63,499 bases of DNA from Halorhodospira halophila (GTDB taxonomy: Bacteria; Pseudomonadota; Gammaproteobacteria; Nitrococcales; Halorhodospiraceae): contig NZ_NHSN01000004.1 in NCBI RefSeq assembly GCF_016653405.1, positions 1 through 63,499 on the forward strand. The letters are read 5' to 3'. Shown here in pieces: positions 1 to 63,499 of the stretch. Under the pieces are notes generated by a model that did no database searches, was not told the origin of the DNA, and saw nothing but the letters and a program-made list of their open reading frames with translations. The stretch's first letter is position 1, and every line of letters begins with the position of its first letter. Both the position numbers and the translations under genes were made by a program.

Positions 1-115
1 TCCACACCACCCGCTCGCTACGGAGCATGCGCAGTAGCGCCGCCTCTGGACCAGCTGGCCACCCTGGGCTGGACTCCTCGGCGTTGCAGCGCTGTGGCTG
101 GTCACCGCTGAGCAA

Positions 116-790
116 GTGCCGGACTCCATCCTGCCGGATCCGCAAACCGTCGCCGTTGAACTCGGAGGCTTCCTTCAATCCACCGAGCACTGGGCGAGCA
201 CCGCGGTGACGCTGCGCAACGTCGTGCTCAGCTTCCTGTTCTCAGTGCTCGGCGGCGTGACCATCGGACTGTGGGCGGCACGATGGCCAACCCTGCAGCG
301 GGCGCTGCACCCGGTCATCGTCCTGATCGAGGCAGCCCCGCATATCGCCTGGTTGGTCCTTGCGGTCCTCTGGCTCGGCATCGGCGCCGGCCCTCCGGTG
401 CTGGTGGGCGTAAGCATGGCGCTGCCTCTGATCTACATGGCCACCAGCCACGGCATTGCGCAAATCGACCGAGGCATCATGGACATGGCCCATGTGTACC
501 AGCTCGACTGGTACACCCGCCTGACCCGCATCCTGCTCCCCCACCTGGCGCTGACCCTGGCCGGCGCGGCCTCCGGGGCGCTATCGGTCAGCTGGCGCGC
601 AGTGATCATGGCCGAGGCATTCGCAAGCGATGCGGGGCTGGGGCAATCGCTCTGGGGGAGCTACCTCTACGGCGCCGTGACGACGGTCTATGCCCACGTC
701 CTGTGGATCGTCATCCTCGGACTGGCGCTGGAGTACCTGCTGATTCATCCCGGCCGGCAACTCATCGAACGAAGGCTCCAACATGCGTAA
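116..790 (+). CDS. ABC transporter permease, SsuC/TauC type (5' end uncertain)
   Basis: Inner-membrane permease of an importer of the nitrate/sulfonate/taurine or pyrimidine-precursor class. The protein is a series of hydrophobic helices with the cytoplasmic EAA-type loop near residues 155-180 (AEAFASDAGLG), which docks on the ATPase. The only standard start in frame is GTG at 116, but the same frame upstream, from the TAG at 35, reads another hydrophobic segment (GLLGVAALWLV) followed directly by the annotated start. The real protein is therefore probably about 25 residues longer, and a frameshift or unusual start is possible. It overlaps the following ATPase gene by 8 bases, so the two are translationally coupled. 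The substrate-binding protein would lie to the left, outside the window. Family assignment is firm; the substrate is unknown. Confidence 0.8.
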   Translation: MPDSILPDPQTVAVELGGFLQSTEHWASTAVTLRNVVLSFLFSVLGGVTIGLWAARWPTLQRALHPVIVLIEAAPHIAWLVLAVLWLGIGAGPPVLVGVSMALPLIYMATSHGIAQIDRGIMDMAHVYQLDWYTRLTRILLPHLALTLAGAASGALSVSWRAVIMAEAFASDAGLGQSLWGSYLYGAVTTVYAHVLWIVILGLALEYLLIHPGRQLIERRLQHA

Positions 791-1592
791 CCAGACCGAC
801 CTAGGGCCCACGGATCCAGCCCTGGCAACCCGGCACGGCGGTCCCGTCGTCGCCCTGGAAGGCACAAGCCGCATCTTCTCCGGCGGCGGGGGCCTATCGG
901 CAGTCGACCTCGCCGTGACCCCCGGCGAGGTCGTCGGGGTCACCGGCGCCAGTGGCTGCGGCAAATCCACCCTGCTGCGCCTGATCGCCGGACGCGAAAC
1001 ACCCGACACCGGCACCATCCGGCGCCATTACGGTCGACTGGGCATGGTCTTCCAGGAACCCCATCTCCTCCCTTGGCTAACCGCACAGGGCAATATCGAG
1101 CTGGTGCTGCCCCGGACGGAGAAGCCTCGCGCACTGGAGGCGCTGCGCGGCGTCGGTCTGGAAGCGGCGGCCCGCCAATACCCAGCGCAGCTCTCCGGCG
1201 GCATGCGCCAGCGGGTGGGGATTGCCCGTGCGCTGGCTGCTCATCCGGACTTGCTGCTGATGGACGAGCCTTTTGCCAGCTTGGACTACATCAACCGAGC
1301 CGAACTGCTCGAGCTGGTTCGCGAGCGGGTGGTGGACTCGGGCGTAGCTGCGGTCTTCGTCAGCCACGACGTACGGGAAATCGTCCAGCTTTGCCACCGC
1401 ATCCTGGTGATCGGAGACACGCCGGGGCAGATCCGGGCCGAGCTCGAGCACCCTGTTCAAAAAAGAGGGGCACACCTGCGCCCCGGCGCGCTGGCCAACC
1501 TGGAAGAGCGCGTGCTTACGGCCATACGGGGGCATCCGACACCAGCCTGCCAGCAGGAGCCCGAAACTCCGGATAACCCCCAATCAGCCTGA
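783..1592 (+). CDS. ABC transporter ATP-binding protein, SsuB/TauB type
   Basis: Cytoplasmic ATPase that energises the preceding permease. Walker A is GASGCGKST at residues 55-63, the signature is LSGGMRQR, Walker B is LLLMDEPF with D161-E162, and the H-loop is in FVSHDVREI. Length (269 residues) is normal for the family. The short Q-loop region (VFQEPHLLPWLT) is typical of the taurine/sulfonate/nitrate group. The start overlaps the permease end by 8 bases. The last 20 residues are polar and not conserved in the family. The substrate cannot be read from the ATPase. Confidence 0.88.
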   Translation: MRNQTDLGPTDPALATRHGGPVVALEGTSRIFSGGGGLSAVDLAVTPGEVVGVTGASGCGKSTLLRLIAGRETPDTGTIRRHYGRLGMVFQEPHLLPWLTAQGNIELVLPRTEKPRALEALRGVGLEAAARQYPAQLSGGMRQRVGIARALAAHPDLLLMDEPFASLDYINRAELLELVRERVVDSGVAAVFVSHDVREIVQLCHRILVIGDTPGQIRAELEHPVQKRGAHLRPGALANLEERVLTAIRGHPTPACQQEPETPDNPQSA

Positions 1593-1624
1593 CAGGCCCT
1601 CGCTCAGCGGAAGGAGGATAATTT

Positions 1625-1669
1625 TTGTGGTCATTGAGTAGGATGGGGTACTGTAGCCTTGATCAATAA
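1625..1669 (+). CDS. Possible 14-residue leader peptide upstream of the kinase cluster
   Basis: A textbook Shine-Dalgarno sequence, AAGGAGG at 1611-1617, is followed after 7 bases by TTG at 1625, opening a 14-codon frame (MWSLSRMGYCSLDQ) that ends at TAA 1667-1669. A shorter alternative is GTG at 1627, only four codons long. No larger gene uses this ribosome site; the kinase GTG lies 23 bases beyond the TAA and has only a weak site of its own. Translation of the small frame could deliver ribosomes to the kinase start. Existence is inferred only from ribosome-site strength and position. Confidence 0.3.
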   Translation: MWSLSRMGYCSLDQ

Positions 1670-1692
1670 AGTTTGGCGGGGTCGAGATCCAG

Positions 1693-6356
<4,664 letters not shown>

Positions 6357-6360
<4 letters not shown>

Positions 6361-9300
6361 GCAGCGATACGCCACACCAGAGCGTTCTGGTGGTCGATGA
6401 TGAGCCCACGAACATCCAGGCGCTTGGCAATCTGCTCAAGGACAACTACCGGGTTCAGGTCGCTAACTCCGGCGACAGGGCATTGGTGATGCTGCAGGCT
6501 TCGCACCGGCCCCAACCGGATCTGATCCTCCTCGACATCCAGATGCCGGGCCTCGATGGGTACGAGGTTTGCCGCCGCCTCAAGGCGGATCCGCAAACCA
6601 GTGGCATCGACATTATCTTCGTCACGGCACGTGATGCGGCCAGTGATGAGGAATACGGCCTGAGTCTCGGCGCGGTGGACTACATCACCAAGCCGTTTTC
6701 ACCGGCGATTGTCCGCGCGCGGGTGGACACCCACATGCGCCTTCGACACAAGACAGATCTGCTCGAGCAGCAGGTTGCTGAGCTGGAGGCGCAACGCCAG
6801 GCCCGGGACCAGGCCCTGCAGCGCGCCGAGCGGACCGAGCAGATGGGGGCGATCGGGCACTGGGTTGCCTACCCGGAGACCGGGAAGCTGATCTGGTCTT
6901 CGATGACCTATCAGCTTTGCGGCTTCGACCCGGAGGGGCCGCCACCGGACTGGGAGTCGTTCATCGCCCGGGTCCCCGAGGGGTATCGAGACCAGGTCGC
7001 CGAATTCCAGTTCGAGAACAATCCCTCCCTGCTCTCCTGCGAGGGCGAGTACCGCATCGTCCACCCCGGGGGGCGCACGCTTTGGGTCCGCGAGATCGCC
7101 CAGCGCTGGCAGGGTGAGCACGGCCAGCAAATCATTCAGGGGACCATTCAGGACATCACCGAGCAGCGCCAGGCGCTGGAGCGCAGCGAGGCGGGCCGGC
7201 AACGAATCGAGGCCATCCTTCGGGCGGTACCTGATGTGGCCCTGACCGAGGTTGACTTGGAGGGCACAGTGCGCGAGGCCAACCACAGTGCCGAGCGCAT
7301 GTTTGGGTACACACGCGCACAGCTGGTCGGCAGCGACATCTGTATACTGCACGACCCTGACGAATATGCGCAGATCCGTGAGGGGATCGCCCGCATGCAG
7401 GAAACCGGCGAAGGCTACACCACGGAGTGCGAGCTGATTCGGGGTAGCGGGGAGCGTTTCCAGGCGCAAGTGAGCGCCGCGCCGCTGCTCAATGAGCGTG
7501 GCGAAGTCGTGGGAAAGATCGGTGCCTGTATCGATCTATCGACTCAATTTGCCCATGAGCAGCGTCTGCGCATGGCCCAGGAGGCCGCCGGCTTCGGGGT
7601 CTGGGACTGGGACCTGGCGGCGGATCAGGTGTACTGGGATGAGGCCTGCTGGCGCATGCTCGGCTATGATCCCCATCAGCAGGGCGCCCTGACCTTCGCC
7701 GACTGGCAGGCGATGATCCATCCCGAGGATCTTGAACGCATCCAGCCGGTGATCGAAGGCCACCTCGACGAAGGCCGGCCCTTCACGGTCGAACTCCGCT
7801 ACCGCTGCGCCGATGGCGGCTGGCTCTGGGTGCAGGGACGGGGGCAGACCCTGCGCCGCGGCGCCGACGGCTCGCCGAGCTACATGGTGGGTACCCATGT
7901 CGATGTCCAGACCCTCAAGGAGACCGAGTTCGCACTGCGCCGCAGCGAGCTGGAACTGACCGAGGCCAAGCGCATTGCCCGGCTCGGGCACTGGCTTTAC
8001 GACATCCCTTGCGGAACAGTTCACTGGTCGAACGAGATGTACCGCCTCCTCGGCCTGGAGCCGACGCAGGAGCCCATGGACTGGGAGAGTTTTCTCTCCA
8101 GAGTGCCGGCCAAGGATCACCCGGCCCTCCATCAGGCCATCGACCGCACCCTGAACCAGGGAGAGCCTTACGAGATCGAGCACCGCCTGACAACCCCGGA
8201 CGGCAGTCAGCGGATTGTGCAGGCACGCGGCTATGCGGAGTTTGACGCAGCCGGGAATCCGCAAATCCTGCGCGGGACGGCCCAGGACGTCACCGAGCAA
8301 CGGACCCTTCAGCACGAGCTCGCCGAGCGGGAGGCCCATTACCGGGACCTTGTCGAGAACCAGCCGCTGATGATTGAGCGCTTCCTGCCCGATACCACCA
8401 TCACCTATGCCAACCCCGCCCTGGCAGCGCATGTGCAGACCGAACCGGATCAGCTGATCGGGCAACGCTGGATCGACTTCCTGCCCGCCGATGAGCGCGA
8501 TGAGGCACGAGCGCACCTGGCGAGGCTGACTCCTCAGGAGCCGGTAGGCCACTTCGAGAACAGCATTCCCGGCGCGGACGGCCAGACCCACTGGACCCTC
8601 TGGACCAACCGCGCATTCTTCGATGAGCACGGCACACTGAGCCACGTCCAGTCGGTGGGCGTGGACATCACCGCGCGCCGCCGCGCCGAGCAGGCCGAGC
8701 AGCAGCTGCGCGAGCAGCTTCAACAGCGGCAGCAGGAGCTCGAGGCGATCATCGAGGCGGCCAGCTCGGTCAGCCTGATCAAGACCGACCTGAATTCCGT
8801 CATCCTCGAGGCCAGCACCGGCGCTGAGGCGCTGTTCGGATACGACCGCGAGGAGCTGCTCGGCCAACACGTCAGCCTGCTGCATACCGAAGCGGACATG
8901 GAGCGGCTGCCCCAATATGTGGATCAGCTGTTCCGCGAGCACCAACCGATCCGCCTAGAGACCGAGCTGCGCCGCCGGGATGGCAGCACGTTCCCGGCGC
9001 TGTTCACCGTCCACCCCATTACCGATCAGCGCGGAGAGCTGGTGGCGACACTGGGCGTTAGCTTCGACATCAGCCACCAGACGCGTGCGGAGCGGGAGCT
9101 GGCCGAGGCCGTGGAGGCCAAGACGACTTTCCTCAACGCGGTCAGCCACGATCTGCGCTCGCCCCTCAACGCTCTGACCGGTTTTGTGGAACTGCTCGCC
9201 GAGCCGGACCTGGAAGAAGAGCAGCGTCAGGTCTACGTGCAACAGTGCCGCCGTGCCAGTGGTCGTCTGCTGGAACTGATCGATTCGCTGCTCGATCTCA

Positions 9301-10307
9301 GCCGACTGCAGGCCGGGCGGCTGGAACTGCGCCCGACCCCCTTCGACCTGCACTCGGCGATCGAGGGCCAGTGCACCGTCTACACCGCCCTGGCCCAAGA
9401 ACACGGCCTGGCGTTCTCTTGCAGCATCGACCCCGGCGTGACGCACTGGGTGAACGCCGATGCCACCCGGATGGGCCAGATCCTGTCGAACCTGCTCAGC
9501 AACGCCATCAAGTACACCAACGAAGGCCATATCGATCTAACGGTATGCACAGAGCCCGATGAACGGATCAGCTTCCGCGTGCGCGATACCGGGGCGGGGA
9601 TTCCCCCAAACCAGCAGGCGCACATCTTCGCGGCCTTCGATCGCGCCGGCTATCGCGGCTCGCGCAGCGGCCACGGCCTGGGCCTGGCCATCGTGCGCGA
9701 ACTCACCGAGCTTTTCGGCGGAGAGATCTCGCTCGAGAGCACGCCGGGGGTAGGCTCCACGTTCACCGTGACGCTCCCGTTGCCACCCGTAGCGGCACCG
9801 GGGACAGACCGCGCCACCGCCGCTGGCCTGAGCGCCACCACCCGGCCCTCTGGCGGGGATACGCAGGCGGACCCGCTGCGTGTACTGGTGGCCGATGACC
9901 AGACGGTCAACGTCTTCCTAGCCCGGACCCTCCTCGAGCAACTCGGCTGCACGGTCACCACGGCCGAGGACGGCGCCGGCGCTCTGGCGGCCTGGCAAAC
10001 AAGGACTTTCGATGCCCTGGTGCTCGACCGCCACATGCCCGGACTCGATGGCGACAAGCTGGCCGAACACATCCGGGCCGAGGAACAGGCCGAGGGCTAC
10101 CCCCGGGTACCCATCGCCCTTTACACCGCCTATGCCCGCAACGAAGTGGAAGCGGTCCTGGAGTCCGCGCTCTTCGATGCGTTCTTGGGCAAGCCGCTGG
10201 ATCGCACGGAGCTGCGGCAATGGATCGAATCGCTGGCGCTGCGGAAGGAGCCCGAGACCGGCACCACCACCGGAGAGCCCACCCGTGGAAGCGCACCCCA
10301 TCCCTAG
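6357..10307 (+). CDS. Hybrid histidine kinase: REC - six PAS - HisKA - HATPase - REC
   Basis: Second kinase of the cluster, 1316 residues, starting at ATG in the ATGA overlap with the first. An N-terminal receiver (residues 5-130) carries phospho-acceptor D60 (LLDIQMPGLDG). About six PAS/PAC units run from 155 to 915. HisKA has H931 in AVSHDLRSPLN, HATPase_c follows at about 1025-1150 (NLLSNAIKY, GHGLGLAI), and a C-terminal receiver has D1224 (VLDRHMPGLDG). Two receivers flanking the kinase suggest it both receives phosphate, possibly from the HPt of the first kinase, and passes it on. It has no HPt and no DNA-binding or enzymatic output. The 3' end overlaps the start of the third kinase by 23 bases. 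Confidence 0.9.
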
Positions 10308-12222
10308 CTGGAACGATGCCATGGATGCCATGGGGCATCCGATCTTCCTCCACGACCAGGACTATCGCATCCTGCGCGCGAATCGCGCCTACCTGGAGCA
10401 GGCCGGCGCCACGCTCGATCAGGTGACCGGCCAGCCCTACTGGCACTTCTTCCCCCGCGGCGAGGGCCCCCTGCCCGGATGCCAGTCGGCCATGGCCAAA
10501 GTATCCGCCGGCGACGCCGGTCCTTCCGAGACCGGCTGCTCCGAGACCTCCGAAGAAATCGAACTGCCTGACGGCCGAGTCTTTCACTCACGCTCGTATG
10601 TGGTTCTGGATGAACAGGGGGCCTACCGCAGCTCGGTCCATATCCTCGAGGACATCACCGACAGGCGCTATCTCGAACAAGCCCACCACGCCGCCGAAGC
10701 CAAATTCCAGGCGATCACCACCGCCGCGCGCGATGCCATTGTTCTGATCGATGCCGAGGACCGGCTGGTGTACTGCAACCCGGCCTTCGAGCGACTACTC
10801 GGTTATCGCGCCAACCAACTTGCAGGTGCCCCCTTCCATGACCGTTTCGTCCCCGAGCGCCACCGGGAGGCGATGCAGGCAGGCATGCGCCACTTCCGGG
10901 AGTCCGGCGGCAAAACCCGCGTGGGCCAACAGACCGAAGTCGTGGCCATCCACCGCGACGGACACGAGATCGCCCTGGAGCTGACCCTGGCACCCGTACA
11001 GATTGCCGGGCGCTGGCACGCGGCGGGGATCCTGCGCGATATCAGTGAGCGTCGAGCCCTGGAAGAGGAGCGCCAACGTACGCTGGAGGACCAAAGGATG
11101 TTCCTCGCCGCGGTCAGCCACGACCTGCGCACGCCGCTCAATGCCATCACGGGATTCTTGGATCAGTTGGCGCACTCCGAGCTGGACCCGCGGCAGCATC
11201 ACCATGTGGAGCTTTGCCAAGCCGGAAGCCATACCCTGCTCGGGCTCATCGACACCGTCCTGGAGCTCTCGCGGCTGGAAGCCGGCCGAGTTCAGCTGAG
11301 CGAGGAGGATTTCGATCTGCGCGCGTTCATGGATACCCAGCTGGGGCTTCTCGTGCCGCTGGCCGAGCAGAAGGGCCTGCACCTGGAGTGGTCTTCAGGC
11401 ACCGAAGCCCCATTCCGGGTCCATGGCGATCCGGTGCGCCTCGGTCAGGTGCTCTACAACCTGGTCAGCAACGCGCTGCGCTTCACCGAATCGGGCCATA
11501 TCCGCGTTCACGTAGAGCGCGGTTCATCCGAGCATGAACTCGCCTTCACCGTCACGGACACCGGAGCCGGCATCCCGGAGGAAGACCAGCCGCACATCTT
11601 CGAGGCGTTCCGGCAGGCTGGTCCTGCGCTCGCCCGCAAGGAAGGCAGCGGCCTGGGGCTGAAGGTCTGCAAAGAGCTGGTGGAGCTGATGGGTGGGCGC
11701 ATCTCGGTCGAGAGCCAGCCCAGCCACGGAACGAGGTTCCGCTTCACGGTGGCGATGCCACCAGCCACCTCCGCCACCCCGTTGCTATACACCCCCGAAG
11801 AGGCCGAAGTTGATACAAGCGCGCCGGTGGGGACTGGGCTGCGCGTTCTCGTCGCCGAAGATGAGCCGACCAACGCACTACTCGTGAACAACCTGCTCGA
11901 ACAGGCTGGCTGCGCACAGATCACCTGCGTGCAAAATGGCCGCGAGGCCATCGAGCACTGGCAGCAAGCGAGCCCCGACCTCGTCCTGCTCGACCTTCAA
12001 ATGCCCGAGCTGGATGGCCGTGAGGCACTGCGCATAATCCGTTCACAAGAGGCGGAACACGCCCTGGCGCGCACGCCCATCGCCCTGATCACCGCCCATG
12101 CCCTGGAGCACTTCCAACAGGAGTGCTTCGGCCTCGGCTGCGATGCCTATCTGAACAAACCGCTCGAGCGCAAGGAACTCTGGCTCTTGCTGGCCAGGAT
12201 TGTTAGCGGCCCCGTAGGCTGA
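10285..12222 (+). CDS. Hybrid histidine kinase with two PAS domains and C-terminal receiver
   Basis: Third kinase of the cluster, 645 residues from GTG 10285, chosen because GGAGAG lies 7 bases upstream and because the frame further upstream is only the shadow of the second kinase. ATG 10321 is the alternative. Residues 8-120 are a PAS unit with a short Pro-Gly-Cys segment (GPLPGC) of the kind seen in quinone- or redox-sensing PAS domains, and 130-250 is a second PAS. HisKA has H279 (AVSHDLRTPLN), HATPase_c has NLVSNALRF and GSGLGLKV, and the receiver has D570 (LLDLQMPELDG). No HPt or output domain. It shares the coupled reading arrangement of its neighbours and is probably the last gene of the transcript. 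Confidence 0.88.
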   Translation: MEAHPIPSWNDAMDAMGHPIFLHDQDYRILRANRAYLEQAGATLDQVTGQPYWHFFPRGEGPLPGCQSAMAKVSAGDAGPSETGCSETSEEIELPDGRVFHSRSYVVLDEQGAYRSSVHILEDITDRRYLEQAHHAAEAKFQAITTAARDAIVLIDAEDRLVYCNPAFERLLGYRANQLAGAPFHDRFVPERHREAMQAGMRHFRESGGKTRVGQQTEVVAIHRDGHEIALELTLAPVQIAGRWHAAGILRDISERRALEEERQRTLEDQRMFLAAVSHDLRTPLNAITGFLDQLAHSELDPRQHHHVELCQAGSHTLLGLIDTVLELSRLEAGRVQLSEEDFDLRAFMDTQLGLLVPLAEQKGLHLEWSSGTEAPFRVHGDPVRLGQVLYNLVSNALRFTESGHIRVHVERGSSEHELAFTVTDTGAGIPEEDQPHIFEAFRQAGPALARKEGSGLGLKVCKELVELMGGRISVESQPSHGTRFRFTVAMPPATSATPLLYTPEEAEVDTSAPVGTGLRVLVAEDEPTNALLVNNLLEQAGCAQITCVQNGREAIEHWQQASPDLVLLDLQMPELDGREALRIIRSQEAEHALARTPIALITAHALEHFQQECFGLGCDAYLNKPLERKELWLLLARIVSGPVG

Positions 12223-12278
12223 CCCCAGCTGGCCAACAGAGTTGACCCACCCTCGGAAGGCGGGCCCGCCCTACGGGG
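12210..12278. other. Inverted repeat between convergent kinase and reductase genes
   Basis: CCCCGTAGG at 12210-12218 is the exact reverse complement of CCTACGGGG at 12270-12278, and the palindrome GGCGGGCCCGCC lies inside at 12259-12270. The left arm spans the last codons of the third kinase. There is no T tract on either side, so this may be a Rho-type or mRNA-stabilising structure, not an intrinsic terminator. Confidence 0.4.
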
Positions 12279-12320
12279 TAACAAAGCAAAACCGGTAAAA
12301 ATACGGCGCCTCAGGCCCCA

Positions 12321-13157
12321 TCAAACGATGGCCAGCGGCCGGGGGCCGTCCGGCGGCGGGAAGAGTTCTTCGAGTTCCGTATGCTGCGCCTCGGTCAGGG
12401 TGATCTCGAGCGCGGCGCGGTTTTCGAGAACACGCTCCGGCGTTCGCGTCTTCGGGATGGCGATCACGTCGCCCTGATCCAGCAACCAGGCCAGCGCCGC
12501 CTGGGCCGCCGTGATGCCGTGACGCTCCGCAAAGCCCACGAGACGCCAGTCGTTCAGCAGCCCGCCCTGCCCGAGCGGGCAGTAAGCCATGACCGGGATG
12601 CCGCGTTGGCGCAACCACGGCAGCGTGTCCCAGTCGATACCCCGCTCGCCAAGGTGATAGAGCAGCTGATTCGCGGCGACCGCGCCCCCGCCGGGCACCC
12701 CCCAGAGTTCCTGCAGGTCAGTCGCATCGAGGTTGCTCACGCCCCAGTGGCGAATGCAGCCCGCGCGCTGCAAATCCTGGAATCCGGCCACCGCCTCCCC
12801 CAACGAGGCGCCGCCGCGCCAGTGCAGCAGGTAGAGATCGATCCGATCCGTGCCCAGACGCTCGAGACTCTGCTGACACGAGCGGACCACGCCCTTGCGG
12901 CTTGCATTCCACGGGAAGACCTTGCTGACGATGAAGGCCTGATCCCGCCGCCCGGCCAGGGCCTCGCCCACCACCCGCTCGGCACCGCCGTCGCCATACA
13001 TCTCAGCGGTATCGATCAGGGTCAGCCCGGCATCCAGCCCGGCCTGCAGCGCCGCGACCTCGGCCGCGCGCTCGCTTGGGCGCTCACCCATGCGCCAGGT
13101 CCCCTGGCCGAGGGCCGGAACCCGCTCTCCGTCGGGTAAAACGACATGGCGCTGCAT
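12321..13157 (-). CDS. Aldo/keto reductase (YeaE-like)
   Basis: NADPH-dependent oxidoreductase of the aldo/keto reductase superfamily, 278 residues, a (beta/alpha)8 barrel acting in the cytoplasm. Visible signatures are the first family motif with catalytic Asp and Tyr (DTAEMYGDGGAE), the catalytic Lys in VSKVFPWNAS, the His in YLLHWRG, the GVSNLD strand and the cofactor region AIPKTRTPERVLEN. The start at 13157 is supported by an ideal ribosome site (AAGGAGGT) three bases upstream; a longer frame starting at 13193 has none. The gene stands alone, converging on the kinase cluster, with a long empty stretch upstream. The substrate is not predictable; methylglyoxal and sugar aldehydes are common for this subgroup. 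Confidence 0.87.
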   Translation of the reverse strand: MQRHVVLPDGERVPALGQGTWRMGERPSERAAEVAALQAGLDAGLTLIDTAEMYGDGGAERVVGEALAGRRDQAFIVSKVFPWNASRKGVVRSCQQSLERLGTDRIDLYLLHWRGGASLGEAVAGFQDLQRAGCIRHWGVSNLDATDLQELWGVPGGGAVAANQLLYHLGERGIDWDTLPWLRQRGIPVMAYCPLGQGGLLNDWRLVGFAERHGITAAQAALAWLLDQGDVIAIPKTRTPERVLENRAALEITLTEAQHTELEELFPPPDGPRPLAIV

Positions 13158-13593
13158 CTCACCTCCTTGCCCCTGGGTCGGCCAGGATTCCACAGAACCT
13201 GTGGAAAACCGTGTGGAGAAAGTCAGCTGAACCCGCTTCGCGAAGGCCTTCGAGGTCTATTGGACAAAGACTGTCCAGCTACAAACCAACCACAAATCAG
13301 CACCTTGCGAACACGCCTCCAGATGTCAGCGGCTTACGCGGGGTTCTCGCATCGCCTGTGCAGAAATAACCACGCTGGTTCTGCGTCGGGCGGGAATGTC
13401 AACCCCGCATCCCTTCGAGCGGGCGAAGATTCAGTGGACGACCGGGCCAGCGCCATTCCACCAATGCGACGCGCCCTTTAACCCGTTATCCCGCAGGGTT
13501 TTGTAGTCCGTTAGGCTCTCCAGGAAAGGACTTGAGTGCACGTTCGATCTGGTGGAAATCGCCGACCTGGCAAACTGGCGACTTGAAATGCGC
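13158..13593. other. Gene-free stretch between reductase and tRNA-Ser
   Basis: Apart from the reductase ribosome site (13161-13168), no convincing gene is seen in these 436 bases. Short frames on both strands lack ribosome sites and look unlike protein. G+C is visibly lower than in neighbouring genes. The segment beside the tRNA (13579-13589, CGACTTGAAAT) is an 11-base inverted match to the tRNA anticodon arm. Confidence 0.6.
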
Positions 13594-13683
13594 TGGCGGA
13601 GAGGGAGGGATTCGAACCCCCGGAGGGCGCATGCCCTCACCCGATTTCAAGTCGGGTGCTTTCGACCGCTCAGCCACCTCTCC
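13594..13683 (-). tRNA. tRNA-Ser (anticodon UGA)
   Basis: Read on the minus strand the gene begins GGAGAGGTGGCTGAGCGGTC and ends with an encoded CCA (13594-13596). The anticodon stem-loop contains CTTGAAA, giving anticodon TGA. A long variable arm (GGGCATGCGCCC) identifies a class II tRNA, and GGTTCGAATCC is the T arm. All stems pair. It decodes UCA and, with wobble, other UCN codons. Confidence 0.96.
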
Positions 13684-13752
13684 TATGGAACAGGATGGTA
13701 GCGCACAGGCGCCACTGCGGGCCACCCGGGATACCGGCGAACGCCGCCCGGG

Positions 13753-14107
13753 TCAGTCCTCGGTACCGCCCGGCAGCGGGTATCGCATCTCAAGCGTGTT
13801 GCCCTCCGGGCGCCGCAGGTAACAGACCTGCCACATCAGGGCCTGGATGATCCGCAGCCCGCGGCCGCCCTCGTCCAGATCCACCGTGCCGCCGGACGCC
13901 TCCACCGGGGGCAAGTCCGGGCCTGTTGCCTCGCCCTCATCGTGGATCCGGACGATCAGCCAGTCGTCGTCTTGCCGGACGGTGATGCGCACGGTGTAGC
14001 CTGCTCGTTGGCCGTGGGCGTGGATGATGGCGTTGTTGACCGCCTCGCACAGGGCCTGCTCCACCGCCCCGGACGCCTCCTCACCCAAGCCCAGCTGCCG
14101 CTCGCCA
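13753..14107 (-). pseudogene. RsbW-like anti-sigma/serine kinase ATPase fragment, 5' end lost at the IS element
   Basis: The reading frame encodes the C-terminal two thirds of a GHKL ATPase of the RsbW/SpoIIAB kind: the N-box is EALCEAVNNAIIHAHG-like, followed by RIHDEG (G1 box) and GGRGLRII (G2 box). Family members normally have about 30-40 residues before the N-box; here the frame runs only about ten residues further (ERQLGLGEE) before hitting a stop at about 14116, inside the right end of the IS607 element. The only starts left are weak (TTG at 14088). The ATP site is nearly complete, but the first strand and helix are missing. Such proteins control sigma factors or STAS-domain antagonists; no partner is in the window. 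Probably non-functional. Confidence 0.7.
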
Positions 14108-14127
14108 AAACCCGATCAAACCTGTTC
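14104..14127 (-). repeat. IS607 right-end subterminal repeat
   Basis: On the minus strand this reads GAACAGGTTTGATC followed by GGGTTTTGGC and leads out into the RsbW-like fragment. It matches the order of motifs at the other end (AACAGGTT, spacer, GGTTTTGC) but with a shorter spacer. These are the likely TnpA-binding and crossover sequences; IS607 recombinases exchange strands at a GG dinucleotide, which both ends contain. Confidence 0.55.
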
Positions 14128-14300
14128 ACGGGTTCTGGCCCGGCTGCTGGCCACAGCCGCGTTTTTCCCTGGCGCTCAGGCGTCGCACGCCCAGCCCGAC
14201 CCCCGCGAGTAGATCCCGCTAGGCCGGACACGCCAGGTCCACCGCTGCCGCACGGCAGCGGGGCCTGAGCGAGGCACTGGCGGCTGAAAGCCGCCGTTGT
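14108..14300 (-). ncRNA. Candidate omega-RNA (guide scaffold) at the 3' end of tnpB
   Basis: TnpB proteins use an RNA made from the 3' end of their gene and the element's right end, with the guide read from the flanking DNA. This segment overlaps the last codons of tnpB and is rich in perfect hairpins: GGCGGCT/AGCCGCC (14279-14295), CCGCTGCCG/CGGCAGCGG (14242-14261) and a long-range pair CCTGGCG/CGCCAGG (14168-14174 with 14231-14237). The RNA would end at the right end, placing the guide in the RsbW-like fragment (about 14090-14107). Inferred from the family; boundaries are approximate. Confidence 0.5.
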
Positions 14301-15564
14301 TTTGCTTCTGTTCCCGCAGGAACACGGCCCATCCATTGCGCGCGGCGTTCTCGTCGCGCAGGTGATGGGCACCGCAGCACGGACAATCCCACTCGTCCAC
14401 GCCGGGGGCGATGCCTCCCTCGACGGCGTGTCCACACTCGGAGCAAGTCCGTGTCGTCCGGTGTTCTTGGAACACCGAAAACTGCTTGCCCGATTTGAGC
14501 GCCGTCCAGGAGAGGGTGTCCTTGAACTGCCCGATGACCGAGCGATTACTCATCGCCCGGCGCATGGCGGTGGTGATGCCGTTGCCCTTCGGGGTGTAGT
14601 CGCCAATCACCACCCAGTCGTAGTGGCGATACAGCCGGTTGGCGACGGTGGCGAGGTACGTCTTGCTCTGCTCTCGACGTTTCGCCAGCACCCGCTGGAG
14701 GGCCTTATCATAGCGCATCCATCGCTTCGATGGCCGCCAGTAGTGGCGGCCTGTCTCCTGAGCGTCGGCGTCGAGCACCGGCACGCGCACCGAGTGCTTG
14801 CAGCATCGGTCACGTTTGGCCTGGAGCTCATCGGCTCGCCGATCCAGGATCTTGAGCCACCACGGCGTCTCGATGGAGACAGCGTTGCCTTCCGAATCGA
14901 CGCCGTAAGCGAGGTTCTTGTGGTTCGGATCGAGGACGATCGCGTGGTTGATTTCCTTCGGCTTGGGAACAGGGCGATCAACCCCGAAGACGGCGTAGAA
15001 CACGCCCTGCTGCTTGACGATGCGGAGGTTGTTGACCGTTTTGCCCTTGAGGGCTTTCTGCACACCCGGAGCCCGAACGACGACATAGCGTTGTTGGTTG
15101 TTCCGATCCTTGCCCAGCGAGAGCGTGAGCTGCTCGCCGTGGATCCTGAAGCCCTTGTTCGGCTCGTCGTAGAGCAGCGAAAACCACCCACTATGCCGCC
15201 AGGATCGAAACCGGGGCCAGCCCACAGGGCCGCCCTTGCGGCGGCCGTGCCGTGCGTCCTGGTGGCGCCGGATGCTGTCGGAGACGCGCAGCGCGGCGTT
15301 TTTCAAAGGTGAGGAGTGTACGACCTTGATAAAGGGGTTTTCCTCCTTGATCTGCGGAAGGAGGTTCCGCAATCCGCGTTTGCTGTAGAGCAGCCCACCG
15401 ATCTCGGGGTCTTGCGTGTGTCGATATTGCGCGCGCAGGTTGTTGGCGCGCTCGAGCAGGTGGTTATAGAGCCAGTTGCAGATCCGCGACTGGCCGTCGA
15501 GTTGCGCAGCCACATCGCCCTCGACCTCCAGCCGGATCTTGGTAGCAGCCTCAGCCATGCTCAT
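14176..15564 (-). CDS. tnpB: TnpB, RNA-guided nuclease of IS607, with altered RuvC-II site
   Basis: 462-residue TnpB from ATG 15564, which overlaps the end of tnpA (ATGAGCATGGCTGA). The N-terminal helical/REC-like region spans 1-200. RuvC-I aspartate is D212 in IVLDPNHKN, and the RuvC-III aspartate is D404 in HLRDENAARN. The zinc finger is CSECG (C374, C377) and CPCC (from C394). At the usual RuvC-II position (IED or IENL in typical TnpB) the sequence is VVIGDYTPKG, so the conserved Glu is Gly321, followed by Asp322. A glutamate, E367 (FQEHRTTRTC), lies about 45 residues on, just before the zinc finger, where a subset of TnpB and the eukaryotic Fanzor proteins are reported to carry a relocated catalytic Glu. 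Likely an intact nuclease. Confidence 0.88.
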   Translation of the reverse strand: MSMAEAATKIRLEVEGDVAAQLDGQSRICNWLYNHLLERANNLRAQYRHTQDPEIGGLLYSKRGLRNLLPQIKEENPFIKVVHSSPLKNAALRVSDSIRRHQDARHGRRKGGPVGWPRFRSWRHSGWFSLLYDEPNKGFRIHGEQLTLSLGKDRNNQQRYVVVRAPGVQKALKGKTVNNLRIVKQQGVFYAVFGVDRPVPKPKEINHAIVLDPNHKNLAYGVDSEGNAVSIETPWWLKILDRRADELQAKRDRCCKHSVRVPVLDADAQETGRHYWRPSKRWMRYDKALQRVLAKRREQSKTYLATVANRLYRHYDWVVIGDYTPKGNGITTAMRRAMSNRSVIGQFKDTLSWTALKSGKQFSVFQEHRTTRTCSECGHAVEGGIAPGVDEWDCPCCGAHHLRDENAARNGWAVFLREQKQNNGGFQPPVPRSGPAAVRQRWTWRVRPSGIYSRGSGWACDA

Positions 15565-16186
15565 TGTCCGCCGCCGCAACGCTCTTCTGGAGGCCCTCGA
15601 TGATCGCCCGGTTCTTGCGCGAGCGCGCACCGTAGAGCCGGGCGCTGAACACCGTGATGATTTCAAGGACATCCTGGGCGAGTTCTTCCTCGAAGGACGC
15701 CTCTTCGTTCTGGTTGATGATGACCACCTCGACGTTGCGCATCTCGCAGACCGCGAAGATTAGCTCGCTGCCAAAGCGGAGAAGCCGATCCTTGTGGGTG
15801 AGCACGAGGCGATCCACCTTGCCGTCGATCAGCCGCGACAGCAGCCCGCGCAGCCCCTTTTTGCGGTCGTTCATCCCGGAGCCGAGATCGGCGATGACCT
15901 CGAACGTCCATCCGCGCGCCCCGCAGAAGTCCGTGAGCAGTTGCTTCTGGCGCTCTAGGTCCGAGCGCTGATCCGAGCTGGAGACACGGGCGTAGGCAAC
16001 GGTGACGGCGTCTTCGGTGCGCTCGGCGTGCGACTTGCCAGCCAAACGACTCAAACGTGCTTCGTCGTAACGCCGCTGGCCGCCCTTGGTGTGGCTGTCT
16101 GGCAGAAGCCGCCCCTCTTTCTCCCAGCGATAGAGCGTGGGAACGGAGACGCCGAGGATCTTGGCGGCTTTGCTGATAGGCACCAT
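15551..16186 (-). CDS. tnpA: IS607 TnpA: MerR-type HTH plus serine recombinase
   Basis: 211-residue serine recombinase that excises and inserts the element. Residues 3-45 are a MerR-like helix-turn-helix (SKAAKILGVSVPTLYRWEKE) placed N-terminal to the catalytic domain, the reverse of classical resolvases and diagnostic for IS607. The catalytic serine is S69 in AYARVSSSDQ. Conserved resolvase residues follow (DLERQ, LGSGMNDRKKGL, LTHKDRLLRFG). The ATG at 16186 is preceded by AGGTT. The gene is full length and looks intact. Its stop overlaps the start of tnpB, so the two are coupled. Confidence 0.92.
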   Translation of the reverse strand: MVPISKAAKILGVSVPTLYRWEKEGRLLPDSHTKGGQRRYDEARLSRLAGKSHAERTEDAVTVAYARVSSSDQRSDLERQKQLLTDFCGARGWTFEVIADLGSGMNDRKKGLRGLLSRLIDGKVDRLVLTHKDRLLRFGSELIFAVCEMRNVEVVIINQNEEASFEEELAQDVLEIITVFSARLYGARSRKNRAIIEGLQKSVAAADNEHG

Positions 16187-16211
16187 AACCTAATTATGGC
16201 ATATCGCATTA

Positions 16212-16244
16212 AACAGGTTCAATAGGCTATAATAGAGGTTTTGC
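16212..16244 (+). repeat. IS607 left-end subterminal repeat
   Basis: AACAGGTT at 16212-16219 and GGTTTTGC at 16237-16244, reading outward from the element, mirror the right end (AACAGGTT, GGGTTTTGGC). The spacer here is longer and AT-rich and contains TATAAT. It probably holds the recombinase binding and crossover site. Confidence 0.55.
16228..16233 (+). promoter_or_regulatory. Outward-facing -10-like box in the IS607 left end
   Basis: A perfect TATAAT on the plus strand, 18 bases before the TTG that opens the truncated TPR gene. The -35 region at the right distance (around 16205-16210) is poor. If active it would drive the TPR-PilZ pair from inside the insertion sequence. Confidence 0.3.
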
Positions 16245-16250
16245 GATCAG

Positions 16251-17696
16251 TTGAAAGCCCCGCAGGACCCAACACTGGTCTACGACACAGCGCAACTCCT
16301 GCATTGGATGGGGGATGACGCGACCGCCGCGGGCCTTCTGACCTCCCTCCCGGCGGGCGCGGAGCGCACGCGAGCGAGCCTCCTGCTGCAGGCCCGGGTG
16401 GAGCTCGCACTCGGGCGCAGCGGCCGGGCCCGGGTCCTGCTGGGGGCCCTCCGTCCCCTCCGGGGCCGCCCCGAACACCTGCTCTACGTCGCCACGCTGA
16501 CCGCCTCCGGGGTGCTCCACGGCGCGGAAAACGCCGTGCGCGGGCTCCTCGACGAGACCCCCGGGGACCAGGAACTGCGGCGCCAGCTCGGTGACATCCT
16601 TCAGGCCCAGGGCCGGCCTTACGCCGCTGAGCACCACTACGCCCGCATCCTGGAGGCAGATCCCGGGAATGCCCGGGCATCGGCACGCCTCGAAGGGCTG
16701 GCCCACCGGGCGACACCCGGGCCGGCCGACGACCCGGAGCCGGAACCCCTGACTGCAGAGCCGCCGGCGGACCCGCGCAGCGGCCGGGATTACCTCAAGG
16801 TCGCTGAACACGCCGCGGCCCGCGGCGAACGCGAGGCCGCCGAGGCAGCCGCGCGCCGGGCCCTGAGGCTGGAGCCGGAACTGACCCGGGCGGGCTACCT
16901 GCTCGCCGATCAGCTCATCGCCCGCGGCGCCCTGGCCGAGGCCGAGGACCCCCTGGCCACCATCCTGCAGCGCTTCCCCGATACCACCCAGGCCGGCCTG
17001 ACCCGGGCCCGGCTGGCGTCCTGGCAGGGCGACTACGAGCGCGCCCTGGAACTCTACGACACCCTCGCCGAGGCCAACCCGACGGATCCGACCTTCGCCG
17101 TAGAGGCCGCGCGCGTGGCGGGCTGGGCCGGGGATCGAAAGCAGTCCAAGGAGCGCTACGCCGCCTTGCTGAACCAACTACATAGCACCGCGGACGCCGA
17201 GGACGAGGCCTCGGCCCGTCCCGTGCTGATTACGCCCGCGCCCGAGAAGGCGCCGCTGCCAGCACCGGCCCACCCGGACTATCCGGCCCTCGCCGAGCAC
17301 CGGGCCGTCCACCAGGAGGCCCACGCCAAGGCCCTGGTCCAGGACCGCCAGCCGCGGGCCGCCCTCGCCGTCCTCCAGCGTGCCGCACGCTTCCAGCCCC
17401 ACAACCTGGAGACCGCCTTCGATCAGTCCGAGATCGAGTGCACCCTCGGCCTATGTGACGCCGAACGGGCCACCTACCGGCGCGTGCTCGAGATGGCACC
17501 GGGGCACGCCCAGGCCGGGCAGCGCCTGGCGCACCTGGAGCGCCGGCGCGGCCCGCACGCCGGCGTCCACGCCGAGTACCGGAAGGAGGAGGACTGGCGG
17601 CTCGATGCCGGGGTGCCATCCGAGGCCCTGGACCCGCTACGACGGATGCGCAGCGAGCCCGCCGCCCTGTTGGAGGGACGATCCCATGGTGACTGA
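16251..17696 (+). CDS. TPR-repeat protein, probably 5'-truncated by the IS element
   Basis: 481 residues of tandem tetratricopeptide-like helix pairs (for example GDILQAQGRPYAAEHHYARI and DQLIARGALAEAEDPLATIL). The first residues (YDTAQLLHWMGDDATAAGLL) and overall pattern resemble the superhelical part of exopolysaccharide export proteins of the PgaA/PelB kind, though this is only a resemblance. There is no signal peptide: the frame starts at a poor TTG, with a stop at 16233 inside the insertion sequence, so the original N-terminus is missing. The end overlaps the PilZ gene by 11 bases, which links the protein to c-di-GMP-controlled functions. Confidence 0.7.
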   Translation: MKAPQDPTLVYDTAQLLHWMGDDATAAGLLTSLPAGAERTRASLLLQARVELALGRSGRARVLLGALRPLRGRPEHLLYVATLTASGVLHGAENAVRGLLDETPGDQELRRQLGDILQAQGRPYAAEHHYARILEADPGNARASARLEGLAHRATPGPADDPEPEPLTAEPPADPRSGRDYLKVAEHAAARGEREAAEAAARRALRLEPELTRAGYLLADQLIARGALAEAEDPLATILQRFPDTTQAGLTRARLASWQGDYERALELYDTLAEANPTDPTFAVEAARVAGWAGDRKQSKERYAALLNQLHSTADAEDEASARPVLITPAPEKAPLPAPAHPDYPALAEHRAVHQEAHAKALVQDRQPRAALAVLQRAARFQPHNLETAFDQSEIECTLGLCDAERATYRRVLEMAPGHAQAGQRLAHLERRRGPHAGVHAEYRKEEDWRLDAGVPSEALDPLRRMRSEPAALLEGRSHGD

Positions 17697-18546
17697 AAGC
17701 GCCCGAGCGGCCATGGACGCCCGGCGCGAACTGCGCCGCCCGGTCGAGTCCATCGCCCTGCCGTTCCTCGGCTCGCGCGGCGAGGCCCTGCAGCCCTTCC
17801 AATACCTGCTGCACGACGTCAGCAGCGGCGGGCTGGGGATCTTCCTGCCCGACTGGCTGGCCAGCCGGGAGCGGCTTCGGGAGGGGGACCAAATCTTCTT
17901 CCACGTCCCCTTTCGTTTCGGCGAGCGCATCCTCAACCGCGGCTACGTCGCCTGGCAACGCTGGTCCACCGAGGAGGGCGGTCAGTGGGCCGGGGCCACC
18001 CTGACCAGCGGTACCCCCCTGCCCTATCCGCTCTACATCGCCCTGGACGCACGTGAGATCCGCATCGACCTGGGCCGCTTCCAGACCTCCGAGGCGCTGG
18101 CGCAGCGGATCGTCCACGACTCGGTGCTGCTCAAACGCGGGGTGCTGATCTACCTGCGCCACCTCGAGGCGCTCTTCTCACGCGTCAGCGAACTGCGCGG
18201 CGGGGACTACCGCGTCTTCCGGGAGGAGATTATCGGCGACGTCCGCCAGCGGATCCTGCGCAGCGTGGCCTACCTCGAGCAGTTCGACCCGCAGAGCAAC
18301 GATGATACGGCGCAGCCGCCATCGCCCATCATCGACGCCATCGACCTCGACGAGTTCCGCGCCGCCATGGAGCCAGAGCTGCCCCTGGAGCTGTTCAACC
18401 ACGCCCTCGGCGCCGAGAGCACCCGCCTCTACCTCGAGTCGATCAAGAAGCTCGAGCACCGGCTCTACCTCAACCACAACGCCTACGTCATGATCTATAT
18501 CGCCGGGCTGCAGCCGCAGAGCGGTCGGCCCGACGACGCCCCCTAG
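17686..18546 (+). CDS. PilZ-domain protein
   Basis: 286-residue cytoplasmic protein with an N-terminal PilZ domain (residues 13-125). The two c-di-GMP-binding elements are present: the arginine stretch RRELRRPVES and the D/NxSxxG motif HDVSSGGLGI. The remaining ~160 residues are helical and unassigned. ATG 17686 has GGAGGGA eight bases upstream; longer frames from 17380 are shadows of the TPR gene. The gene overlaps the TPR gene by 11 bases and meets pyrD tail to tail with a 4-base overlap. It probably transmits c-di-GMP levels to a surface or polysaccharide process involving the TPR partner. Confidence 0.78.
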   Translation: MVTESARAAMDARRELRRPVESIALPFLGSRGEALQPFQYLLHDVSSGGLGIFLPDWLASRERLREGDQIFFHVPFRFGERILNRGYVAWQRWSTEEGGQWAGATLTSGTPLPYPLYIALDAREIRIDLGRFQTSEALAQRIVHDSVLLKRGVLIYLRHLEALFSRVSELRGGDYRVFREEIIGDVRQRILRSVAYLEQFDPQSNDDTAQPPSPIIDAIDLDEFRAAMEPELPLELFNHALGAESTRLYLESIKKLEHRLYLNHNAYVMIYIAGLQPQSGRPDDAP

Positions 18547-19571
18547 CCGGGCTGACCGGCGTGCCGGGCGGCGGCACGTACGGCCTCCTGCACCAGACCC
18601 GGTCCGCGGTAGATCATGCCGGTATAAAGCTGGACCAGATCGGCGCCCAGATCCAGGCGCCGGCTCACGTCCTCGCCGGAGCAGATCCCCCCGGCGGCGA
18701 TCAGGGCCGTACGCCGCTCGCGCCGGGCCGCCACCTGCTCAAGGACGCGCTCAGCCTGCTCGCGCAACGGCGCCCCGCTGAGCCCGCCGCTCTCGCGGCC
18801 CCGGGGATCCCGGCCCACCCCGGGGCGCCCCAGCGTGGTATTGGTGGCCACGATGCCGTCCACCCGGCGCTCGAGCAGGATATCCAAGGTGGCATCCAGC
18901 TCCCCGGCATCCCAATCCGGGGCGATCTTGACCACCAGGGGCACCCGCTTGTCGTGGAATTCGGCCAGGCGCTTGCGCTCGGTCTGGAGGCGATCGAGGA
19001 GGTTGCGAAGCGCGCCCTCATGCTGCAGATCGCGCAGCCCCGGGGTGTTCGGCGAGCTGAGGTTGATTGCCACGTAGTCGGCCACCCCGTAGACCATTCC
19101 CAGCGCCAGGGCGTAGTCCTCTACGGCCCGCTCGGGGGGCGTATCCCGGTTCTTGCCGATATTGATACCGATCACACCACGGTGCTGCGAGACTTCGAGC
19201 CGGCGGGCGAGCGGCTCGGCGCCCTGATTATTGAAACCCATGCGGTTGATCAGGGCCTCGTGCTCGGGGATCCGGAAGACCCGGGGGCGCGGATTGCCCG
19301 GCTGCGCGCGCGGGGTAACCGTCCCCAGCTCCAGGAAGCCAAAACCGAGCTTCTCGAGTACGTCCATGTACTCGCCGTCCTTGTCGAAGCCGGCGGCCAG
19401 ACCGACCGGATTGGGGAAATCGATCCCCATCACCCGTCGGGGCACCGCGGGCAGGCCCCGCACCCCGGGCACAGCGGCGATACGCAGACCCAGGCGGGCG
19501 AGTCGCATGCTCACGCGGTGGGCTTGCTCGGGTTCGAGCCGGAATAGCAGACGGCGGATCAGGGCGTACAT
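18543..19571 (-). CDS. pyrD: Dihydroorotate dehydrogenase (quinone), class 2
   Basis: Fourth step of pyrimidine synthesis: oxidises dihydroorotate to orotate with FMN and passes electrons to membrane quinone. The 342-residue length and N-terminal helical pair (MYALIRRLLFRLEPEQAHRV) are those of the membrane-associated class 2 enzymes. Catalytic-loop and FMN-site motifs are visible: NPVGLAAGFDKDG, GINIGKN, INLSSPNTPGLRDLQ (catalytic Ser region), VVKIAPDW, ATNTTLGR, GGICSGEDV and YTGMIYRGPG. Stands alone between the PilZ gene (convergent) and the divergent transglycosylase. Well conserved; no oddities. Confidence 0.96.
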   Translation of the reverse strand: MYALIRRLLFRLEPEQAHRVSMRLARLGLRIAAVPGVRGLPAVPRRVMGIDFPNPVGLAAGFDKDGEYMDVLEKLGFGFLELGTVTPRAQPGNPRPRVFRIPEHEALINRMGFNNQGAEPLARRLEVSQHRGVIGINIGKNRDTPPERAVEDYALALGMVYGVADYVAINLSSPNTPGLRDLQHEGALRNLLDRLQTERKRLAEFHDKRVPLVVKIAPDWDAGELDATLDILLERRVDGIVATNTTLGRPGVGRDPRGRESGGLSGAPLREQAERVLEQVAARRERRTALIAAGGICSGEDVSRRLDLGADLVQLYTGMIYRGPGLVQEAVRAAARHAGQPG

Positions 19572-19670
19572 CGGACTCCTCGCAGCAGCGGTCGACCGGT
19601 TGGCGGCGCTATCTTACACTGCACGCAACGCCCTGTGAGGGGCCCCGTTCAGCCTGGAAGAATCGAGACC

Positions 19671-20858
19671 ATGCCGCGCCCCCCCCGCTGGCCGATGCTC
19701 ATGGCGGTGTGCCTGACCGCCCCCGTCCTCGCCGACGACTTCGAGCAGTGCGTCACCAACCTGCGCGCCGATCTCAAGGAGCAGGGCCGCGACGCCGCGG
19801 TGGTCGAGGAGACCTTCGCCGACGTCGAGCAGCTCGAGCGCATCCTCGAGCTCGACCGCGAGCAGCCGGAGTTCGTGCAGACCTTCCGCGAGTACCTGGA
19901 CGCCCGGCTGACGGATCAGCGCATCGACCGCGGGGAGGCGATGATGGACGAGCACCGGGAACTGCTCTGGCGGATCCACGCCGACTTCGGCGTACCGCCG
20001 CGCTACCTCGTGGCGCTGTGGGGCATGGAGACCCACTACGGCAGCTACTTCGGTGAGGTGCCCATCATCGACGCCATGACCACCCTCGCCTGCGAGGGCC
20101 GCCGGGCGCGTTTCTTCTTCCACCAGCTCGACGCCACGCTGGCGCTCCTGGAGGATGGCAAGCTCGCGCGTGACGGCCTGCGCGGCTCCTGGGCCGGCGC
20201 CCTGGGGCACACGCAGTTCATGCCCACCACGCTGCGCGAGCACGCCGTGGACTACGACGGCTCCGGGCGCATCGATCTACGCGACAGCGTGGCCGATGCC
20301 CTCGCCTCCGGCGCCAACTACCTGCGGTCCATGGGCTGGCGCCCCGGCCTACGCTGGGGCCGCGAGGTCAGGCTGGCCGACGGCTTCGGCTTCGAGCACC
20401 TGGGCCTGGACGACCCCCAACCACTGGACGAATGGCAGCAGCTGGGCGTGCGTCGGGCCGACGGGTCCGACCTGCCGGAAAGCGACATCCCGGCCGCGCT
20501 GCTCCTGCCCATGGGACGCAACGGCCCGGCGTTCCTGGTCTACGAGAACTTCCGCCGCATCATGGGCTGGAACGCCTCGGTCTCCTACGCCCTGTCCGTC
20601 GGCCTGCTCGCCGACCGGCTCGACGGCGCCCCGCCGCTGCGCGCGGACTTCCCCGACGAGCCGCCCCCGCGGCACAACGAACTGCGCCAGATCCAGGAAG
20701 TCCTCAACGAGCTGGGCTTCGACGCCGGCCCCGTCGACGGGCTCCTTGGCCCGCAGACCCGCGCGGCGCTGCGTGCCTATCAGCAGGATCGGGGGCTGCC
20801 GGCCGACGGCTACCCGGACCAGGCGATCCGCGACCGGCTCCTGGAAAAGGCGGATTGA
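19671..20858 (+). CDS. Lytic murein transglycosylase (MltB type) with peptidoglycan-binding domain
   Basis: 395-residue periplasmic enzyme that cleaves the MurNAc-GlcNAc bond of peptidoglycan. ATG 19671 is chosen because it begins a clear signal peptide (MPRPPRWPMLMAVCLTAPVLA) with cleavage before DD; no lipobox Cys is seen, so it is probably soluble. The SLT_2 domain covers about 25-320, with the catalytic Glu in LWGMETHYGSYFG and the GALGHTQFMPTT motif. A C-terminal PG_binding_1 domain (about 335-390, LNELGFDAGPVDGLLGPQTR) anchors it to the wall. Gene is divergent from pyrD. Confidence 0.93.
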   Translation: MPRPPRWPMLMAVCLTAPVLADDFEQCVTNLRADLKEQGRDAAVVEETFADVEQLERILELDREQPEFVQTFREYLDARLTDQRIDRGEAMMDEHRELLWRIHADFGVPPRYLVALWGMETHYGSYFGEVPIIDAMTTLACEGRRARFFFHQLDATLALLEDGKLARDGLRGSWAGALGHTQFMPTTLREHAVDYDGSGRIDLRDSVADALASGANYLRSMGWRPGLRWGREVRLADGFGFEHLGLDDPQPLDEWQQLGVRRADGSDLPESDIPAALLLPMGRNGPAFLVYENFRRIMGWNASVSYALSVGLLADRLDGAPPLRADFPDEPPPRHNELRQIQEVLNELGFDAGPVDGLLGPQTRAALRAYQQDRGLPADGYPDQAIRDRLLEKAD

Positions 20859-20865
20859 CCCCCGC

Positions 20866-21222
20866 TCACCCGTCGCGCCCGTCGGGGCCGAGCTCCTCGA
20901 CCAGTGCGCGCAGGTAGGCGGCGATATCCCCCGACTCGTAGAGCCACTGTCCGTCGCCGCCGTCGGGGATGTAGAGGCAGGGCACCATGCGCTTGCCACC
21001 GTGCTCCTCGAGCTCGCGAGCGGCCTGGGGATCCTGGCCGATATCGCGGCGTTCCAGCTCGATGCCGAGGCTGCGCAGGGTCATGTTGACCCGCATGCAG
21101 AACGGGCACCATGACCGCTCATAGAGCACCAGCCCCGCCACCGCGCGGTCGATCCGACGCTGCAGGCGGCGCTGCTCGCCGGGGTCCTCGCTGGGGTCCG
21201 CTGCGGGGCGCTCGTCGCTCAT
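20866..21222 (-). CDS. Glutaredoxin-like protein (CPFC)
   Basis: 118-residue cytoplasmic thiol-redox protein. After a polar ~25-residue N-terminus the thioredoxin-fold core reads LVLYERSWCPFCMRVNMTL with the CPFC active site, then RDIGQDPQAARELEEHGGK and the cis-Pro loop MVPCLYIP, ending in the GST-like ESGDIAAYLRAL. This is the glutaredoxin/GST N-terminal subtype. The start at 21222 has GAGGAG seven bases upstream. It converges on the transglycosylase gene (7 bases apart) and is divergent from ppk. Confidence 0.86.
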   Translation of the reverse strand: MSDERPAADPSEDPGEQRRLQRRIDRAVAGLVLYERSWCPFCMRVNMTLRSLGIELERRDIGQDPQAARELEEHGGKRMVPCLYIPDGGDGQWLYESGDIAAYLRALVEELGPDGRDG

Positions 21223-21317
21223 GATCGTCGCTCCTCGATGGTTGTCGGGCTTCACATTCGCAGGATGTCATAGAATCGAAAAACCGCCCAGAGGCGGATT
21301 CTGCTAGCGTAGAAGGC

Positions 21318-23405
21318 ATGCAAGAACCGACCGACCTCAAACAGCCCGAGCTCTACAACAACCGCCTGCTCAGCCTCCTCGAGTTCAACCGCCGGGTCCT
21401 GGAACAGGCCAGGGATCCGAGCGTACCGCTTCTCGAGCGGCTCAAGTTCCTGTGCATCCTCAGCACCAACATGGACGAGTTCTTCGAGATCCGCTTGGCC
21501 GGCGTCAAGCAGCGGGCGGAGCTCGGCTCGGTGCAGACCGAGGCCGACGGCCGCAGCCCCCAGGAGGTGCTGCGCGCCACCGGCTCAGTGGCCCACGAGA
21601 TCGTCCACGAGCAGTACCGGGTGCTCAACGAGCAGCTGATCCCCGCGCTGGCCGAGCAGTCGATCCACTTCGTACGCCGCCAGGACTGGAGCGAGGCACA
21701 GCGCGACTGGCTGCGCCACTACTTCGAGACCGAGCTGCTGCCCATCCTCAGCCCCCTCGGCCTGGACCCGGCGCATCCGTTCCCCAAGGTGCTCAACAAG
21801 AGCCTCAACTTCATCGTCTCGCTCGAGGGCAAGGACGCCTTCGGTCGCAACACCGGCTACGCCATCGTTCAGGCGCCCCGCGCCCTGCCCCGGATCATCC
21901 AGCTGCCGGCGGCGGAGATCGACGGCGGCGGCCCGAATGACTTCGTTTTCCTCTCCTCGGTCATCCACGCCTTCGTCAACGACCTGTTCCCGGGCATGAC
22001 GGTGCGCGGCTGCTACCAGTTCCGCGTCACCCGCAACGGCGATCTCTTCGTCGACGAGGAGGAGGTCGACGACCTGATGCGCGCGCTGGAGGGCGAGCTG
22101 CCGCAGCGCCGTTACGGCCAGGGCGTGCGCCTGGAGGTGGCAGCCAACTGCCCGGACGCCATGGCCGACTTCCTCCTCGAGGAGTTCGAACTCGGCCGCG
22201 ACGACCTCTACCAGGTGGACGGCCCGGTGAACCTCAACCGCTTGATGGCCGTCTACGACCTGGTCGACCGCACCGACCTCAAGTACCCATCGTTCACACC
22301 GGGGCTGCCCGCGGTGCTGAGCACCGGGACCGACCTGTTCAAGGCCATCCGGCAGCGGGACATCCTCCTCCACCACCCCTTCCAATCCTTCCTGCCGGTG
22401 GTCGACCTGGTCCGCCAGGCCGCCCAGGACCCCAACGTCCTGGCCATCAAACAGACGCTCTACCGCACCGGCCCCGATTCGGCCATCGTCGACAATCTGG
22501 TCCGCGCCGCCCGCGCCGGCAAGGAGGTCACGGTGGTGGTGGAGCTGCGTGCGCGTTTCGACGAGCAGGACAACATCCGCCTGGCCAACCGCCTCCAGGA
22601 GGCCGGCGCGCACGTGGTCTACGGAGTAGTGGGCTACAAGACCCACGGCAAGATGATGCTCATCGTCCGGCGCGAGGGCGGCCGCCTGTGCAACTACGTG
22701 CACCTCGGCACCGGCAACTACCACTCGCGCACCGCACGGCTCTACACCGACTACGGCCTGCTGACCGCCGACCGGCGCATCGGCGAGGACGTGCGCAGCG
22801 TCTTCCTGCAACTGACCAGCCTGGGTCGGTTCAAGGATCTGCACCGCCTGCTCCAGGCCCCGTTCACCCTGCACGACGGCGTGCTCGCCCGCATCGAGCG
22901 CGAAGCCGAGCACGCCGCCGCAGGTCGCGGCGGACGGATCATCGCCAAGCTCAATGCCCTGACCGAGCCGCGCGCCATCCAGGCCCTTTACCGGGCCTCG
23001 CAGGCCGGGGTGGAGATCGACCTGATCGTCCGCGGCATGTGCGTCCTGCGCCCCGGGCTGCCCGGGGTCTCGGAGAACATCCGCGTGCGCTCGATCGTCG
23101 GCCGCTTCCTCGAGCACACCCGGGTCTTCTACTTCGAGAACGCCGGAACCCCGGAGATGTACGGCGCCAGCGCCGACTGGATGGATCGCAACTTCTTCCG
23201 CCGGGTGGAGACCGCCTTCCCCATCGACGACCGGGAGGCGCGTGAGCGCATCGGCAAGGACCTGGCCTACTACCTGGCGGATACCCAGCAGGCGTGGCTG
23301 CTCCAGGCGGACGGCTCCTACGTGCGCGCCCGGCCGGAGGGCGATGAAGAGACCCCGTTCAGTGCCCAACAGGCCCTGCTCGCCCACCTCGCCGAGGACG
23401 CCTAA
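21318..23405 (+). CDS. ppk1: Polyphosphate kinase 1
   Basis: Polymerises ATP gamma-phosphate into polyphosphate, reversibly. 695 residues, standard length. Family motifs: N-terminal LSLLEFNRRVLEQA, STNMDEFFEIRLAG, the phosphohistidine motif KTHGKMMLIVRR, YVHLGTGNYHSRTARLYTDYG, and RFLEHTRVFYFENAG with the second conserved His. ATG 21318 follows AGAAGG. It converges on ppx with a 25-base gap, so synthesis and degradation genes sit tail to tail. Confidence 0.96.
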   Translation: MQEPTDLKQPELYNNRLLSLLEFNRRVLEQARDPSVPLLERLKFLCILSTNMDEFFEIRLAGVKQRAELGSVQTEADGRSPQEVLRATGSVAHEIVHEQYRVLNEQLIPALAEQSIHFVRRQDWSEAQRDWLRHYFETELLPILSPLGLDPAHPFPKVLNKSLNFIVSLEGKDAFGRNTGYAIVQAPRALPRIIQLPAAEIDGGGPNDFVFLSSVIHAFVNDLFPGMTVRGCYQFRVTRNGDLFVDEEEVDDLMRALEGELPQRRYGQGVRLEVAANCPDAMADFLLEEFELGRDDLYQVDGPVNLNRLMAVYDLVDRTDLKYPSFTPGLPAVLSTGTDLFKAIRQRDILLHHPFQSFLPVVDLVRQAAQDPNVLAIKQTLYRTGPDSAIVDNLVRAARAGKEVTVVVELRARFDEQDNIRLANRLQEAGAHVVYGVVGYKTHGKMMLIVRREGGRLCNYVHLGTGNYHSRTARLYTDYGLLTADRRIGEDVRSVFLQLTSLGRFKDLHRLLQAPFTLHDGVLARIEREAEHAAAGRGGRIIAKLNALTEPRAIQALYRASQAGVEIDLIVRGMCVLRPGLPGVSENIRVRSIVGRFLEHTRVFYFENAGTPEMYGASADWMDRNFFRRVETAFPIDDREARERIGKDLAYYLADTQQAWLLQADGSYVRARPEGDEETPFSAQQALLAHLAEDA

Positions 23406-23430
23406 ACCTGGCCCGCGCGCCGGCGCCGCC

Positions 23431-24963
23431 CTAGCCGGCCGACTCGGCCAGCTCCAGGGTCATGCCGGCGCGCTCCAGGTAGCGCTGCTCCTGGGCCAGA
23501 TCGGCCTGCAGCAGAGGATTGTCGGCCAACCACCCCGCCGGGAACCACAGGCGCATGCCGTCGCCCAGCGGCTCGACCCGTGGCTCGAGCACGCTGCCGT
23601 CGGCCCGGCCGCGGTGAAGCAGCACGGCCAGGCGCAGCACCACCGCCAGCCGCTTGCCGGTATCCAGCCACCGCTGCGGCAGGGCCTTCAGCTGCCCGCG
23701 GGCGAGCTTGCGGCGGTGGACCCGCACCAACAGGGCCAGCAGCTGCTGCTCCTGGCGGGAGAAGCCGGCCATGTCCGCATTGCGAAGGATGTAGGCGCCG
23801 TGCTTGTGGTACTGGGCGTGGGAGATGTCCAGGCCGATCTCATGGAGCTGCGCGGCCCAGTCCAGGATGTCATGGTAGAAGCGATCGACCAGCCCCCAGC
23901 TAGGCGCCGCCTGCTCCAGCAGCGTGGCCGCCGTCGCCGCCACCCGGTCGGCCTGTCCCGACTCCACCGAGTAGCGCCGGCGCAGCGCCGCCACCGTGTT
24001 GGCCCGGGCGTCTTCGCTGTGCTGAAGCATGCCCAGCCGGCCCGCCAGGTCGTGCATCACCCCCTCGCGCATGGCGCCGTCGGCAACCTCCATGCGCTCG
24101 ATGCCCAGCGCCTCGAAGACGGCGCACAGCGCCGCCAGCCCAGCCGGGAAGACCTGCCGGCGGTCGCCGGACAGGCCCAGCCACTCGCCCAGGACTTCCG
24201 CATCGCCGGCCTCCACCGCCAGCCGGCGCAGTCGGCCCAGCGCCTCGGCGGTGATCCACCCCGGCGGCGACCAGTCCCGGCTGGCGCAGGCGTCCGCCGC
24301 GGCGCGCACGGTCCCGGAGGCGCCTACCGCACCCTGCCAGGCCGGCGCCCGAAAGGCCCCCTCCACCGGCCCGAGTTCGAGGCGGGCCAGAACCCCCGCC
24401 TCCCGGAACCGCCGCTCGGTGATGCGACCGTCGGCGAAACAGCGCCCGGTCAGTGACACACAGCCGAGATGGACGCTCTCCATCTGCTCGGCCCGGGGAC
24501 CGCGGCCCAGGATCAGCTCGGTGCTGCCCCCGCCGATGTCCACCACCAATCGGCGGTGCTCATCGAAACCGAGGCTGTGGGCCACCCCGAGGTAGATCAG
24601 GCGCGCCTCCTCGTAGCCCGAGACCACCTCGATGGGGTGGCCCAGGGCGTGCTCGGCCTCCTGCATGAAATCGGCGGCATCGCGCGCGCGGCGCAGGGTG
24701 TTGGTACCCACCGCCCGCACCTGCTGCGCCTGCAGGCGGCGCAGCCGGTCCCCGAAGCGGGCCAGACACGCCAGGGCACGCTCCCGGGCGGCCTCGCTCA
24801 GACGCTTCTGCCCCTGCTCCAGCCCGGAGCCCAGGCGAACCGTCTCGCGCAGCCGGTCGATGACGCGCAGGGTACGGGTGGCCGGATCGATGCGCGCGAC
24901 CACCATGTGGAAGCTGTTCGAACCCAGATCAACCGCCGCGATCACCTGCTCATCGTGCATCAC
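23431..24963 (-). CDS. ppx: Exopolyphosphatase / GppA family phosphatase
   Basis: Removes terminal phosphate from polyphosphate (or from pppGpp in GppA relatives). 510 residues: N-terminal ASKHA-fold phosphatase domain with AAVDLGSNSFHMVV (phosphate 1 loop), GYEEARLIYLGV and VVDIGGGSTELI (phosphate 2 loop), then a C-terminal HD-like domain (LHEIGLDISHAQYHKH). Starts at GTG 24963 or the adjacent ATG 24960, overlapping the end of sixA, so the two are coupled. Length favours Ppx over the shorter GppA-only types. Confidence 0.93.
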   Translation of the reverse strand: MMHDEQVIAAVDLGSNSFHMVVARIDPATRTLRVIDRLRETVRLGSGLEQGQKRLSEAARERALACLARFGDRLRRLQAQQVRAVGTNTLRRARDAADFMQEAEHALGHPIEVVSGYEEARLIYLGVAHSLGFDEHRRLVVDIGGGSTELILGRGPRAEQMESVHLGCVSLTGRCFADGRITERRFREAGVLARLELGPVEGAFRAPAWQGAVGASGTVRAAADACASRDWSPPGWITAEALGRLRRLAVEAGDAEVLGEWLGLSGDRRQVFPAGLAALCAVFEALGIERMEVADGAMREGVMHDLAGRLGMLQHSEDARANTVAALRRRYSVESGQADRVAATAATLLEQAAPSWGLVDRFYHDILDWAAQLHEIGLDISHAQYHKHGAYILRNADMAGFSRQEQQLLALLVRVHRRKLARGQLKALPQRWLDTGKRLAVVLRLAVLLHRGRADGSVLEPRVEPLGDGMRLWFPAGWLADNPLLQADLAQEQRYLERAGMTLELAESAG

Positions 24964-25472
24964 TGCGCCACCTCCGACAGGTCGCTGAGTACCCGGGGAG
25001 GATAGTGACCGATCAACCGCGCCGCACCGGGGGCCGCCCCCTCGGGGAAGTCAAGCAGACAGACGGACGCCTTGGGGAAGGCGAGGAAGGAGACCGGCGA
25101 GCCGATCAGGGCGTGCCCGACCCAGCAGCCGAGATCGGGCTCGTGGCCCACCAGGGCCACCGGCGTCTCATCGATCCCGGCCAGCCACTGGAAGATGGCC
25201 GCGGGATCCCCGCCGGGGGCCAGCGCAGCCAGCTCGCGCCGGGCAGTAGACTCGGGGAAGGCGGCATCCAGGATGGCTGCGGTCTGCACGGCACGGGTCA
25301 GCGGGCTGTGCGCCACCAGCGGCAGGTGTTCGACCACCCGCCGCAGCCCCAGCGCCGCCCGACGCATGACCCGCTGCCCCTGATCCGAGACGCGGCGGGT
25401 CCGATCCCTGCCGTCGGGGGCCTGGTCGCGGGGTTCGGCAATGGCATGCCGAACCACCAGGACCGGACCCAT
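24960..25472 (-). CDS. sixA: SixA-type phosphohistidine phosphatase
   Basis: 170-residue histidine phosphatase that dephosphorylates phosphohistidine, in E. coli on HPt domains and the nitrogen PTS. The catalytic histidine loop is VVRHAIAEP (RHA instead of the more usual RHG), with LTRAVQTAAIL, and the second His in LVGHEPDLGCWVG. Overlaps ppx and lies 17 bases after the IscR-like gene, suggesting one transcript. The window also contains an HPt-bearing kinase 20 kb away, a speculative target. Confidence 0.88.
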   Translation of the reverse strand: MGPVLVVRHAIAEPRDQAPDGRDRTRRVSDQGQRVMRRAALGLRRVVEHLPLVAHSPLTRAVQTAAILDAAFPESTARRELAALAPGGDPAAIFQWLAGIDETPVALVGHEPDLGCWVGHALIGSPVSFLAFPKASVCLLDFPEGAAPGAARLIGHYPPRVLSDLSEVAQ

Positions 25473-25489
25473 GGAGACTCCCGTACGAC

Positions 25490-25966
25490 TCAGGCCACCG
25501 ACGAGGAGCGGTCGCCGCGCCCCACGTCGCGATCACCGGAGCCGACGCGCTCCGCCACCTCGCGCACGCCGGCGTCGCGGGCCATTTGCTCGAGGGTGAT
25601 GCCGTTGAGGAAGTCGTAGATCTGCCGGCTCAGGTCGACCCACAGGTCGTGGGTCAGGCAGCGGTCGTCGTCGGCGCCTCCCTCACCAACGCTCTGCCCC
25701 TGGGCCGTGCCTTCATCCACTGCGGTGATGATCTGCGCCACCGAGATCTCGCCCGCCGGACGCGCCAGGCGGTAGCCGCCGCCGGGGCCGCGCACCCCGA
25801 CGACCAGCCCGTCGCGACGCATGCGCGCGAACAGCTGCTCCAGGTACGACAGCGAGATGCCCTGGGTGTGGGAGATTTCCGCGAGGGTCACCGGCCCCTT
25901 CTCGCTGTTGAGGGCCAGCTCCATCATCGCAGTGACCGCGTAACGCCCTTTCGTCGACAAGCGCAT
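25490..25966 (-). CDS. IscR-like Rrf2 regulator lacking two cluster cysteines
   Basis: 158-residue transcription factor that matches E. coli IscR closely through the winged-helix domain (MRLSTKGRYAVTAMMELAL, SLSYLEQLFARMRRDGLV, VRGPGGGYRL) and the helix after the cluster loop (CLTHDLWVDLS, FLNGITLEQM). In E. coli IscR the [2Fe-2S] ligands are C92, C98, C104 and H107. Here the loop reads QSVGEGGADDDRCLTH: S92 and A98 replace the first two cysteines, and only C103 and H106 remain. It therefore probably cannot hold a normal cluster and would act like apo-IscR. ATG 25966 has AAGGA upstream. No iscSUA-hscBA genes are adjacent; sixA follows. Confidence 0.88.
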   Translation of the reverse strand: MRLSTKGRYAVTAMMELALNSEKGPVTLAEISHTQGISLSYLEQLFARMRRDGLVVGVRGPGGGYRLARPAGEISVAQIITAVDEGTAQGQSVGEGGADDDRCLTHDLWVDLSRQIYDFLNGITLEQMARDAGVREVAERVGSGDRDVGRGDRSSSVA

Positions 25967-26025
25967 AGCCAATTCCTTAACAAGATGGGGGGTATCTCTG
26001 GTTATAGCGGCCGGATTGCGTCCGG

Positions 26026-26499
26026 TCAAGGTCGATCCGTCGAACTCCCGGACTGCAGGCGAAATCCGTGCCCCTCGCCCAGGCTGAACCGCAGCCAGCG
26101 ACTCAGGAACCGATTGCTGACCCAGCGCTGTTCCAGGCTGCCGGCCGGATCGCGCACCGTACGCCCGCCGGTGGCCATCACCTCGGCCACTCGGGCGTCG
26201 TGGTAGACCCGCACGGTCAGCTCCGGCAGCGATTCGGCCCCGCAGCCGGATGCGAAGCGGTGGGTCAGGAGGACGGTGGTGGTGTAGCGACTGCGTTCGA
26301 GCACCTCGAGACGAAGCGCCACGCCGTCCCGCGAGAAGGAAATCTCGCGCTCGGCATCCGCCCGTTCCAGATCGGGCACCAGGCGGCGCATGTAGATGTA
26401 GTTCGTCTCGTAGAGCTCCATGAGCGCCGCGAAGGTGCGCGGTTTCGCCTCAAGGGCTCGGTGCGTGGCGGAGGCTTCCTGAACCATGCGCGCGAGCAT
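26026..26499 (-). CDS. DUF1249 protein (YqiB family)
   Basis: 157-residue cytoplasmic protein of unknown function found across gammaproteobacteria. Recognisable core: LMELYETNYIYMRRLVPDL, a strand-rich middle (LRLEVLERSRYTTTVLLTH), and PELTVRVYHDARVAEVMA. Starts at ATG 26499; ATG 26487 is equally possible. It lies 59 bases upstream of the IscR-like gene in the same direction and 31 bases after ppsR, so may be cotranscribed. In E. coli yqiB sits by cpdA and nudF; that context is absent here. Confidence 0.82.
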   Translation of the reverse strand: MLARMVQEASATHRALEAKPRTFAALMELYETNYIYMRRLVPDLERADAEREISFSRDGVALRLEVLERSRYTTTVLLTHRFASGCGAESLPELTVRVYHDARVAEVMATGGRTVRDPAGSLEQRWVSNRFLSRWLRFSLGEGHGFRLQSGSSTDRP

Positions 26500-26530
26500 A
26501 ACATGCCCCGCCGCGCAGCAAACCCATGGC

Positions 26531-27352
26531 CTAGACGCGCCGGGTCAGCGCGTGCTGATGGATCACCGTCGAAGAGATCTCCTCGATGGACATGGTGGTG
26601 ATGTCCAGATAGGGGATCCCCTCGCGGCGGAACATCGCCTCGGCGCGCGCCACCTCGTACTCGCACTGGCGCAGCTCGGCGTAGCGGCTGTTGGGGCGAC
26701 GCTCACTGCGGATCTGGTGCAGCCGGTCCGGGTCGATGGTCAGCCCGAAGAGCTTCTCGCGGTGCGAGACCAGCGCCCGGGGCAGCCGAGTGGCGATCAG
26801 GTCGTCGTCGGTGAGCGGGTAGTTGGCGGCGTAGACGCCGAACTGCAGCGCCAAATAGAGCGATGCCGGGGTCTTCCCGCTGCGCGAGACCCCCACCAGG
26901 ATGACGTCGGCGCGGCCGTAGTGCTGATGGGTGGCGCCGTCGTCATGGTGCAGTGCGAAATTCATGGCATCGATCCGCACATCGTACGTGCTATCATCCG
27001 CGATTCCGTGCGACCGGCCGATGACATGGTTCGACGGCACCTCCAGCTCGCGTTCGAGCGGCGCGATGAAGGTGTCGAAGAAATCGAAGAGGACAATGTG
27101 CTCGCTCCCGCGCAGGACGGCGAGCACCTCCGGGTCGATGATGGTGGAGAAGACAATGGGCGGATGGTCATCCTCGGTGGATGCCGCCGTGATCCGGCGT
27201 AACGCCGCCCGTGCCCGCTCCACCGTTTCGACGAAGGGGATCGTGGCCTGCTCGGTGGTGACCGAGAACTGGGTCATCAGCGAGTGGCCGAGGGCCTCGG
27301 CCGTGATCCCGGTACGATCGGAGACAAAGAAAACCCTGCGCACATCAGTCAT
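26531..27352 (-). CDS. ppsR: PEP synthetase regulatory protein (bifunctional kinase/pyrophosphorylase)
   Basis: 273-residue DUF299 protein that inactivates PEP synthase by ADP-dependent phosphorylation of a Thr and reactivates it by phosphorolysis. Visible: N-terminal [20 protein letters not shown], the P-loop [15 protein letters not shown], and [17 protein letters not shown]. Divergently placed next to its target ppsA, 116 bases apart, the usual arrangement in gammaproteobacteria. Intact and of normal length. Confidence 0.95.
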
Positions 27353-27468
27353 CGGTGGGTCGGTCCCGTTGCGGCCATGTGTCGGCGGGCCATCTTAGAC
27401 CAAGACCGCCGGCCGCGGCACGCAGCACCGCGAGCACGGCCATTGTGACGCTTCAGGGGAGCACAGCC

Positions 27469-29841
<2,373 letters not shown>

Positions 29842-29857
29842 GGCGCTGCTCCTCCCA

Positions 29858-29892
29858 CGGACCGGGGGGCGGCGGCGCCCCTCCCCGGTCCG
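29858..29892. terminator. Hairpin between convergent ppsA and rhodanese genes
   Basis: CGGACCGGGG at 29858-29867 pairs perfectly with CCCCGGTCCG at 29883-29892. The loop is GC-rich and could fold further. There is no T run on either side, so termination efficiency is uncertain, but the position between two convergent genes fits a shared terminator. Confidence 0.5.
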
Positions 29893-29925
29893 CCCTTCCC
29901 CACGGTTACCCGCTGCGATGCACTG

Positions 29926-30744
29926 CTACGGGCCGCCCTCGCGGACCGGCAGCTCCGGATCGTTGCCCCACTCCGACCAGGAGCCGGCGTAGGCGCGCAC
30001 CCGCTGGTAGCCCAGCGCGCGCAGCACCACGTAGGTCAGGGATGAGCGGTGGTGGGTCTGGCAGTGCACCACCAGCTCCTGCCGCGGGTCGTCGATGCCG
30101 CGCTCGTGCAGCAGCTGCTGCACCTGCGGCGCCGGGCGCAGTAGCGGCGGATCCTCGGGATCCATCAGCGCCTGCCAGTCCAGGTGCACCGCCCCCGGGA
30201 TGTGACCACCCCGGCGGGCGCGGACGTCGGTACCGGTGTATTCCCCCCGGGACCGGGCGTCGATGAGCGTCACCGATGGGTCGTCCAGGTGCGCCAGCAC
30301 CCAGTCGCGGTCGACCAGGCACTCGGGATGGCGGATCTGCGCCGAGTAGCTGCACGACTGCGGTGCCACCGCGCTGCCTTCCACCGGCCCCTCCTCGGCG
30401 AGCCACCCCTGAAGACCACCGTTGAGCAACCCATGGCGGGGATGACCGAGTAGATCCAGCGTCCATAGCAGGCGGCTCGCCCGCCCCCCGCCGTCGGAGT
30501 CATAGGCAATGACCGTGACCGAGTCGTCGATCCCCACCGCGCCCAGGCGTTTGCCCAGGACCGCGGCGTCGGGGACCAGCCCCATCGCCGGCGGCTCGGC
30601 GCGCGTCAGGTGGCCGTAGGGCAGGTGCACCGCCCCCGGGATGTGCGTCTGCCGGTAGCGGCCGTCGTCGTCCCCGACATCCACCACGAGCACCGGTTCG
30701 CGCTCGCGCAGGGTCTGCAGATCGCCCGGATCGAGCAGCAGCAT
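29926..30744 (-). CDS. Two-domain rhodanese (thiosulfate/3-mercaptopyruvate sulfurtransferase family)
   Basis: 272 residues with tandem rhodanese domains. The first (residues 5-125) has VLVVDVGDDDGRYRQTHIPGAVHLP but no catalytic Cys at VIAYDSDGGG, the usual inactive domain. The second (about 140-265) has LIDARSRGEYTG, GGHIPGAVHLDW and the active-site loop VVHCQTHHRSS with the catalytic Cys. Most thiosulfate or mercaptopyruvate enzymes have CRxG(K/S/T)xR-type loops, so CQTHHR is unusual and may signal a different sulfur acceptor or donor. Lies 18 bases downstream of orn. Confidence 0.85.
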   Translation of the reverse strand: MLLLDPGDLQTLREREPVLVVDVGDDDGRYRQTHIPGAVHLPYGHLTRAEPPAMGLVPDAAVLGKRLGAVGIDDSVTVIAYDSDGGGRASRLLWTLDLLGHPRHGLLNGGLQGWLAEEGPVEGSAVAPQSCSYSAQIRHPECLVDRDWVLAHLDDPSVTLIDARSRGEYTGTDVRARRGGHIPGAVHLDWQALMDPEDPPLLRPAPQVQQLLHERGIDDPRQELVVHCQTHHRSSLTYVVLRALGYQRVRAYAGSWSEWGNDPELPVREGGP

Positions 30745-30762
30745 CCTCCCCTCCCGCCGGCG

Positions 30763-31314
30763 TCAGGCCGGCATGCGCAGGAACTCGCGCCGGTAGTGGC
30801 GCAGCTCGTTGATCGAGTCGCGGACATCGTCCAGGGCCAGGTGGTTGCCGGACTTGCGCACCCCTTCGGCCACCTCCGGCGCCCAACGCCGGGCCAGCTC
30901 CTTGAGCGTGCTGACGTCGATGTGCCGGTAATGAAAGTACGCCTCCAGCTCCGGCATCCAGCGCGCCAGGAAACGCCGGTCCTGGCAGATGCTGTTGCCG
31001 CACATCGGCGAGGTCCGCGGCGGCACGTGCTGCCGGAGAAAGGCCAGAACCTGCGCCTCGGCCTCCGCCTCAGTCACGGTGCTGGCCCGCACCCGCTCGG
31101 TCAGCCCCGAGCGGCCGTGCTGGCGGGTGTTCCACTCGTCCATGCCGTCGAGCAAGGATCGATCCTGGTGGATGGCCAACACCGGTCCCTCGGCCAGGGT
31201 GTCGAGGTTGCTGTCGGTGACCACCACCGCGATCTCGATGATCCGGTCGCGACTCGGATCCAGACCGGTCATCTCAAGATCGATCCAGATCAGATTCCAT
31301 TCAGAGAAACCCAT
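30763..31314 (-). CDS. orn: Oligoribonuclease
   Basis: 183-residue DEDDh 3'-5' exonuclease that degrades di- to pentanucleotides, including pGpG from c-di-GMP turnover. Catalytic residues are in [22 protein letters not shown] and [18 protein letters not shown]. The start at 31314 ([17 protein letters not shown]) agrees with family N-termini; a longer frame to 31377 would invade the motB end. It lies 59 bases after motB, same direction. Its presence beside motility genes fits c-di-GMP metabolism, but orn is essential housekeeping in this group. Confidence 0.95.
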
Positions 31315-31373
31315 ACGTGTGCTCTCGCCTGCGCGTGAGTGGTTCAGTCTAGCATCGGCGCCGAGCCCGGGCG

Positions 31374-32423
31374 TCACCAGGTCTCCGGCTCGGCCGGGGG
31401 CTCCAGGTCGGGCATCTCCACCTCGGGGCCCGCCTCCTCCCCGTCGTCGTCCGGCGCCTCCTCGGCCTCGCCGTCGGCCTCCGCCGCCTCATCCTCATCG
31501 ACCTCCGGGACCGTCTCCTCGACGTCGTCGAGCCCCTGCTCGATCCGCCGCTCCTCCGGGGTCAGCAGCTCCCGCGGCCGGCGCGGCAGGGCATCCAGGG
31601 CGTGCTCATCGGGGTCCATGCGCCGCTCGCGCTCGGCGATGCTCGCCACCGCCGCGCGGCTGAGCAGGACGACGGAGATGCGGCGGTTGATGTCGGCCCG
31701 GGGGTCGTCCGGGTCGGCGGGGATGGTATCGGCGTAGCCGACCACCTGGCCGATGCGCCCCGCGGGCAGCCCCCCGTCGACCAGCGTCTGCCGAGCGGAA
31801 TGGGCCCGGTCGGTGGACAGCGACCAGTTGTCGTAGTCGTCCCGGGCAAACGGCCGGGCGTCGGTGTGACCGGAGAGCGAGACCGGATTGGGCACCTCCT
31901 CGAGCACACCGGCCAGGGCACGGAGGATCTCCTCGGTGTGGTCCTTGGGGTCGGCGCTGCCGAGTTCGAACATCGGCCGACCGTCGTGGTCGACCAGCTG
32001 GATGCGCAGACCGTCGTCGGTGATATCGAGCATGATCTGATCGGCGTACTCGGCCAGGTCCGGGTCGTCCATCACCGCATCCTGGAAGCGCTCGGCCAGA
32101 TCCTGCATCTCCTCGGCCCGAATGAACCCGCCCTCGCCCAGGGGCATGCCCTCCAGGTCGATGGGCGCGCGGCGCTCGCCCTCAAAGTCGATCACGTCGC
32201 GGGCCGCCGGCGGATGGGCCGCCTGCGGATCCCGGAAGTACTGGCCGATGCCCTTGCGCTGATCATCGTCCAGGGCGAGCAGCAGCCAAAGGACCAGGAA
32301 GATGGCGAACATCGCCGTCATGAAGTCGGCGAAGGCGATCTTCCACGAGCCGCCGTGGTGCTCCTCGCCGTGCTTCGCCACCTTCTTGATGACGACCGGG
32401 CGGGTCTTGTTCTCCTCGACCAT
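31374..32423 (-). CDS. motB: MotB-type flagellar motor stator protein with acidic C-terminal tail
   Basis: 349-residue stator subunit. A single transmembrane segment near residues 28-50 ([20 protein letters not shown]) contains the essential ion-binding Asp. A plug/linker with acid stretches follows, then an OmpA/MotB peptidoglycan-binding domain (about 130-270) with [21 protein letters not shown] and [11 protein letters not shown]. After this comes an extra ~75-residue tail very rich in Glu and Asp, absent from typical MotB. Coupled ion (proton or sodium) cannot be decided from this. Directly follows motA by 15 bases. Confidence 0.9.
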
Positions 32424-32438
32424 GCCCCGGGGCTGCCC

Positions 32439-33311
32439 TTAAGCGTCCTGACTGCGGGCGGCCTGCATCTTCACGTGCTCCTCGAGCTCGAAGAAGGTCG
32501 GTCGCTCCGCCTCGAACATCGCCTTGCGGCCGAACTCCACCGCCACCACCGGCTTGTAGCCGTTGAGCACGGCCAAAAGGGTCAGCTTAATGGTCTCCAG
32601 GAACTTGGTCTGCTCCTGCGCCCGGTGCTCCATGGCCTGGCCCAGCGGGCCGACGAAGGCGTAACCGGCGAAGATGCCGGTGAAGGTGCCGACCAGCGCC
32701 GAGGCCACCAACCCGCCGATGGTCATCACGTCCTCGTCCAAAGAACCGAGGGCGATGACCACGCCGAGCAGCGCGGCGATGATGCCGAACCCGGGCATGG
32801 CGTCGGCCACCTTGTTCACCGCGGCCGCCGGGTGCGACGCCTCCTTGTGGTGGGACTCGATCTCCACGTCCATGAGGTTCTCCATCTCGAAGGGGTTCAT
32901 GTTGCCCCCCACCATGAGACGGAGGTAGTCGCAGAGGAACTCCAGGGCCACGTGGTCGTTGAGGATGCGCGGGTAGGACTTGAACAACTCGCTCTCGTGG
33001 GGGTTGTCCACATCGTCCTCGATGGAGAGCAGCCCGTCGCGCTGGGCGCGCTGGAAGATCTCGTAGAGCAGCGCGAGCAGATCCATGTAGTGCTCGCGCC
33101 CGTAGGGCGCTCCGCCGGGGATCTTGGGGATGGTGCTCAACACCCGCTTGATGACCTTCAGCGGATTGGCGATCAGGAAGCCGCCGATGGCCGCGCCGAA
33201 GATGATCAGGAACTCGTACGGCTGCCAGAGGATGGCCAGCGGGCCGCCGTGGGCGGTGTAGCCGACGATCACCGAGAAGAATGCGATGGCAGCGCCAATG
33301 ATAACCAGCAT
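32439..33311 (-). CDS. motA: MotA-type flagellar motor stator protein
   Basis: 290-residue inner-membrane channel partner of MotB. Four membrane segments: LVIIGAAIAFFSVIVGYT, EFLIIFGAAIGGFLIANP, a pair around AMPGFGIIAALLGVVIALGS and LVGTFTGIFAGYAFVGPLGQ, with the large cytoplasmic loop between 2 and 3. The conserved prolines in the third and fourth helices are present. C-terminal cytoplasmic tail ends FFELEEHVKMQAARSQDA. Starts at ATG 33311 and is divergent from the HDOD gene. Flagellar structural genes are not in the window. Confidence 0.92.
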   Translation of the reverse strand: MLVIIGAAIAFFSVIVGYTAHGGPLAILWQPYEFLIIFGAAIGGFLIANPLKVIKRVLSTIPKIPGGAPYGREHYMDLLALLYEIFQRAQRDGLLSIEDDVDNPHESELFKSYPRILNDHVALEFLCDYLRLMVGGNMNPFEMENLMDVEIESHHKEASHPAAAVNKVADAMPGFGIIAALLGVVIALGSLDEDVMTIGGLVASALVGTFTGIFAGYAFVGPLGQAMEHRAQEQTKFLETIKLTLLAVLNGYKPVVAVEFGRKAMFEAERPTFFELEEHVKMQAARSQDA

Positions 33312-33437
33312 GTGTGCCTGCCTGCCCCCCTGTGGCTGCTGGCTGGAGGATCCGTGGCCGCCAGTCTAACCGATCAACCCTGTCGGGGCAGCGCCCTTTC
33401 CATTCCCGGAGCCGTTCAGGGGCCCTACAATGACGCC

Positions 33438-34940
33438 ATGAACAAGGATCCCGAATCCCCGCAGCGGCGTCTGGAGGACTGGGTTGCGGCCATCGGCGAG
33501 CCGCGGCTGCCGCGCCTGCCCCGGCACACGCTGGACTATGAGCTGCCGCCGCGCGATCTGGCCGCGCAGATCTACGTGGACCCGGCCCTGGTCCTCGGGC
33601 TGATCCGCGACGTCAATACCCACGCCTCGCGCCACCTGGACTCCGGCGTGCACAGCATGGAAGAGGCCGTGCTCCTGCGCGGGGTGCGCAACGTCCGCGC
33701 TGTGGCCGACGGGCTGCCCCGCGCCGAATCGGCCCTGACCCGGGCCAACTACCGCGGTTACCTGTTCACCTGCGAGCGGGCCATCCACGCCGCCTGCCAG
33801 GCCCGGCGCTGGGCGTGGCAGCTCGCCGATCTGCTGCCCAACGAGGTCTACACCGCCGCGATGCTGCGCCACAGCGCCGAGCTGGTCATGTGGAGCCACG
33901 ACGAGGGCCGGGTGATGCGCACCATCCACGAGATGGCGCCGGAGCCCGCCTACGCCTCCGAGGCGGAGTACGTCGCCCTGGGCTTCTCCCTGGGGGAACT
34001 CAACCTGGCCCTGGCCCAGCAGTGGCAGCTGCCCGCCCTGGTGGCCGAATCCAGCGAGGCGCTGGCCGCCGACACGCGCTCGCCGCGCAGCTGGGCGGTG
34101 GGCCTGGCCACCCGGCTGGCCGCCCTGGCCCGCCAGGGGTGGCACCACCCGGAGATGCCGCCGCTGCTCGACGCCCTCGCCGAGCTACTCGAACTCGACG
34201 ACGAGGCCACCCGGGCGGAGATCTCCGCCGGCGCCGCCGAGGCCGCCGAGCTGCTGCCCTGGAAACCGGTGACCTTCGCCCCGCTGCTGGGCGAGACGGA
34301 CGAGGACGAGCCGGAACAACCGGCTCGCGCGCCGATCAGCGAGACCTCCGACAACCCCTACCTCTCCGACGGCACCGCCAAGGGCGGCGTCTGCCTGGCG
34401 CCGCGTCGCGAGGTCTTCCAACGGGTGCGCCATGAACTGGAGAACCGCGACTACGCGCGCTCCGAGGCGCAGATGCGCCGCCGCCAGGGCCGCGTCTCGC
34501 CCCGCGACTGCATCCTCAACCTGGTCCTCACCGGGCTCTACGACGGCCTGGGGCTGAGCCGCGTGCTCTACGCCCAGATGCTCCCGGACGGCGAGACCCT
34601 GGCCGGACAGTACGTCCTCGGCGCCGCCGGCGACCCGAACTTCCACCGCTTTCGGGTGGACCTCGCCCGCCCCTCGCTCCTGCAGGAGCTGATGGCGAAG
34701 CCATCGGCGGTGTGGCTGACGCCGCAGCGCTACGAGCGGATCCGGCACCGCGTGCCGCAGCCCCTGCACGCCCTCGCCGACGGCCGTTCGGCCTTCCTCG
34801 CCGCGGTGTTCGCCAACGGCCGCCCGCAGGGGATGGTCTACGCCGACCGCCACCGCATCGACAACGCCCTCGACGAGCCGAGCTTCCAGGCGTTCCGGCG
34901 GCTCTGCGCCCTCGGCGGCCAGCGCCTCGGCGAGCTGTAG
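33438..34940 (+). CDS. HDOD-domain signalling protein
   Basis: 500-residue cytoplasmic protein. ATG 33438 is chosen; the frame stays open for 1.8 kb upstream but only as a shadow of motAB. An HDOD domain spans about 15-235: LPRLPRHTLDYELPPRDLAAQIYVDPALVLGLIRDVN, HSMEEAVLLRGV, and LLPNEVYTAAMLRHSAELVMW; the HD metal residues are not all kept, as is typical of HDOD. A disordered acidic linker (about 285-320) leads to a C-terminal GAF-like region (RRQGRVSPRDCILNLVLTGL, MVYADRH). HDOD proteins link signals to motility and c-di-GMP; position opposite motA fits, target unknown. Confidence 0.8.
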   Translation: MNKDPESPQRRLEDWVAAIGEPRLPRLPRHTLDYELPPRDLAAQIYVDPALVLGLIRDVNTHASRHLDSGVHSMEEAVLLRGVRNVRAVADGLPRAESALTRANYRGYLFTCERAIHAACQARRWAWQLADLLPNEVYTAAMLRHSAELVMWSHDEGRVMRTIHEMAPEPAYASEAEYVALGFSLGELNLALAQQWQLPALVAESSEALAADTRSPRSWAVGLATRLAALARQGWHHPEMPPLLDALAELLELDDEATRAEISAGAAEAAELLPWKPVTFAPLLGETDEDEPEQPARAPISETSDNPYLSDGTAKGGVCLAPRREVFQRVRHELENRDYARSEAQMRRRQGRVSPRDCILNLVLTGLYDGLGLSRVLYAQMLPDGETLAGQYVLGAAGDPNFHRFRVDLARPSLLQELMAKPSAVWLTPQRYERIRHRVPQPLHALADGRSAFLAAVFANGRPQGMVYADRHRIDNALDEPSFQAFRRLCALGGQRLGEL

Positions 34941-34969
34941 CCCACGACCCGCGGCGGCGGCCGCGGCGC

Positions 34970-35314
34970 TCAGCCCGGCGGCCAGGTCATCTGCCGGCCA
35001 CCGAGCAGGTGCAGGTGCAGGTGGTGGATCTCCTGCCCGCCCTCGTCCTTGCAGTTGAAGACGGTGCGGTAGCCACGCTCGCTGAGGCCCTCCTGCTCGG
35101 CCAGGGTGCGGGCGGCGGTGAACATCTCGTTGAGCAGTTCGCCGTCGTCGGCGGTCAGATCGTGCAGCGTCGGCACGTGGCGCCGCGGGATGATCAGGAT
35201 GTGGGTCGGCGCCTGGGGATGGAGATCCCGAAAGGCGATCACGTGCTCGCCGCTGTGGACGATCTCCGCGGGGAGTTCCCCGGCGACGATCTTGCAGAAG
35301 ATACAGTCGGTCAT
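34970..35314 (-). CDS. hinT: HIT-family nucleotide hydrolase (HinT)
   Basis: 114-residue purine nucleoside phosphoramidase. N-terminal CIFCKIVAGELPAEIV, and the histidine triad HHLHLHLLGGRQMTWPPG near the C-terminus. The start at 35314 has a perfect ribosome site (AAGGAGG at 35320-35326); larger frames in the same phase are shadows. Last gene of the leftward dnaX-ybaB-recR-hinT series, 25 bases after recR, and converges on the HDOD gene with 29 bases between. Confidence 0.95.
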   Translation of the reverse strand: MTDCIFCKIVAGELPAEIVHSGEHVIAFRDLHPQAPTHILIIPRRHVPTLHDLTADDGELLNEMFTAARTLAEQEGLSERGYRTVFNCKDEGGQEIHHLHLHLLGGRQMTWPPG

Positions 35315-35339
35315 CGGTGCCTCCTTTTCCGGCCGATGC

Positions 35340-35945
35340 TCAGCCCTCGTAATCCCGCCGCCCCATGAAAGCGTGAGAGAGGGTCCCCTGGTCCACCTGC
35401 TCCAGCGCGCCGCCCATGGGCACCCCGTGGGCGATGCGCGTGGTGCGCACCCCGCGCTCGGCGGCCAGGCTCTGGACGTAGTGGGCGGTGGCCTCGCCCT
35501 CGATGGTGGGATTGGTGGCGAGGATGATCTCTTCGACCTCGCCGGCATCCAGCCGCTGCTGCAGCCGATCCAGCCCGAGCTCTTCCGGGCCGATGCCGTC
35601 GAGCGGCGACAGCGCCCCGCCGAGGACGAAGTAGAGCCCCTGGAAATCCGTGGCCTGCTCGAGGGCAAAGACGTCGGCGCTGCTCTCGACCACGCAAAGC
35701 AGCGTACGACGGCGCTGCGGGCTGGCACAGAGCCCGCAGCGCTCTTCCTCGGTCAGCAGCCCGCAATCGGGGCAGTGGCCAACGCCCTCCACCGCCCCCT
35801 GCAGCGCAGCGGCAAGCTGCCGGGCGCCGTCACGGTCGCGCTGGAGCAGATGCAGCGCCATGCGCTGCGCCGTCTTGGTGCCCACTCCGGGCAGACGGCG
35901 CAGCCCCTCGACCAGCTCGCGCAGCCGCGGCGAGTAGACGCTCAT
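35340..35945 (-). CDS. recR: Recombination protein RecR
   Basis: 201-residue subunit of RecFOR, which loads RecA on gaps. Helix-hairpin-helix at [24 protein letters not shown], zinc finger [16 protein letters not shown], and Toprim domain ([36 protein letters not shown]). Lies 10 bases after ybaB, the conserved dnaX-ybaB-recR operon order. Intact. Confidence 0.97.
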
Positions 35946-35955
35946 CGGCTGCCGA

Positions 35956-36279
35956 TCAGAACGGCAGCTTCATCCCCGGGGGCAGGCCCATGCCCTCGGC
36001 CATGCCGGACATGCGCTCCTGGCTCTCGCGCTGGACCTTCTGCACGGCGTCGTTGACCGCCGCCGCCACCAGGTCCTCGACCATCTCGCGGTCGTCCTCG
36101 AACAGCGAGGGGTCGATCTCGACCTTGCGCACCTCGTTGCGCCCGGTCATGGTCACCTTGACCATACCGGCCCCAGCCTCGCCGCTGACCTCCATGGCAG
36201 CGATCTCCTCCTGGGCCTTCTGCATGTCCTCCTGCAGCTGCTGGGCCTGCTTCATGATATTGCCGAGTCCGCCCTTCAT
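35956..36279 (-). CDS. ybaB: YbaB/EbfC nucleoid-associated protein
   Basis: 107-residue DNA-binding dimer. N-terminal coiled helix ([20 protein letters not shown]), strand region [20 protein letters not shown], and C-terminal helix ending [18 protein letters not shown], all classic. Between dnaX (24 bases) and recR (10 bases), as in most gammaproteobacteria. Confidence 0.97.
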
Positions 36280-36303
36280 CGCCTTCTACCTCGATGCTCG
36301 TCT

Positions 36304-37971
36304 TTACGGATGATTGCTCTCGCCATCGGCCGGCCGCACGCCGTGGAGCTGGCCGTCGAAGGCCTCGCACAGCCCCTGCAGCCCGGGGTCCGCGGCCAGG
36401 GCCCGCTCCGCGTCGGCCTGGCGCTCGCGGGTCTGCTGCCGTTCGGCCATCGCCGGCGTCCACCGGGTCGGGCCGATGTCGATGCGCAGGGTGATCGCCT
36501 CGCCGAAGAACCGCCCCAGCGCCGTCTGCAGCCGCTCGCGCCGCTCGGCATTGTTCAGGTATTCGTGGCTTTCGTCCAGCCGCAGGATAACACGCTCCCC
36601 CTCGCGGCCGACCCACTCGCACTGTCCGGCAAGCATGCGCAGCGGCCCGTCGAGCTCGCCGACGATCCGCGTCCAGCGCGCCGCGCCCTCCTCGTCGTCG
36701 CTGGCCGGCTGCGGACCCGCCTCCGCGCCTTCAGCCGGGGGCGGCGCCGACGCCGGAGCCCCATCCCGGGGCGCGGCCGCACCCAACCCCGCTCCCGAGG
36801 GCGGCGCGTTCGCCACAGACGGGCCGGCCCCACCGCCGGCCGCCGCCCCACCACTGCCCGCTGGTGCGCTGATCCGCGGCGCCGTCTCGGCGGGTCGGAA
36901 GGCGTGCATGCGCAGCAGGGCCATCTCGAAGCCGGTGGCCGGGTCCGGTGCGTAGGGCAGATCGCGGCGGGCATTGACGCCGATCTGGTAGTAGAGCTGC
37001 AGATCCTCGGCATCGATGCGCTCGGCCAGCGCCAGCAGCCGATCGCGTTCGGGCTCGTCCTCGCCGATGGCCGAGGGCACCTGCTGCGCCAGGGCCAGGC
37101 TGTGCACCGTGGCCACCAGCTCGGCCAGGGCCTCGTCGAAGTCCGCCGCCGCCTCGGCCATCTGCCGGGCAGCACCGATCAGTGCCGCGCCATCGTCATC
37201 GGCCAGGGCAGTGAGCACCGCCAGCACGTGGTCGCGCTCGATGGCGCCGAGCATCGCCGCGACCTCGTCGTCCCGGGCCGCCCCCTCGCCAAAGGCCAGC
37301 GCCTGGTCGAGCAGGCTCAGGGCGTCGCGCAGGCTGCCGTCGGCGGCGCGGGCCAGGCGAGCGGCGGCGCCGGACTCCACCGTCACGCCCTCTTCTTCAG
37401 CCAGCCCCAGCAGCCGATCGCGGATCAGGGTGCTGGAGAGACGGCGCAGGTGGAACTGCAGGCAGCGCGAAAGGACGGTGACCGGCAGCTTCTGCGGATC
37501 CGTGGTGGCCAGCAGGAACTTCACGTGGTCCGGGGGCTCCTCCAGCGTCTTCAACAGCGCGTTGAAGCTGTGGCTGGAGAGCATGTGGACCTCGTCGATG
37601 AGGTAGATCTTGAACCGCCCGCGGGTGGGCGCGTACTGGACGTTGTCCAGAAGCTCGCGGGTATCTTCGACCTTGGTCCGCGAGGCGGCGTCCACTTCGA
37701 TCAGGTCGACGAAGCGCCCGGCGTCCAGCTCGCGGCAGCTGTCACAGGTGCCGCAGGGCTCGGCGGTGATGCCCTGCTCGCAGTTCAGGCACTTGGCGAG
37801 GATGCGCGCCACGGTGGTCTTGCCGACCCCGCGGGTGCCGCTGAACAGGTAGGCGTGGTGGAGACGGCCATCGGCCAGGGCGTTGGCCAACGCGCGCAGG
37901 ACGTGCTCCTGGCCGGCCACCTCTTCGAAGCGGCGTGGCCGCCACTTGCGCGCAAGGGCTTGGTAGGTCAT
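36304..37971 (-). CDS. dnaX: DNA polymerase III subunits tau/gamma
   Basis: 555-residue clamp-loader ATPase. Walker A GTRGVGKTTVARILAK, zinc-binding CGTCDSCRELDAG, DEVHMLSSHSFNALLKTLEEPP (Walker B), and sensor SRCLQFHLRR. Residues about 370-425 are an Ala/Gly/Pro-rich low-complexity linker, followed by a tau-type C-terminal domain (RWTRIVGELDGPLRMLAG). No obvious A-rich slippery sequence for a programmed gamma frameshift was seen. The start lies 20 bases from the 4.5S RNA gene; ybaB follows after 24 bases. Confidence 0.96.
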   Translation of the reverse strand: MTYQALARKWRPRRFEEVAGQEHVLRALANALADGRLHHAYLFSGTRGVGKTTVARILAKCLNCEQGITAEPCGTCDSCRELDAGRFVDLIEVDAASRTKVEDTRELLDNVQYAPTRGRFKIYLIDEVHMLSSHSFNALLKTLEEPPDHVKFLLATTDPQKLPVTVLSRCLQFHLRRLSSTLIRDRLLGLAEEEGVTVESGAAARLARAADGSLRDALSLLDQALAFGEGAARDDEVAAMLGAIERDHVLAVLTALADDDGAALIGAARQMAEAAADFDEALAELVATVHSLALAQQVPSAIGEDEPERDRLLALAERIDAEDLQLYYQIGVNARRDLPYAPDPATGFEMALLRMHAFRPAETAPRISAPAGSGGAAAGGGAGPSVANAPPSGAGLGAAAPRDGAPASAPPPAEGAEAGPQPASDDEEGAARWTRIVGELDGPLRMLAGQCEWVGREGERVILRLDESHEYLNNAERRERLQTALGRFFGEAITLRIDIGPTRWTPAMAERQQTRERQADAERALAADPGLQGLCEAFDGQLHGVRPADGESNHP

Positions 37972-37991
37972 GCCGACGGCGGCTCCGGTTG

Positions 37992-38108
37992 GGTGGAGGC
38001 AGCCACACCAGCCACACCCCGGCGCCCGAGGATCGCTGCTGCCGCTGCTCCCTTCCGGGCCTGACGGGGTTCACAGCGACTCGTCGCGGGGGGACCGGTG
38101 CAGCCACC
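37992..38108 (-). ncRNA. ffs: 4.5S RNA (bacterial signal recognition particle RNA)
   Basis: On the minus strand the conserved apical domain GTCAGGCCCGGAAGGGAGCA is present, matching the SRP Ffh-binding loop, with flanking pairing (GGGGTGTGGC region) and closing ends GGTGG and CCACC at 38108-38104 and 37996-37992. The ~117-nt length fits the short gammaproteobacterial type. The position immediately upstream of dnaX is a known conserved arrangement. The exact ends are estimated. Confidence 0.88.
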
Positions 38109-38114
38109 ATCGCC

Positions 38115-38202
<88 letters not shown>

Positions 38203-38518
38203 TGAGTCGCCAATCGCCGTGACGATTGGAACGCGAAAGCATAAGGCATACGGCGGGTGGACGCAAACGCCGCGCCGCGGCCGCCCCCCGCTCCCGGACC
38301 CGAAAGAGGGCTTTTTAACATGCTGATCTTGCAACGGGTGCATTGGGCATGTTCTAGTTGAAAAGCATGACCAAGCAAAAAGGCAGCGCACACGCGCTCG
38401 CTTCACACCAGCCGTCGCCCGGCCCGGGCCTTGTTCAAGCTACTGATCCCCCAGTGGCCGCGGCACGCGCACCCCTAGCATTGATTGCACCACGCTCCAT
38501 TCAAACCGACGGATCAGC
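38203..38518. other. Intergenic region upstream of proV
   Basis: 316 bases without a convincing gene. It must hold the promoter of the betaine operon and that of the leftward tRNA-ffs-dnaX transcript. Only one dyad stands out: AACATGC at 38317-38323 and GCATGTT at 38347-38353. No clear -35/-10 pair was recognised, and the proV ribosome site itself (around 38505-38515) is weak. Confidence 0.55.
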
Positions 38519-39718
38519 ATGACTGAAAAACTCGTCGTAGAAGACCTCTACAAGATTTTCGGCCCGAAACCCGAGCGGGCCATGGAGCTGCTCAAACAGG
38601 GCTACAACAAGGACGACATTTTCCAGCGCACCGGCAACACCGTCGGCGTGCGCGAAGCGAGCTTCACCATCCACGAGGGTGAAGTCTTCGTCATCATGGG
38701 GCTGTCGGGCTCCGGCAAGTCGACCATGGTGCGGATGTTCAACCGCCTGATCGACCCGACCTACGGCCACATCTATGTCGATGGCCACGACATCATGGCG
38801 ATGAGCCAGCAGGAGCTCATCAACATGCGCCGACGCGACATGTCCATGGTGTTCCAGTCCTTCGCCCTGCTCCCGCACAAGACCGTCGCCGAGAATGCCG
38901 CCTTCGGCCTGGACGTCTCCGGGCACGGCACCGCGGAGCGACGCGAGAAGGCCTTGCAGGCCCTCGAGGCCGTCGGCCTGGCGGCCAACGCCGACAGCTA
39001 CCCCGACGAACTCTCCGGCGGCATGAAGCAGCGCGTCGGCCTTGCCCGCGCCCTGGCCACCGACCCCTCCATCCTGCTCATGGACGAGGCCTTCTCGGCC
39101 CTCGATCCGCTGATCCGAACCGAGATGCAGGATGAGCTGATCCGTCTGCAGCAGGAGCAGAGCCGCACGGTCATCTTCATCTCCCACGATCTGGACGAGG
39201 CCATGCGCATCGGCGACCGCATCGCCATCATGGAGGGCGGTCAGGTGGTCCAGATCGGCACGCCAGAGGAGATCGTCTCCAACCCGGCCAACGAGTACGT
39301 GCGCTCCTTCTTCTACGGCGTGGACGTCAGCCAGGTCTACAACGCCGGCGACATCGCCGAGCGCCGCCGGGTCACCGTGATCCAGCGCCCCGGCGTGGAC
39401 GTGCGCGCCGCGCTCGAGCGGCTCAAGCACTACGCTAGCGACATCGGCGTGGTCATCGACCGCAACCGCCGCTTCCAGGGGCTGGTCTCCGTCGACAGCC
39501 TCACCGACGCCATCCGCAGCGGCGGCAGCACCGAATACGGCGACGCCTTTCTCAGTGGCGTGCAGACCATCGCGGCCGACACGGCGATCTCCGACGTGCT
39601 CGGGCCGTCGGCCGAGAGCGAGTACCCGCTGGTGGTGGTGGATGACGACGGGCACTACGTCGGCACCCTCTCGCGCAGCCAGCTGCTGCTCACCCTGGAT
39701 CGCACCCAACAGGCGTAA
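38519..39718 (+). CDS. proV: Glycine betaine/proline betaine ABC importer, ATPase ProV
   Basis: 399-residue ATPase of an osmoprotectant importer. The specific N-terminal signature of the ProV/OpuAA family is present (YKIFGPKPERAMELLKQG). Walker A is GLSGSGKST at 61-69, signature LSGGMKQRVGLARAL, Walker B ILLMDEAFSALD. After about residue 280 come two CBS domains (RRRVTVIQRPGVDVRAAL and SDVLGPSAESEYPLVVVDDDG), which in relatives sense ionic strength or c-di-AMP. First gene of proVWX; proW follows 9 bases later. Confidence 0.96.
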   Translation: MTEKLVVEDLYKIFGPKPERAMELLKQGYNKDDIFQRTGNTVGVREASFTIHEGEVFVIMGLSGSGKSTMVRMFNRLIDPTYGHIYVDGHDIMAMSQQELINMRRRDMSMVFQSFALLPHKTVAENAAFGLDVSGHGTAERREKALQALEAVGLAANADSYPDELSGGMKQRVGLARALATDPSILLMDEAFSALDPLIRTEMQDELIRLQQEQSRTVIFISHDLDEAMRIGDRIAIMEGGQVVQIGTPEEIVSNPANEYVRSFFYGVDVSQVYNAGDIAERRRVTVIQRPGVDVRAALERLKHYASDIGVVIDRNRRFQGLVSVDSLTDAIRSGGSTEYGDAFLSGVQTIAADTAISDVLGPSAESEYPLVVVDDDGHYVGTLSRSQLLLTLDRTQQA

Positions 39719-39727
39719 GGGACAGAC

Positions 39728-40852
39728 ATGCAAGATCAACCGGATATCGAGGAACACGAAACCATCGGCCCGATCGATCAGGCCGCCGAGTGGTTCAGCG
39801 ACAACGTGCTGGACCGGATCACCATTGGCGACTGGATCGAAAACGGCGTCGACTGGATCAGCGACAACCTCGAGCCCCTGCTCGACGGCATCGAGGGGGC
39901 CATCCGCGCCCTGGTCGACGCCACCGAGTTCCTCCTGCTCTACCCGCTGTGGGTCGCCGCCTTCTTCCTGGTGGTCGGCGCCTGGCGGACGTGGGGCCGC
40001 AAGGCCGGCCTGATCGCCCTCGGCGTGGCCGTGGCGCTGTTCGGCATGGGGCTGTTCTCCGAGGCCATCCAGGCGCTGCTCTGGTACCCGCCACCCTGGG
40101 TGCTGGCGCTGCTGGTGATCCTGGTCAGCTTCTGGCGCGTGGGCTGGCGCTTCGGCATCTTTGCCGTCATCGCCCTGGGGCTGATCTTCAGCATGGAACT
40201 CTGGCCCGAGACCATCCGCACCCTGTCGCTGGTGGTGGCCTCCTCCATCGCCGCGCTGATCATCGGCCTGCCCATCGGTGTGGCCATGTCACGCAGCGAC
40301 CGGGTGGAGATGGTGGTCCGCCCCATCCTGGACCTGATGCAGACTATGCCGCCCTTCGTCTACCTGATCCCGGCGGCGATCTTCTTCGGTCTGGGCACGG
40401 TGCCGGGGGCCATCGCCACGCTGATCTTCGCCATGCCGCCGGCGGTGCGCCTGACCAACCTCGGCATCCGCCAGGTCAGCCAGGAACACGTGGAGGCCGG
40501 CCAGGCCTTCGGCTGCACACCGCGGCAACTGCTGGTCAAGATCCAGCTGCCACTGGCCGCGCCGTCGATCATGCAGGGCATCAACCAGACGATCATGCTG
40601 GCCTTGTCCATGGTGGTCATCGCCTCCATGATCGGCGCCGGCGGCCTGGGCGGCACGGTGCTCACCGGCATCCAGCGCCTGCAGGTGGGGCTCGGCTTCG
40701 AGGGCGGCCTCGCCGTGGTCTTCCTGGCCATCCTGCTGGATCGCATCTCGCAAAGCTTCGGCGAGCGCCGGCACGGCCAGGGGCGCGATTACGGGGCGCT
40801 GCTGCGCTGGTTCTTCGGCAACCGCCAGCAGGGCCCGGCCGCCCAGGGCTGA
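39728..40852 (+). CDS. proW: Glycine betaine/proline betaine ABC importer, permease ProW
   Basis: 374-residue inner-membrane permease. A long acidic N-terminal segment (residues 1-65, with DWIENGVDWISDNLEPLLDGIEG) precedes the membrane helices, as in ProW. The BPD transport domain spans about 160-345 with the EAA-loop region QEHVEAGQAFGCTPRQLLVKIQLPLAAPSIMQGI. Begins 9 bases after proV; proX follows after a 78-base gap that contains a hairpin. Confidence 0.95.
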   Translation: MQDQPDIEEHETIGPIDQAAEWFSDNVLDRITIGDWIENGVDWISDNLEPLLDGIEGAIRALVDATEFLLLYPLWVAAFFLVVGAWRTWGRKAGLIALGVAVALFGMGLFSEAIQALLWYPPPWVLALLVILVSFWRVGWRFGIFAVIALGLIFSMELWPETIRTLSLVVASSIAALIIGLPIGVAMSRSDRVEMVVRPILDLMQTMPPFVYLIPAAIFFGLGTVPGAIATLIFAMPPAVRLTNLGIRQVSQEHVEAGQAFGCTPRQLLVKIQLPLAAPSIMQGINQTIMLALSMVVIASMIGAGGLGGTVLTGIQRLQVGLGFEGGLAVVFLAILLDRISQSFGERRHGQGRDYGALLRWFFGNRQQGPAAQG

Positions 40853-40860
40853 ACACGAAC

Positions 40861-40890
40861 CCGGCCCCGTGGCTGGCCCTCCGGGGCCGG
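40861..40890 (+). other. Intercistronic hairpin between proW and proX
   Basis: CCGGCCCC at 40861-40868 pairs with GGGGCCGG at 40883-40890 across a 14-base loop. No T run follows. A stem just upstream of a binding-protein gene could protect the proX message or lower read-through, giving different levels of the three proteins. Confidence 0.4.
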
Positions 40891-40930
40891 TGCGGGGCGG
40901 ACTGAGGGAAAGCAGCAGAGGAGTGGTACC

Positions 40931-41794
40931 ATGCGACGCAAGCTGACCACCGCGGCGGCCACCGCCGCCATCACCGCCGGCATGGCCTCCGCGGCCAACG
41001 CCGACGAGATCCGCATCGGCTGGACGGCCTGGGCCGACGCCGAGTTCATCACGCGGATGGCCGAGGATGTCATCACCAGCGAGTTCAACACCGATGTTGA
41101 GCTGGTGCAGACCGACATCGCGCCGCAGTACACCGGCCTCGCCCAGGGCGACATCGACCTGATGCTCATGTCCTGGCAGCCGATCACCCACGAGGACTAC
41201 ATCGAGCAGTTCGGCGACGACATCGTCGACCTCGGCGTCCTGTACGGCGACGCCGCCCTGGGCTGGATCGTGCCGCAGGACCTCTACGACGAGGGCCTGA
41301 CCTCCATCGAGGACCTCAAGGATCCCGAGTGGCACGACCGGCTTAATGGCCAGATCCAGGGCATCGATCCGGGTGCCGGCCTGACCCGCCTCTCCCACGA
41401 TGTCATCGAGGACTACGACCTGGACTACGATCTGATTGAGGCCTCCGACTCCGCGATGACCGCGGCGTTGAACCGGGCGGCCCGTCGCGGTAACGCCATC
41501 GTGGTCACCGGCTGGAGCCCGCACTGGAAGTTCGGCGCCTGGAACCTCACCTACCTGGAGGACCCGGAGGGCACCCTGGGTGGGGCCGAATCGATCCACG
41601 CCATGTCCCGTGAGGGCTTCCCCGAGGACCACCCCGAGGTGGCGGAGTTCGCCAGCTGCATCAACATCGACATCGATCTGCTCAACGAGTACATGTTCCT
41701 CGGCCGCGAGGAAGGCACCGAGGCGGCCGTCGAGCAGTTCCTCGACGAGGAGGCCGATCTGGTCGACGAGTGGATCCGCTGCGCCCGCAACTGA
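40931..41794 (+). CDS. proX: Glycine betaine-binding periplasmic protein ProX-like
   Basis: 287-residue substrate-binding protein (OpuAC family). A signal peptide covers about residues 1-24 (AAATAAITAGMASAANA, cleavage before DE), with no lipobox, so it is soluble in the periplasm. Aromatic residues able to form a betaine cage are GWTAWADAEF, LMSWQP and GWSPHWKFGAW. The chain is strikingly acidic, as expected for a secreted protein of a halophile. Ribosome site AGAGGAG upstream. A terminator hairpin follows. Confidence 0.94.
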   Translation: MRRKLTTAAATAAITAGMASAANADEIRIGWTAWADAEFITRMAEDVITSEFNTDVELVQTDIAPQYTGLAQGDIDLMLMSWQPITHEDYIEQFGDDIVDLGVLYGDAALGWIVPQDLYDEGLTSIEDLKDPEWHDRLNGQIQGIDPGAGLTRLSHDVIEDYDLDYDLIEASDSAMTAALNRAARRGNAIVVTGWSPHWKFGAWNLTYLEDPEGTLGGAESIHAMSREGFPEDHPEVAEFASCINIDIDLLNEYMFLGREEGTEAAVEQFLDEEADLVDEWIRCARN

Positions 41795-41809
41795 TCCGCT
41801 CGGCCTGAC

Positions 41810-41838
41810 GCGGGGCCCGGCCCTTGCCGGGCCCCCGC
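41810..41838 (+). terminator. Terminator after proVWX
   Basis: GCGGGGCCCGGC (41810-41821) pairs with GCCGGGCCCCCGC (41826-41838) around CCTT with one bulged base. The stem is very strong; the T run that follows (CGTTTCG) is short. Confidence 0.6.
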
Positions 41839-41899
41839 CGTTTCGGCGAAATTATTCGGGCACCACGATTCAATAGAGAGCCAAAAAGAGGGAGCACCC

Positions 41900-43000
41900 A
41901 TGAACAACAAGACCAAGAGCCTGGTCCTCTCCGGTGCGGCCGTGGCCCTGGCCACGCCGATGTCCTCGGCGCTGGCGTTGGATGACGTCCTCGGGTTCGG
42001 GGCGTGGATGAACTACAGCTACAATGACGAGGAGGACGAGACCGCCGGCAACATCGACTTCGAGTCGTTCAACATCTACGCCAACCACGAACACGATGAC
42101 TGGTTCTTCGACGCCGAGGTCCGCTTCGGCAGTGGCAGCTTCCAAAACTTTAGCGGGCAAACAGTCGCCGACGATGGCGACGACTCCTTGGCCTGGGGCA
42201 TCAAGGAGCTCGCGATCGGTCGCCACTACGGCGACGACTGGACCATGACGGTCGGGAAGACCTCCATCCCGTTCGCCTGGTCCCGCTACAACTTCTGGCC
42301 CGGCGCCCGTCAGGCCTCCGGCTTCGATGACTCCGACGGCACTGGTATCCGTTTCGACTGGGATCCGGGCACGGAGTTGGACGGCAGCCTCATGTTCGTC
42401 AAGAACCAGAACATGGGCGACGATCCAACCCAGCAGGACGACGGCACATTCGGTTTCTGGGAAGGTGACAACGATTACTTCCGCGGCAACACGCTGATTG
42501 GCGATGTCGGCTTCACCGCGCTGGAGACCCGCTGGGGCTTCTCCGCTCAGGCCGGTGAGCTGATCAGCACTGGTGATGCTAGTGAGAGCGAGTCCTTCTA
42601 CGCCCTCTCTCCCTACTTCGAGGGCACCTACGGCGGGATCGATGTCTCGGGCAAGATCGTCCACTACGATCTGGAAGACGAAGTCGAAGGTACTCCAACC
42701 CCGGATGAAGGTCAGGTGCTAGCACTGAGCGCCGGCGTTCCACAGGGCGACTGGTATCACTACACCGACCTGTCCATGCAACTGCCGGATGACGACAGTT
42801 CCCTGCGTCTGGATGATAGCGCGGATGCCGACAACACGATGGATGCGGTACTCGGCACGCGGTACAACTACGGCCCGGGCTGGATCTACCTGGAGGCTTT
42901 GGTGACCAACGTCACGGAGGAAGATAACCCCACGGGCACCGGTGTCTACGAGGACGATACCAATTTCGTCATCGACATCACCATGGACTACTACTTCTAA
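41900..43000 (+). CDS. Acidic outer-membrane porin-like beta-barrel protein
   Basis: 366 residues with a signal peptide (MNNKTKSLVLSGAAVALATP, cleavage near ALA-LDD), alternating-residue strands throughout, and a C-terminal aromatic Phe (MDYYF) of outer-membrane barrels. Motifs such as FGSGSFQNF, ELAIGRHYG and MTVGKTSIPFAWSRYNF resemble trimeric porin-like/OprP-type barrels, but no firm family was recognised. Unusually rich in Asp and Glu. Ribosome site AGAGGGAG before ATG 41900. Flanked by terminators, so a single-gene transcript between the betaine ABC operon and the BCCT gene. A role in osmolyte passage is inferred from position. Confidence 0.7.
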   Translation: MNNKTKSLVLSGAAVALATPMSSALALDDVLGFGAWMNYSYNDEEDETAGNIDFESFNIYANHEHDDWFFDAEVRFGSGSFQNFSGQTVADDGDDSLAWGIKELAIGRHYGDDWTMTVGKTSIPFAWSRYNFWPGARQASGFDDSDGTGIRFDWDPGTELDGSLMFVKNQNMGDDPTQQDDGTFGFWEGDNDYFRGNTLIGDVGFTALETRWGFSAQAGELISTGDASESESFYALSPYFEGTYGGIDVSGKIVHYDLEDEVEGTPTPDEGQVLALSAGVPQGDWYHYTDLSMQLPDDDSSLRLDDSADADNTMDAVLGTRYNYGPGWIYLEALVTNVTEEDNPTGTGVYEDDTNFVIDITMDYYF

Positions 43001-43034
43001 GCCCATCCGGGTCTGAGAAGCATGTAGCCACCTG

Positions 43035-43062
43035 CAAGGGCGCGGCCTCGGTCGCGCCCTTG
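43035..43062 (+). terminator. Terminator after the porin-like gene
   Basis: CAAGGGCGCG (43035-43044) pairs perfectly with CGCGCCCTTG (43053-43062) around an 8-base loop. The downstream sequence (CTGTTTGTG) is only moderately T-rich. Confidence 0.7.
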
Positions 43063-43207
43063 CTGTTTGTGGGCTACTGCTTTGGCTGCCCAAAGATCCC
43101 CCGCAGTCCGAATTGACTCTCCGGGGAGCCTTTGCGAGGCTTTTGCCGTACCCCGCACTGCGACAGCCCTGCGTGCGGGTCCTCGTCAGCCACAGGGAGC
43201 TTCACCC

Positions 43208-44860
43208 GTGACCGATCCCGAGAACACCAACCCCAAAGAGGTGAAGAAGGAGATCGAGGAGCTCGAACAGGCGTACGACACCGAGCACGAGATCGGCGAG
43301 CAGAACATCACCCCGGAGATCAAGCCCATCGGGCTGGCTCTGGATCTGCACAACCCGGTCTTCATCGTCAGCTCCGCGCTCATCTTCGTCTTCCTCATCG
43401 GCACCCTGATCTTCACCGCCCCCGCCCAGGAGGCCCTGGAGGGCGTCCGCGGCTGGGCCACCAGCAACTTCGACTGGTTCTTCCTCACCGCCGGCAACAT
43501 CTTCGTCCTCTTCTGCCTGCTGCTGATCATCCTGCCGCTGGGCAGCATCCGCATCGGCGGACAGGACGCCAAGCCGGACTTCTCGCGATTGTCCTGGTTC
43601 GCCATGCTCTTCGCCGCCGGCATGGGCATCGGCCTGATGTTCTGGGCGGTGGCCGAGCCGGTGGGCTACTACACCGAGTGGTTCGGCTCGCCGTTCAACA
43701 TCGAGGGCGGTACCGATGAGGCGGCGAAGGCGGCCATGGGTGCCACCATGTACCACTGGGGCCTGCACCCGTGGGCCATCTACGGCGTCATGGCGCTGGC
43801 CCTGGCGTTCTTCACCTACAACAAGGGGCTGCCGCTGACCGTGCGCTCGGTCTTCTACCCCCTGCTGGGTGAGCGGGTGTGGGGTCCGCTGGGCCACATC
43901 ATCGACACCGTGGCGGTGCTGGCCACCATCTTCGGCCTGGCCACCTCCCTGGGCTTCGGCGCCCAGCAGGCGGCCAGCGGCCTGAGCTACGTCTTCGAGG
44001 CCGTCCCCGATACCCTGGCCACCCAGGTCGCCATCATCATCGGCGTTACGGTGGCGGCGCTGATCTCGGTGCTGCGCGGCATCGACGGCGGCATCAAGCT
44101 GCTCAGCAACCTGAACATCAGCCTGGCCGGGCTGCTGATGCTCTTCGTGATCATCGCCGGTGGCGCCATCGCCTTCGTCACCCAGCTCTGGCACACCACC
44201 GCCGCCTACGCCGGCGACTTCTTCGCCCTCTCCAACCCGGTCGGCCGCGAGGACGAGACCTTCCTCCACGGCTGGACGGCGTTCTACTGGGCGTGGTGGA
44301 TCAGCTGGTCGCCGTTCGTCGGCATGTTTATCGCCCGGGTCTCCCGCGGGCGCACCGTGCGCGAGTTCATGACCGCGGTGCTGATCGTGCCCACGGTGGT
44401 GACCGTCTTCTGGATGAGTGCCTTCGGCGGTGTGGGCCTGCAGCAGGCCATCGAGGGCATCGGCGCGCTGGCCGACGGCATCGGCGCCGACGAGTCCATG
44501 GCCCTGTTCCACATGCTCGAGCAGCTGCCCTGGACCCTGCTCACCGCCTCGGTGGCGGTCTTCCTGGTGCTGGTCTTCTTCGTGACCTCGTCGGACTCCG
44601 GTTCGCTGGTCATCGACAGCATCACCGCCGGCGGCAAGACCGACGCCCCGGACGCCCAGCGCGTCTACTGGGTGGTGCTCGAGGGCCTGATCGCCGGTGT
44701 GCTGCTGTTCGTCGGCGGTGACGCCGCGCTCAGCGCCCTGCAGGCAGGGGCCGTTTCGGCCGGACTGCCGTTCACCGTGATCCTGCTGCTCATCTGCCTG
44801 AGCCTGCTCATCGGGCTGCGCCACGAGCGCCGCCTGATCAAGCTCAGCCAGCAGGTCTAG
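43208..44860 (+). CDS. BCCT-family betaine/carnitine/choline transporter
   Basis: 550-residue, twelve-helix secondary transporter for quaternary amines. GTG 43208 is chosen because AGGGAG lies 8 bases upstream; the frame further up lacks family features. The first ~50 residues are a charged cytoplasmic extension (EVKKEIEELEQAYDTEHEIG). The family core includes FAAGMGIGLMFWAVAEPVGYY with the MGIG stretch seen in sodium-coupled betaine carriers, and the signature helix WAWWISWSPFVGMFIARVSRG. The C-terminal tail is short. Glycine betaine is the likely substrate. A strong terminator follows. Confidence 0.94.
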   Translation: MTDPENTNPKEVKKEIEELEQAYDTEHEIGEQNITPEIKPIGLALDLHNPVFIVSSALIFVFLIGTLIFTAPAQEALEGVRGWATSNFDWFFLTAGNIFVLFCLLLIILPLGSIRIGGQDAKPDFSRLSWFAMLFAAGMGIGLMFWAVAEPVGYYTEWFGSPFNIEGGTDEAAKAAMGATMYHWGLHPWAIYGVMALALAFFTYNKGLPLTVRSVFYPLLGERVWGPLGHIIDTVAVLATIFGLATSLGFGAQQAASGLSYVFEAVPDTLATQVAIIIGVTVAALISVLRGIDGGIKLLSNLNISLAGLLMLFVIIAGGAIAFVTQLWHTTAAYAGDFFALSNPVGREDETFLHGWTAFYWAWWISWSPFVGMFIARVSRGRTVREFMTAVLIVPTVVTVFWMSAFGGVGLQQAIEGIGALADGIGADESMALFHMLEQLPWTLLTASVAVFLVLVFFVTSSDSGSLVIDSITAGGKTDAPDAQRVYWVVLEGLIAGVLLFVGGDAALSALQAGAVSAGLPFTVILLLICLSLLIGLRHERRLIKLSQQV

Positions 44861-44888
44861 AACCGGCGCCCCTGGGCGCCCGCAACCG

Positions 44889-44921
44889 CCCCCGGTACCC
44901 GGTCGGGTATCGGGGGTTTTT
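44889..44921 (+). terminator. Intrinsic terminator after the BCCT gene
   Basis: A perfect 12-base stem (CCCCCGGTACCC at 44889-44900 with GGGTATCGGGGG at 44905-44916, counting one G-T pair) around loop GGTC, followed directly by TTTTT. A textbook Rho-independent terminator. Confidence 0.93.
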
Positions 44922-44951
44922 CGTCGCTCCGACCGCACCCGCCCCGGGTGC

Positions 44952-44957
44952 TAGAAT
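44952..44957 (+). promoter_or_regulatory. Possible extended -10 promoter of the HEAT-like gene
   Basis: TAGAAT preceded by TGC gives an extended -10 pattern (TGCTAGAAT). The -35 region 17 bases upstream (around CCGACC) is weak. A transcript starting about 44964 would place the ATG at 44990 with a short leader. Confidence 0.3.
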
Positions 44958-44989
44958 CAGAGTCTCACCCACGCCCCGGCAACCGCTTC

Positions 44990-46231
44990 ATGGCCCACTG
45001 GCGAACGCTCTCCGGACTCTTCGGCCCGCGCTGGCGTCACCCGGACCCGGCCACCCGTCGTCGCGCCGCTATGGACCTCGATCCCAACCAGCCGGAGACC
45101 GCCGAGGCCCTGGCCGCCCTGATCGACGACCCGGCCCCGCCGGTGCGCGAGGCCGCCGCCAAGCGCTGCAGCGACCTGGCCACCCTGCGCCGGCTGCGCC
45201 GCGACGACCCCGACGCCAGCGTGCGCACGGCCGCCACGGTCCGCTACCGCCAGCGGCTGGTAGGCGACGCCGCCCCGGAAGCGGTAACCGCCGAGCTGCG
45301 CCACTGCGACGACCCCACGGTGGCCGCACACATCGCCCAGCAGGGCCGCACCCCGGCGGTGCGCCGCGCCGCCCTCGCCCAGCTGGAGCAGGCGCAGGTG
45401 ATCGCCGAGGTGGCCCTCCACGACGACGACCCCGACACCCGGCTGCACGCTGTCGAGCAGCTGGACGACCCGAAGAGCCTACGCGCGCTGGCCGAGCGGG
45501 CCCGCAGCCTGGCGCCGGAGGTGGCCGAGGCCGCGGAGCGGCGCCTGAACCCGCCGGCACCGCCCACCACCGAGGGGCACACCGCCACCACAGAGACCGA
45601 CGCGGCCCCCGCCGCCGACCACGACGATCCGGCACCGGCCACGGGCGCCGCCGCCTCGCTGGCCAACGCCATGACCGGCCTCGCCGAGGGCGGCTGGTGG
45701 CCCGGCTACCACACCCGCCGCCGGGCGCTGATGGCCCGCTGGCGGGAACTGGACGAGCCACGGCCGCCGGCACTCAGCGAACGCTTCCGCCAGGCCACCC
45801 AGGCCGCCCTGATGCAGCAGCCGCGCAACCACGGCGGCGACGCCACCCGCACCCGCCTGCAGCTGGAGCAGCTGCTCACCGAAATCGAGGGTCAGGAGGA
45901 TCCGGCCCGCGCCGCCGGGCAGCGCTTGGAGGCGCTCAGCCGCAGTGTCGCCGAGCTCGCCGGCGACCACCCCGACGAGGCCCGCGCCCGCATCCTCCTG
46001 CAGCGCCTGGGCCGGCGGATCCCCCAGCTCCGCCCACGCCGCCCGGCGGGCGGCGCGGTGCGCCCGCCCCGTCGGGCCGGCGACCAGTGCGACCTGGCCG
46101 CCGTGGCCCGCAGCCTGGCCGAGGCCGAGGAGGCCATCGCCGGCGGGGACCTGCGGCGGGTCCGCCAGGCCCTGGCCGAGGCGCAGCGGCTGGTGGGGCC
46201 ACCGCCCGGCGGCGAGCCGCCGCCGGCCTGA
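44990..46231 (+). CDS. HEAT-like repeat protein related to the N-terminus of DUF349 proteins
   Basis: 413 residues, cytoplasmic. The start MAHWRTLSGLFGPRWRHPDP matches the beginning of larger gammaproteobacterial DUF349 proteins (PKWQHPDPxVR pattern), followed by short degenerate HEAT-like repeats to about residue 190 (DPAPPVREAAAKRC, DPDASVRTAATVRY, TPAVRRAALAQL, DPDTRLHAVEQL). A linker of about 50 Ala/Thr/Pro residues follows, then a helical C-terminal half (YHTRRRALMARWRELDEP). Most DUF349 proteins are 800-900 residues with several DUF349 coiled units; here the rest is missing. It may be a short version. Function unknown. Confidence 0.6.
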   Translation: MAHWRTLSGLFGPRWRHPDPATRRRAAMDLDPNQPETAEALAALIDDPAPPVREAAAKRCSDLATLRRLRRDDPDASVRTAATVRYRQRLVGDAAPEAVTAELRHCDDPTVAAHIAQQGRTPAVRRAALAQLEQAQVIAEVALHDDDPDTRLHAVEQLDDPKSLRALAERARSLAPEVAEAAERRLNPPAPPTTEGHTATTETDAAPAADHDDPAPATGAAASLANAMTGLAEGGWWPGYHTRRRALMARWRELDEPRPPALSERFRQATQAALMQQPRNHGGDATRTRLQLEQLLTEIEGQEDPARAAGQRLEALSRSVAELAGDHPDEARARILLQRLGRRIPQLRPRRPAGGAVRPPRRAGDQCDLAAVARSLAEAEEAIAGGDLRRVRQALAEAQRLVGPPPGGEPPPA

Positions 46232-46252
46232 GCCGGCGGCGGCCCGGCCGGC

Positions 46253-47092
46253 TCAGCGGATCAGGCGGCGGCGGAAGAGGTACGAGGCCACCGTGAAGGC
46301 GGCCGCGATGTAGCCCAGCGGCACCACCAGGTGGAGCAGCGCCCCCGGGGCCAGGCCCTCGCCCACCGCCAGCGGCCGGACTAATTCGACCATGTGCGCC
46401 AGCGGCAGCAGGTAGGCCAGCCCGGCGATCAGCGCCGGCAGCTGCTCGATGGGGAAAAAGACCCCGGAGAGGAGCAGCATCGGCGTCAGGACCAGCGTGA
46501 AGTAGTAGAGGAAGAAGTCGTAGCTCGGCGACAGCGCGGTGATGATCAGCGCCATGCTGGCGAAGGCCAGGGCGGCGAGGAAAACCACCGGCAGCGCCAA
46601 CAGCATGCCGGGCAGACTGAGGATGCCCAGGGCCACGGCGACGATGCCGATGGCCCCGGCGCTGAGCAGCGACTTGCTCGCCGCCCACACCGCCTCGCCG
46701 AGGACGATGTCGTCCACCGACAGCGGCGCACCGAGCATCGCCGCCCAGGTCTGCTGGGTCTCCATGCGCGTGTAGGCGGAGTACAGCGCCTCGAAGCTGG
46801 AGGTGAACATGGCGCTGGAGCAGACGATGCCCGAGGCGATGAAGACGATGTACGGCATCCCGGAGTCGAGATCGCCGATCAGCGCCCCGAGCCCGTAGCC
46901 GAAGGCCAGCAGGTAGAGCACCGGCTCGCCGAAGTGGCCCAGCAGCGACGGCCAGATCAGCCGGCGCCAGACGCGGAAATTGCGGCGCCAGACCGGGATG
47001 AAGCGCAGGCTCGGGCGCGGCAGCCAGCGGTCGCGCTCGGAGGGCGGATCCGCCTCCGCCGAGGCGATCTCCACGCGTTCGCTCATGGTCAC
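46253..47092 (-). CDS. ABC-2 transporter permease, NodJ type
   Basis: 279-residue inner-membrane exporter subunit with six hydrophobic segments. ABC2_membrane features: FGYGLGALIGDLDSGMPYIVFIASGIVCSSAMF and the family loop YTRMETQQTWAAMLGAPL with Asp-Asp (DDIVLGEAVW). Pairs with the preceding ATPase, with a 4-base overlap. NodIJ relatives outside rhizobia export lipids or oligosaccharides, but the substrate here is unknown. Confidence 0.88.
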   Translation of the reverse strand: MTMSERVEIASAEADPPSERDRWLPRPSLRFIPVWRRNFRVWRRLIWPSLLGHFGEPVLYLLAFGYGLGALIGDLDSGMPYIVFIASGIVCSSAMFTSSFEALYSAYTRMETQQTWAAMLGAPLSVDDIVLGEAVWAASKSLLSAGAIGIVAVALGILSLPGMLLALPVVFLAALAFASMALIITALSPSYDFFLYYFTLVLTPMLLLSGVFFPIEQLPALIAGLAYLLPLAHMVELVRPLAVGEGLAPGALLHLVVPLGYIAAAFTVASYLFRRRLIR

Positions 47093-48021
47093 TCCCTCAG
47101 CTCGTGGCCGGTCAGATGCAGGAAGACGTCCTCGAGGTTGGTCGGGCGCTGCAGGTAGGTCAGCCCCTGCTCGTGCAGGGCGCCGGCCACCGGTGCCGGG
47201 TCGTCGGCGTAGAGCAGCACCGTCTCGCCCACCTCACGCACCCGCGCCGCACCGGAAAGCCCCGCCCGACCGAGCCAGGCCCGCGCCTCGTCGCCGCGCA
47301 GCTCCACCACGTAGCGCTCCAGGTGGCTGCGCGCCAGCGCCGCCGGGCTGTCGCAGTCGATGATCCGGCCGTGGTCCATGATCGCCAGCCGGTCACAGAG
47401 GCGCTCGGCCTCCTCCATGTAGTGGGTGGTGATCACCAGGGTCCGTCCCTGCTTCTGCAGCGCCCGCAGCTTCTGCCAGATGTTCTGCCGCGCCTGGGGG
47501 TCGAGTCCGGTGGAGGGCTCATCGAGGACCACCAGATCCGGGTCGTTGACCAGCGCCCGGGCCAGGGTCAGGCGGCGCTTCATGCCGCCGCTGAGTGAGG
47601 CGATGGGCGAATCGGCCTTGCCCTCCAGGGCGGCGAAGGCGAGCAGCTCGTCCACCCGGGGCCGCGCGGCCTCGCGGCCGAGGCCGTGGTAGCTGGCGTA
47701 GGTGAAGAGGTTCTCGCGGACGGTGAAGTCCGGATCGAGGTTGTCGATCTGCGGCACCACCCCCATGCGCGCGCGCATCGCCCGGGCCCGAGCCGGCACC
47801 GGCTCGCCGAGGACCTCCAGCGTGCCGCCATCCGGCGGCGTGACGCCGAGGATCATGCGCAGCGTGGTGGTCTTGCCGGCGCCGTTAGGTCCGAGCAGCC
47901 CGAAGCACTCGCCGCGGGGGACATGCAGATCGATGCCATCGACCACCGTCGTCCCGCCGTAGCGCTTGAGCAGCCCCTCGGCCCGGAGCGCCGGCCCGGA
48001 GGCGTCGGATTCGTTCACCAT
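47089..48021 (-). CDS. ABC transporter ATP-binding protein, NodI type
   Basis: About 310 residues. Walker A GLLGPNGAGKTTT, Q-loop MGVVPQIDNLDPDFTV (NodI-like), signature LSGGMKRRLTLARAL, Walker B VVLDEPSTGLDPQARQNIW, H-loop ITTHYMEEAERLCD. C-terminal regulatory segment of about 80 residues. The start at 48021 is likely but ATG further upstream (48060 or 48036) is possible; none has a strong ribosome site. Overlaps its permease by 4 bases and is the penultimate gene of the leftward series. Confidence 0.9.
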   Translation of the reverse strand: MVNESDASGPALRAEGLLKRYGGTTVVDGIDLHVPRGECFGLLGPNGAGKTTTLRMILGVTPPDGGTLEVLGEPVPARARAMRARMGVVPQIDNLDPDFTVRENLFTYASYHGLGREAARPRVDELLAFAALEGKADSPIASLSGGMKRRLTLARALVNDPDLVVLDEPSTGLDPQARQNIWQKLRALQKQGRTLVITTHYMEEAERLCDRLAIMDHGRIIDCDSPAALARSHLERYVVELRGDEARAWLGRAGLSGAARVREVGETVLLYADDPAPVAGALHEQGLTYLQRPTNLEDVFLHLTGHELRE

Positions 48022-48093
48022 AGAGCCATCCCGCATCGCTGGAAGCCGACGATGGTACACGCTGCGGCGCCGCGCCGCAGCCCGCCGGCCCGG

Positions 48094-48708
48094 TCACTCC
48101 GCCGCCGCGTCCAGGCGCCGCGCCACCCGCGCCAGCGCCTCCGGGGTGTTGATGTTGACCAGTGCCGCCGCCTGATCGTCGAAGTCCGCCGCGGCCACCC
48201 GGTGGCGCGCCAGCCAGCCGTGGACGCGGCGCTCGCCGGCGGCCAGGGCGGCGTCGAGATCGGCGCACAGGCGGCGCTTGAGCAGCGCGAAGACTGGCTG
48301 CAACCGACCCTCCAGCCGGGCCACCGCCAGCTCGGCGTCGGCGGCCTCCAGGGCATCGGTGAGCCGCGCCGCCAGATCATGGGGCAACAACGGTGCATCG
48401 CAGGGGACCACCAGCACGCGCTCCGTCCGCGCGCAGGCCAGGGCGCTGGCCATACCCGCCAGCGGCCCCAGCCCGCCCGGGGGGCGGTCGCCGTCCACCG
48501 GTACCCCCAGGGCCCGGTAGCGCGCCGCGTGGCGGTTGGCGTTGATGCGCATGGCCGCCACCTGCGGGGCCAGTCGGGTCAGCACATGAGCGGCCAGCGG
48601 CCGGCCGGCCAGCCGCACCAGCCCCTTGTCGCGGCCGCCCATGCGCCGGCCGCTGCCCCCGGCCAGGACGACGCCGGTGATCCGGGCATCGGCAGCGGGC
48701 GGCGCCAT
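48094..48708 (-). CDS. mobA: Molybdenum cofactor guanylyltransferase
   Basis: About 204 residues. Transfers GMP from GTP to molybdopterin to make the MGD cofactor. Nucleotide-binding start GVVLAGGSGRRMGGRDKGLV, LGPLAGMASALACA, VVPCDAPLLPHDLAARL and C-terminal VNINTPEAL. ATG 48708 gives the usual N-terminus, although 48717 is possible. Lies just after moeA in the same direction, an expected partner of molybdenum cofactor synthesis. No molybdoenzyme is in the window. Confidence 0.94.
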   Translation of the reverse strand: MAPPAADARITGVVLAGGSGRRMGGRDKGLVRLAGRPLAAHVLTRLAPQVAAMRINANRHAARYRALGVPVDGDRPPGGLGPLAGMASALACARTERVLVVPCDAPLLPHDLAARLTDALEAADAELAVARLEGRLQPVFALLKRRLCADLDAALAAGERRVHGWLARHRVAAADFDDQAAALVNINTPEALARVARRLDAAAE

Positions 48709-48723
48709 CGCCAACAAGGCCGG

Positions 48724-49989
48724 CTAGCGCTGCAGCCCCTCAAGGGGCTGTACCTGCACGGTCTCCCCCGCCGCCACGTCGCCCCGCTCCGCCTCGAGGA
48801 CGATCAGGCAATCGGCGTGGACCAGCGAGGTCAGCATCCCCGAACCCTGGGCCCCGGTGGAGCGCACCTGCACGGCACCGTCGGCGCCGGGCTCGAGGAT
48901 GCCGCGCTGGAATTCGGTGCGCCCGGGGCGCTTGCGCAGGCGCTCGGCGGCGATCACCGGCAGCTGGACCGGCTGCAAGGTGCCGGCCTCGCCCATCAGC
49001 CGGCGCAGGGCCGGCTGGACCAGCTGGTAGAACGTGCCCGCCGCCGAGACCGGATTGCCCGGCAGGCCGAAGAAGACCGACTGGCCGACGCGGCCGAAGG
49101 CCAGGGGCCGCCCCGGCCGCACGGCCACCCGCCAGAAGGCCACGTCGCCGGCGCAGTCGACGGCATCCTTGACCGTATCCGCCTCGCCCACCGAGACCCC
49201 GCCGGTGGTGATCACCGCATCGGCGTAGCAGCCGAGTTCGCTCAGGGCCGCCTTGAGCGCCCCCACGTCGTCGCCGATGACGCCGGCGTCCAGGGCCTCG
49301 ACACCGAGCCGGCGCAGCGCGGCGCCGATCAGGTGGCGGTTGCTGTCGTGGATCTGCCCCGGCCCCGGGGTCTGGCCCGGGGCGCAGAGCTCATCGCCGG
49401 TGGAGAGGAAGGCAACCACCGGACGCCGGTGGACCGCCACCTCGACACAGCCCAGGGAGCCGAGCACCCCCACCTCCTGCGGTCGCAGGCGCCGTCCGGC
49501 GCCGAGCGCCACGCTGCCGGCGGCCAGGTCCTCGCCGGCACGGCGGATGTTGGTGCCGGCGGCGACCGGTCCGGGCACGACAACCTCCGCCCCCTCCATG
49601 CGCTCGACCTGCTCCTGCATGACCACGGCGTCGGCGCCGGGTGGCACCGGCGCGCCGGTCATGATGCGCACGCACTCACCGGCGGCCAGCGGCTGCTGGC
49701 GCGCCTGCCCGGCCAGCACGCAGCCCACCTCGCGCAGGGGCACCGCCCCCTCGCCGGGCACATCGACGCTGCGCACCGCATAGCCGTCCATGGCGGCATT
49801 GTCGGCCCCGGGCACATCCAGCGGGGCGTGGATGTTCTCCGCCAGCACGCGCCCCAGGGCATTACCCAGGGCGACCCGCTCCTGCCCGATCAGCGGGGCG
49901 ACCTCGTCGAGGATGCGCCGCCGCGCCTCGGACAGGGGCAAGCCGCCAGCGTGGTGCCCCCCGGCCGCCGTCCCCTTCGCTTCACTCAT
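48724..49989 (-). CDS. moeA: Molybdopterin molybdenumtransferase MoeA
   Basis: About 421 residues. Inserts molybdate into adenylylated molybdopterin. Family motifs: GADNAAMDGYAVRS near residue 70, VMTGAPVPPGAD-like segment (IMTGAPVPPGADAVV), AFLSTGDEL, GGVSVGEADTVKD (substrate site) and VFFGLPGNPVSA. MSEAKG at 49989 is the likely start; ATG-like extensions up to 50019 add little. Lies 33 bases after the aspartoacylase-like gene and is followed by mobA. Confidence 0.95.
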   Translation of the reverse strand: MSEAKGTAAGGHHAGGLPLSEARRRILDEVAPLIGQERVALGNALGRVLAENIHAPLDVPGADNAAMDGYAVRSVDVPGEGAVPLREVGCVLAGQARQQPLAAGECVRIMTGAPVPPGADAVVMQEQVERMEGAEVVVPGPVAAGTNIRRAGEDLAAGSVALGAGRRLRPQEVGVLGSLGCVEVAVHRRPVVAFLSTGDELCAPGQTPGPGQIHDSNRHLIGAALRRLGVEALDAGVIGDDVGALKAALSELGCYADAVITTGGVSVGEADTVKDAVDCAGDVAFWRVAVRPGRPLAFGRVGQSVFFGLPGNPVSAAGTFYQLVQPALRRLMGEAGTLQPVQLPVIAAERLRKRPGRTEFQRGILEPGADGAVQVRSTGAQGSGMLTSLVHADCLIVLEAERGDVAAGETVQVQPLEGLQR

Positions 49990-50022
49990 CGAATCCGGTC
50001 TCCCTCCTGATGCCTGCACGCC

Positions 50023-51057
50023 TCACGACGGTTCATCCTCCTCCTCGGCGTCCAGCTCGGCCAGCTCCTCGACCACCTCGGAGGCACGATCCGGGTGGCG
50101 CACCCGCGCGACGTGGAACAGCGCGTCGCCTTCGTGGACCAGCGGCAGGTTGGTGCGGCCGATGACGATGCCGTCGAAGGCCGCCAGCGCCTGCGTCTCG
50201 CCATCGCCGAAAGGGTCGGAGATCAGCCCCAGCTGCTCGCCGCGGCGCACCCGCTGGCCCAACTGCACCGTGGTGCGCAGGATACCGCTGCTCTCGGCCC
50301 GCACCCAGCGGGTGTTCTCCACCTGCACCGGACGGCGCGGCGGATACTTGCGCTTGACTCGGGGAAGCATGCCCAGCTCGCGCATCGCCCCGGTGATCCC
50401 GCGCACGCCCAGGCGGATGCAGTCCTCGTCGAAGCGCAGCGCCTCACCGGCCTCATACAGGAGCACCGGGATGCCGCGCTCGTCGGCGGCGTGGCGCAGC
50501 GAGCCGTCGCGCAGGTCCGAGTTGATGATCACCGGCGCCGAGAAGGCCCGGGCCAGATCGAGGGTACCCGGGTCATCGAGGTTGGCCCGGATCTGCGGCA
50601 GGTTGGTGCGGTGCGCGGTACCGGTGTGCAGATCGATGGCGTGGGAGGCCCGCTCGAGGACCTGGCTCATGAACAGATGGGCCAGCCGCGCGGCCAGCGA
50701 GCCGCCGGCGCTGCCGGGGAAGGAGCGGTTGAGATCGCGCCGGTCGGGCAGGTAGCGGGTCTGCGCCAGCACGCCGAAGACGTTGACGATGGGCACCGCC
50801 AGCAGCGTACCGCGCATCCGGCGCAGCTGCGGCAGGGCCAGCACCCGGCGGATGATCTCGATGCCGTTGATCTCATCGCCGTGGATGGCCGCACTCAGAC
50901 ACAGTGTGGGGCCATCGCGGCGGCCGTGGACCACATGCACCGGCATGCCCACCGGGGTGTGGGTGTAGAGCTGCGCCACGTCCAGCTGCACCGTGCGCCG
51001 CTCCCCCGGAGGCACGGCCTGCTCGCTGATGACGAACGGGGAGCGCCGCCGGGCCAT
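50023..51057 (-). CDS. Succinylglutamate desuccinylase/aspartoacylase-family zinc amidohydrolase
   Basis: 344-residue M14-fold deacylase. Zinc ligands sit in AAIHGDEINGIEI (H, E) and AIDLHTGTAHRTNLPQIR (H); the catalytic Glu is in LLYEAGEALRFDE. The C-terminal region from about 255 is beta-rich (VLGQRVRRGEQLGLISDPFGDGE). The ATG at 51057 forms an ATGA overlap with the rimK stop; long upstream frames are shadows. Members of this family beside RimK-like ligases are proposed to trim or release the amide bonds the ligases make. Substrate unknown. Confidence 0.88.
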   Translation of the reverse strand: MARRRSPFVISEQAVPPGERRTVQLDVAQLYTHTPVGMPVHVVHGRRDGPTLCLSAAIHGDEINGIEIIRRVLALPQLRRMRGTLLAVPIVNVFGVLAQTRYLPDRRDLNRSFPGSAGGSLAARLAHLFMSQVLERASHAIDLHTGTAHRTNLPQIRANLDDPGTLDLARAFSAPVIINSDLRDGSLRHAADERGIPVLLYEAGEALRFDEDCIRLGVRGITGAMRELGMLPRVKRKYPPRRPVQVENTRWVRAESSGILRTTVQLGQRVRRGEQLGLISDPFGDGETQALAAFDGIVIGRTNLPLVHEGDALFHVARVRHPDRASEVVEELAELDAEEEDEPS

Positions 51058-51965
51058 CAGCCCCTCCGGCCCTTGGTCCCGGTCTTGCCCGGCTTGCGGT
51101 TGCGCTCGATAAACTCGATGATCATTCCGGCGACATCCTTGCCCGTGGCGGTCTCGATGCCCTCCAGACCCGGCGAGGAGTTGACCTCCATGATCACCGG
51201 ACCGCTGTTGGCCCGCAGTATATCCACACCGCAGACGTTCAGGCCCAGCACCTTGGCGGCCTTCACCGCCGTGGCCCGCTCCTTGGGCGAGATGCGCACC
51301 AGGCTGGCACTGCCGCCGCGGTGGAGGTTGGAGCGGAACTCGCCCTCTTTGCCCTGGCGCTTCATGGCGGCCACCACCTTGCCGCCAACCACCAGGCAGC
51401 GGATATCGGCGCCGCCGGCCTCCTCGATGAACTCCTGGACCAGGAAGTGCGCCTTGAGCCCGCGCAGGGCCTGGATGACGCTGGAGGCGGCCTTGCGCGT
51501 CTCGGCCAGCACCACACCGATGCCCTGGGTCCCCTCGAGGAGCTTGATCACCACCGGCGAGCCGCCGACGAGCTGCATCAGGTCGTCGGTATCGTCCGGG
51601 GAGTGGGCGAACCCGGTCGCCGGCATCCCCACCCCCTCGCGGGAGAGCAGCTGCATGGAGCGCAGCTTGTCCCGCGAGCGGCTGATGCCCTGGGACTCGT
51701 TGAGCGGATAAGTGCCGAGCATCTCGAACTGCCGCAGGACCGCCGTGCCGTAGAAGGTGACCGAGGCCCCGATGCGCGGGATCACCGCATCGTAGGGCTC
51801 GAGCTTCTGCCCCTTGTAGTGGATCTCCGGGTTGCTGGTGGCGATGTTCATGTAGCAGCGCAGGGGATCGATCACGCGGATCTGATGCCCGCGGCTCTGC
51901 GCCGCCTCCACCAGTCGGCGCGTGGAGTAGAGCCGCGAGTTGCGCGAGAGCACGGCGATCTTCAT
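51057..51965 (-). CDS. rimK: ATP-grasp alpha-L-glutamate ligase RimK
   Basis: 302 residues. In E. coli RimK adds glutamates to the C-terminus of ribosomal protein S6. Signatures: [41 protein letters not shown]-grasp core [40 protein letters not shown] and [25 protein letters not shown] with the Mg ligands. Overlaps the downstream deacylase gene (ATGA) and lies 17 bases after the RimB-like protease, so the three form one unit. Recruitment to a target other than S6 is possible. Confidence 0.95.
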
Positions 51966-51982
51966 ACGGTTTCAGCGTCTCC

Positions 51983-52444
51983 TCATCGGGTCGCGGTGAC
52001 ACGGGGGCGGAGCGCGGCCCGCCCAGTCAGGTAGGAGGCTTCGGGGTCGACCACGAAACGGCCGGCCATGGCCGTTCGACCGAGCAGCATGCGAAAGCGC
52101 ATGGTGTCCCGATCGGTCAGGGTGAGTTCCGCCCGCCAACGGATTCCACCGAGTTCGAGCAGGGTCGCGATCACCCAGCGCGACTCCCGGTGGCCGCCGG
52201 AGTCGGCCACCACCCGGCGATCCGCCACCGGGGCCTGGCACCAGAGCTCCGGCTCGGAGGAGCGCTGACGGGGGTGGATACCGAAGCGCACCCAGGTCCG
52301 CCCGTCGCGCTCAAAGGGCTCGATGGCGAAGGTGTGCAGCGCCGAGGTCCGCGCCCCAGTGTCCACCTTGGCCTTGAGCCGGTGGATATCCAGCTCCGGC
52401 AGCGCCACCCACTCGCGCCAGCCGATCCGCTGCCGTTCAGTCAT
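51983..52444 (-). CDS. RimB-type retropepsin-like zinc protease (DUF785)
   Basis: 153-residue aspartic-protease-fold protein of Pfam Zn_protease. The active-site strand is [15 protein letters not shown] (DTGA), with [14 protein letters not shown] and [18 protein letters not shown]. In Pseudomonas the RimB homologue removes glutamates added by RimK. ATG 52444 gives the family N-terminus [13 protein letters not shown]; a longer frame is not supported. Overlaps the DUF1295 gene by 8 bases and precedes rimK by 17. Confidence 0.9.
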
Positions 52445-53234
52445 GGCCGGACCCCCGGTCGGCCGGCCGCGGCGGGCCAGGGACGATGGCATTGCGCGCG
52501 GCGGCGTAGTCGGCGTAGTCGCGCCGGGTATCGCGCAGGTGCGCCTCGAGCAGCGGCACCCCGGAGACCCGCAGCAGCAGCCCGGTCATCAGCAGCGGGG
52601 CGAAGACCGTCCACCAGCCGCCGGCGGCGGCGGCCAGCCCCCACAGCCCCCAGGCCACCAGGATCTCGCCGAAGTAGTTGGGGTGGCGGCTGTAGCGCCA
52701 CAGGCCGCGGTCGCAGACGGCGCGGGCGTTGCGCGGATCGGCCCGGAAGCGGGCCAGCTGGGCGTCGGCCACCGTCTCGTAGAGCCAGCCGACGAGGAAG
52801 ACCGCCGCGGCGACCAGCCCCAGCGGTGCCGTCCACGCCTCGGCATCGCCCCGGGCGATGGCGTGGAGCAGCGGCGCCGCCGCCAGCCACAGCACCACTG
52901 CCTGGAGGCCGAACACCGTCACCAGGCTGCGCCGGGCCCAGCCGGGCCCGCCGGATCGGCGCAGCGCGGCGTAACGGGCGTCCTCGCCCGCTCCCCAGCT
53001 GCGCCAGGTCAGATAAAGGCTGAGCCGCCCGCCCCACAGCGCCACCAGGGCGACGATCCACCAGCCGTGGGCCGGGAACCCGGCCAGCGCCTGGTAGAGC
53101 AGCGCCAGGAGCACGAAACCGGCACCCCAGAAACGGTCCACCAGACTGGCGTCGCCGGTTCGCAGGCTGTACGCCCACACGGCGGTCATCAGCAGCAGCA
53201 CGGCGCCCAGACCGGTCACGGCACTGACGAGCAT
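52437..53234 (-). CDS. DUF1295 membrane protein (steroid 5-alpha-reductase-like fold)
   Basis: 265 residues with about six or seven membrane helices. The C-terminal half holds the family motif [22 protein letters not shown], similar to isoprenylcysteine methyltransferase and steroid 5-alpha-reductases, with NAD(P)H or SAM-type binding inferred only from relatives. ATG 53234 follows GGAGGGGGCC. First gene of the leftward series that continues through rimB and rimK. Biochemical role unknown. Confidence 0.85.
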
Positions 53235-53399
53235 CGGCCCCCTCCCCGGGGTCACGGCGAGACACCCGCGTAACGTAACCTCAAAAGCTGGCGCCGCCAA
53301 TGACCGGGCAGGTACCCTGAGCCGCCAGCGCTGGCGCGCTCTCTCGGCCGCGCCTCCGCTGTCGGCCGTCGCCACACCCGCGAGGAGGATCATCGACCC

Positions 53400-53918
53400 A
53401 TGCGCATGCTGATCTCCGCCCTGGTGATGTTCGTCATCATCATGGTCGTACTGGCCTTCGCCCGCGAGCATCTGCGCCCGGCCCAGGAGGCGGATCTGCG
53501 CCTGACCGAACTCACCACCGAGACGCCGCGCGAGGAGCTGGAGGACCGGCTGGAGAAGGTGGAATTCGAGTGCACCGATGACGAGACCGGCCTGGAGACC
53601 GGCGAGCGGGTCTGCTTCGCCCCGGTCAGTCGCGCCGACGATTACGCCGCCGACTACCTGGCGCTGTTCTTCGACAGCGACAACGCCCTGGCCGCAGTGA
53701 ACGTCGTCCTCGACCCGGCCGAGCACGACGCCAACCACGAGCGCCTGCGCGAAGCTCTCGGCGAGCCGGACCGGCGGATCGAGGACGCCTTCACCTGGCT
53801 CGTCTGGGACCGCGACGAGCACCTGATCCTCACCCAGGAGGAGGTGCCGGACGCGGAGGCCCCCACCCTGATGTGGTTCCGCAACGCCGATTTCATGGAG
53901 CGGCTGCTGCCGCGCTAG
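53400..53918 (+). CDS. Small membrane-anchored acidic protein of unknown function
   Basis: 172 residues. One N-terminal transmembrane segment (MRMLISALVMFVIIMVVLAF) followed by a soluble, very acidic domain rich in Glu, Asp and Arg, with two cysteines (EFECTDDE and RVCFAPV) and a regular pattern (LALFFDSDNALAAVNVVLD). No domain recognised. GAGGAGGAT lies about 10 bases upstream of ATG 53400; ATG 53406 is an alternative. It ends 26 bases into the 3' end of the convergent VWA gene, and is divergent from DUF1295. Probably exposed to the periplasm, where acidity suits a halophile. Confidence 0.6.
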   Translation: MRMLISALVMFVIIMVVLAFAREHLRPAQEADLRLTELTTETPREELEDRLEKVEFECTDDETGLETGERVCFAPVSRADDYAADYLALFFDSDNALAAVNVVLDPAEHDANHERLREALGEPDRRIEDAFTWLVWDRDEHLILTQEEVPDAEAPTLMWFRNADFMERLLPR

Positions 53919-55248
53919 GGCTGCCCGCGGGCACATCGGCCAGCACCAGCCGCTCGCCCCACGGCGGCTCGGCATCGGCCCAGGCCGGCGGCACCACCCA
54001 CAGCAGCGGCCACGGCGGGCGGAACCGCACCGGCCCCTGCAGGTCGGTGAGCACCACCGCCTGATCCGGGGCGTGGCGGTCGGCCTCCTCGAGCAGCGGG
54101 GTGAAGTCCGTCCCACCCCCGCCGTGGAAGGTCAGCTCGGCCCGTGGCGAGTCGCCCGGGGCCAGGTGCACCACCCGGCGCACCCGGTCGTCGCCGACGA
54201 TCACCACCAGCTGCGCCTCGCTGCGCCGGGTGATGGCCGTCAGCTCGCTGGCGAAGCGCTCCAGCAGGGCGTCGTCGATGGACCCGGAGGCGTCCACCAC
54301 CAGCGCCAGCCGCGGCACCCGCCGCGCCGTGACTACCCCCGGCTCCCAGGGCATGCGCCGGCCACCGGCGGTGCGGCCGCGGTTGGCCAGCCAGGAGCGC
54401 GCCGGGCGCGACCAGGAGCGCTCCGGCAACCGCGCCAGCCCCCGGGCCAGGCGGGTGCGCAGGATGTGCTCCCAGGGCGTGCGCGGCGTCGGCCGATCGG
54501 CCAGCAGCCCGCGCAGCATGGAGAAGGCGCCGTCATCGGCGTGCGCCCGCAGCAGCCGCTCGGACCAGGCGCGGGCCCGCTCCGCGGCCACCTCCGGCGC
54601 TTCGCCCTCGGCGGGCAACAGATCGGCCTCGGCGCCGGCGGCCAGCTGGCGCAGCCGCGCTGCCCGCGGCCCATCGCTGCGCCCGGTGGCGCCATCGCGC
54701 CGGCCCGAGCTCGCCGCCCCGCCCTGCTGCCCGGCCCGGCCCCGGTCCTCGCTGCTGCCCCCGCGCCGATCGTCCACGGCGCGGTAGAGGCGCTCCACGT
54801 CCCACTCGAGCAGCGCGCGCTCGGGGGTGGCGGCGTCATCCGGCAGGACCTCGCGGAGCACCCGCTCCAGGGTCACCGCCCCGGCGGGCAGTTCCAGCCA
54901 GTCCAGGTGGCCAAGGGTGGTGTTCACCAGGGCGTCTGCGCAGTGGTTGAACAGCGCCGGATCGACATCGCCGAGGACCCCCGCCAGGGCCTCCCGGCGC
55001 TGCGCATGGCGAAGGGCCACATGGAGCACCTCGTGGGCCACCCACCCCACCTGCTGCGCCCGCGGCAGTCCGGCAAAGGCCGGTGCGTAGTAGAGGGTGC
55101 GGCCGTCGTTGACCACCGGCGCCTCGAGGTCGCCCGCCTCCACATCCTGGTGGTGGGCCCAGAGGGCCAGCCCGCCGGTACCGGGGGCCTGCTCGACCAT
55201 CACGCGAATCGCCGCCGTGCCGCGGTGGGTGTAGGGCTCAGTCGCCAT
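53893..55248 (-). CDS. Metallopeptidase-like (DUF2201) protein with VWA domain
   Basis: 451 residues. An N-terminal metallopeptidase-like domain has the zinc motif HEVLH at 72-76 in WVAHEVLHVALRHAQRR, followed by FNHCADALVN. A central low-complexity, disordered stretch (about 160-215) leads to a C-terminal VWA-like domain with MIDAS residues LVVDASGSIDD and GGGGTDF. Start ATG 55248, overlapping the MoxR gene by 11 bases. VWA/MoxR pairs act as chaperone-like or conflict modules. It converges on the small acidic protein gene. Confidence 0.88.
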   Translation of the reverse strand: MATEPYTHRGTAAIRVMVEQAPGTGGLALWAHHQDVEAGDLEAPVVNDGRTLYYAPAFAGLPRAQQVGWVAHEVLHVALRHAQRREALAGVLGDVDPALFNHCADALVNTTLGHLDWLELPAGAVTLERVLREVLPDDAATPERALLEWDVERLYRAVDDRRGGSSEDRGRAGQQGGAASSGRRDGATGRSDGPRAARLRQLAAGAEADLLPAEGEAPEVAAERARAWSERLLRAHADDGAFSMLRGLLADRPTPRTPWEHILRTRLARGLARLPERSWSRPARSWLANRGRTAGGRRMPWEPGVVTARRVPRLALVVDASGSIDDALLERFASELTAITRRSEAQLVVIVGDDRVRRVVHLAPGDSPRAELTFHGGGGTDFTPLLEEADRHAPDQAVVLTDLQGPVRFRPPWPLLWVVPPAWADAEPPWGERLVLADVPAGSPSAAAAAP

Positions 55249-56341
55249 CGGCCTGGCGCTCGGCCATGTAGCGCTGGTACGCCTCGCTGCGCAGGATCGC
55301 CCCCTCCAGGCCCCAGACCAGGCCGCGCTGGAAGAGCAGCTCCATGGCCAGGGTCTGCGCCTCGCGCGCCGGCAGCGGCGTACGCCCGCGCATCTCCGGG
55401 AACTGCTCGATGATCTCCAGGGCGCGGGTAAGGGTCGGCTCGTCGGTGACCGCCGCCACCAGGCCGTAGACCATGCCGTAGAGGCCATCCAGGCTCTCGG
55501 GCAGCAGCGCCGCGGTCTCCGGCCCGGGCTGCGCGGCCAGCAGCCGGGTGACGTCGGCAGCCGCCTGCAGCTCATCGAGCACCCCGAAGAATTCAGCGGC
55601 GTTGGCGGCCCCGATGCGCCCCTGCACGAACAGCCGCCGCACGGCATCGCCCAGATCGGCCCGGAGCACCGAAGAGACATCCTCCCAGCCCCGCGGGCTG
55701 GCGCCGACCAGGTGGTCGTTGGCCAGCTGCGTGGCGGTGTCGTCGAGCCGGTCGGCGCGCACCCGCAGGAAGGCCATCACCTCCGGGGCCAGCTCGCGCT
55801 CGGCGGCGTAGTCGAGGAACGCCTCCAGGGCCGTCTGCACGTTGAAGTGGAACATGCGATCGGCCAGCGCCGTGCCCATGTCGTGGCTCACCGCCCCCTG
55901 GAAGCGGGCATTGCCCGCCGCCACCACCTGCCAGCCGTCGGGCAGCCGGTACGCCCCCACCTTGCGATCGAGGATCAGCGAGTAGGCAGAGATCTGCAGA
56001 CGCTGATCGGCGGCGGTGAGCTCGTCGAGGAAGAGGATTCCCTCCGGCTGGTCGGCACCGGGGAGGAACTCCGGCGGGAACCACACCGTGCGCTGCTGCT
56101 GCTCATCGGCGTAGATCGCCCCGCGGATGTCCACCGGCTCGATGGTGGTCAGGCGCAGGTCGACCAGAGGCACCCCGAAGTGCTCGGCCACCTGCGCCAC
56201 CACCGAGGACTTGCCCACGCCGCGGGTGCCCCACAGCATGGTGGCCCGCCGGCGTAGGATCGGGTCGGCGTACTGCTCGATCAGCGCCTGCCGGGCGGCG
56301 GCCACCGAGACCGCCGGGATGTTCATCGGATCAGCCGCCAT
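55238..56341 (-). CDS. MoxR-family AAA+ ATPase
   Basis: 367 residues. Walker A GTRGVGKSSVVAQVA, Walker B GILFLDELTAADQRLQ, sensor AAGNARFQG, and the arginine-bearing region DRMFHFNV. Helical C-terminal domain after about 235. ATG 56341 follows GGAGGG; 56326 (MNIPAVSV) is an alternative. Overlaps the upstream unknown gene and the VWA gene by 11 bases each, so the three are tightly coupled. MoxR proteins remodel substrates with VWA partners. Well conserved. Confidence 0.93.
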   Translation of the reverse strand: MAADPMNIPAVSVAAARQALIEQYADPILRRRATMLWGTRGVGKSSVVAQVAEHFGVPLVDLRLTTIEPVDIRGAIYADEQQQRTVWFPPEFLPGADQPEGILFLDELTAADQRLQISAYSLILDRKVGAYRLPDGWQVVAAGNARFQGAVSHDMGTALADRMFHFNVQTALEAFLDYAAERELAPEVMAFLRVRADRLDDTATQLANDHLVGASPRGWEDVSSVLRADLGDAVRRLFVQGRIGAANAAEFFGVLDELQAAADVTRLLAAQPGPETAALLPESLDGLYGMVYGLVAAVTDEPTLTRALEIIEQFPEMRGRTPLPAREAQTLAMELLFQRGLVWGLEGAILRSEAYQRYMAERQADGD

Positions 56342-57299
56342 CGCTCCCTCCGTGCCAGGTGCTCGCCGTCAGCGGCCGCGGCAACGGCGGTCGGTCCACC
56401 AGCGGGACCTCGGTCCCGGAGAAGAGCAGCGCGCCGATGGCCAGCAGCGGCGGGACACCGTGGAGCCACGGCGGCATCTCGCCCTCGGGCAGCACCACGC
56501 CGAACAGCGGCACCGCGGCGAGGATCAGGAAGAAGACGGTCATCGGCAGCAGCCGGCGGCCCACCACCGCCCAGCGCCGGCGACGGAAGCGCCGGTGGAA
56601 GGCGCTCGGCGGCTCGGCGAAGACCGCCGCCAGGTGGGCGACGAGCTGCTCGATCCGGGCCTCGACGGCCGCCCGCCGGCGCGGCTCCTCCCGGGGCAGC
56701 GCCCGGGTGCTGCGCCACGCCTTCTGCCGCCAGACCAGCGGCCGCCAGCCCCAGCCGAGGACGGCGATCAGGTCTTCGGGCAGCGCAGGCTCGCCCTCGG
56801 GGTGGGGCGTGATCTCGATTTGCGCCGGCAGGCCGGCACCCGGGGTCGCGTCGAGCACCACGCGCCGCCCGGCCAGCCGCGCCTCGGCGCCCACAGCCCG
56901 CCACCGCGGGTCACCGGGGTCGGCCTCGGAGGCTTTCGCCCAGTAGCTGCGGCCGATACAGACACCGGCGATGCGGATGAACAGCCGGGGGCGCAGCTCC
57001 GTGGCCTGCAGGCCCGCGAGCAGGTCGGCGGGACACCCACCATCAAGGGCGAGACCGGCCCAGGTGCCATCGGCGGCGGTGTAGGTGGCGCTCAGCCGAT
57101 AGAGCCCGGGCTCCCGCTCGGCGAGCACCAGCTGCTCGGTGACCGGCCCCTCGGCGGCGTCCAGCCCCTCGTGGCTGCGCGGCTCAAAGGCGATCTCGCG
57201 GTGGGCCCGGTCGCTGGCGGCCAGATCCACGGCCCACCCGGCCTCGCTGAACGGCGCCACCCGGGTGAGGATCTCATGGTGGGAAAGCGGCTTGACCAA
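56331..57299 (-). CDS. Unrecognised protein with C-terminal membrane segments, partner of MoxR/VWA
   Basis: 322 residues from TTG 57299, chosen because AGGGGA lies 8 bases upstream and no ATG or GTG lies nearby in frame. The soluble N-terminal ~215 residues show no family I recognise (HREIAFEPRSHEGLD, LATYTAADGTW-like strands, RLFIRIAGVCIGRSYW). A basic stretch (FHRRFRRRRWAVVGRRLL) leads into two hydrophobic segments (MTVFFLILAAVPLFGVVL and PPLLAIGALLFSG). It probably sits at the membrane with most of its mass on one side. Overlaps MoxR by 11 bases, so it belongs to the same functional unit. Confidence 0.65.
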   Translation of the reverse strand: MVKPLSHHEILTRVAPFSEAGWAVDLAASDRAHREIAFEPRSHEGLDAAEGPVTEQLVLAEREPGLYRLSATYTAADGTWAGLALDGGCPADLLAGLQATELRPRLFIRIAGVCIGRSYWAKASEADPGDPRWRAVGAEARLAGRRVVLDATPGAGLPAQIEITPHPEGEPALPEDLIAVLGWGWRPLVWRQKAWRSTRALPREEPRRRAAVEARIEQLVAHLAAVFAEPPSAFHRRFRRRRWAVVGRRLLPMTVFFLILAAVPLFGVVLPEGEMPPWLHGVPPLLAIGALLFSGTEVPLVDRPPLPRPLTASTWHGGSDGG

Positions 57300-57410
57300 G
57301 GCGGTCGTCCCCTGCGCGGGCTGCTCCGCAGCTCAGGGTACGCCCGGCCGGCGGCGCAATGAAGCCACTCGCCGCCGGGGTATCCCACCCGGGCCCTGGC
57401 TCGGCCCGCC

Positions 57411-58373
57411 CTATTCCGGGCGCAGCAGCTTGCCGCTGAGCAGCTTGATCACGGTGGCGACGAAGACCACGGCGATGACCAGCGTGGTCAGCACCACCAG
57501 CAGCATCACGCCGCGGCCACCGCCGGTCTGGTAAGCCTGCACGAAGTGCTGGCTGGCCAGGCAGAAGGCGGCCAGGGGGAAGGTGTACGCCCACCAGGAG
57601 GGGTAGTACGGCAGGCGGACGAGCCGTGGCACCTGGATGAGCAGCAGCAGGAAGGTGAACAACGCCTTGTAGTAGAGCAGCCGACCGACCACCCCGGGAT
57701 CGCCGCCGTCAAGCAGCGACACCCAGGCCAGGTAGCCGGCCGCCGGCGGGGCCAGGAGCACGAAGAGTGTGGGCAGCAGGAACGCCGGCAGGTTGGGCGC
57801 GAAGATCAGCCGGTAGTACACCAGGGTCATCAGGATCAGCCAGAAGAACAGCCCGATGCTGAAGAAGAACCAGGCCACCTCCATGTAGCCGGCCTGCGCC
57901 GCCGGGATGGGCACCAGGACGTTGCCCACCGCCGGGATGAACCAGACCGGATTCAGGGTGCCGAGCTCCAGCTGACGCTGCATCCAACTGGTGACGATGG
58001 CCAGCATCAGGATCAGGTGCAGCAACGCCCCGCTGCCCCACAGGGCGGTGGACAGCGGTTCCGACTCGGTCACGATGCCCAGCAGGATCAGCGAGATGGA
58101 AACCGCCGGCAGGAAGTTGAGGCGCACCGGGTGGGTGACCTCGCCCCACGCCGCCGATGGGTGTAGCGCCGCCTTGAGGGCATAGCCTGCGGCCATGGCG
58201 ACGAAGCTGATCACCGCCAGCACCACCACGGCCTCGGCTACCCAGGCGGGCCAGCCCCAGAGGCTATGGCTCTCGTTCCAGACCATGGCCAGGCCGGCCA
58301 GGCCCATGGTGGCGGCAAACAGCGGCAGCGGCAGGTGGGCCAGGCTGACCCGGGCGTTCTCTTCCTGACTCAT
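57411..58373 (-). CDS. SLAC1/TehA-family (TDT) membrane channel
   Basis: About 320 residues and ten membrane segments, the C4-dicarboxylate/tellurite-resistance fold of TehA and the plant anion channel SLAC1. Characteristic segments: LPLFAATMGLAGLAMVW, VRLNFLPAVSISLILLGI, WFIPAVGNVLVPIPAAQAGY and WWAYTFPLAAFCLA. The ATG at 58373 follows AAGGAGCC. Stands between pat (67 bases upstream) and the MoxR cassette (111 bases). Substrate could be chloride, malate, sulfite or tellurite; halophily makes an anion role plausible. Confidence 0.88.
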   Translation of the reverse strand: MSQEENARVSLAHLPLPLFAATMGLAGLAMVWNESHSLWGWPAWVAEAVVVLAVISFVAMAAGYALKAALHPSAAWGEVTHPVRLNFLPAVSISLILLGIVTESEPLSTALWGSGALLHLILMLAIVTSWMQRQLELGTLNPVWFIPAVGNVLVPIPAAQAGYMEVAWFFFSIGLFFWLILMTLVYYRLIFAPNLPAFLLPTLFVLLAPPAAGYLAWVSLLDGGDPGVVGRLLYYKALFTFLLLLIQVPRLVRLPYYPSWWAYTFPLAAFCLASQHFVQAYQTGGGRGVMLLVVLTTLVIAVVFVATVIKLLSGKLLRPE

Positions 58374-58440
58374 GCGAGGCTCCTTCAGCTCGGGGTGGTC
58401 ACCGCATGCCGGCATACATTACGGATCGGGCATATGCTTG

Positions 58441-61089
58441 TCACGCGCCGTCGCCGTCCAGGCGCAGGGTCACGTGCATCAGCCCCGGGTCGTCGCTGCT
58501 CGGCTCGATGCGAAAGCCCATGGCCTGATTGATCTTGAGCATCGGCTCGTTCTCGCGCAGCACCTCGCCGTAGATCTCGCGGATGCCACGGCGCCGGGCG
58601 TAGTCGACGATCCGGTGCATGAGCATCGGGCCCAGCCCCATGCCGGCCACCGAGGGGTCGAGCATGATGTCGTACTCCGCCTGCTCCAGGTCGGGATCGG
58701 CGCTGATGTGGACCATCCCCAGCAGCGGCGCCCGGCCAGCGATGCCGTCGCGGGTGATGACCAGCGCCATCTCGCGGTCGAAATCGATCTGCGTCAGCCG
58801 CGCGGCCATCTCCTGGGGCAGGCTCTTCAGCGCCTGGAAGAAGCGCATGCGCACCTGCTCCGGCGGCGTTCGCTCGACCATGGCGTTGAGCTGCGGGGCG
58901 TCCTCGGGCAGCACCGGGCGCAGGTTCAGGCACTGGCCGTCGGGCAGTTCGATGCGCTCGCTGAGCTCCTGGGGGTAGGGGCGGATGGACAGCGAGTCGG
59001 CCGGATCCCCGCGCTGGGGCTGGATGCCCACCCCGGCGTCCAGGGCCAGCACCCCGCGGCCGGTGGCCCAGAGCGGGTTGATGTCCAGCGACTGCACGGC
59101 GCCGAAATCGATGACCAGCTGCGAGAGCTTGACCAGGCTCAGCGCCACCGCATCCAGATCCGGCTTGCGCAGCCCGCTGTCCACCAGCAGCCCGTAGATC
59201 CGGGTGCGCTGCATGATCTCCCGGGCCAGGTGCATATTCAGCGGCGGCAGCCCGCAGGCCCAGTCGGCGATGGCCTCGGTCTCGGTACCGCCGTGGCCGA
59301 AGTAGAGCACCGGCCCGAAGGGCCCGCCGGGGCGCACGCCGAGGGTCAGCTCGAAGGCCCCGTCGCGGCGGGTCATCGGCTGCACGGCAAAGCCGTCCAC
59401 GGCTACGTCGTCGCCGCGAAGCTCGTGCAGGCGCGCCAGCATCGCCTCGGCCTCGGCGCGCACCGCCTCGGGGCCGCCCAGATCCAGGACGACGCCGCCG
59501 GCCTGGGACTTGAGCTGCACTTCCGGCGACATCAGTTTCAGCGCCACCGGCTGATCCAGCTCGGCGGCCACCGCGGCGGCGTCCTCCGGGTCGTTGGCGC
59601 GGCGGGTTTCCACGCAGGGGATGCAGTAGGCGCTGAGCAGCCGCGCCGTCTGGTACTCGTTGAGCTGATCGCGCCCGGCGGTCAGCGCCGCCGACAGGAT
59701 CAGCCGCGCCTGCTCGTAGTCCGGGGTGAAATCCTCGGGCAACGAGGGCGGCGTCTGCATCAGCAGGGTCTGGCTGCGCCGGTACTGAAGCAACCGGCTG
59801 TAGGCGCGCACCGCCTCCTCGGGGTAGGCGAAGGCCGGCACCGCCGCCGCGAGCCGCCGCAACCCGGCCTCTCCGGCGGAGGGGTCCCAGGCGGCGAGTA
59901 CCGGCTTGCGCAGCCGCTTGGCGTGGCGGACCACCACCTCGGCCACGCCCTCGCCGTCGTCGCTGGCGCCCGGCGCCTTGAGTGCCAGGATACCGCTGAT
60001 GCGCCGGTCCTTGCCGAGGATCTCCAGGGCCCGATCGTAGGCGTCGGCGTCGGCGTCGACGCCCATGTCCAGGGGATTGTGGCTGCTGGCGTTGCGCCGG
60101 GCCAGCTCCTGCAGGGCCTCATTGCTCTCCGCGGAGAGCTGCTGCGGACTGCTGTCGTAGCGGCGCAGGGCGTTGCTGGCCAGCAGCCCCATGCTGCGGC
60201 TGTTGCCGAGGATCGCCAGCGGCCCGTCGCGGCCCGGCACCCGGCTGCTGTCGAGGATCTCGACAGCGCTGAACAGCTCCTCCAGATCGTCCACCCGCAC
60301 CACGCCGGCACGGCGGAAGGCCGCGTCGTAGACGAAGTCGTCGATCTCCGCCTCGCCCACCTGCGGCGGCTTGAGGATGATCACCGGCTTCATGCGGGCC
60401 AGCCGCCGCAGGGCCGACATGAACTTGCGCGCCCGGCGCACCCGCTCGATATAGACGATCACCGCGCGGGCGCGGTGGTCGGTGGCCAGGTAGTCGAAGC
60501 TGTCGCCCAGGTCCACGTCGGTGGCGGCGCCGATGTGGATGATGTGCGACAGCCCCGAGTCGTTCTCGCGGCACCAGCGCAGGGCGGCCCCGGCCATGGC
60601 CGAGGATTTGGTGACCAGCGCCGCCTTGCCGCTGGCCAGTGTGATGGGCAGCGACGAGGCGTGCAGGCCCCGGTGGGGGACGCTGATGCAGCTGCTCCCC
60701 GGCCCGGCCACCCGGACCAGATGGGGGCGCGCCGCCTCGAGAATGGTGCGCTCGAGTTCCTCGCGCTGCTCCTGGGTGTAGTCCCGGGGGACCGCGCGCG
60801 TGACGATCACGGCACGGGTGCCCAGCTCGCCCAGGGCGGTGATCAGCCCCGGCACCACCTCCAGCGGGCGGGTGATGACGGCCAGATCCGGCACCGCCGG
60901 CAGGCGTTCAAGCGCGGGGAAGACCGGGACACCGCCCATGGAGTCGATCCCCGCCATGACCGGCATCACCGGCCCCTGGTAGGGCTCGCTGAGCAGGTTG
61001 CGCAGGATGCGGCGATCGGTGTCGCTGGCCTCGCCGATCAGGGCGATGGAGCGGGGCTGGAAGAGGCTTTCGAGATTGCGTACGGTCAT
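58441..61089 (-). CDS. Pat-type protein lysine acetyltransferase (CoA-ligase-like domain + GNAT)
   Basis: 882 residues. The CoA-binding domain begins LFQPRSIALIGEAS; two CoA ligase subdomains follow (ILKPPQVGEAEIDDFVYDAAFRRAGVVRV, and ATP-grasp LDQPVALKLMSPEVQLKSQAGG), and a C-terminal GNAT domain occupies about 715-880 (IMLDPSVAGMGLGPMLMHRIVDYARRRGI). The catalytic His of active ADP-forming acetyl-CoA synthetases (SHTGALAG motif) is replaced (ILKPPQVGEAEID), so the ligase part is regulatory, as in Pat/YfiQ. Acetylates acetyl-CoA synthetase and other lysines. ATG 61089 is the family start (MTVRNLESLF); upstream extension is a shadow. Confidence 0.9.
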   Translation of the reverse strand: MTVRNLESLFQPRSIALIGEASDTDRRILRNLLSEPYQGPVMPVMAGIDSMGGVPVFPALERLPAVPDLAVITRPLEVVPGLITALGELGTRAVIVTRAVPRDYTQEQREELERTILEAARPHLVRVAGPGSSCISVPHRGLHASSLPITLASGKAALVTKSSAMAGAALRWCRENDSGLSHIIHIGAATDVDLGDSFDYLATDHRARAVIVYIERVRRARKFMSALRRLARMKPVIILKPPQVGEAEIDDFVYDAAFRRAGVVRVDDLEELFSAVEILDSSRVPGRDGPLAILGNSRSMGLLASNALRRYDSSPQQLSAESNEALQELARRNASSHNPLDMGVDADADAYDRALEILGKDRRISGILALKAPGASDDGEGVAEVVVRHAKRLRKPVLAAWDPSAGEAGLRRLAAAVPAFAYPEEAVRAYSRLLQYRRSQTLLMQTPPSLPEDFTPDYEQARLILSAALTAGRDQLNEYQTARLLSAYCIPCVETRRANDPEDAAAVAAELDQPVALKLMSPEVQLKSQAGGVVLDLGGPEAVRAEAEAMLARLHELRGDDVAVDGFAVQPMTRRDGAFELTLGVRPGGPFGPVLYFGHGGTETEAIADWACGLPPLNMHLAREIMQRTRIYGLLVDSGLRKPDLDAVALSLVKLSQLVIDFGAVQSLDINPLWATGRGVLALDAGVGIQPQRGDPADSLSIRPYPQELSERIELPDGQCLNLRPVLPEDAPQLNAMVERTPPEQVRMRFFQALKSLPQEMAARLTQIDFDREMALVITRDGIAGRAPLLGMVHISADPDLEQAEYDIMLDPSVAGMGLGPMLMHRIVDYARRRGIREIYGEVLRENEPMLKINQAMGFRIEPSSDDPGLMHVTLRLDGDGA

Positions 61090-61217
61090 CGGGCTCGGGA
61101 TCTTTGCGGGCGCTGCAGTGCACCACGGGGCCAGTCTATCGGTCCCGGCAACAGGGAAGCCAGCCGGCAGGCCATCGCCGGGTGCAGCACCCGTATCGGA
61201 CGGCGGAGGAATCGGCA

Positions 61218-61478
61218 GTGGCGGAGGAGACCGAGGCGCGCATCGAGCGGGCCCTGCAGGAGGCGTTGGCGGAGATCGCGCCGGAGGCGGACGTGCGTCG
61301 GCTGGACGCCGAGCGCAGCCTGCACGCCCAGCTGGGGATCGACTCGGTGGACTTACTGCGCTTCCAGGCAGCACTGGAGCGCACGGCCGGGGTGCCGATC
61401 CCCGGTGCGCACAGCTACCGCTTGTCCACCCCGGCGGGTTGCCGGCGCTACCTGCACGAGCGGCTCGGGACCGACTAG
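61218..61478 (+). CDS. Free-standing acyl carrier protein
   Basis: 86 residues with a clear 4'-phosphopantetheine site: QLGIDSVDLLRFQAALE, with the attachment Ser in DSVD. The N-terminal helix (EARIERALQEALAEIAP) and the overall acidic ~85-residue helix bundle are normal for ACPs. GTG 61218 has GGAGGA at 61205-61210, 7 bases upstream. The usual neighbours (fabD/fabG/fabF or a biosynthetic cluster) are absent; instead it lies divergent from pat and overlaps truC tail to tail by 4 bases. May serve a special acyl or D-alanyl/lipid function; not the main fatty acid ACP. Confidence 0.82.
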   Translation: MAEETEARIERALQEALAEIAPEADVRRLDAERSLHAQLGIDSVDLLRFQAALERTAGVPIPGAHSYRLSTPAGCRRYLHERLGTD

Positions 61479-62230
61479 TCGCGCTCGCCGGCCTGGGCCG
61501 GGTCCGGGTCCGCCGCCAACCCGGCCTGCCGGATGATCGCCTGCAGCTCGGCGTCGGGTTCGGTGGTCAGACGCACCGTACGGCCATCCCCGGGATGGGG
61601 GACGGTGAGTTCGGTGGCGACGAGCATCAGCCGCCGGGCGCCGAAGTGCTCGCGGAAGAGCCGGTTGTTGGCGCCGTCGCCGTGGGTGGTGTCGCCGATG
61701 ATCGGGTGGCTGAACGCCTTCATGTGCCGGCGCAGCTGATGCTGCCGCCCGGTCTGCGGCTGCAGTTCCAGGCGTGTGTAGCGCGCCGTGTCGTAGCGCG
61801 AGACCGGGATCGGCAGCTCCGTCCAGGCCAGCGGGATGTAGTCGGTGACCGCCGGCTGCGGTGCGCCCCCCTCGCCGCGGCGCCCGGCGCCCAGCGGGCG
61901 GTCGATGCGTCCGGGCGCCTCGACCCAGCCGCGCACCACCGCCTGGTAGCGCTTGCCGATGCGCTGCTCGCGGAAGGCGGCGGCGAGCACGGACGCGGCG
62001 TCGGGATCGAGGCCGAGAACCAGCACCCCGGCGGTGGCCCGATCGAGCCGGTGAACCGGGTAGACCCAGTGACCGCCGAGCTGATCGCGGACGCGCTGCA
62101 GGAGCACATCGCGGTCGCGGTCGATGTTGCTGCGGTGGACCAGCAGCCCGGCGGGCTTGTAGACGGCGATCAGCCGCTCGTCCCGGTAGAGCACGGCGAG
62201 GCTGCGATCGTCCCGGGTCGGGTTTTCCAC
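61475..62230 (-). CDS. truC: tRNA pseudouridine(65) synthase TruC
   Basis: 251-residue RluA-family enzyme that isomerises U65 in several tRNAs. The active-site Asp motif is PVHRLDRATAGVLVLGLD; family segments also seen are YKPAGLLVHRS, KRYQAVVRGWVE, LELQPQTGRQHQLRRHM and HPIIGDTTHGDG. It aligns through its length with E. coli TruC, more so than with RluA, C or D. GTG 62230 is preceded by GAGGATCG; the longer frame back to 62452 has no family match. Divergent from the MFS gene. Confidence 0.92.
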   Translation of the reverse strand: MENPTRDDRSLAVLYRDERLIAVYKPAGLLVHRSNIDRDRDVLLQRVRDQLGGHWVYPVHRLDRATAGVLVLGLDPDAASVLAAAFREQRIGKRYQAVVRGWVEAPGRIDRPLGAGRRGEGGAPQPAVTDYIPLAWTELPIPVSRYDTARYTRLELQPQTGRQHQLRRHMKAFSHPIIGDTTHGDGANNRLFREHFGARRLMLVATELTVPHPGDGRTVRLTTEPDAELQAIIRQAGLAADPDPAQAGERD

Positions 62231-62316
62231 GGTGGTGCGATCCTCGATTGCGGGCCTGTCGCGACGTTCCGGCGCAGGCGCTGGCACGCCGGCGGCACGC
62301 ATCGTAGCGTATCGCC

Positions 62317-63499
62317 ATGAGCGATCCCACACCCCGCAGCAGCGCCACCCCCTCGCCCCTGACGACGCTCGTCTACGCCCTGGCTGCCCTGCCGCTGGCA
62401 GCGAGCGTGCCGCCGTTCTTCCTGCAGATCGCTCCGCAACGACTGGAGGCACCGGAGGTGGCCGCCGTGGCGGTGATCGCGGTGCTCATCGCGCTGCGCC
62501 TGCTCGACGCTGTCGCGGTGCTGGTCGCCGGCGCCTGGAGCGACACCGTGCCCCTGGCGGCGCGGCGCCGGGGCGGCTGGTGGGCCGGTGCCGGACTCAC
62601 CCTGGCAGGACTGGCGCCGCTGCTGCTGCTCGAGCCCGGCACCAGTCTGCTGCCGCTGCTCCTCGGCGGCACCCTGACCACCCTGGGCTGGGTGCTCATG
62701 CGGGTCAGCCACCTGGCCTGGGGCGCCGAGCTGGCCGCCGGCTACCACGACCGCACTCGGCTGTTCACCGCGGCGCAGCTGGCCACCCTGCTCGGCATCG
62801 GGGTCGGGCTGGGCGCCCCGCTGCTCGCCGTGGAGGTGGGCGCGGCGCGCCTCGACGCGCTCGCGGCCCTCTACCTACTGCTCGTCGGCGTCACCGCCCT
62901 GGCGGCCCTGGCCATCCTCGCCCTGCCGGACCGGCAGCCGGCGGCCCCGCCCGGCGGGTTCGGCGTAATCGCCCGACGCCTGGGCGGGCTGCGGGCGTGG
63001 CGCCGGCTGCTCGGCGCCCACACGGCCAACGTCGCCGCCAATACCCTCGCCGCCGCCCTGCTGCTGCCCATCGCCGCCGGCATCGTCGGCGACGCCAGCG
63101 CCGCCCCGACCGCCTTGGCGGCCTACCTCCTGGCGGCACTCATCGGCCTGCCTCTGGGTGCGGCGCTGGCCCTGCGTTACAGCAAGCACGCCATGTGGTG
63201 CGCCGCCCTGGTCCTCGCCGCCGCGGTGCTGATCTGGATCCCGCTGCTCGGACCGGGCCACACCCTGCCGCTGCTCATCCTCGCTGCCCTGCTTGGGCTC
63301 ACCGGCGGCTTGGACTGGGCGCTCTCCGCCGCCATCCAGGCCGATATCCCCGACGTCGAAGCCGCCCACACCGGCGCCCCGCGCACCGGACTGCACTTCG
63401 CCGTCTGGTCGCTGGCTGGCCGCGTCGGCTTCACCCTGGCCGGCGCTGCGGCGCTGCTGACCGTGGCCCTCGCCCCGCCCAACCCCGCCCCGGGCACGG
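62317..63499 (+). CDS. MFS transporter, GPH (sugar:cation symporter)-like, 3' end beyond window
   Basis: Open to the end of the window (394 codons without a stop), so the C-terminus is missing. A chain of hydrophobic helices (TTLVYALAALPLAASVPPFFLQ, LLDAVAVLVAGAWSDT with the cytoplasmic RRRGGWW loop, LMRVSHLAWGAELA). The D-x-x-x-G-x-x-S-D pattern of loop 2-3 and RTRLF-type loop 4-5 (HDRTRLFTAAQL) are those of the glycoside-pentoside-hexuronide group. The C-terminal half shows more Ala/Leu-rich helices. ATG 62317 follows a weak ribosome site. Substrate unknown. Confidence 0.78.
   Translation, partial: MSDPTPRSSATPSPLTTLVYALAALPLAASVPPFFLQIAPQRLEAPEVAAVAVIAVLIALRLLDAVAVLVAGAWSDTVPLAARRRGGWWAGAGLTLAGLAPLLLLEPGTSLLPLLLGGTLTTLGWVLMRVSHLAWGAELAAGYHDRTRLFTAAQLATLLGIGVGLGAPLLAVEVGAARLDALAALYLLLVGVTALAALAILALPDRQPAAPPGGFGVIARRLGGLRAWRRLLGAHTANVAANTLAAALLLPIAAGIVGDASAAPTALAAYLLAALIGLPLGAALALRYSKHAMWCAALVLAAAVLIWIPLLGPGHTLPLLILAALLGLTGGLDWALSAAIQADIPDVEAAHTGAPRTGLHFAVWSLAGRVGFTLAGAAALLTVALAPPNPAPGT

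What the first reader, a model, noticed from the sequence alone, without database searches (positions are those of the whole stretch)
14176..15564. IS607 TnpB with a relocated RuvC-II glutamate, as in Fanzor-related TnpB
Seen: the usual catalytic Glu position reads VVIGDYTPKG (G321-D322), while D212 (VLDPNHKN), D404 (RDENAARN) and the zinc finger are intact. A glutamate (E367, FQEHRTTRTC) lies about 45 residues on, just before the first zinc Cys. Known: eukaryotic Fanzor proteins and a subset of TnpB are reported to have lost the canonical Glu and use one elsewhere. This would place the protein in that group, close to the ancestry of Fanzor, in an otherwise intact element.
Basis: partly seen in the sequence, partly recalled or inferred. 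Interest (0 to 1): 0.62.

Follow-up and report, generated by a model that had tools for sequence, protein, structure and literature searches.

The report
Bacterial nuclease with moved catalytic glutamate
A bacterial jumping gene carries an RNA-guided DNA cutter whose key catalytic residue sits in a different place, as in the eukaryotic Fanzor enzymes, and it belongs to a scattered family with its own signature (DPN) that the published Fanzor-style search patterns mostly do not fit.

Summary
D212, G321, D322, E367 and D404 are as described; E367 lies six residues before the first zinc Cys, the published 'Ealt' position. In 68 aligned TnpBs each has Glu at 321 or 367, none both. The window belongs to a family of 40 loci; the 34 that are intact at this place all have the Glu. 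D322 is not needed: it is N in 14 Cupriavidus copies. The element is complete at 14098-16261: IS607 TnpA, TnpB and a guide-RNA scaffold with a pseudoknot, supported by family covariation. The Fanzor claim is partly right. RuvC-I reads DPN, not DPG, and the TnpA groups with TnpAs of canonical-Glu elements. RuvC trees without catalytic columns put DPN next to pro-Fanzors plus Mimivirus Fanzor2 (96/88), but raw profile similarity favours canonical IS607 TnpB. Best reading: an active Ealt TnpB, a DPN variant of a known kind, spread by horizontal transfer. The E367 to D212/D404 distance was not measured, and nothing was assayed.

The parts
14098..16261 (-). IS607-family element, 2164 bp including GG at both ends; minus strand reads GGGGCTTTCAAC...TTTTGGCGAGCGG
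   Evidence: Ends by homology with 14 C. necator A5-1 copies (most start GGGGCAAG and stop at GAGCGG, with different flanks; L060 aligns only from 29 bp inside the left end). Homology of the window flanks to congener G006 stops at 14098 and starts at 16260.
16187..16261 (-). left end (LE), non-coding
   Evidence: a 15-nt inverted repeat shared with the right end (16212-16226 with 14112-14126, 80%; one of 34 inverted pairs listed there, so weak alone)
15551..16186 (-). tnpA, IS607 serine recombinase, 211 aa (MerR-type HTH plus resolvase domain), intact frame
   Evidence: NF033518 transpos_IS607 215.9 bits, cut-off 110; Pfam Resolvase and MerR
14176..15564 (-). tnpB, 462 aa, RNA-guided nuclease with alternative RuvC-II glutamate; start overlaps the end of tnpA by 14 nt
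   Evidence: NF040570 135.4 bits; family alignments; model pLDDT 86.9, pTM 0.69
14929..14931 (-). D212, RuvC-I aspartate, in the DPNxKN motif
   Evidence: invariant in A5, 14 sequences
14923..14925 (-). N214, third residue of DPN; candidate extra metal ligand (inferred)
   Evidence: invariant in A5; SpuFz1 N385 at D383+2 is a Mg ligand (PMC10432273 passage)
14602..14604 (-). G321, at the canonical RuvC-II Glu position
   Evidence: G in all 18 DPN rows
14599..14601 (-). D322, not strictly conserved (N in C. necator A5-1)
14464..14466 (-). E367, alternative RuvC-II glutamate, six residues before C374
   Evidence: directly after strand 361-366 in the model
14353..14355 (-). D404, RuvC-III aspartate (RDEN)
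   Evidence: invariant in A5; in helix 403-422 of the model
14098..14278 (-). right-end guide RNA (reRNA/omegaRNA) scaffold, overlapping the 3' end of tnpB
   Evidence: 88.6% of cells paired, 15 of 21 pairs with two-sided changes over 13 sequences; RNAalifold; fold z -4.1, 1 of 200 shuffles as low. The window itself forms 15 of the 21 pairs in this register.
14267..14270 (-). pseudoknot, 5' side: hairpin loop GCUC
   Evidence: helix 2; the window's own minimum-energy fold pairs CGCUC with the 3' GAGCG
14100..14103 (-). pseudoknot, 3' side: GAGC just before the terminal GG
   Evidence: helix 2 (96.2% of cells paired; A-U in L063, U-A in L039)
14078..14097 (-). predicted 20-nt guide, host sequence after the right end
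   Evidence: inferred from the element end and from what is reported for ISXfa1 (PMC10711439); not shown for this element

Best explanation
This is a complete IS607-family insertion sequence. Its TnpB is an active RNA-guided DNA endonuclease that uses E367, not a glutamate at position 321, as the RuvC-II metal ligand together with D212 and D404 (the Fanzor-type 'Ealt' active site). TnpA moves the element by recombination at GG dinucleotides. A transcript from the 3' end of tnpB folds into a pseudoknotted scaffold ending at the element's right end and takes the adjoining host DNA as guide. The TnpB-RNA complex would cut sites that have lost the element (G-rich motif plus guide match), so that repair restores it. 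Shown here: the residues, their conservation, the element ends, the RNA covariation and the selection on tnpB. Inferred: cutting, metal binding by E367, the cleavage motif, the guide and the benefit to the element.
For: E at 367 or 321, never both, in 68 of 68 aligned TnpBs. E367 in all 34 family members intact there. D322 replaced by N in 14 copies. The same ExxxxxxCxxC feature in Mimivirus Fanzor2 9b0l and in cyanobacterial DPG TnpBs. In the model E367 follows strand 361-366 just before the zinc region and D404 opens helix 403-422, the layout that PMC11423790 gives for Fz (passage). dN/dS 0.08 and 0.16 for the two pairs with low dS, of 8 tested. reRNA with pseudoknot. Element ends.
Against: No activity assay. 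The E367 to D212/D404 distance was not measured, because the model comes without coordinates. One copy in this genome, so no sign of recent movement here. Among 12 C. necator A5-1 copies the nonsynonymous/synonymous ratio is 0.63, so recent constraint there is weak. L067 has lost the region. The window sequence breaks 4 of 7 pairs of helix 3 and 2 of 6 of helix 4 in the family register. About 3 kb of host DNA is missing beside the element, so the insertion site is not a clean empty site.
Confidence: 0.85

Rival explanations
1. D322, next to the lost Glu, has taken over as the RuvC-II acid and E367 is incidental.
For: D322 is D in 17 of the 18 DPN rows (L048 has N), and nearly invariant in A5.
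Against: It is N in all 14 C. necator A5-1 copies found, 13 of them with tnpB in one frame; two of nine DxG_Ealt rows also have N there. E367 does not vary in intact members.
Confidence: 0.05
2. TnpB is nuclease-dead and acts as an RNA-guided binding protein or repressor, like TldR.
For: The canonical Glu is missing; no activity data for this family were found.
Against: A full D-E-D set is conserved at the Ealt layout known to be active in Fanzors; all 34 intact members keep E367; the gene sits in a complete mobile element, not a domesticated locus.
Confidence: 0.06
3. The Glu moved independently inside canonical IS607 TnpB elements that share the window's TnpA, so the likeness to Fanzor is convergent.
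For: TnpA groups with TnpAs of canonical-Glu elements (L193 63% identical). Profile score with canonical IS607-type TnpB is highest (273 against 219 for pro-Fanzor and 164 for DxG). In the tree the Glu position needs 2 changes.
Against: RuvC trees without the catalytic columns put DPN with DPG (96/88). A clade of DPN with seven canonical TnpBs, six of which have an IS607 TnpA in the locus, is rejected (AU p 0.029; with four of them p 0.0036; groups chosen after the TnpA tree). One clade of all Ealt is not rejected (p 0.372).
Confidence: 0.3

Closest known systems
pro-Fanzors (cyanobacterial IS607 TnpB with DPG and Ealt; Yoon et al. 2023, PMC10711439)
   Same: Alternative Glu six residues before the first zinc Cys; no Glu at the canonical place; IS607 element; next clade in the RuvC tree.
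   Different: DPN instead of DPG; G instead of P at the old Glu position; window 462 aa against open frames of 506-598 aa; TnpA from another branch; hosts include Pseudomonadota, Chlamydiota, Chloroflexota, Bacillota and an archaeal MAG, and no cyanobacterium among the 39 relatives.
Fanzor2, Mimivirus L79 (PDB 9b0l)
   Same: Ealt Glu in NEYLTTKTC; G at the canonical position, as in the window; same fold, Z 21.0.
   Different: DPG; 14-16% identity in the structural alignments; viral/eukaryotic; its place in the tree is unsure.
DxG Ealt TnpB of Gamma/Betaproteobacteria (e.g. L012, L190)
   Same: Ealt Glu, and G-D or G-N at the old Glu position.
   Different: DLG; separate clade (100/100); of the four plasmid loci with annotation, one (L190) lies beside an IS200/IS605 TnpA and none beside an IS607 TnpA.
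ISXfa1 and other IS607 TnpB with studied reRNA (PMC10711439; RAGATH-18 IS607 TnpB, PMC11061315)
   Same: IS607, G-rich motif, reRNA with an essential pseudoknot.
   Different: ISFba1 TnpB uses D194/E290/D371 (passage), 81 residues between E and D, so canonical spacing; no RAGATH-18 match in the window at E up to 1. The Glu type of ISXfa1 was not checked.
SpuFz1, a eukaryotic Fanzor1
   Same: Metal ligands D383, N385, E541, D606 (PMC10432273 passage): a D-x-N like D212-P-N214, and D-to-E spacing 158 against 155 here.
   Different: Distant fold match (8gkh Z 11.5); not listed in the PDB sequence searches.

Membership tests
TnpB / OMEGA RNA-guided nuclease | NCBIfam guided_TnpB above cut-off | tested here: met
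   135.4 bits against 100
TnpB / OMEGA RNA-guided nuclease | structured guide RNA at the right end of the element | tested here: met
   family covariation; the window forms 15 of 21 pairs in that register. Match to R1 94.3 bits, but the window is one of its 13 building sequences.
TnpB / OMEGA RNA-guided nuclease | RNA-guided DNA cleavage | not testable with these tools
   needs an assay
IS607 element | IS607 TnpA serine recombinase | tested here: met
   NF033518 215.9 bits against 110
IS607 element | GG at both ends, flanks without target duplication | tested here: inconclusive
   GG at both ends; flanks cannot be compared for duplication because about 3 kb of host DNA is missing
Ealt TnpB/Fanzor group | E six residues before first CxxC and no Glu at the canonical place | tested here: met
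   definition from PMC10711439
Fanzor / pro-Fanzor | DPG motif in RuvC-I | tested here: not met
   DPN in all 18 DPN rows, window included; 0 of 31 members fit the published DPG pattern
Fanzor / pro-Fanzor | TnpA related to Fanzor2/pro-Fanzor TnpA | tested here: not met
   100/100 branch between them (11 pro-Fanzor TnpAs only, no Fanzor2 TnpA at hand)
Fanzor / pro-Fanzor | inside the DPG clade of the RuvC tree | tested here: not met
   DPG is its own group (99/96); DPN lies next to it
DxG Ealt TnpB | DxG motif and clade | tested here: not met
   DPN; separate groups, though one joint clade is not rejected (p 0.178)
RAGATH-18 IS607 TnpB | RAGATH-18 RNA beside tnpB | tested here: not met
   no match at E up to 1 in 13000-17000
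TldR (nuclease-dead TnpB) | loss of RuvC catalytic acids | tested here: not met
   D212, E367, D404 all conserved; TldR definition recalled

The most novel reading that the evidence does not exclude
The DPN family is a third, undescribed lineage of alternative-glutamate TnpB and the nearest non-cyanobacterial relative of the Fanzor branch. Its D-P-N motif supplies a fourth metal ligand (N214), as N385 does in SpuFz1. The relocated Glu therefore arose before the DPG signature, in an IS607 lineage that later exchanged its TnpA and spread through Chlamydiota, Bacillota, Pseudomonadota, Chloroflexota and archaea.
Probability: 0.3. Interest if true: 0.66.

Novelty: new variant of a known kind. Interest (0 to 1): 0.5.

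Why it matters
Published searches for Fanzor-like bacterial proteins required D-x-G in RuvC-I (PMC10711439, section 10). Run on 31 family members here, the DPG pattern fits none and the other pattern fits 3 (L069, L070, L075, through a D-x-G other than the DPN motif); the window fits neither. The DPN family adds a small Ealt lineage with mapped ends, guide-RNA scaffold and natural multi-copy elements (14 copies found in C. necator A5-1). This makes two open questions testable: whether the glutamate moved once or several times, and whether the moved site reduces collateral ssDNA cutting, as suggested for Fanzors (PMC10711439, passage). It also bears on the claim that pro-Fanzors are exclusively cyanobacterial.

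Tried and rejected
D322 as substitute acid: rejected, N in 14 copies. Nuclease-dead reading: no support. RAGATH-18 RNA: no match. Finding more members near the host: beyond the window's own, the best score was 46 bits in 40 relatives and 52.1 bits in 274 class genomes, and 398 phylum genomes had none at E up to 1e-12. Fanzor relatives from viral contigs: A1 gave one 17-residue hit, the L79 fragment gave one canonical TnpB, the pro-Fanzor gave none. Plasmid searches with two of the A5-1 left flanks for empty sites gave only diverged relatives, not followed; the cleavage motif was therefore not derived. Measuring the E367 to D212/D404 distance: no coordinates are laid in the Python box. Reading the D-x-N of SpuFz1 from a PDB sequence search: SpuFz1 was not listed.

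Dropped or limited rows: 18 of the 40 family loci went into the trees; most others are near-copies, broken or cut. L156-L159 were left out of the alignment and tree because my script asked for CxxC; they are DPG with the Ealt Glu but with TSKTVSWT in place of the Cys. L009 and L011 (very long branch) are and out. In the realigned variant the catalytic columns were kept; there all Ealt form one clade at 86. With Mimivirus L79 as the only DPG row, DPN+DPG was not recovered. Thirteen members went into the RNA alignment; L068 was left out because its hairpin did not fit the pattern, and L069-L071 and L074-L076 were not put in. In one search one of five measures (further pair types) was reached by 25 of 500 shuffles; the other four by none. 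Helix 3 pairs poorly in L039 and L048 (1 of 7) and in the window (3 of 7) in the register used; by eye the window can pair 6 bases in a shifted register. In one search the RNA model also matched 3 of 30 non-family sources: L213 (27.9 bits) and L136 (23.2), both canonical-Glu IS607 elements, and part of pro-Fanzor L150 (17.4). So the RNA is not unique to DPN elements.

No paper on a DPN-type Ealt TnpB was found in the searches. Jiang et al. 2023 and Altae-Tran et al. 2023 (recalled) were not read and may cover such proteins.

Full report
1. The observation. The reading frame is on the minus strand of 14176-15564. It encodes a 462-residue TnpB (NF040570, 135.4 bits). E367 is followed by exactly six residues and then the first zinc Cys. 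Yoon et al. (PMC10711439; passages and sections 10, 23 and 26 read) define the Fanzor-type 'Ealt' by this spacing and place the canonical Glu about 50 residues upstream of the zinc finger.

2. Is it more than chance? One scan of GTDB genome contigs with a two-sequence alignment gave 76 loci. By phmmer score the relatives split into a close family (39 loci above 85 bits, two of them from a plasmid) and distant TnpBs below 60 bits. With the window the family has 40 loci. Thirty-four are intact at position 367 and all 34 have E there. L067 loses its match at about residue 360 and ends ten residues on (Q at the aligned place), and five end before it. The members shown have DPNxKN and G at 321 wherever they reach these places. 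The next residue is D in the others but N in the 14 copies found in C. necator A5-1, so D322 cannot be a required acid. In an alignment of 68 TnpBs of four kinds, each has Glu at 321 or at 367 and none has both: 37 at 367 (18 DPN, 10 DPG, 9 DxG) and 31 at 321. Most DPG and DxG rows had been picked by a pattern that asks for the Ealt Glu, but nothing was asked of position 321. Of 8 pairs tested for dN/dS, two with low dS give 0.08 and 0.16, two with high dS (1.6 and 2.4) give 0.14 and 0.09, and four are saturated. Twelve A5-1 copies compared with their consensus give 34 nonsynonymous and 17 synonymous changes and no stop (ratio 0.63).

3. The element. The A5-1 copies share about 2234 bp, most beginning GGGGCAAG and ending GAGCGG, with unrelated flanks (L060 aligns only from 29 bp inside the left end). 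The window has GGGGCTTTCAAC (minus strand, from 16261) and TTTTGGCGAGCGG (to 14098). Independent support: homology of the host flanks to congener G006 stops at window 14098 and starts at 16260. The element is thus 2164 bp with an intact IS607 TnpA. IS607 is known to exchange at GG without target duplication (PMC6188088, passages). The genome search found one copy.

4. The guide RNA. The 3' end of tnpB and the following right end were aligned for 13 family members. RNAalifold found three helices, 13 of 17 pairs with two-sided changes. I added a pseudoknot between the GCUC loop of the first hairpin and the GAGC just before the terminal GG. For the whole structure 88.6% of cells pair; shuffles average 72.6% and slid versions 30-49%. 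Fifteen of 21 pairs have two-sided changes; four of the five measures exceed all 500 shuffles, the fifth (further pair types) is reached by 25. The pseudoknot varies little but in step: GCAC with GUGC in L063, GCUU with AAGC in L039; it is broken at one pair in L045 and L046. The window forms the first hairpin and the pseudoknot in full, but only 3 of 7 pairs of helix 3 and 4 of 6 of helix 4 in the family register. Folded alone, the window's strand pairs CGCUC with the 3' GAGCG, which is the pseudoknot pairing, in place of the first hairpin. In ISXfa1 a loop pseudoknot is essential for activity (PMC10711439, section 26). In L069, L070 and L074 (Bacilli) the hairpin motif lies after the stop codon, elsewhere it overlaps the end of tnpB, so it is not conserved merely as protein.

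5. The active site. The AlphaFold2 model (28 sequences, mean pLDDT 86.9) places D212 at the end of strand 208-213, E367 directly after strand 361-366, and D404 at the start of helix 403-422. PMC11423790 (passage) describes the Fz site as D on the second strand, E on the loop between the fifth strand and the TNB domain, and D on the helix; the order here is the same. SpuFz1 binds two Mg ions with E541, D383, N385 and D606 (PMC10432273 passage). N385 is two residues after D383, as N214 is after D212. That N214 binds metal is my inference. Distances could not be measured.

6. Kinship. With the catalytic columns left out, the DPN family is one group (100/100), DPG pro-Fanzors plus Mimivirus L79 are one (99/96), DxG Ealt is one (100/100), and DPN+DPG stand together at 96/88 (66 rows, 212 columns, unrooted). 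Four of five variants recover DPN+DPG (96, 94, 75, 93; the last kept the catalytic columns); with L79 alone standing for DPG it is not recovered. One clade of all Ealt is not rejected (p 0.372), nor is DPN+DxG (0.178); DPG+DxG is weakly rejected (0.036). Against close Fanzor kinship: profile comparison scores DPN highest with canonical IS607-type TnpB (273), then DPG (219), then DxG (164) (alignments of 9-14 sequences, so rates and depth matter). The fold is nearest ISDra2 TnpB (Z 27.5), with Fanzor2 at Z 21.0 and SpuFz1 at 11.5. The TnpA mixes with TnpAs of canonical-Glu elements, far from pro-Fanzor TnpAs (100/100 branch). A clade of DPN TnpB with canonical TnpBs of that kind is rejected (p 0.029 and 0.0036; groups chosen). 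The simplest account is that TnpA and TnpB have different histories, with an exchange of TnpA.

7. Membership and novelty. It is a TnpB, an IS607 element and an Ealt enzyme by tests made here. It is not a pro-Fanzor: DPG is not met, the group in the tree is not met, and the TnpA is not met. The published patterns demand D-x-G (section 10); of 31 family members they fit 0 (DPG) and 3 (other D-x-G), and not the window. In the literature searches made I found no description of a DPN group, but two key papers (Jiang 2023, Altae-Tran 2023; recalled) were not available. I therefore call it a new variant of a known kind.

8. Distribution. Family members come from Chlamydiota, Chloroflexota, delta- and epsilonproteobacterial MAGs, Cupriavidus, Clostridia, Bacilli and a Methanohalobium MAG. 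The scan used two short peptide patterns, so this is a lower bound. The nearest row is a Waddliaceae MAG. Eleven of the 39 relatives, mostly Bacilli and the archaeal MAG, have no IS607 TnpA in the stretch held (L062, L063, L067-L071, L073-L076). Placement of several rests on MAG contigs.

Noticed in passing
window 14088-14098 and 16260-16262: Host DNA of about 3 kb is missing at the insertion. In congener G006 the two flanking points are about 3.0 kb apart and enclose the start of an RsbW-like ATPase gene, a STAS-like gene, a response-regulator/PP2C-like phosphatase gene and TPR genes (names by eye from the translations); by the match coordinates G007 and G008 have somewhat larger spacing. The element therefore sits on a deletion that removes what looks like an anti-sigma switch.
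   Followed up: partly
window 15551-16186: TnpA is closest to TnpAs of canonical-Glu IS607 elements (63% identity to L193) while TnpB is not: a TnpA/TnpB exchange.
   Followed up: yes
L009, L011 (same genus as the window's genome): A 555-557 aa TnpB with E at the canonical place and EVNAAYSSQTC at the zinc finger, on a very long branch (2.54).
   Followed up: no
L156-L159, L161, L165, L166, L171, L174, L176, L177: Cyanobacterial DPG Ealt TnpBs that keep the Ealt Glu but have TSKTVSWT where the first zinc Cys pair should be: the zinc finger appears lost. L167 looks the same but its DPG part is not in the frame shown.
   Followed up: no
L067 4401-4592: A Clostridiaceae family member with tnpB broken off just before E367 but a scaffold match at 42 bits.
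   Followed up: no
L045 and L046: Closely related TnpBs in a deltaproteobacterial and an epsilonproteobacterial MAG (2.7% nonsynonymous, 28% synonymous difference): transfer between classes or a binning error.
   Followed up: no
window 13597-13683: A tRNA gene (minus strand, Rfam 62 bits) lies about 400 bp from the element.
   Followed up: no
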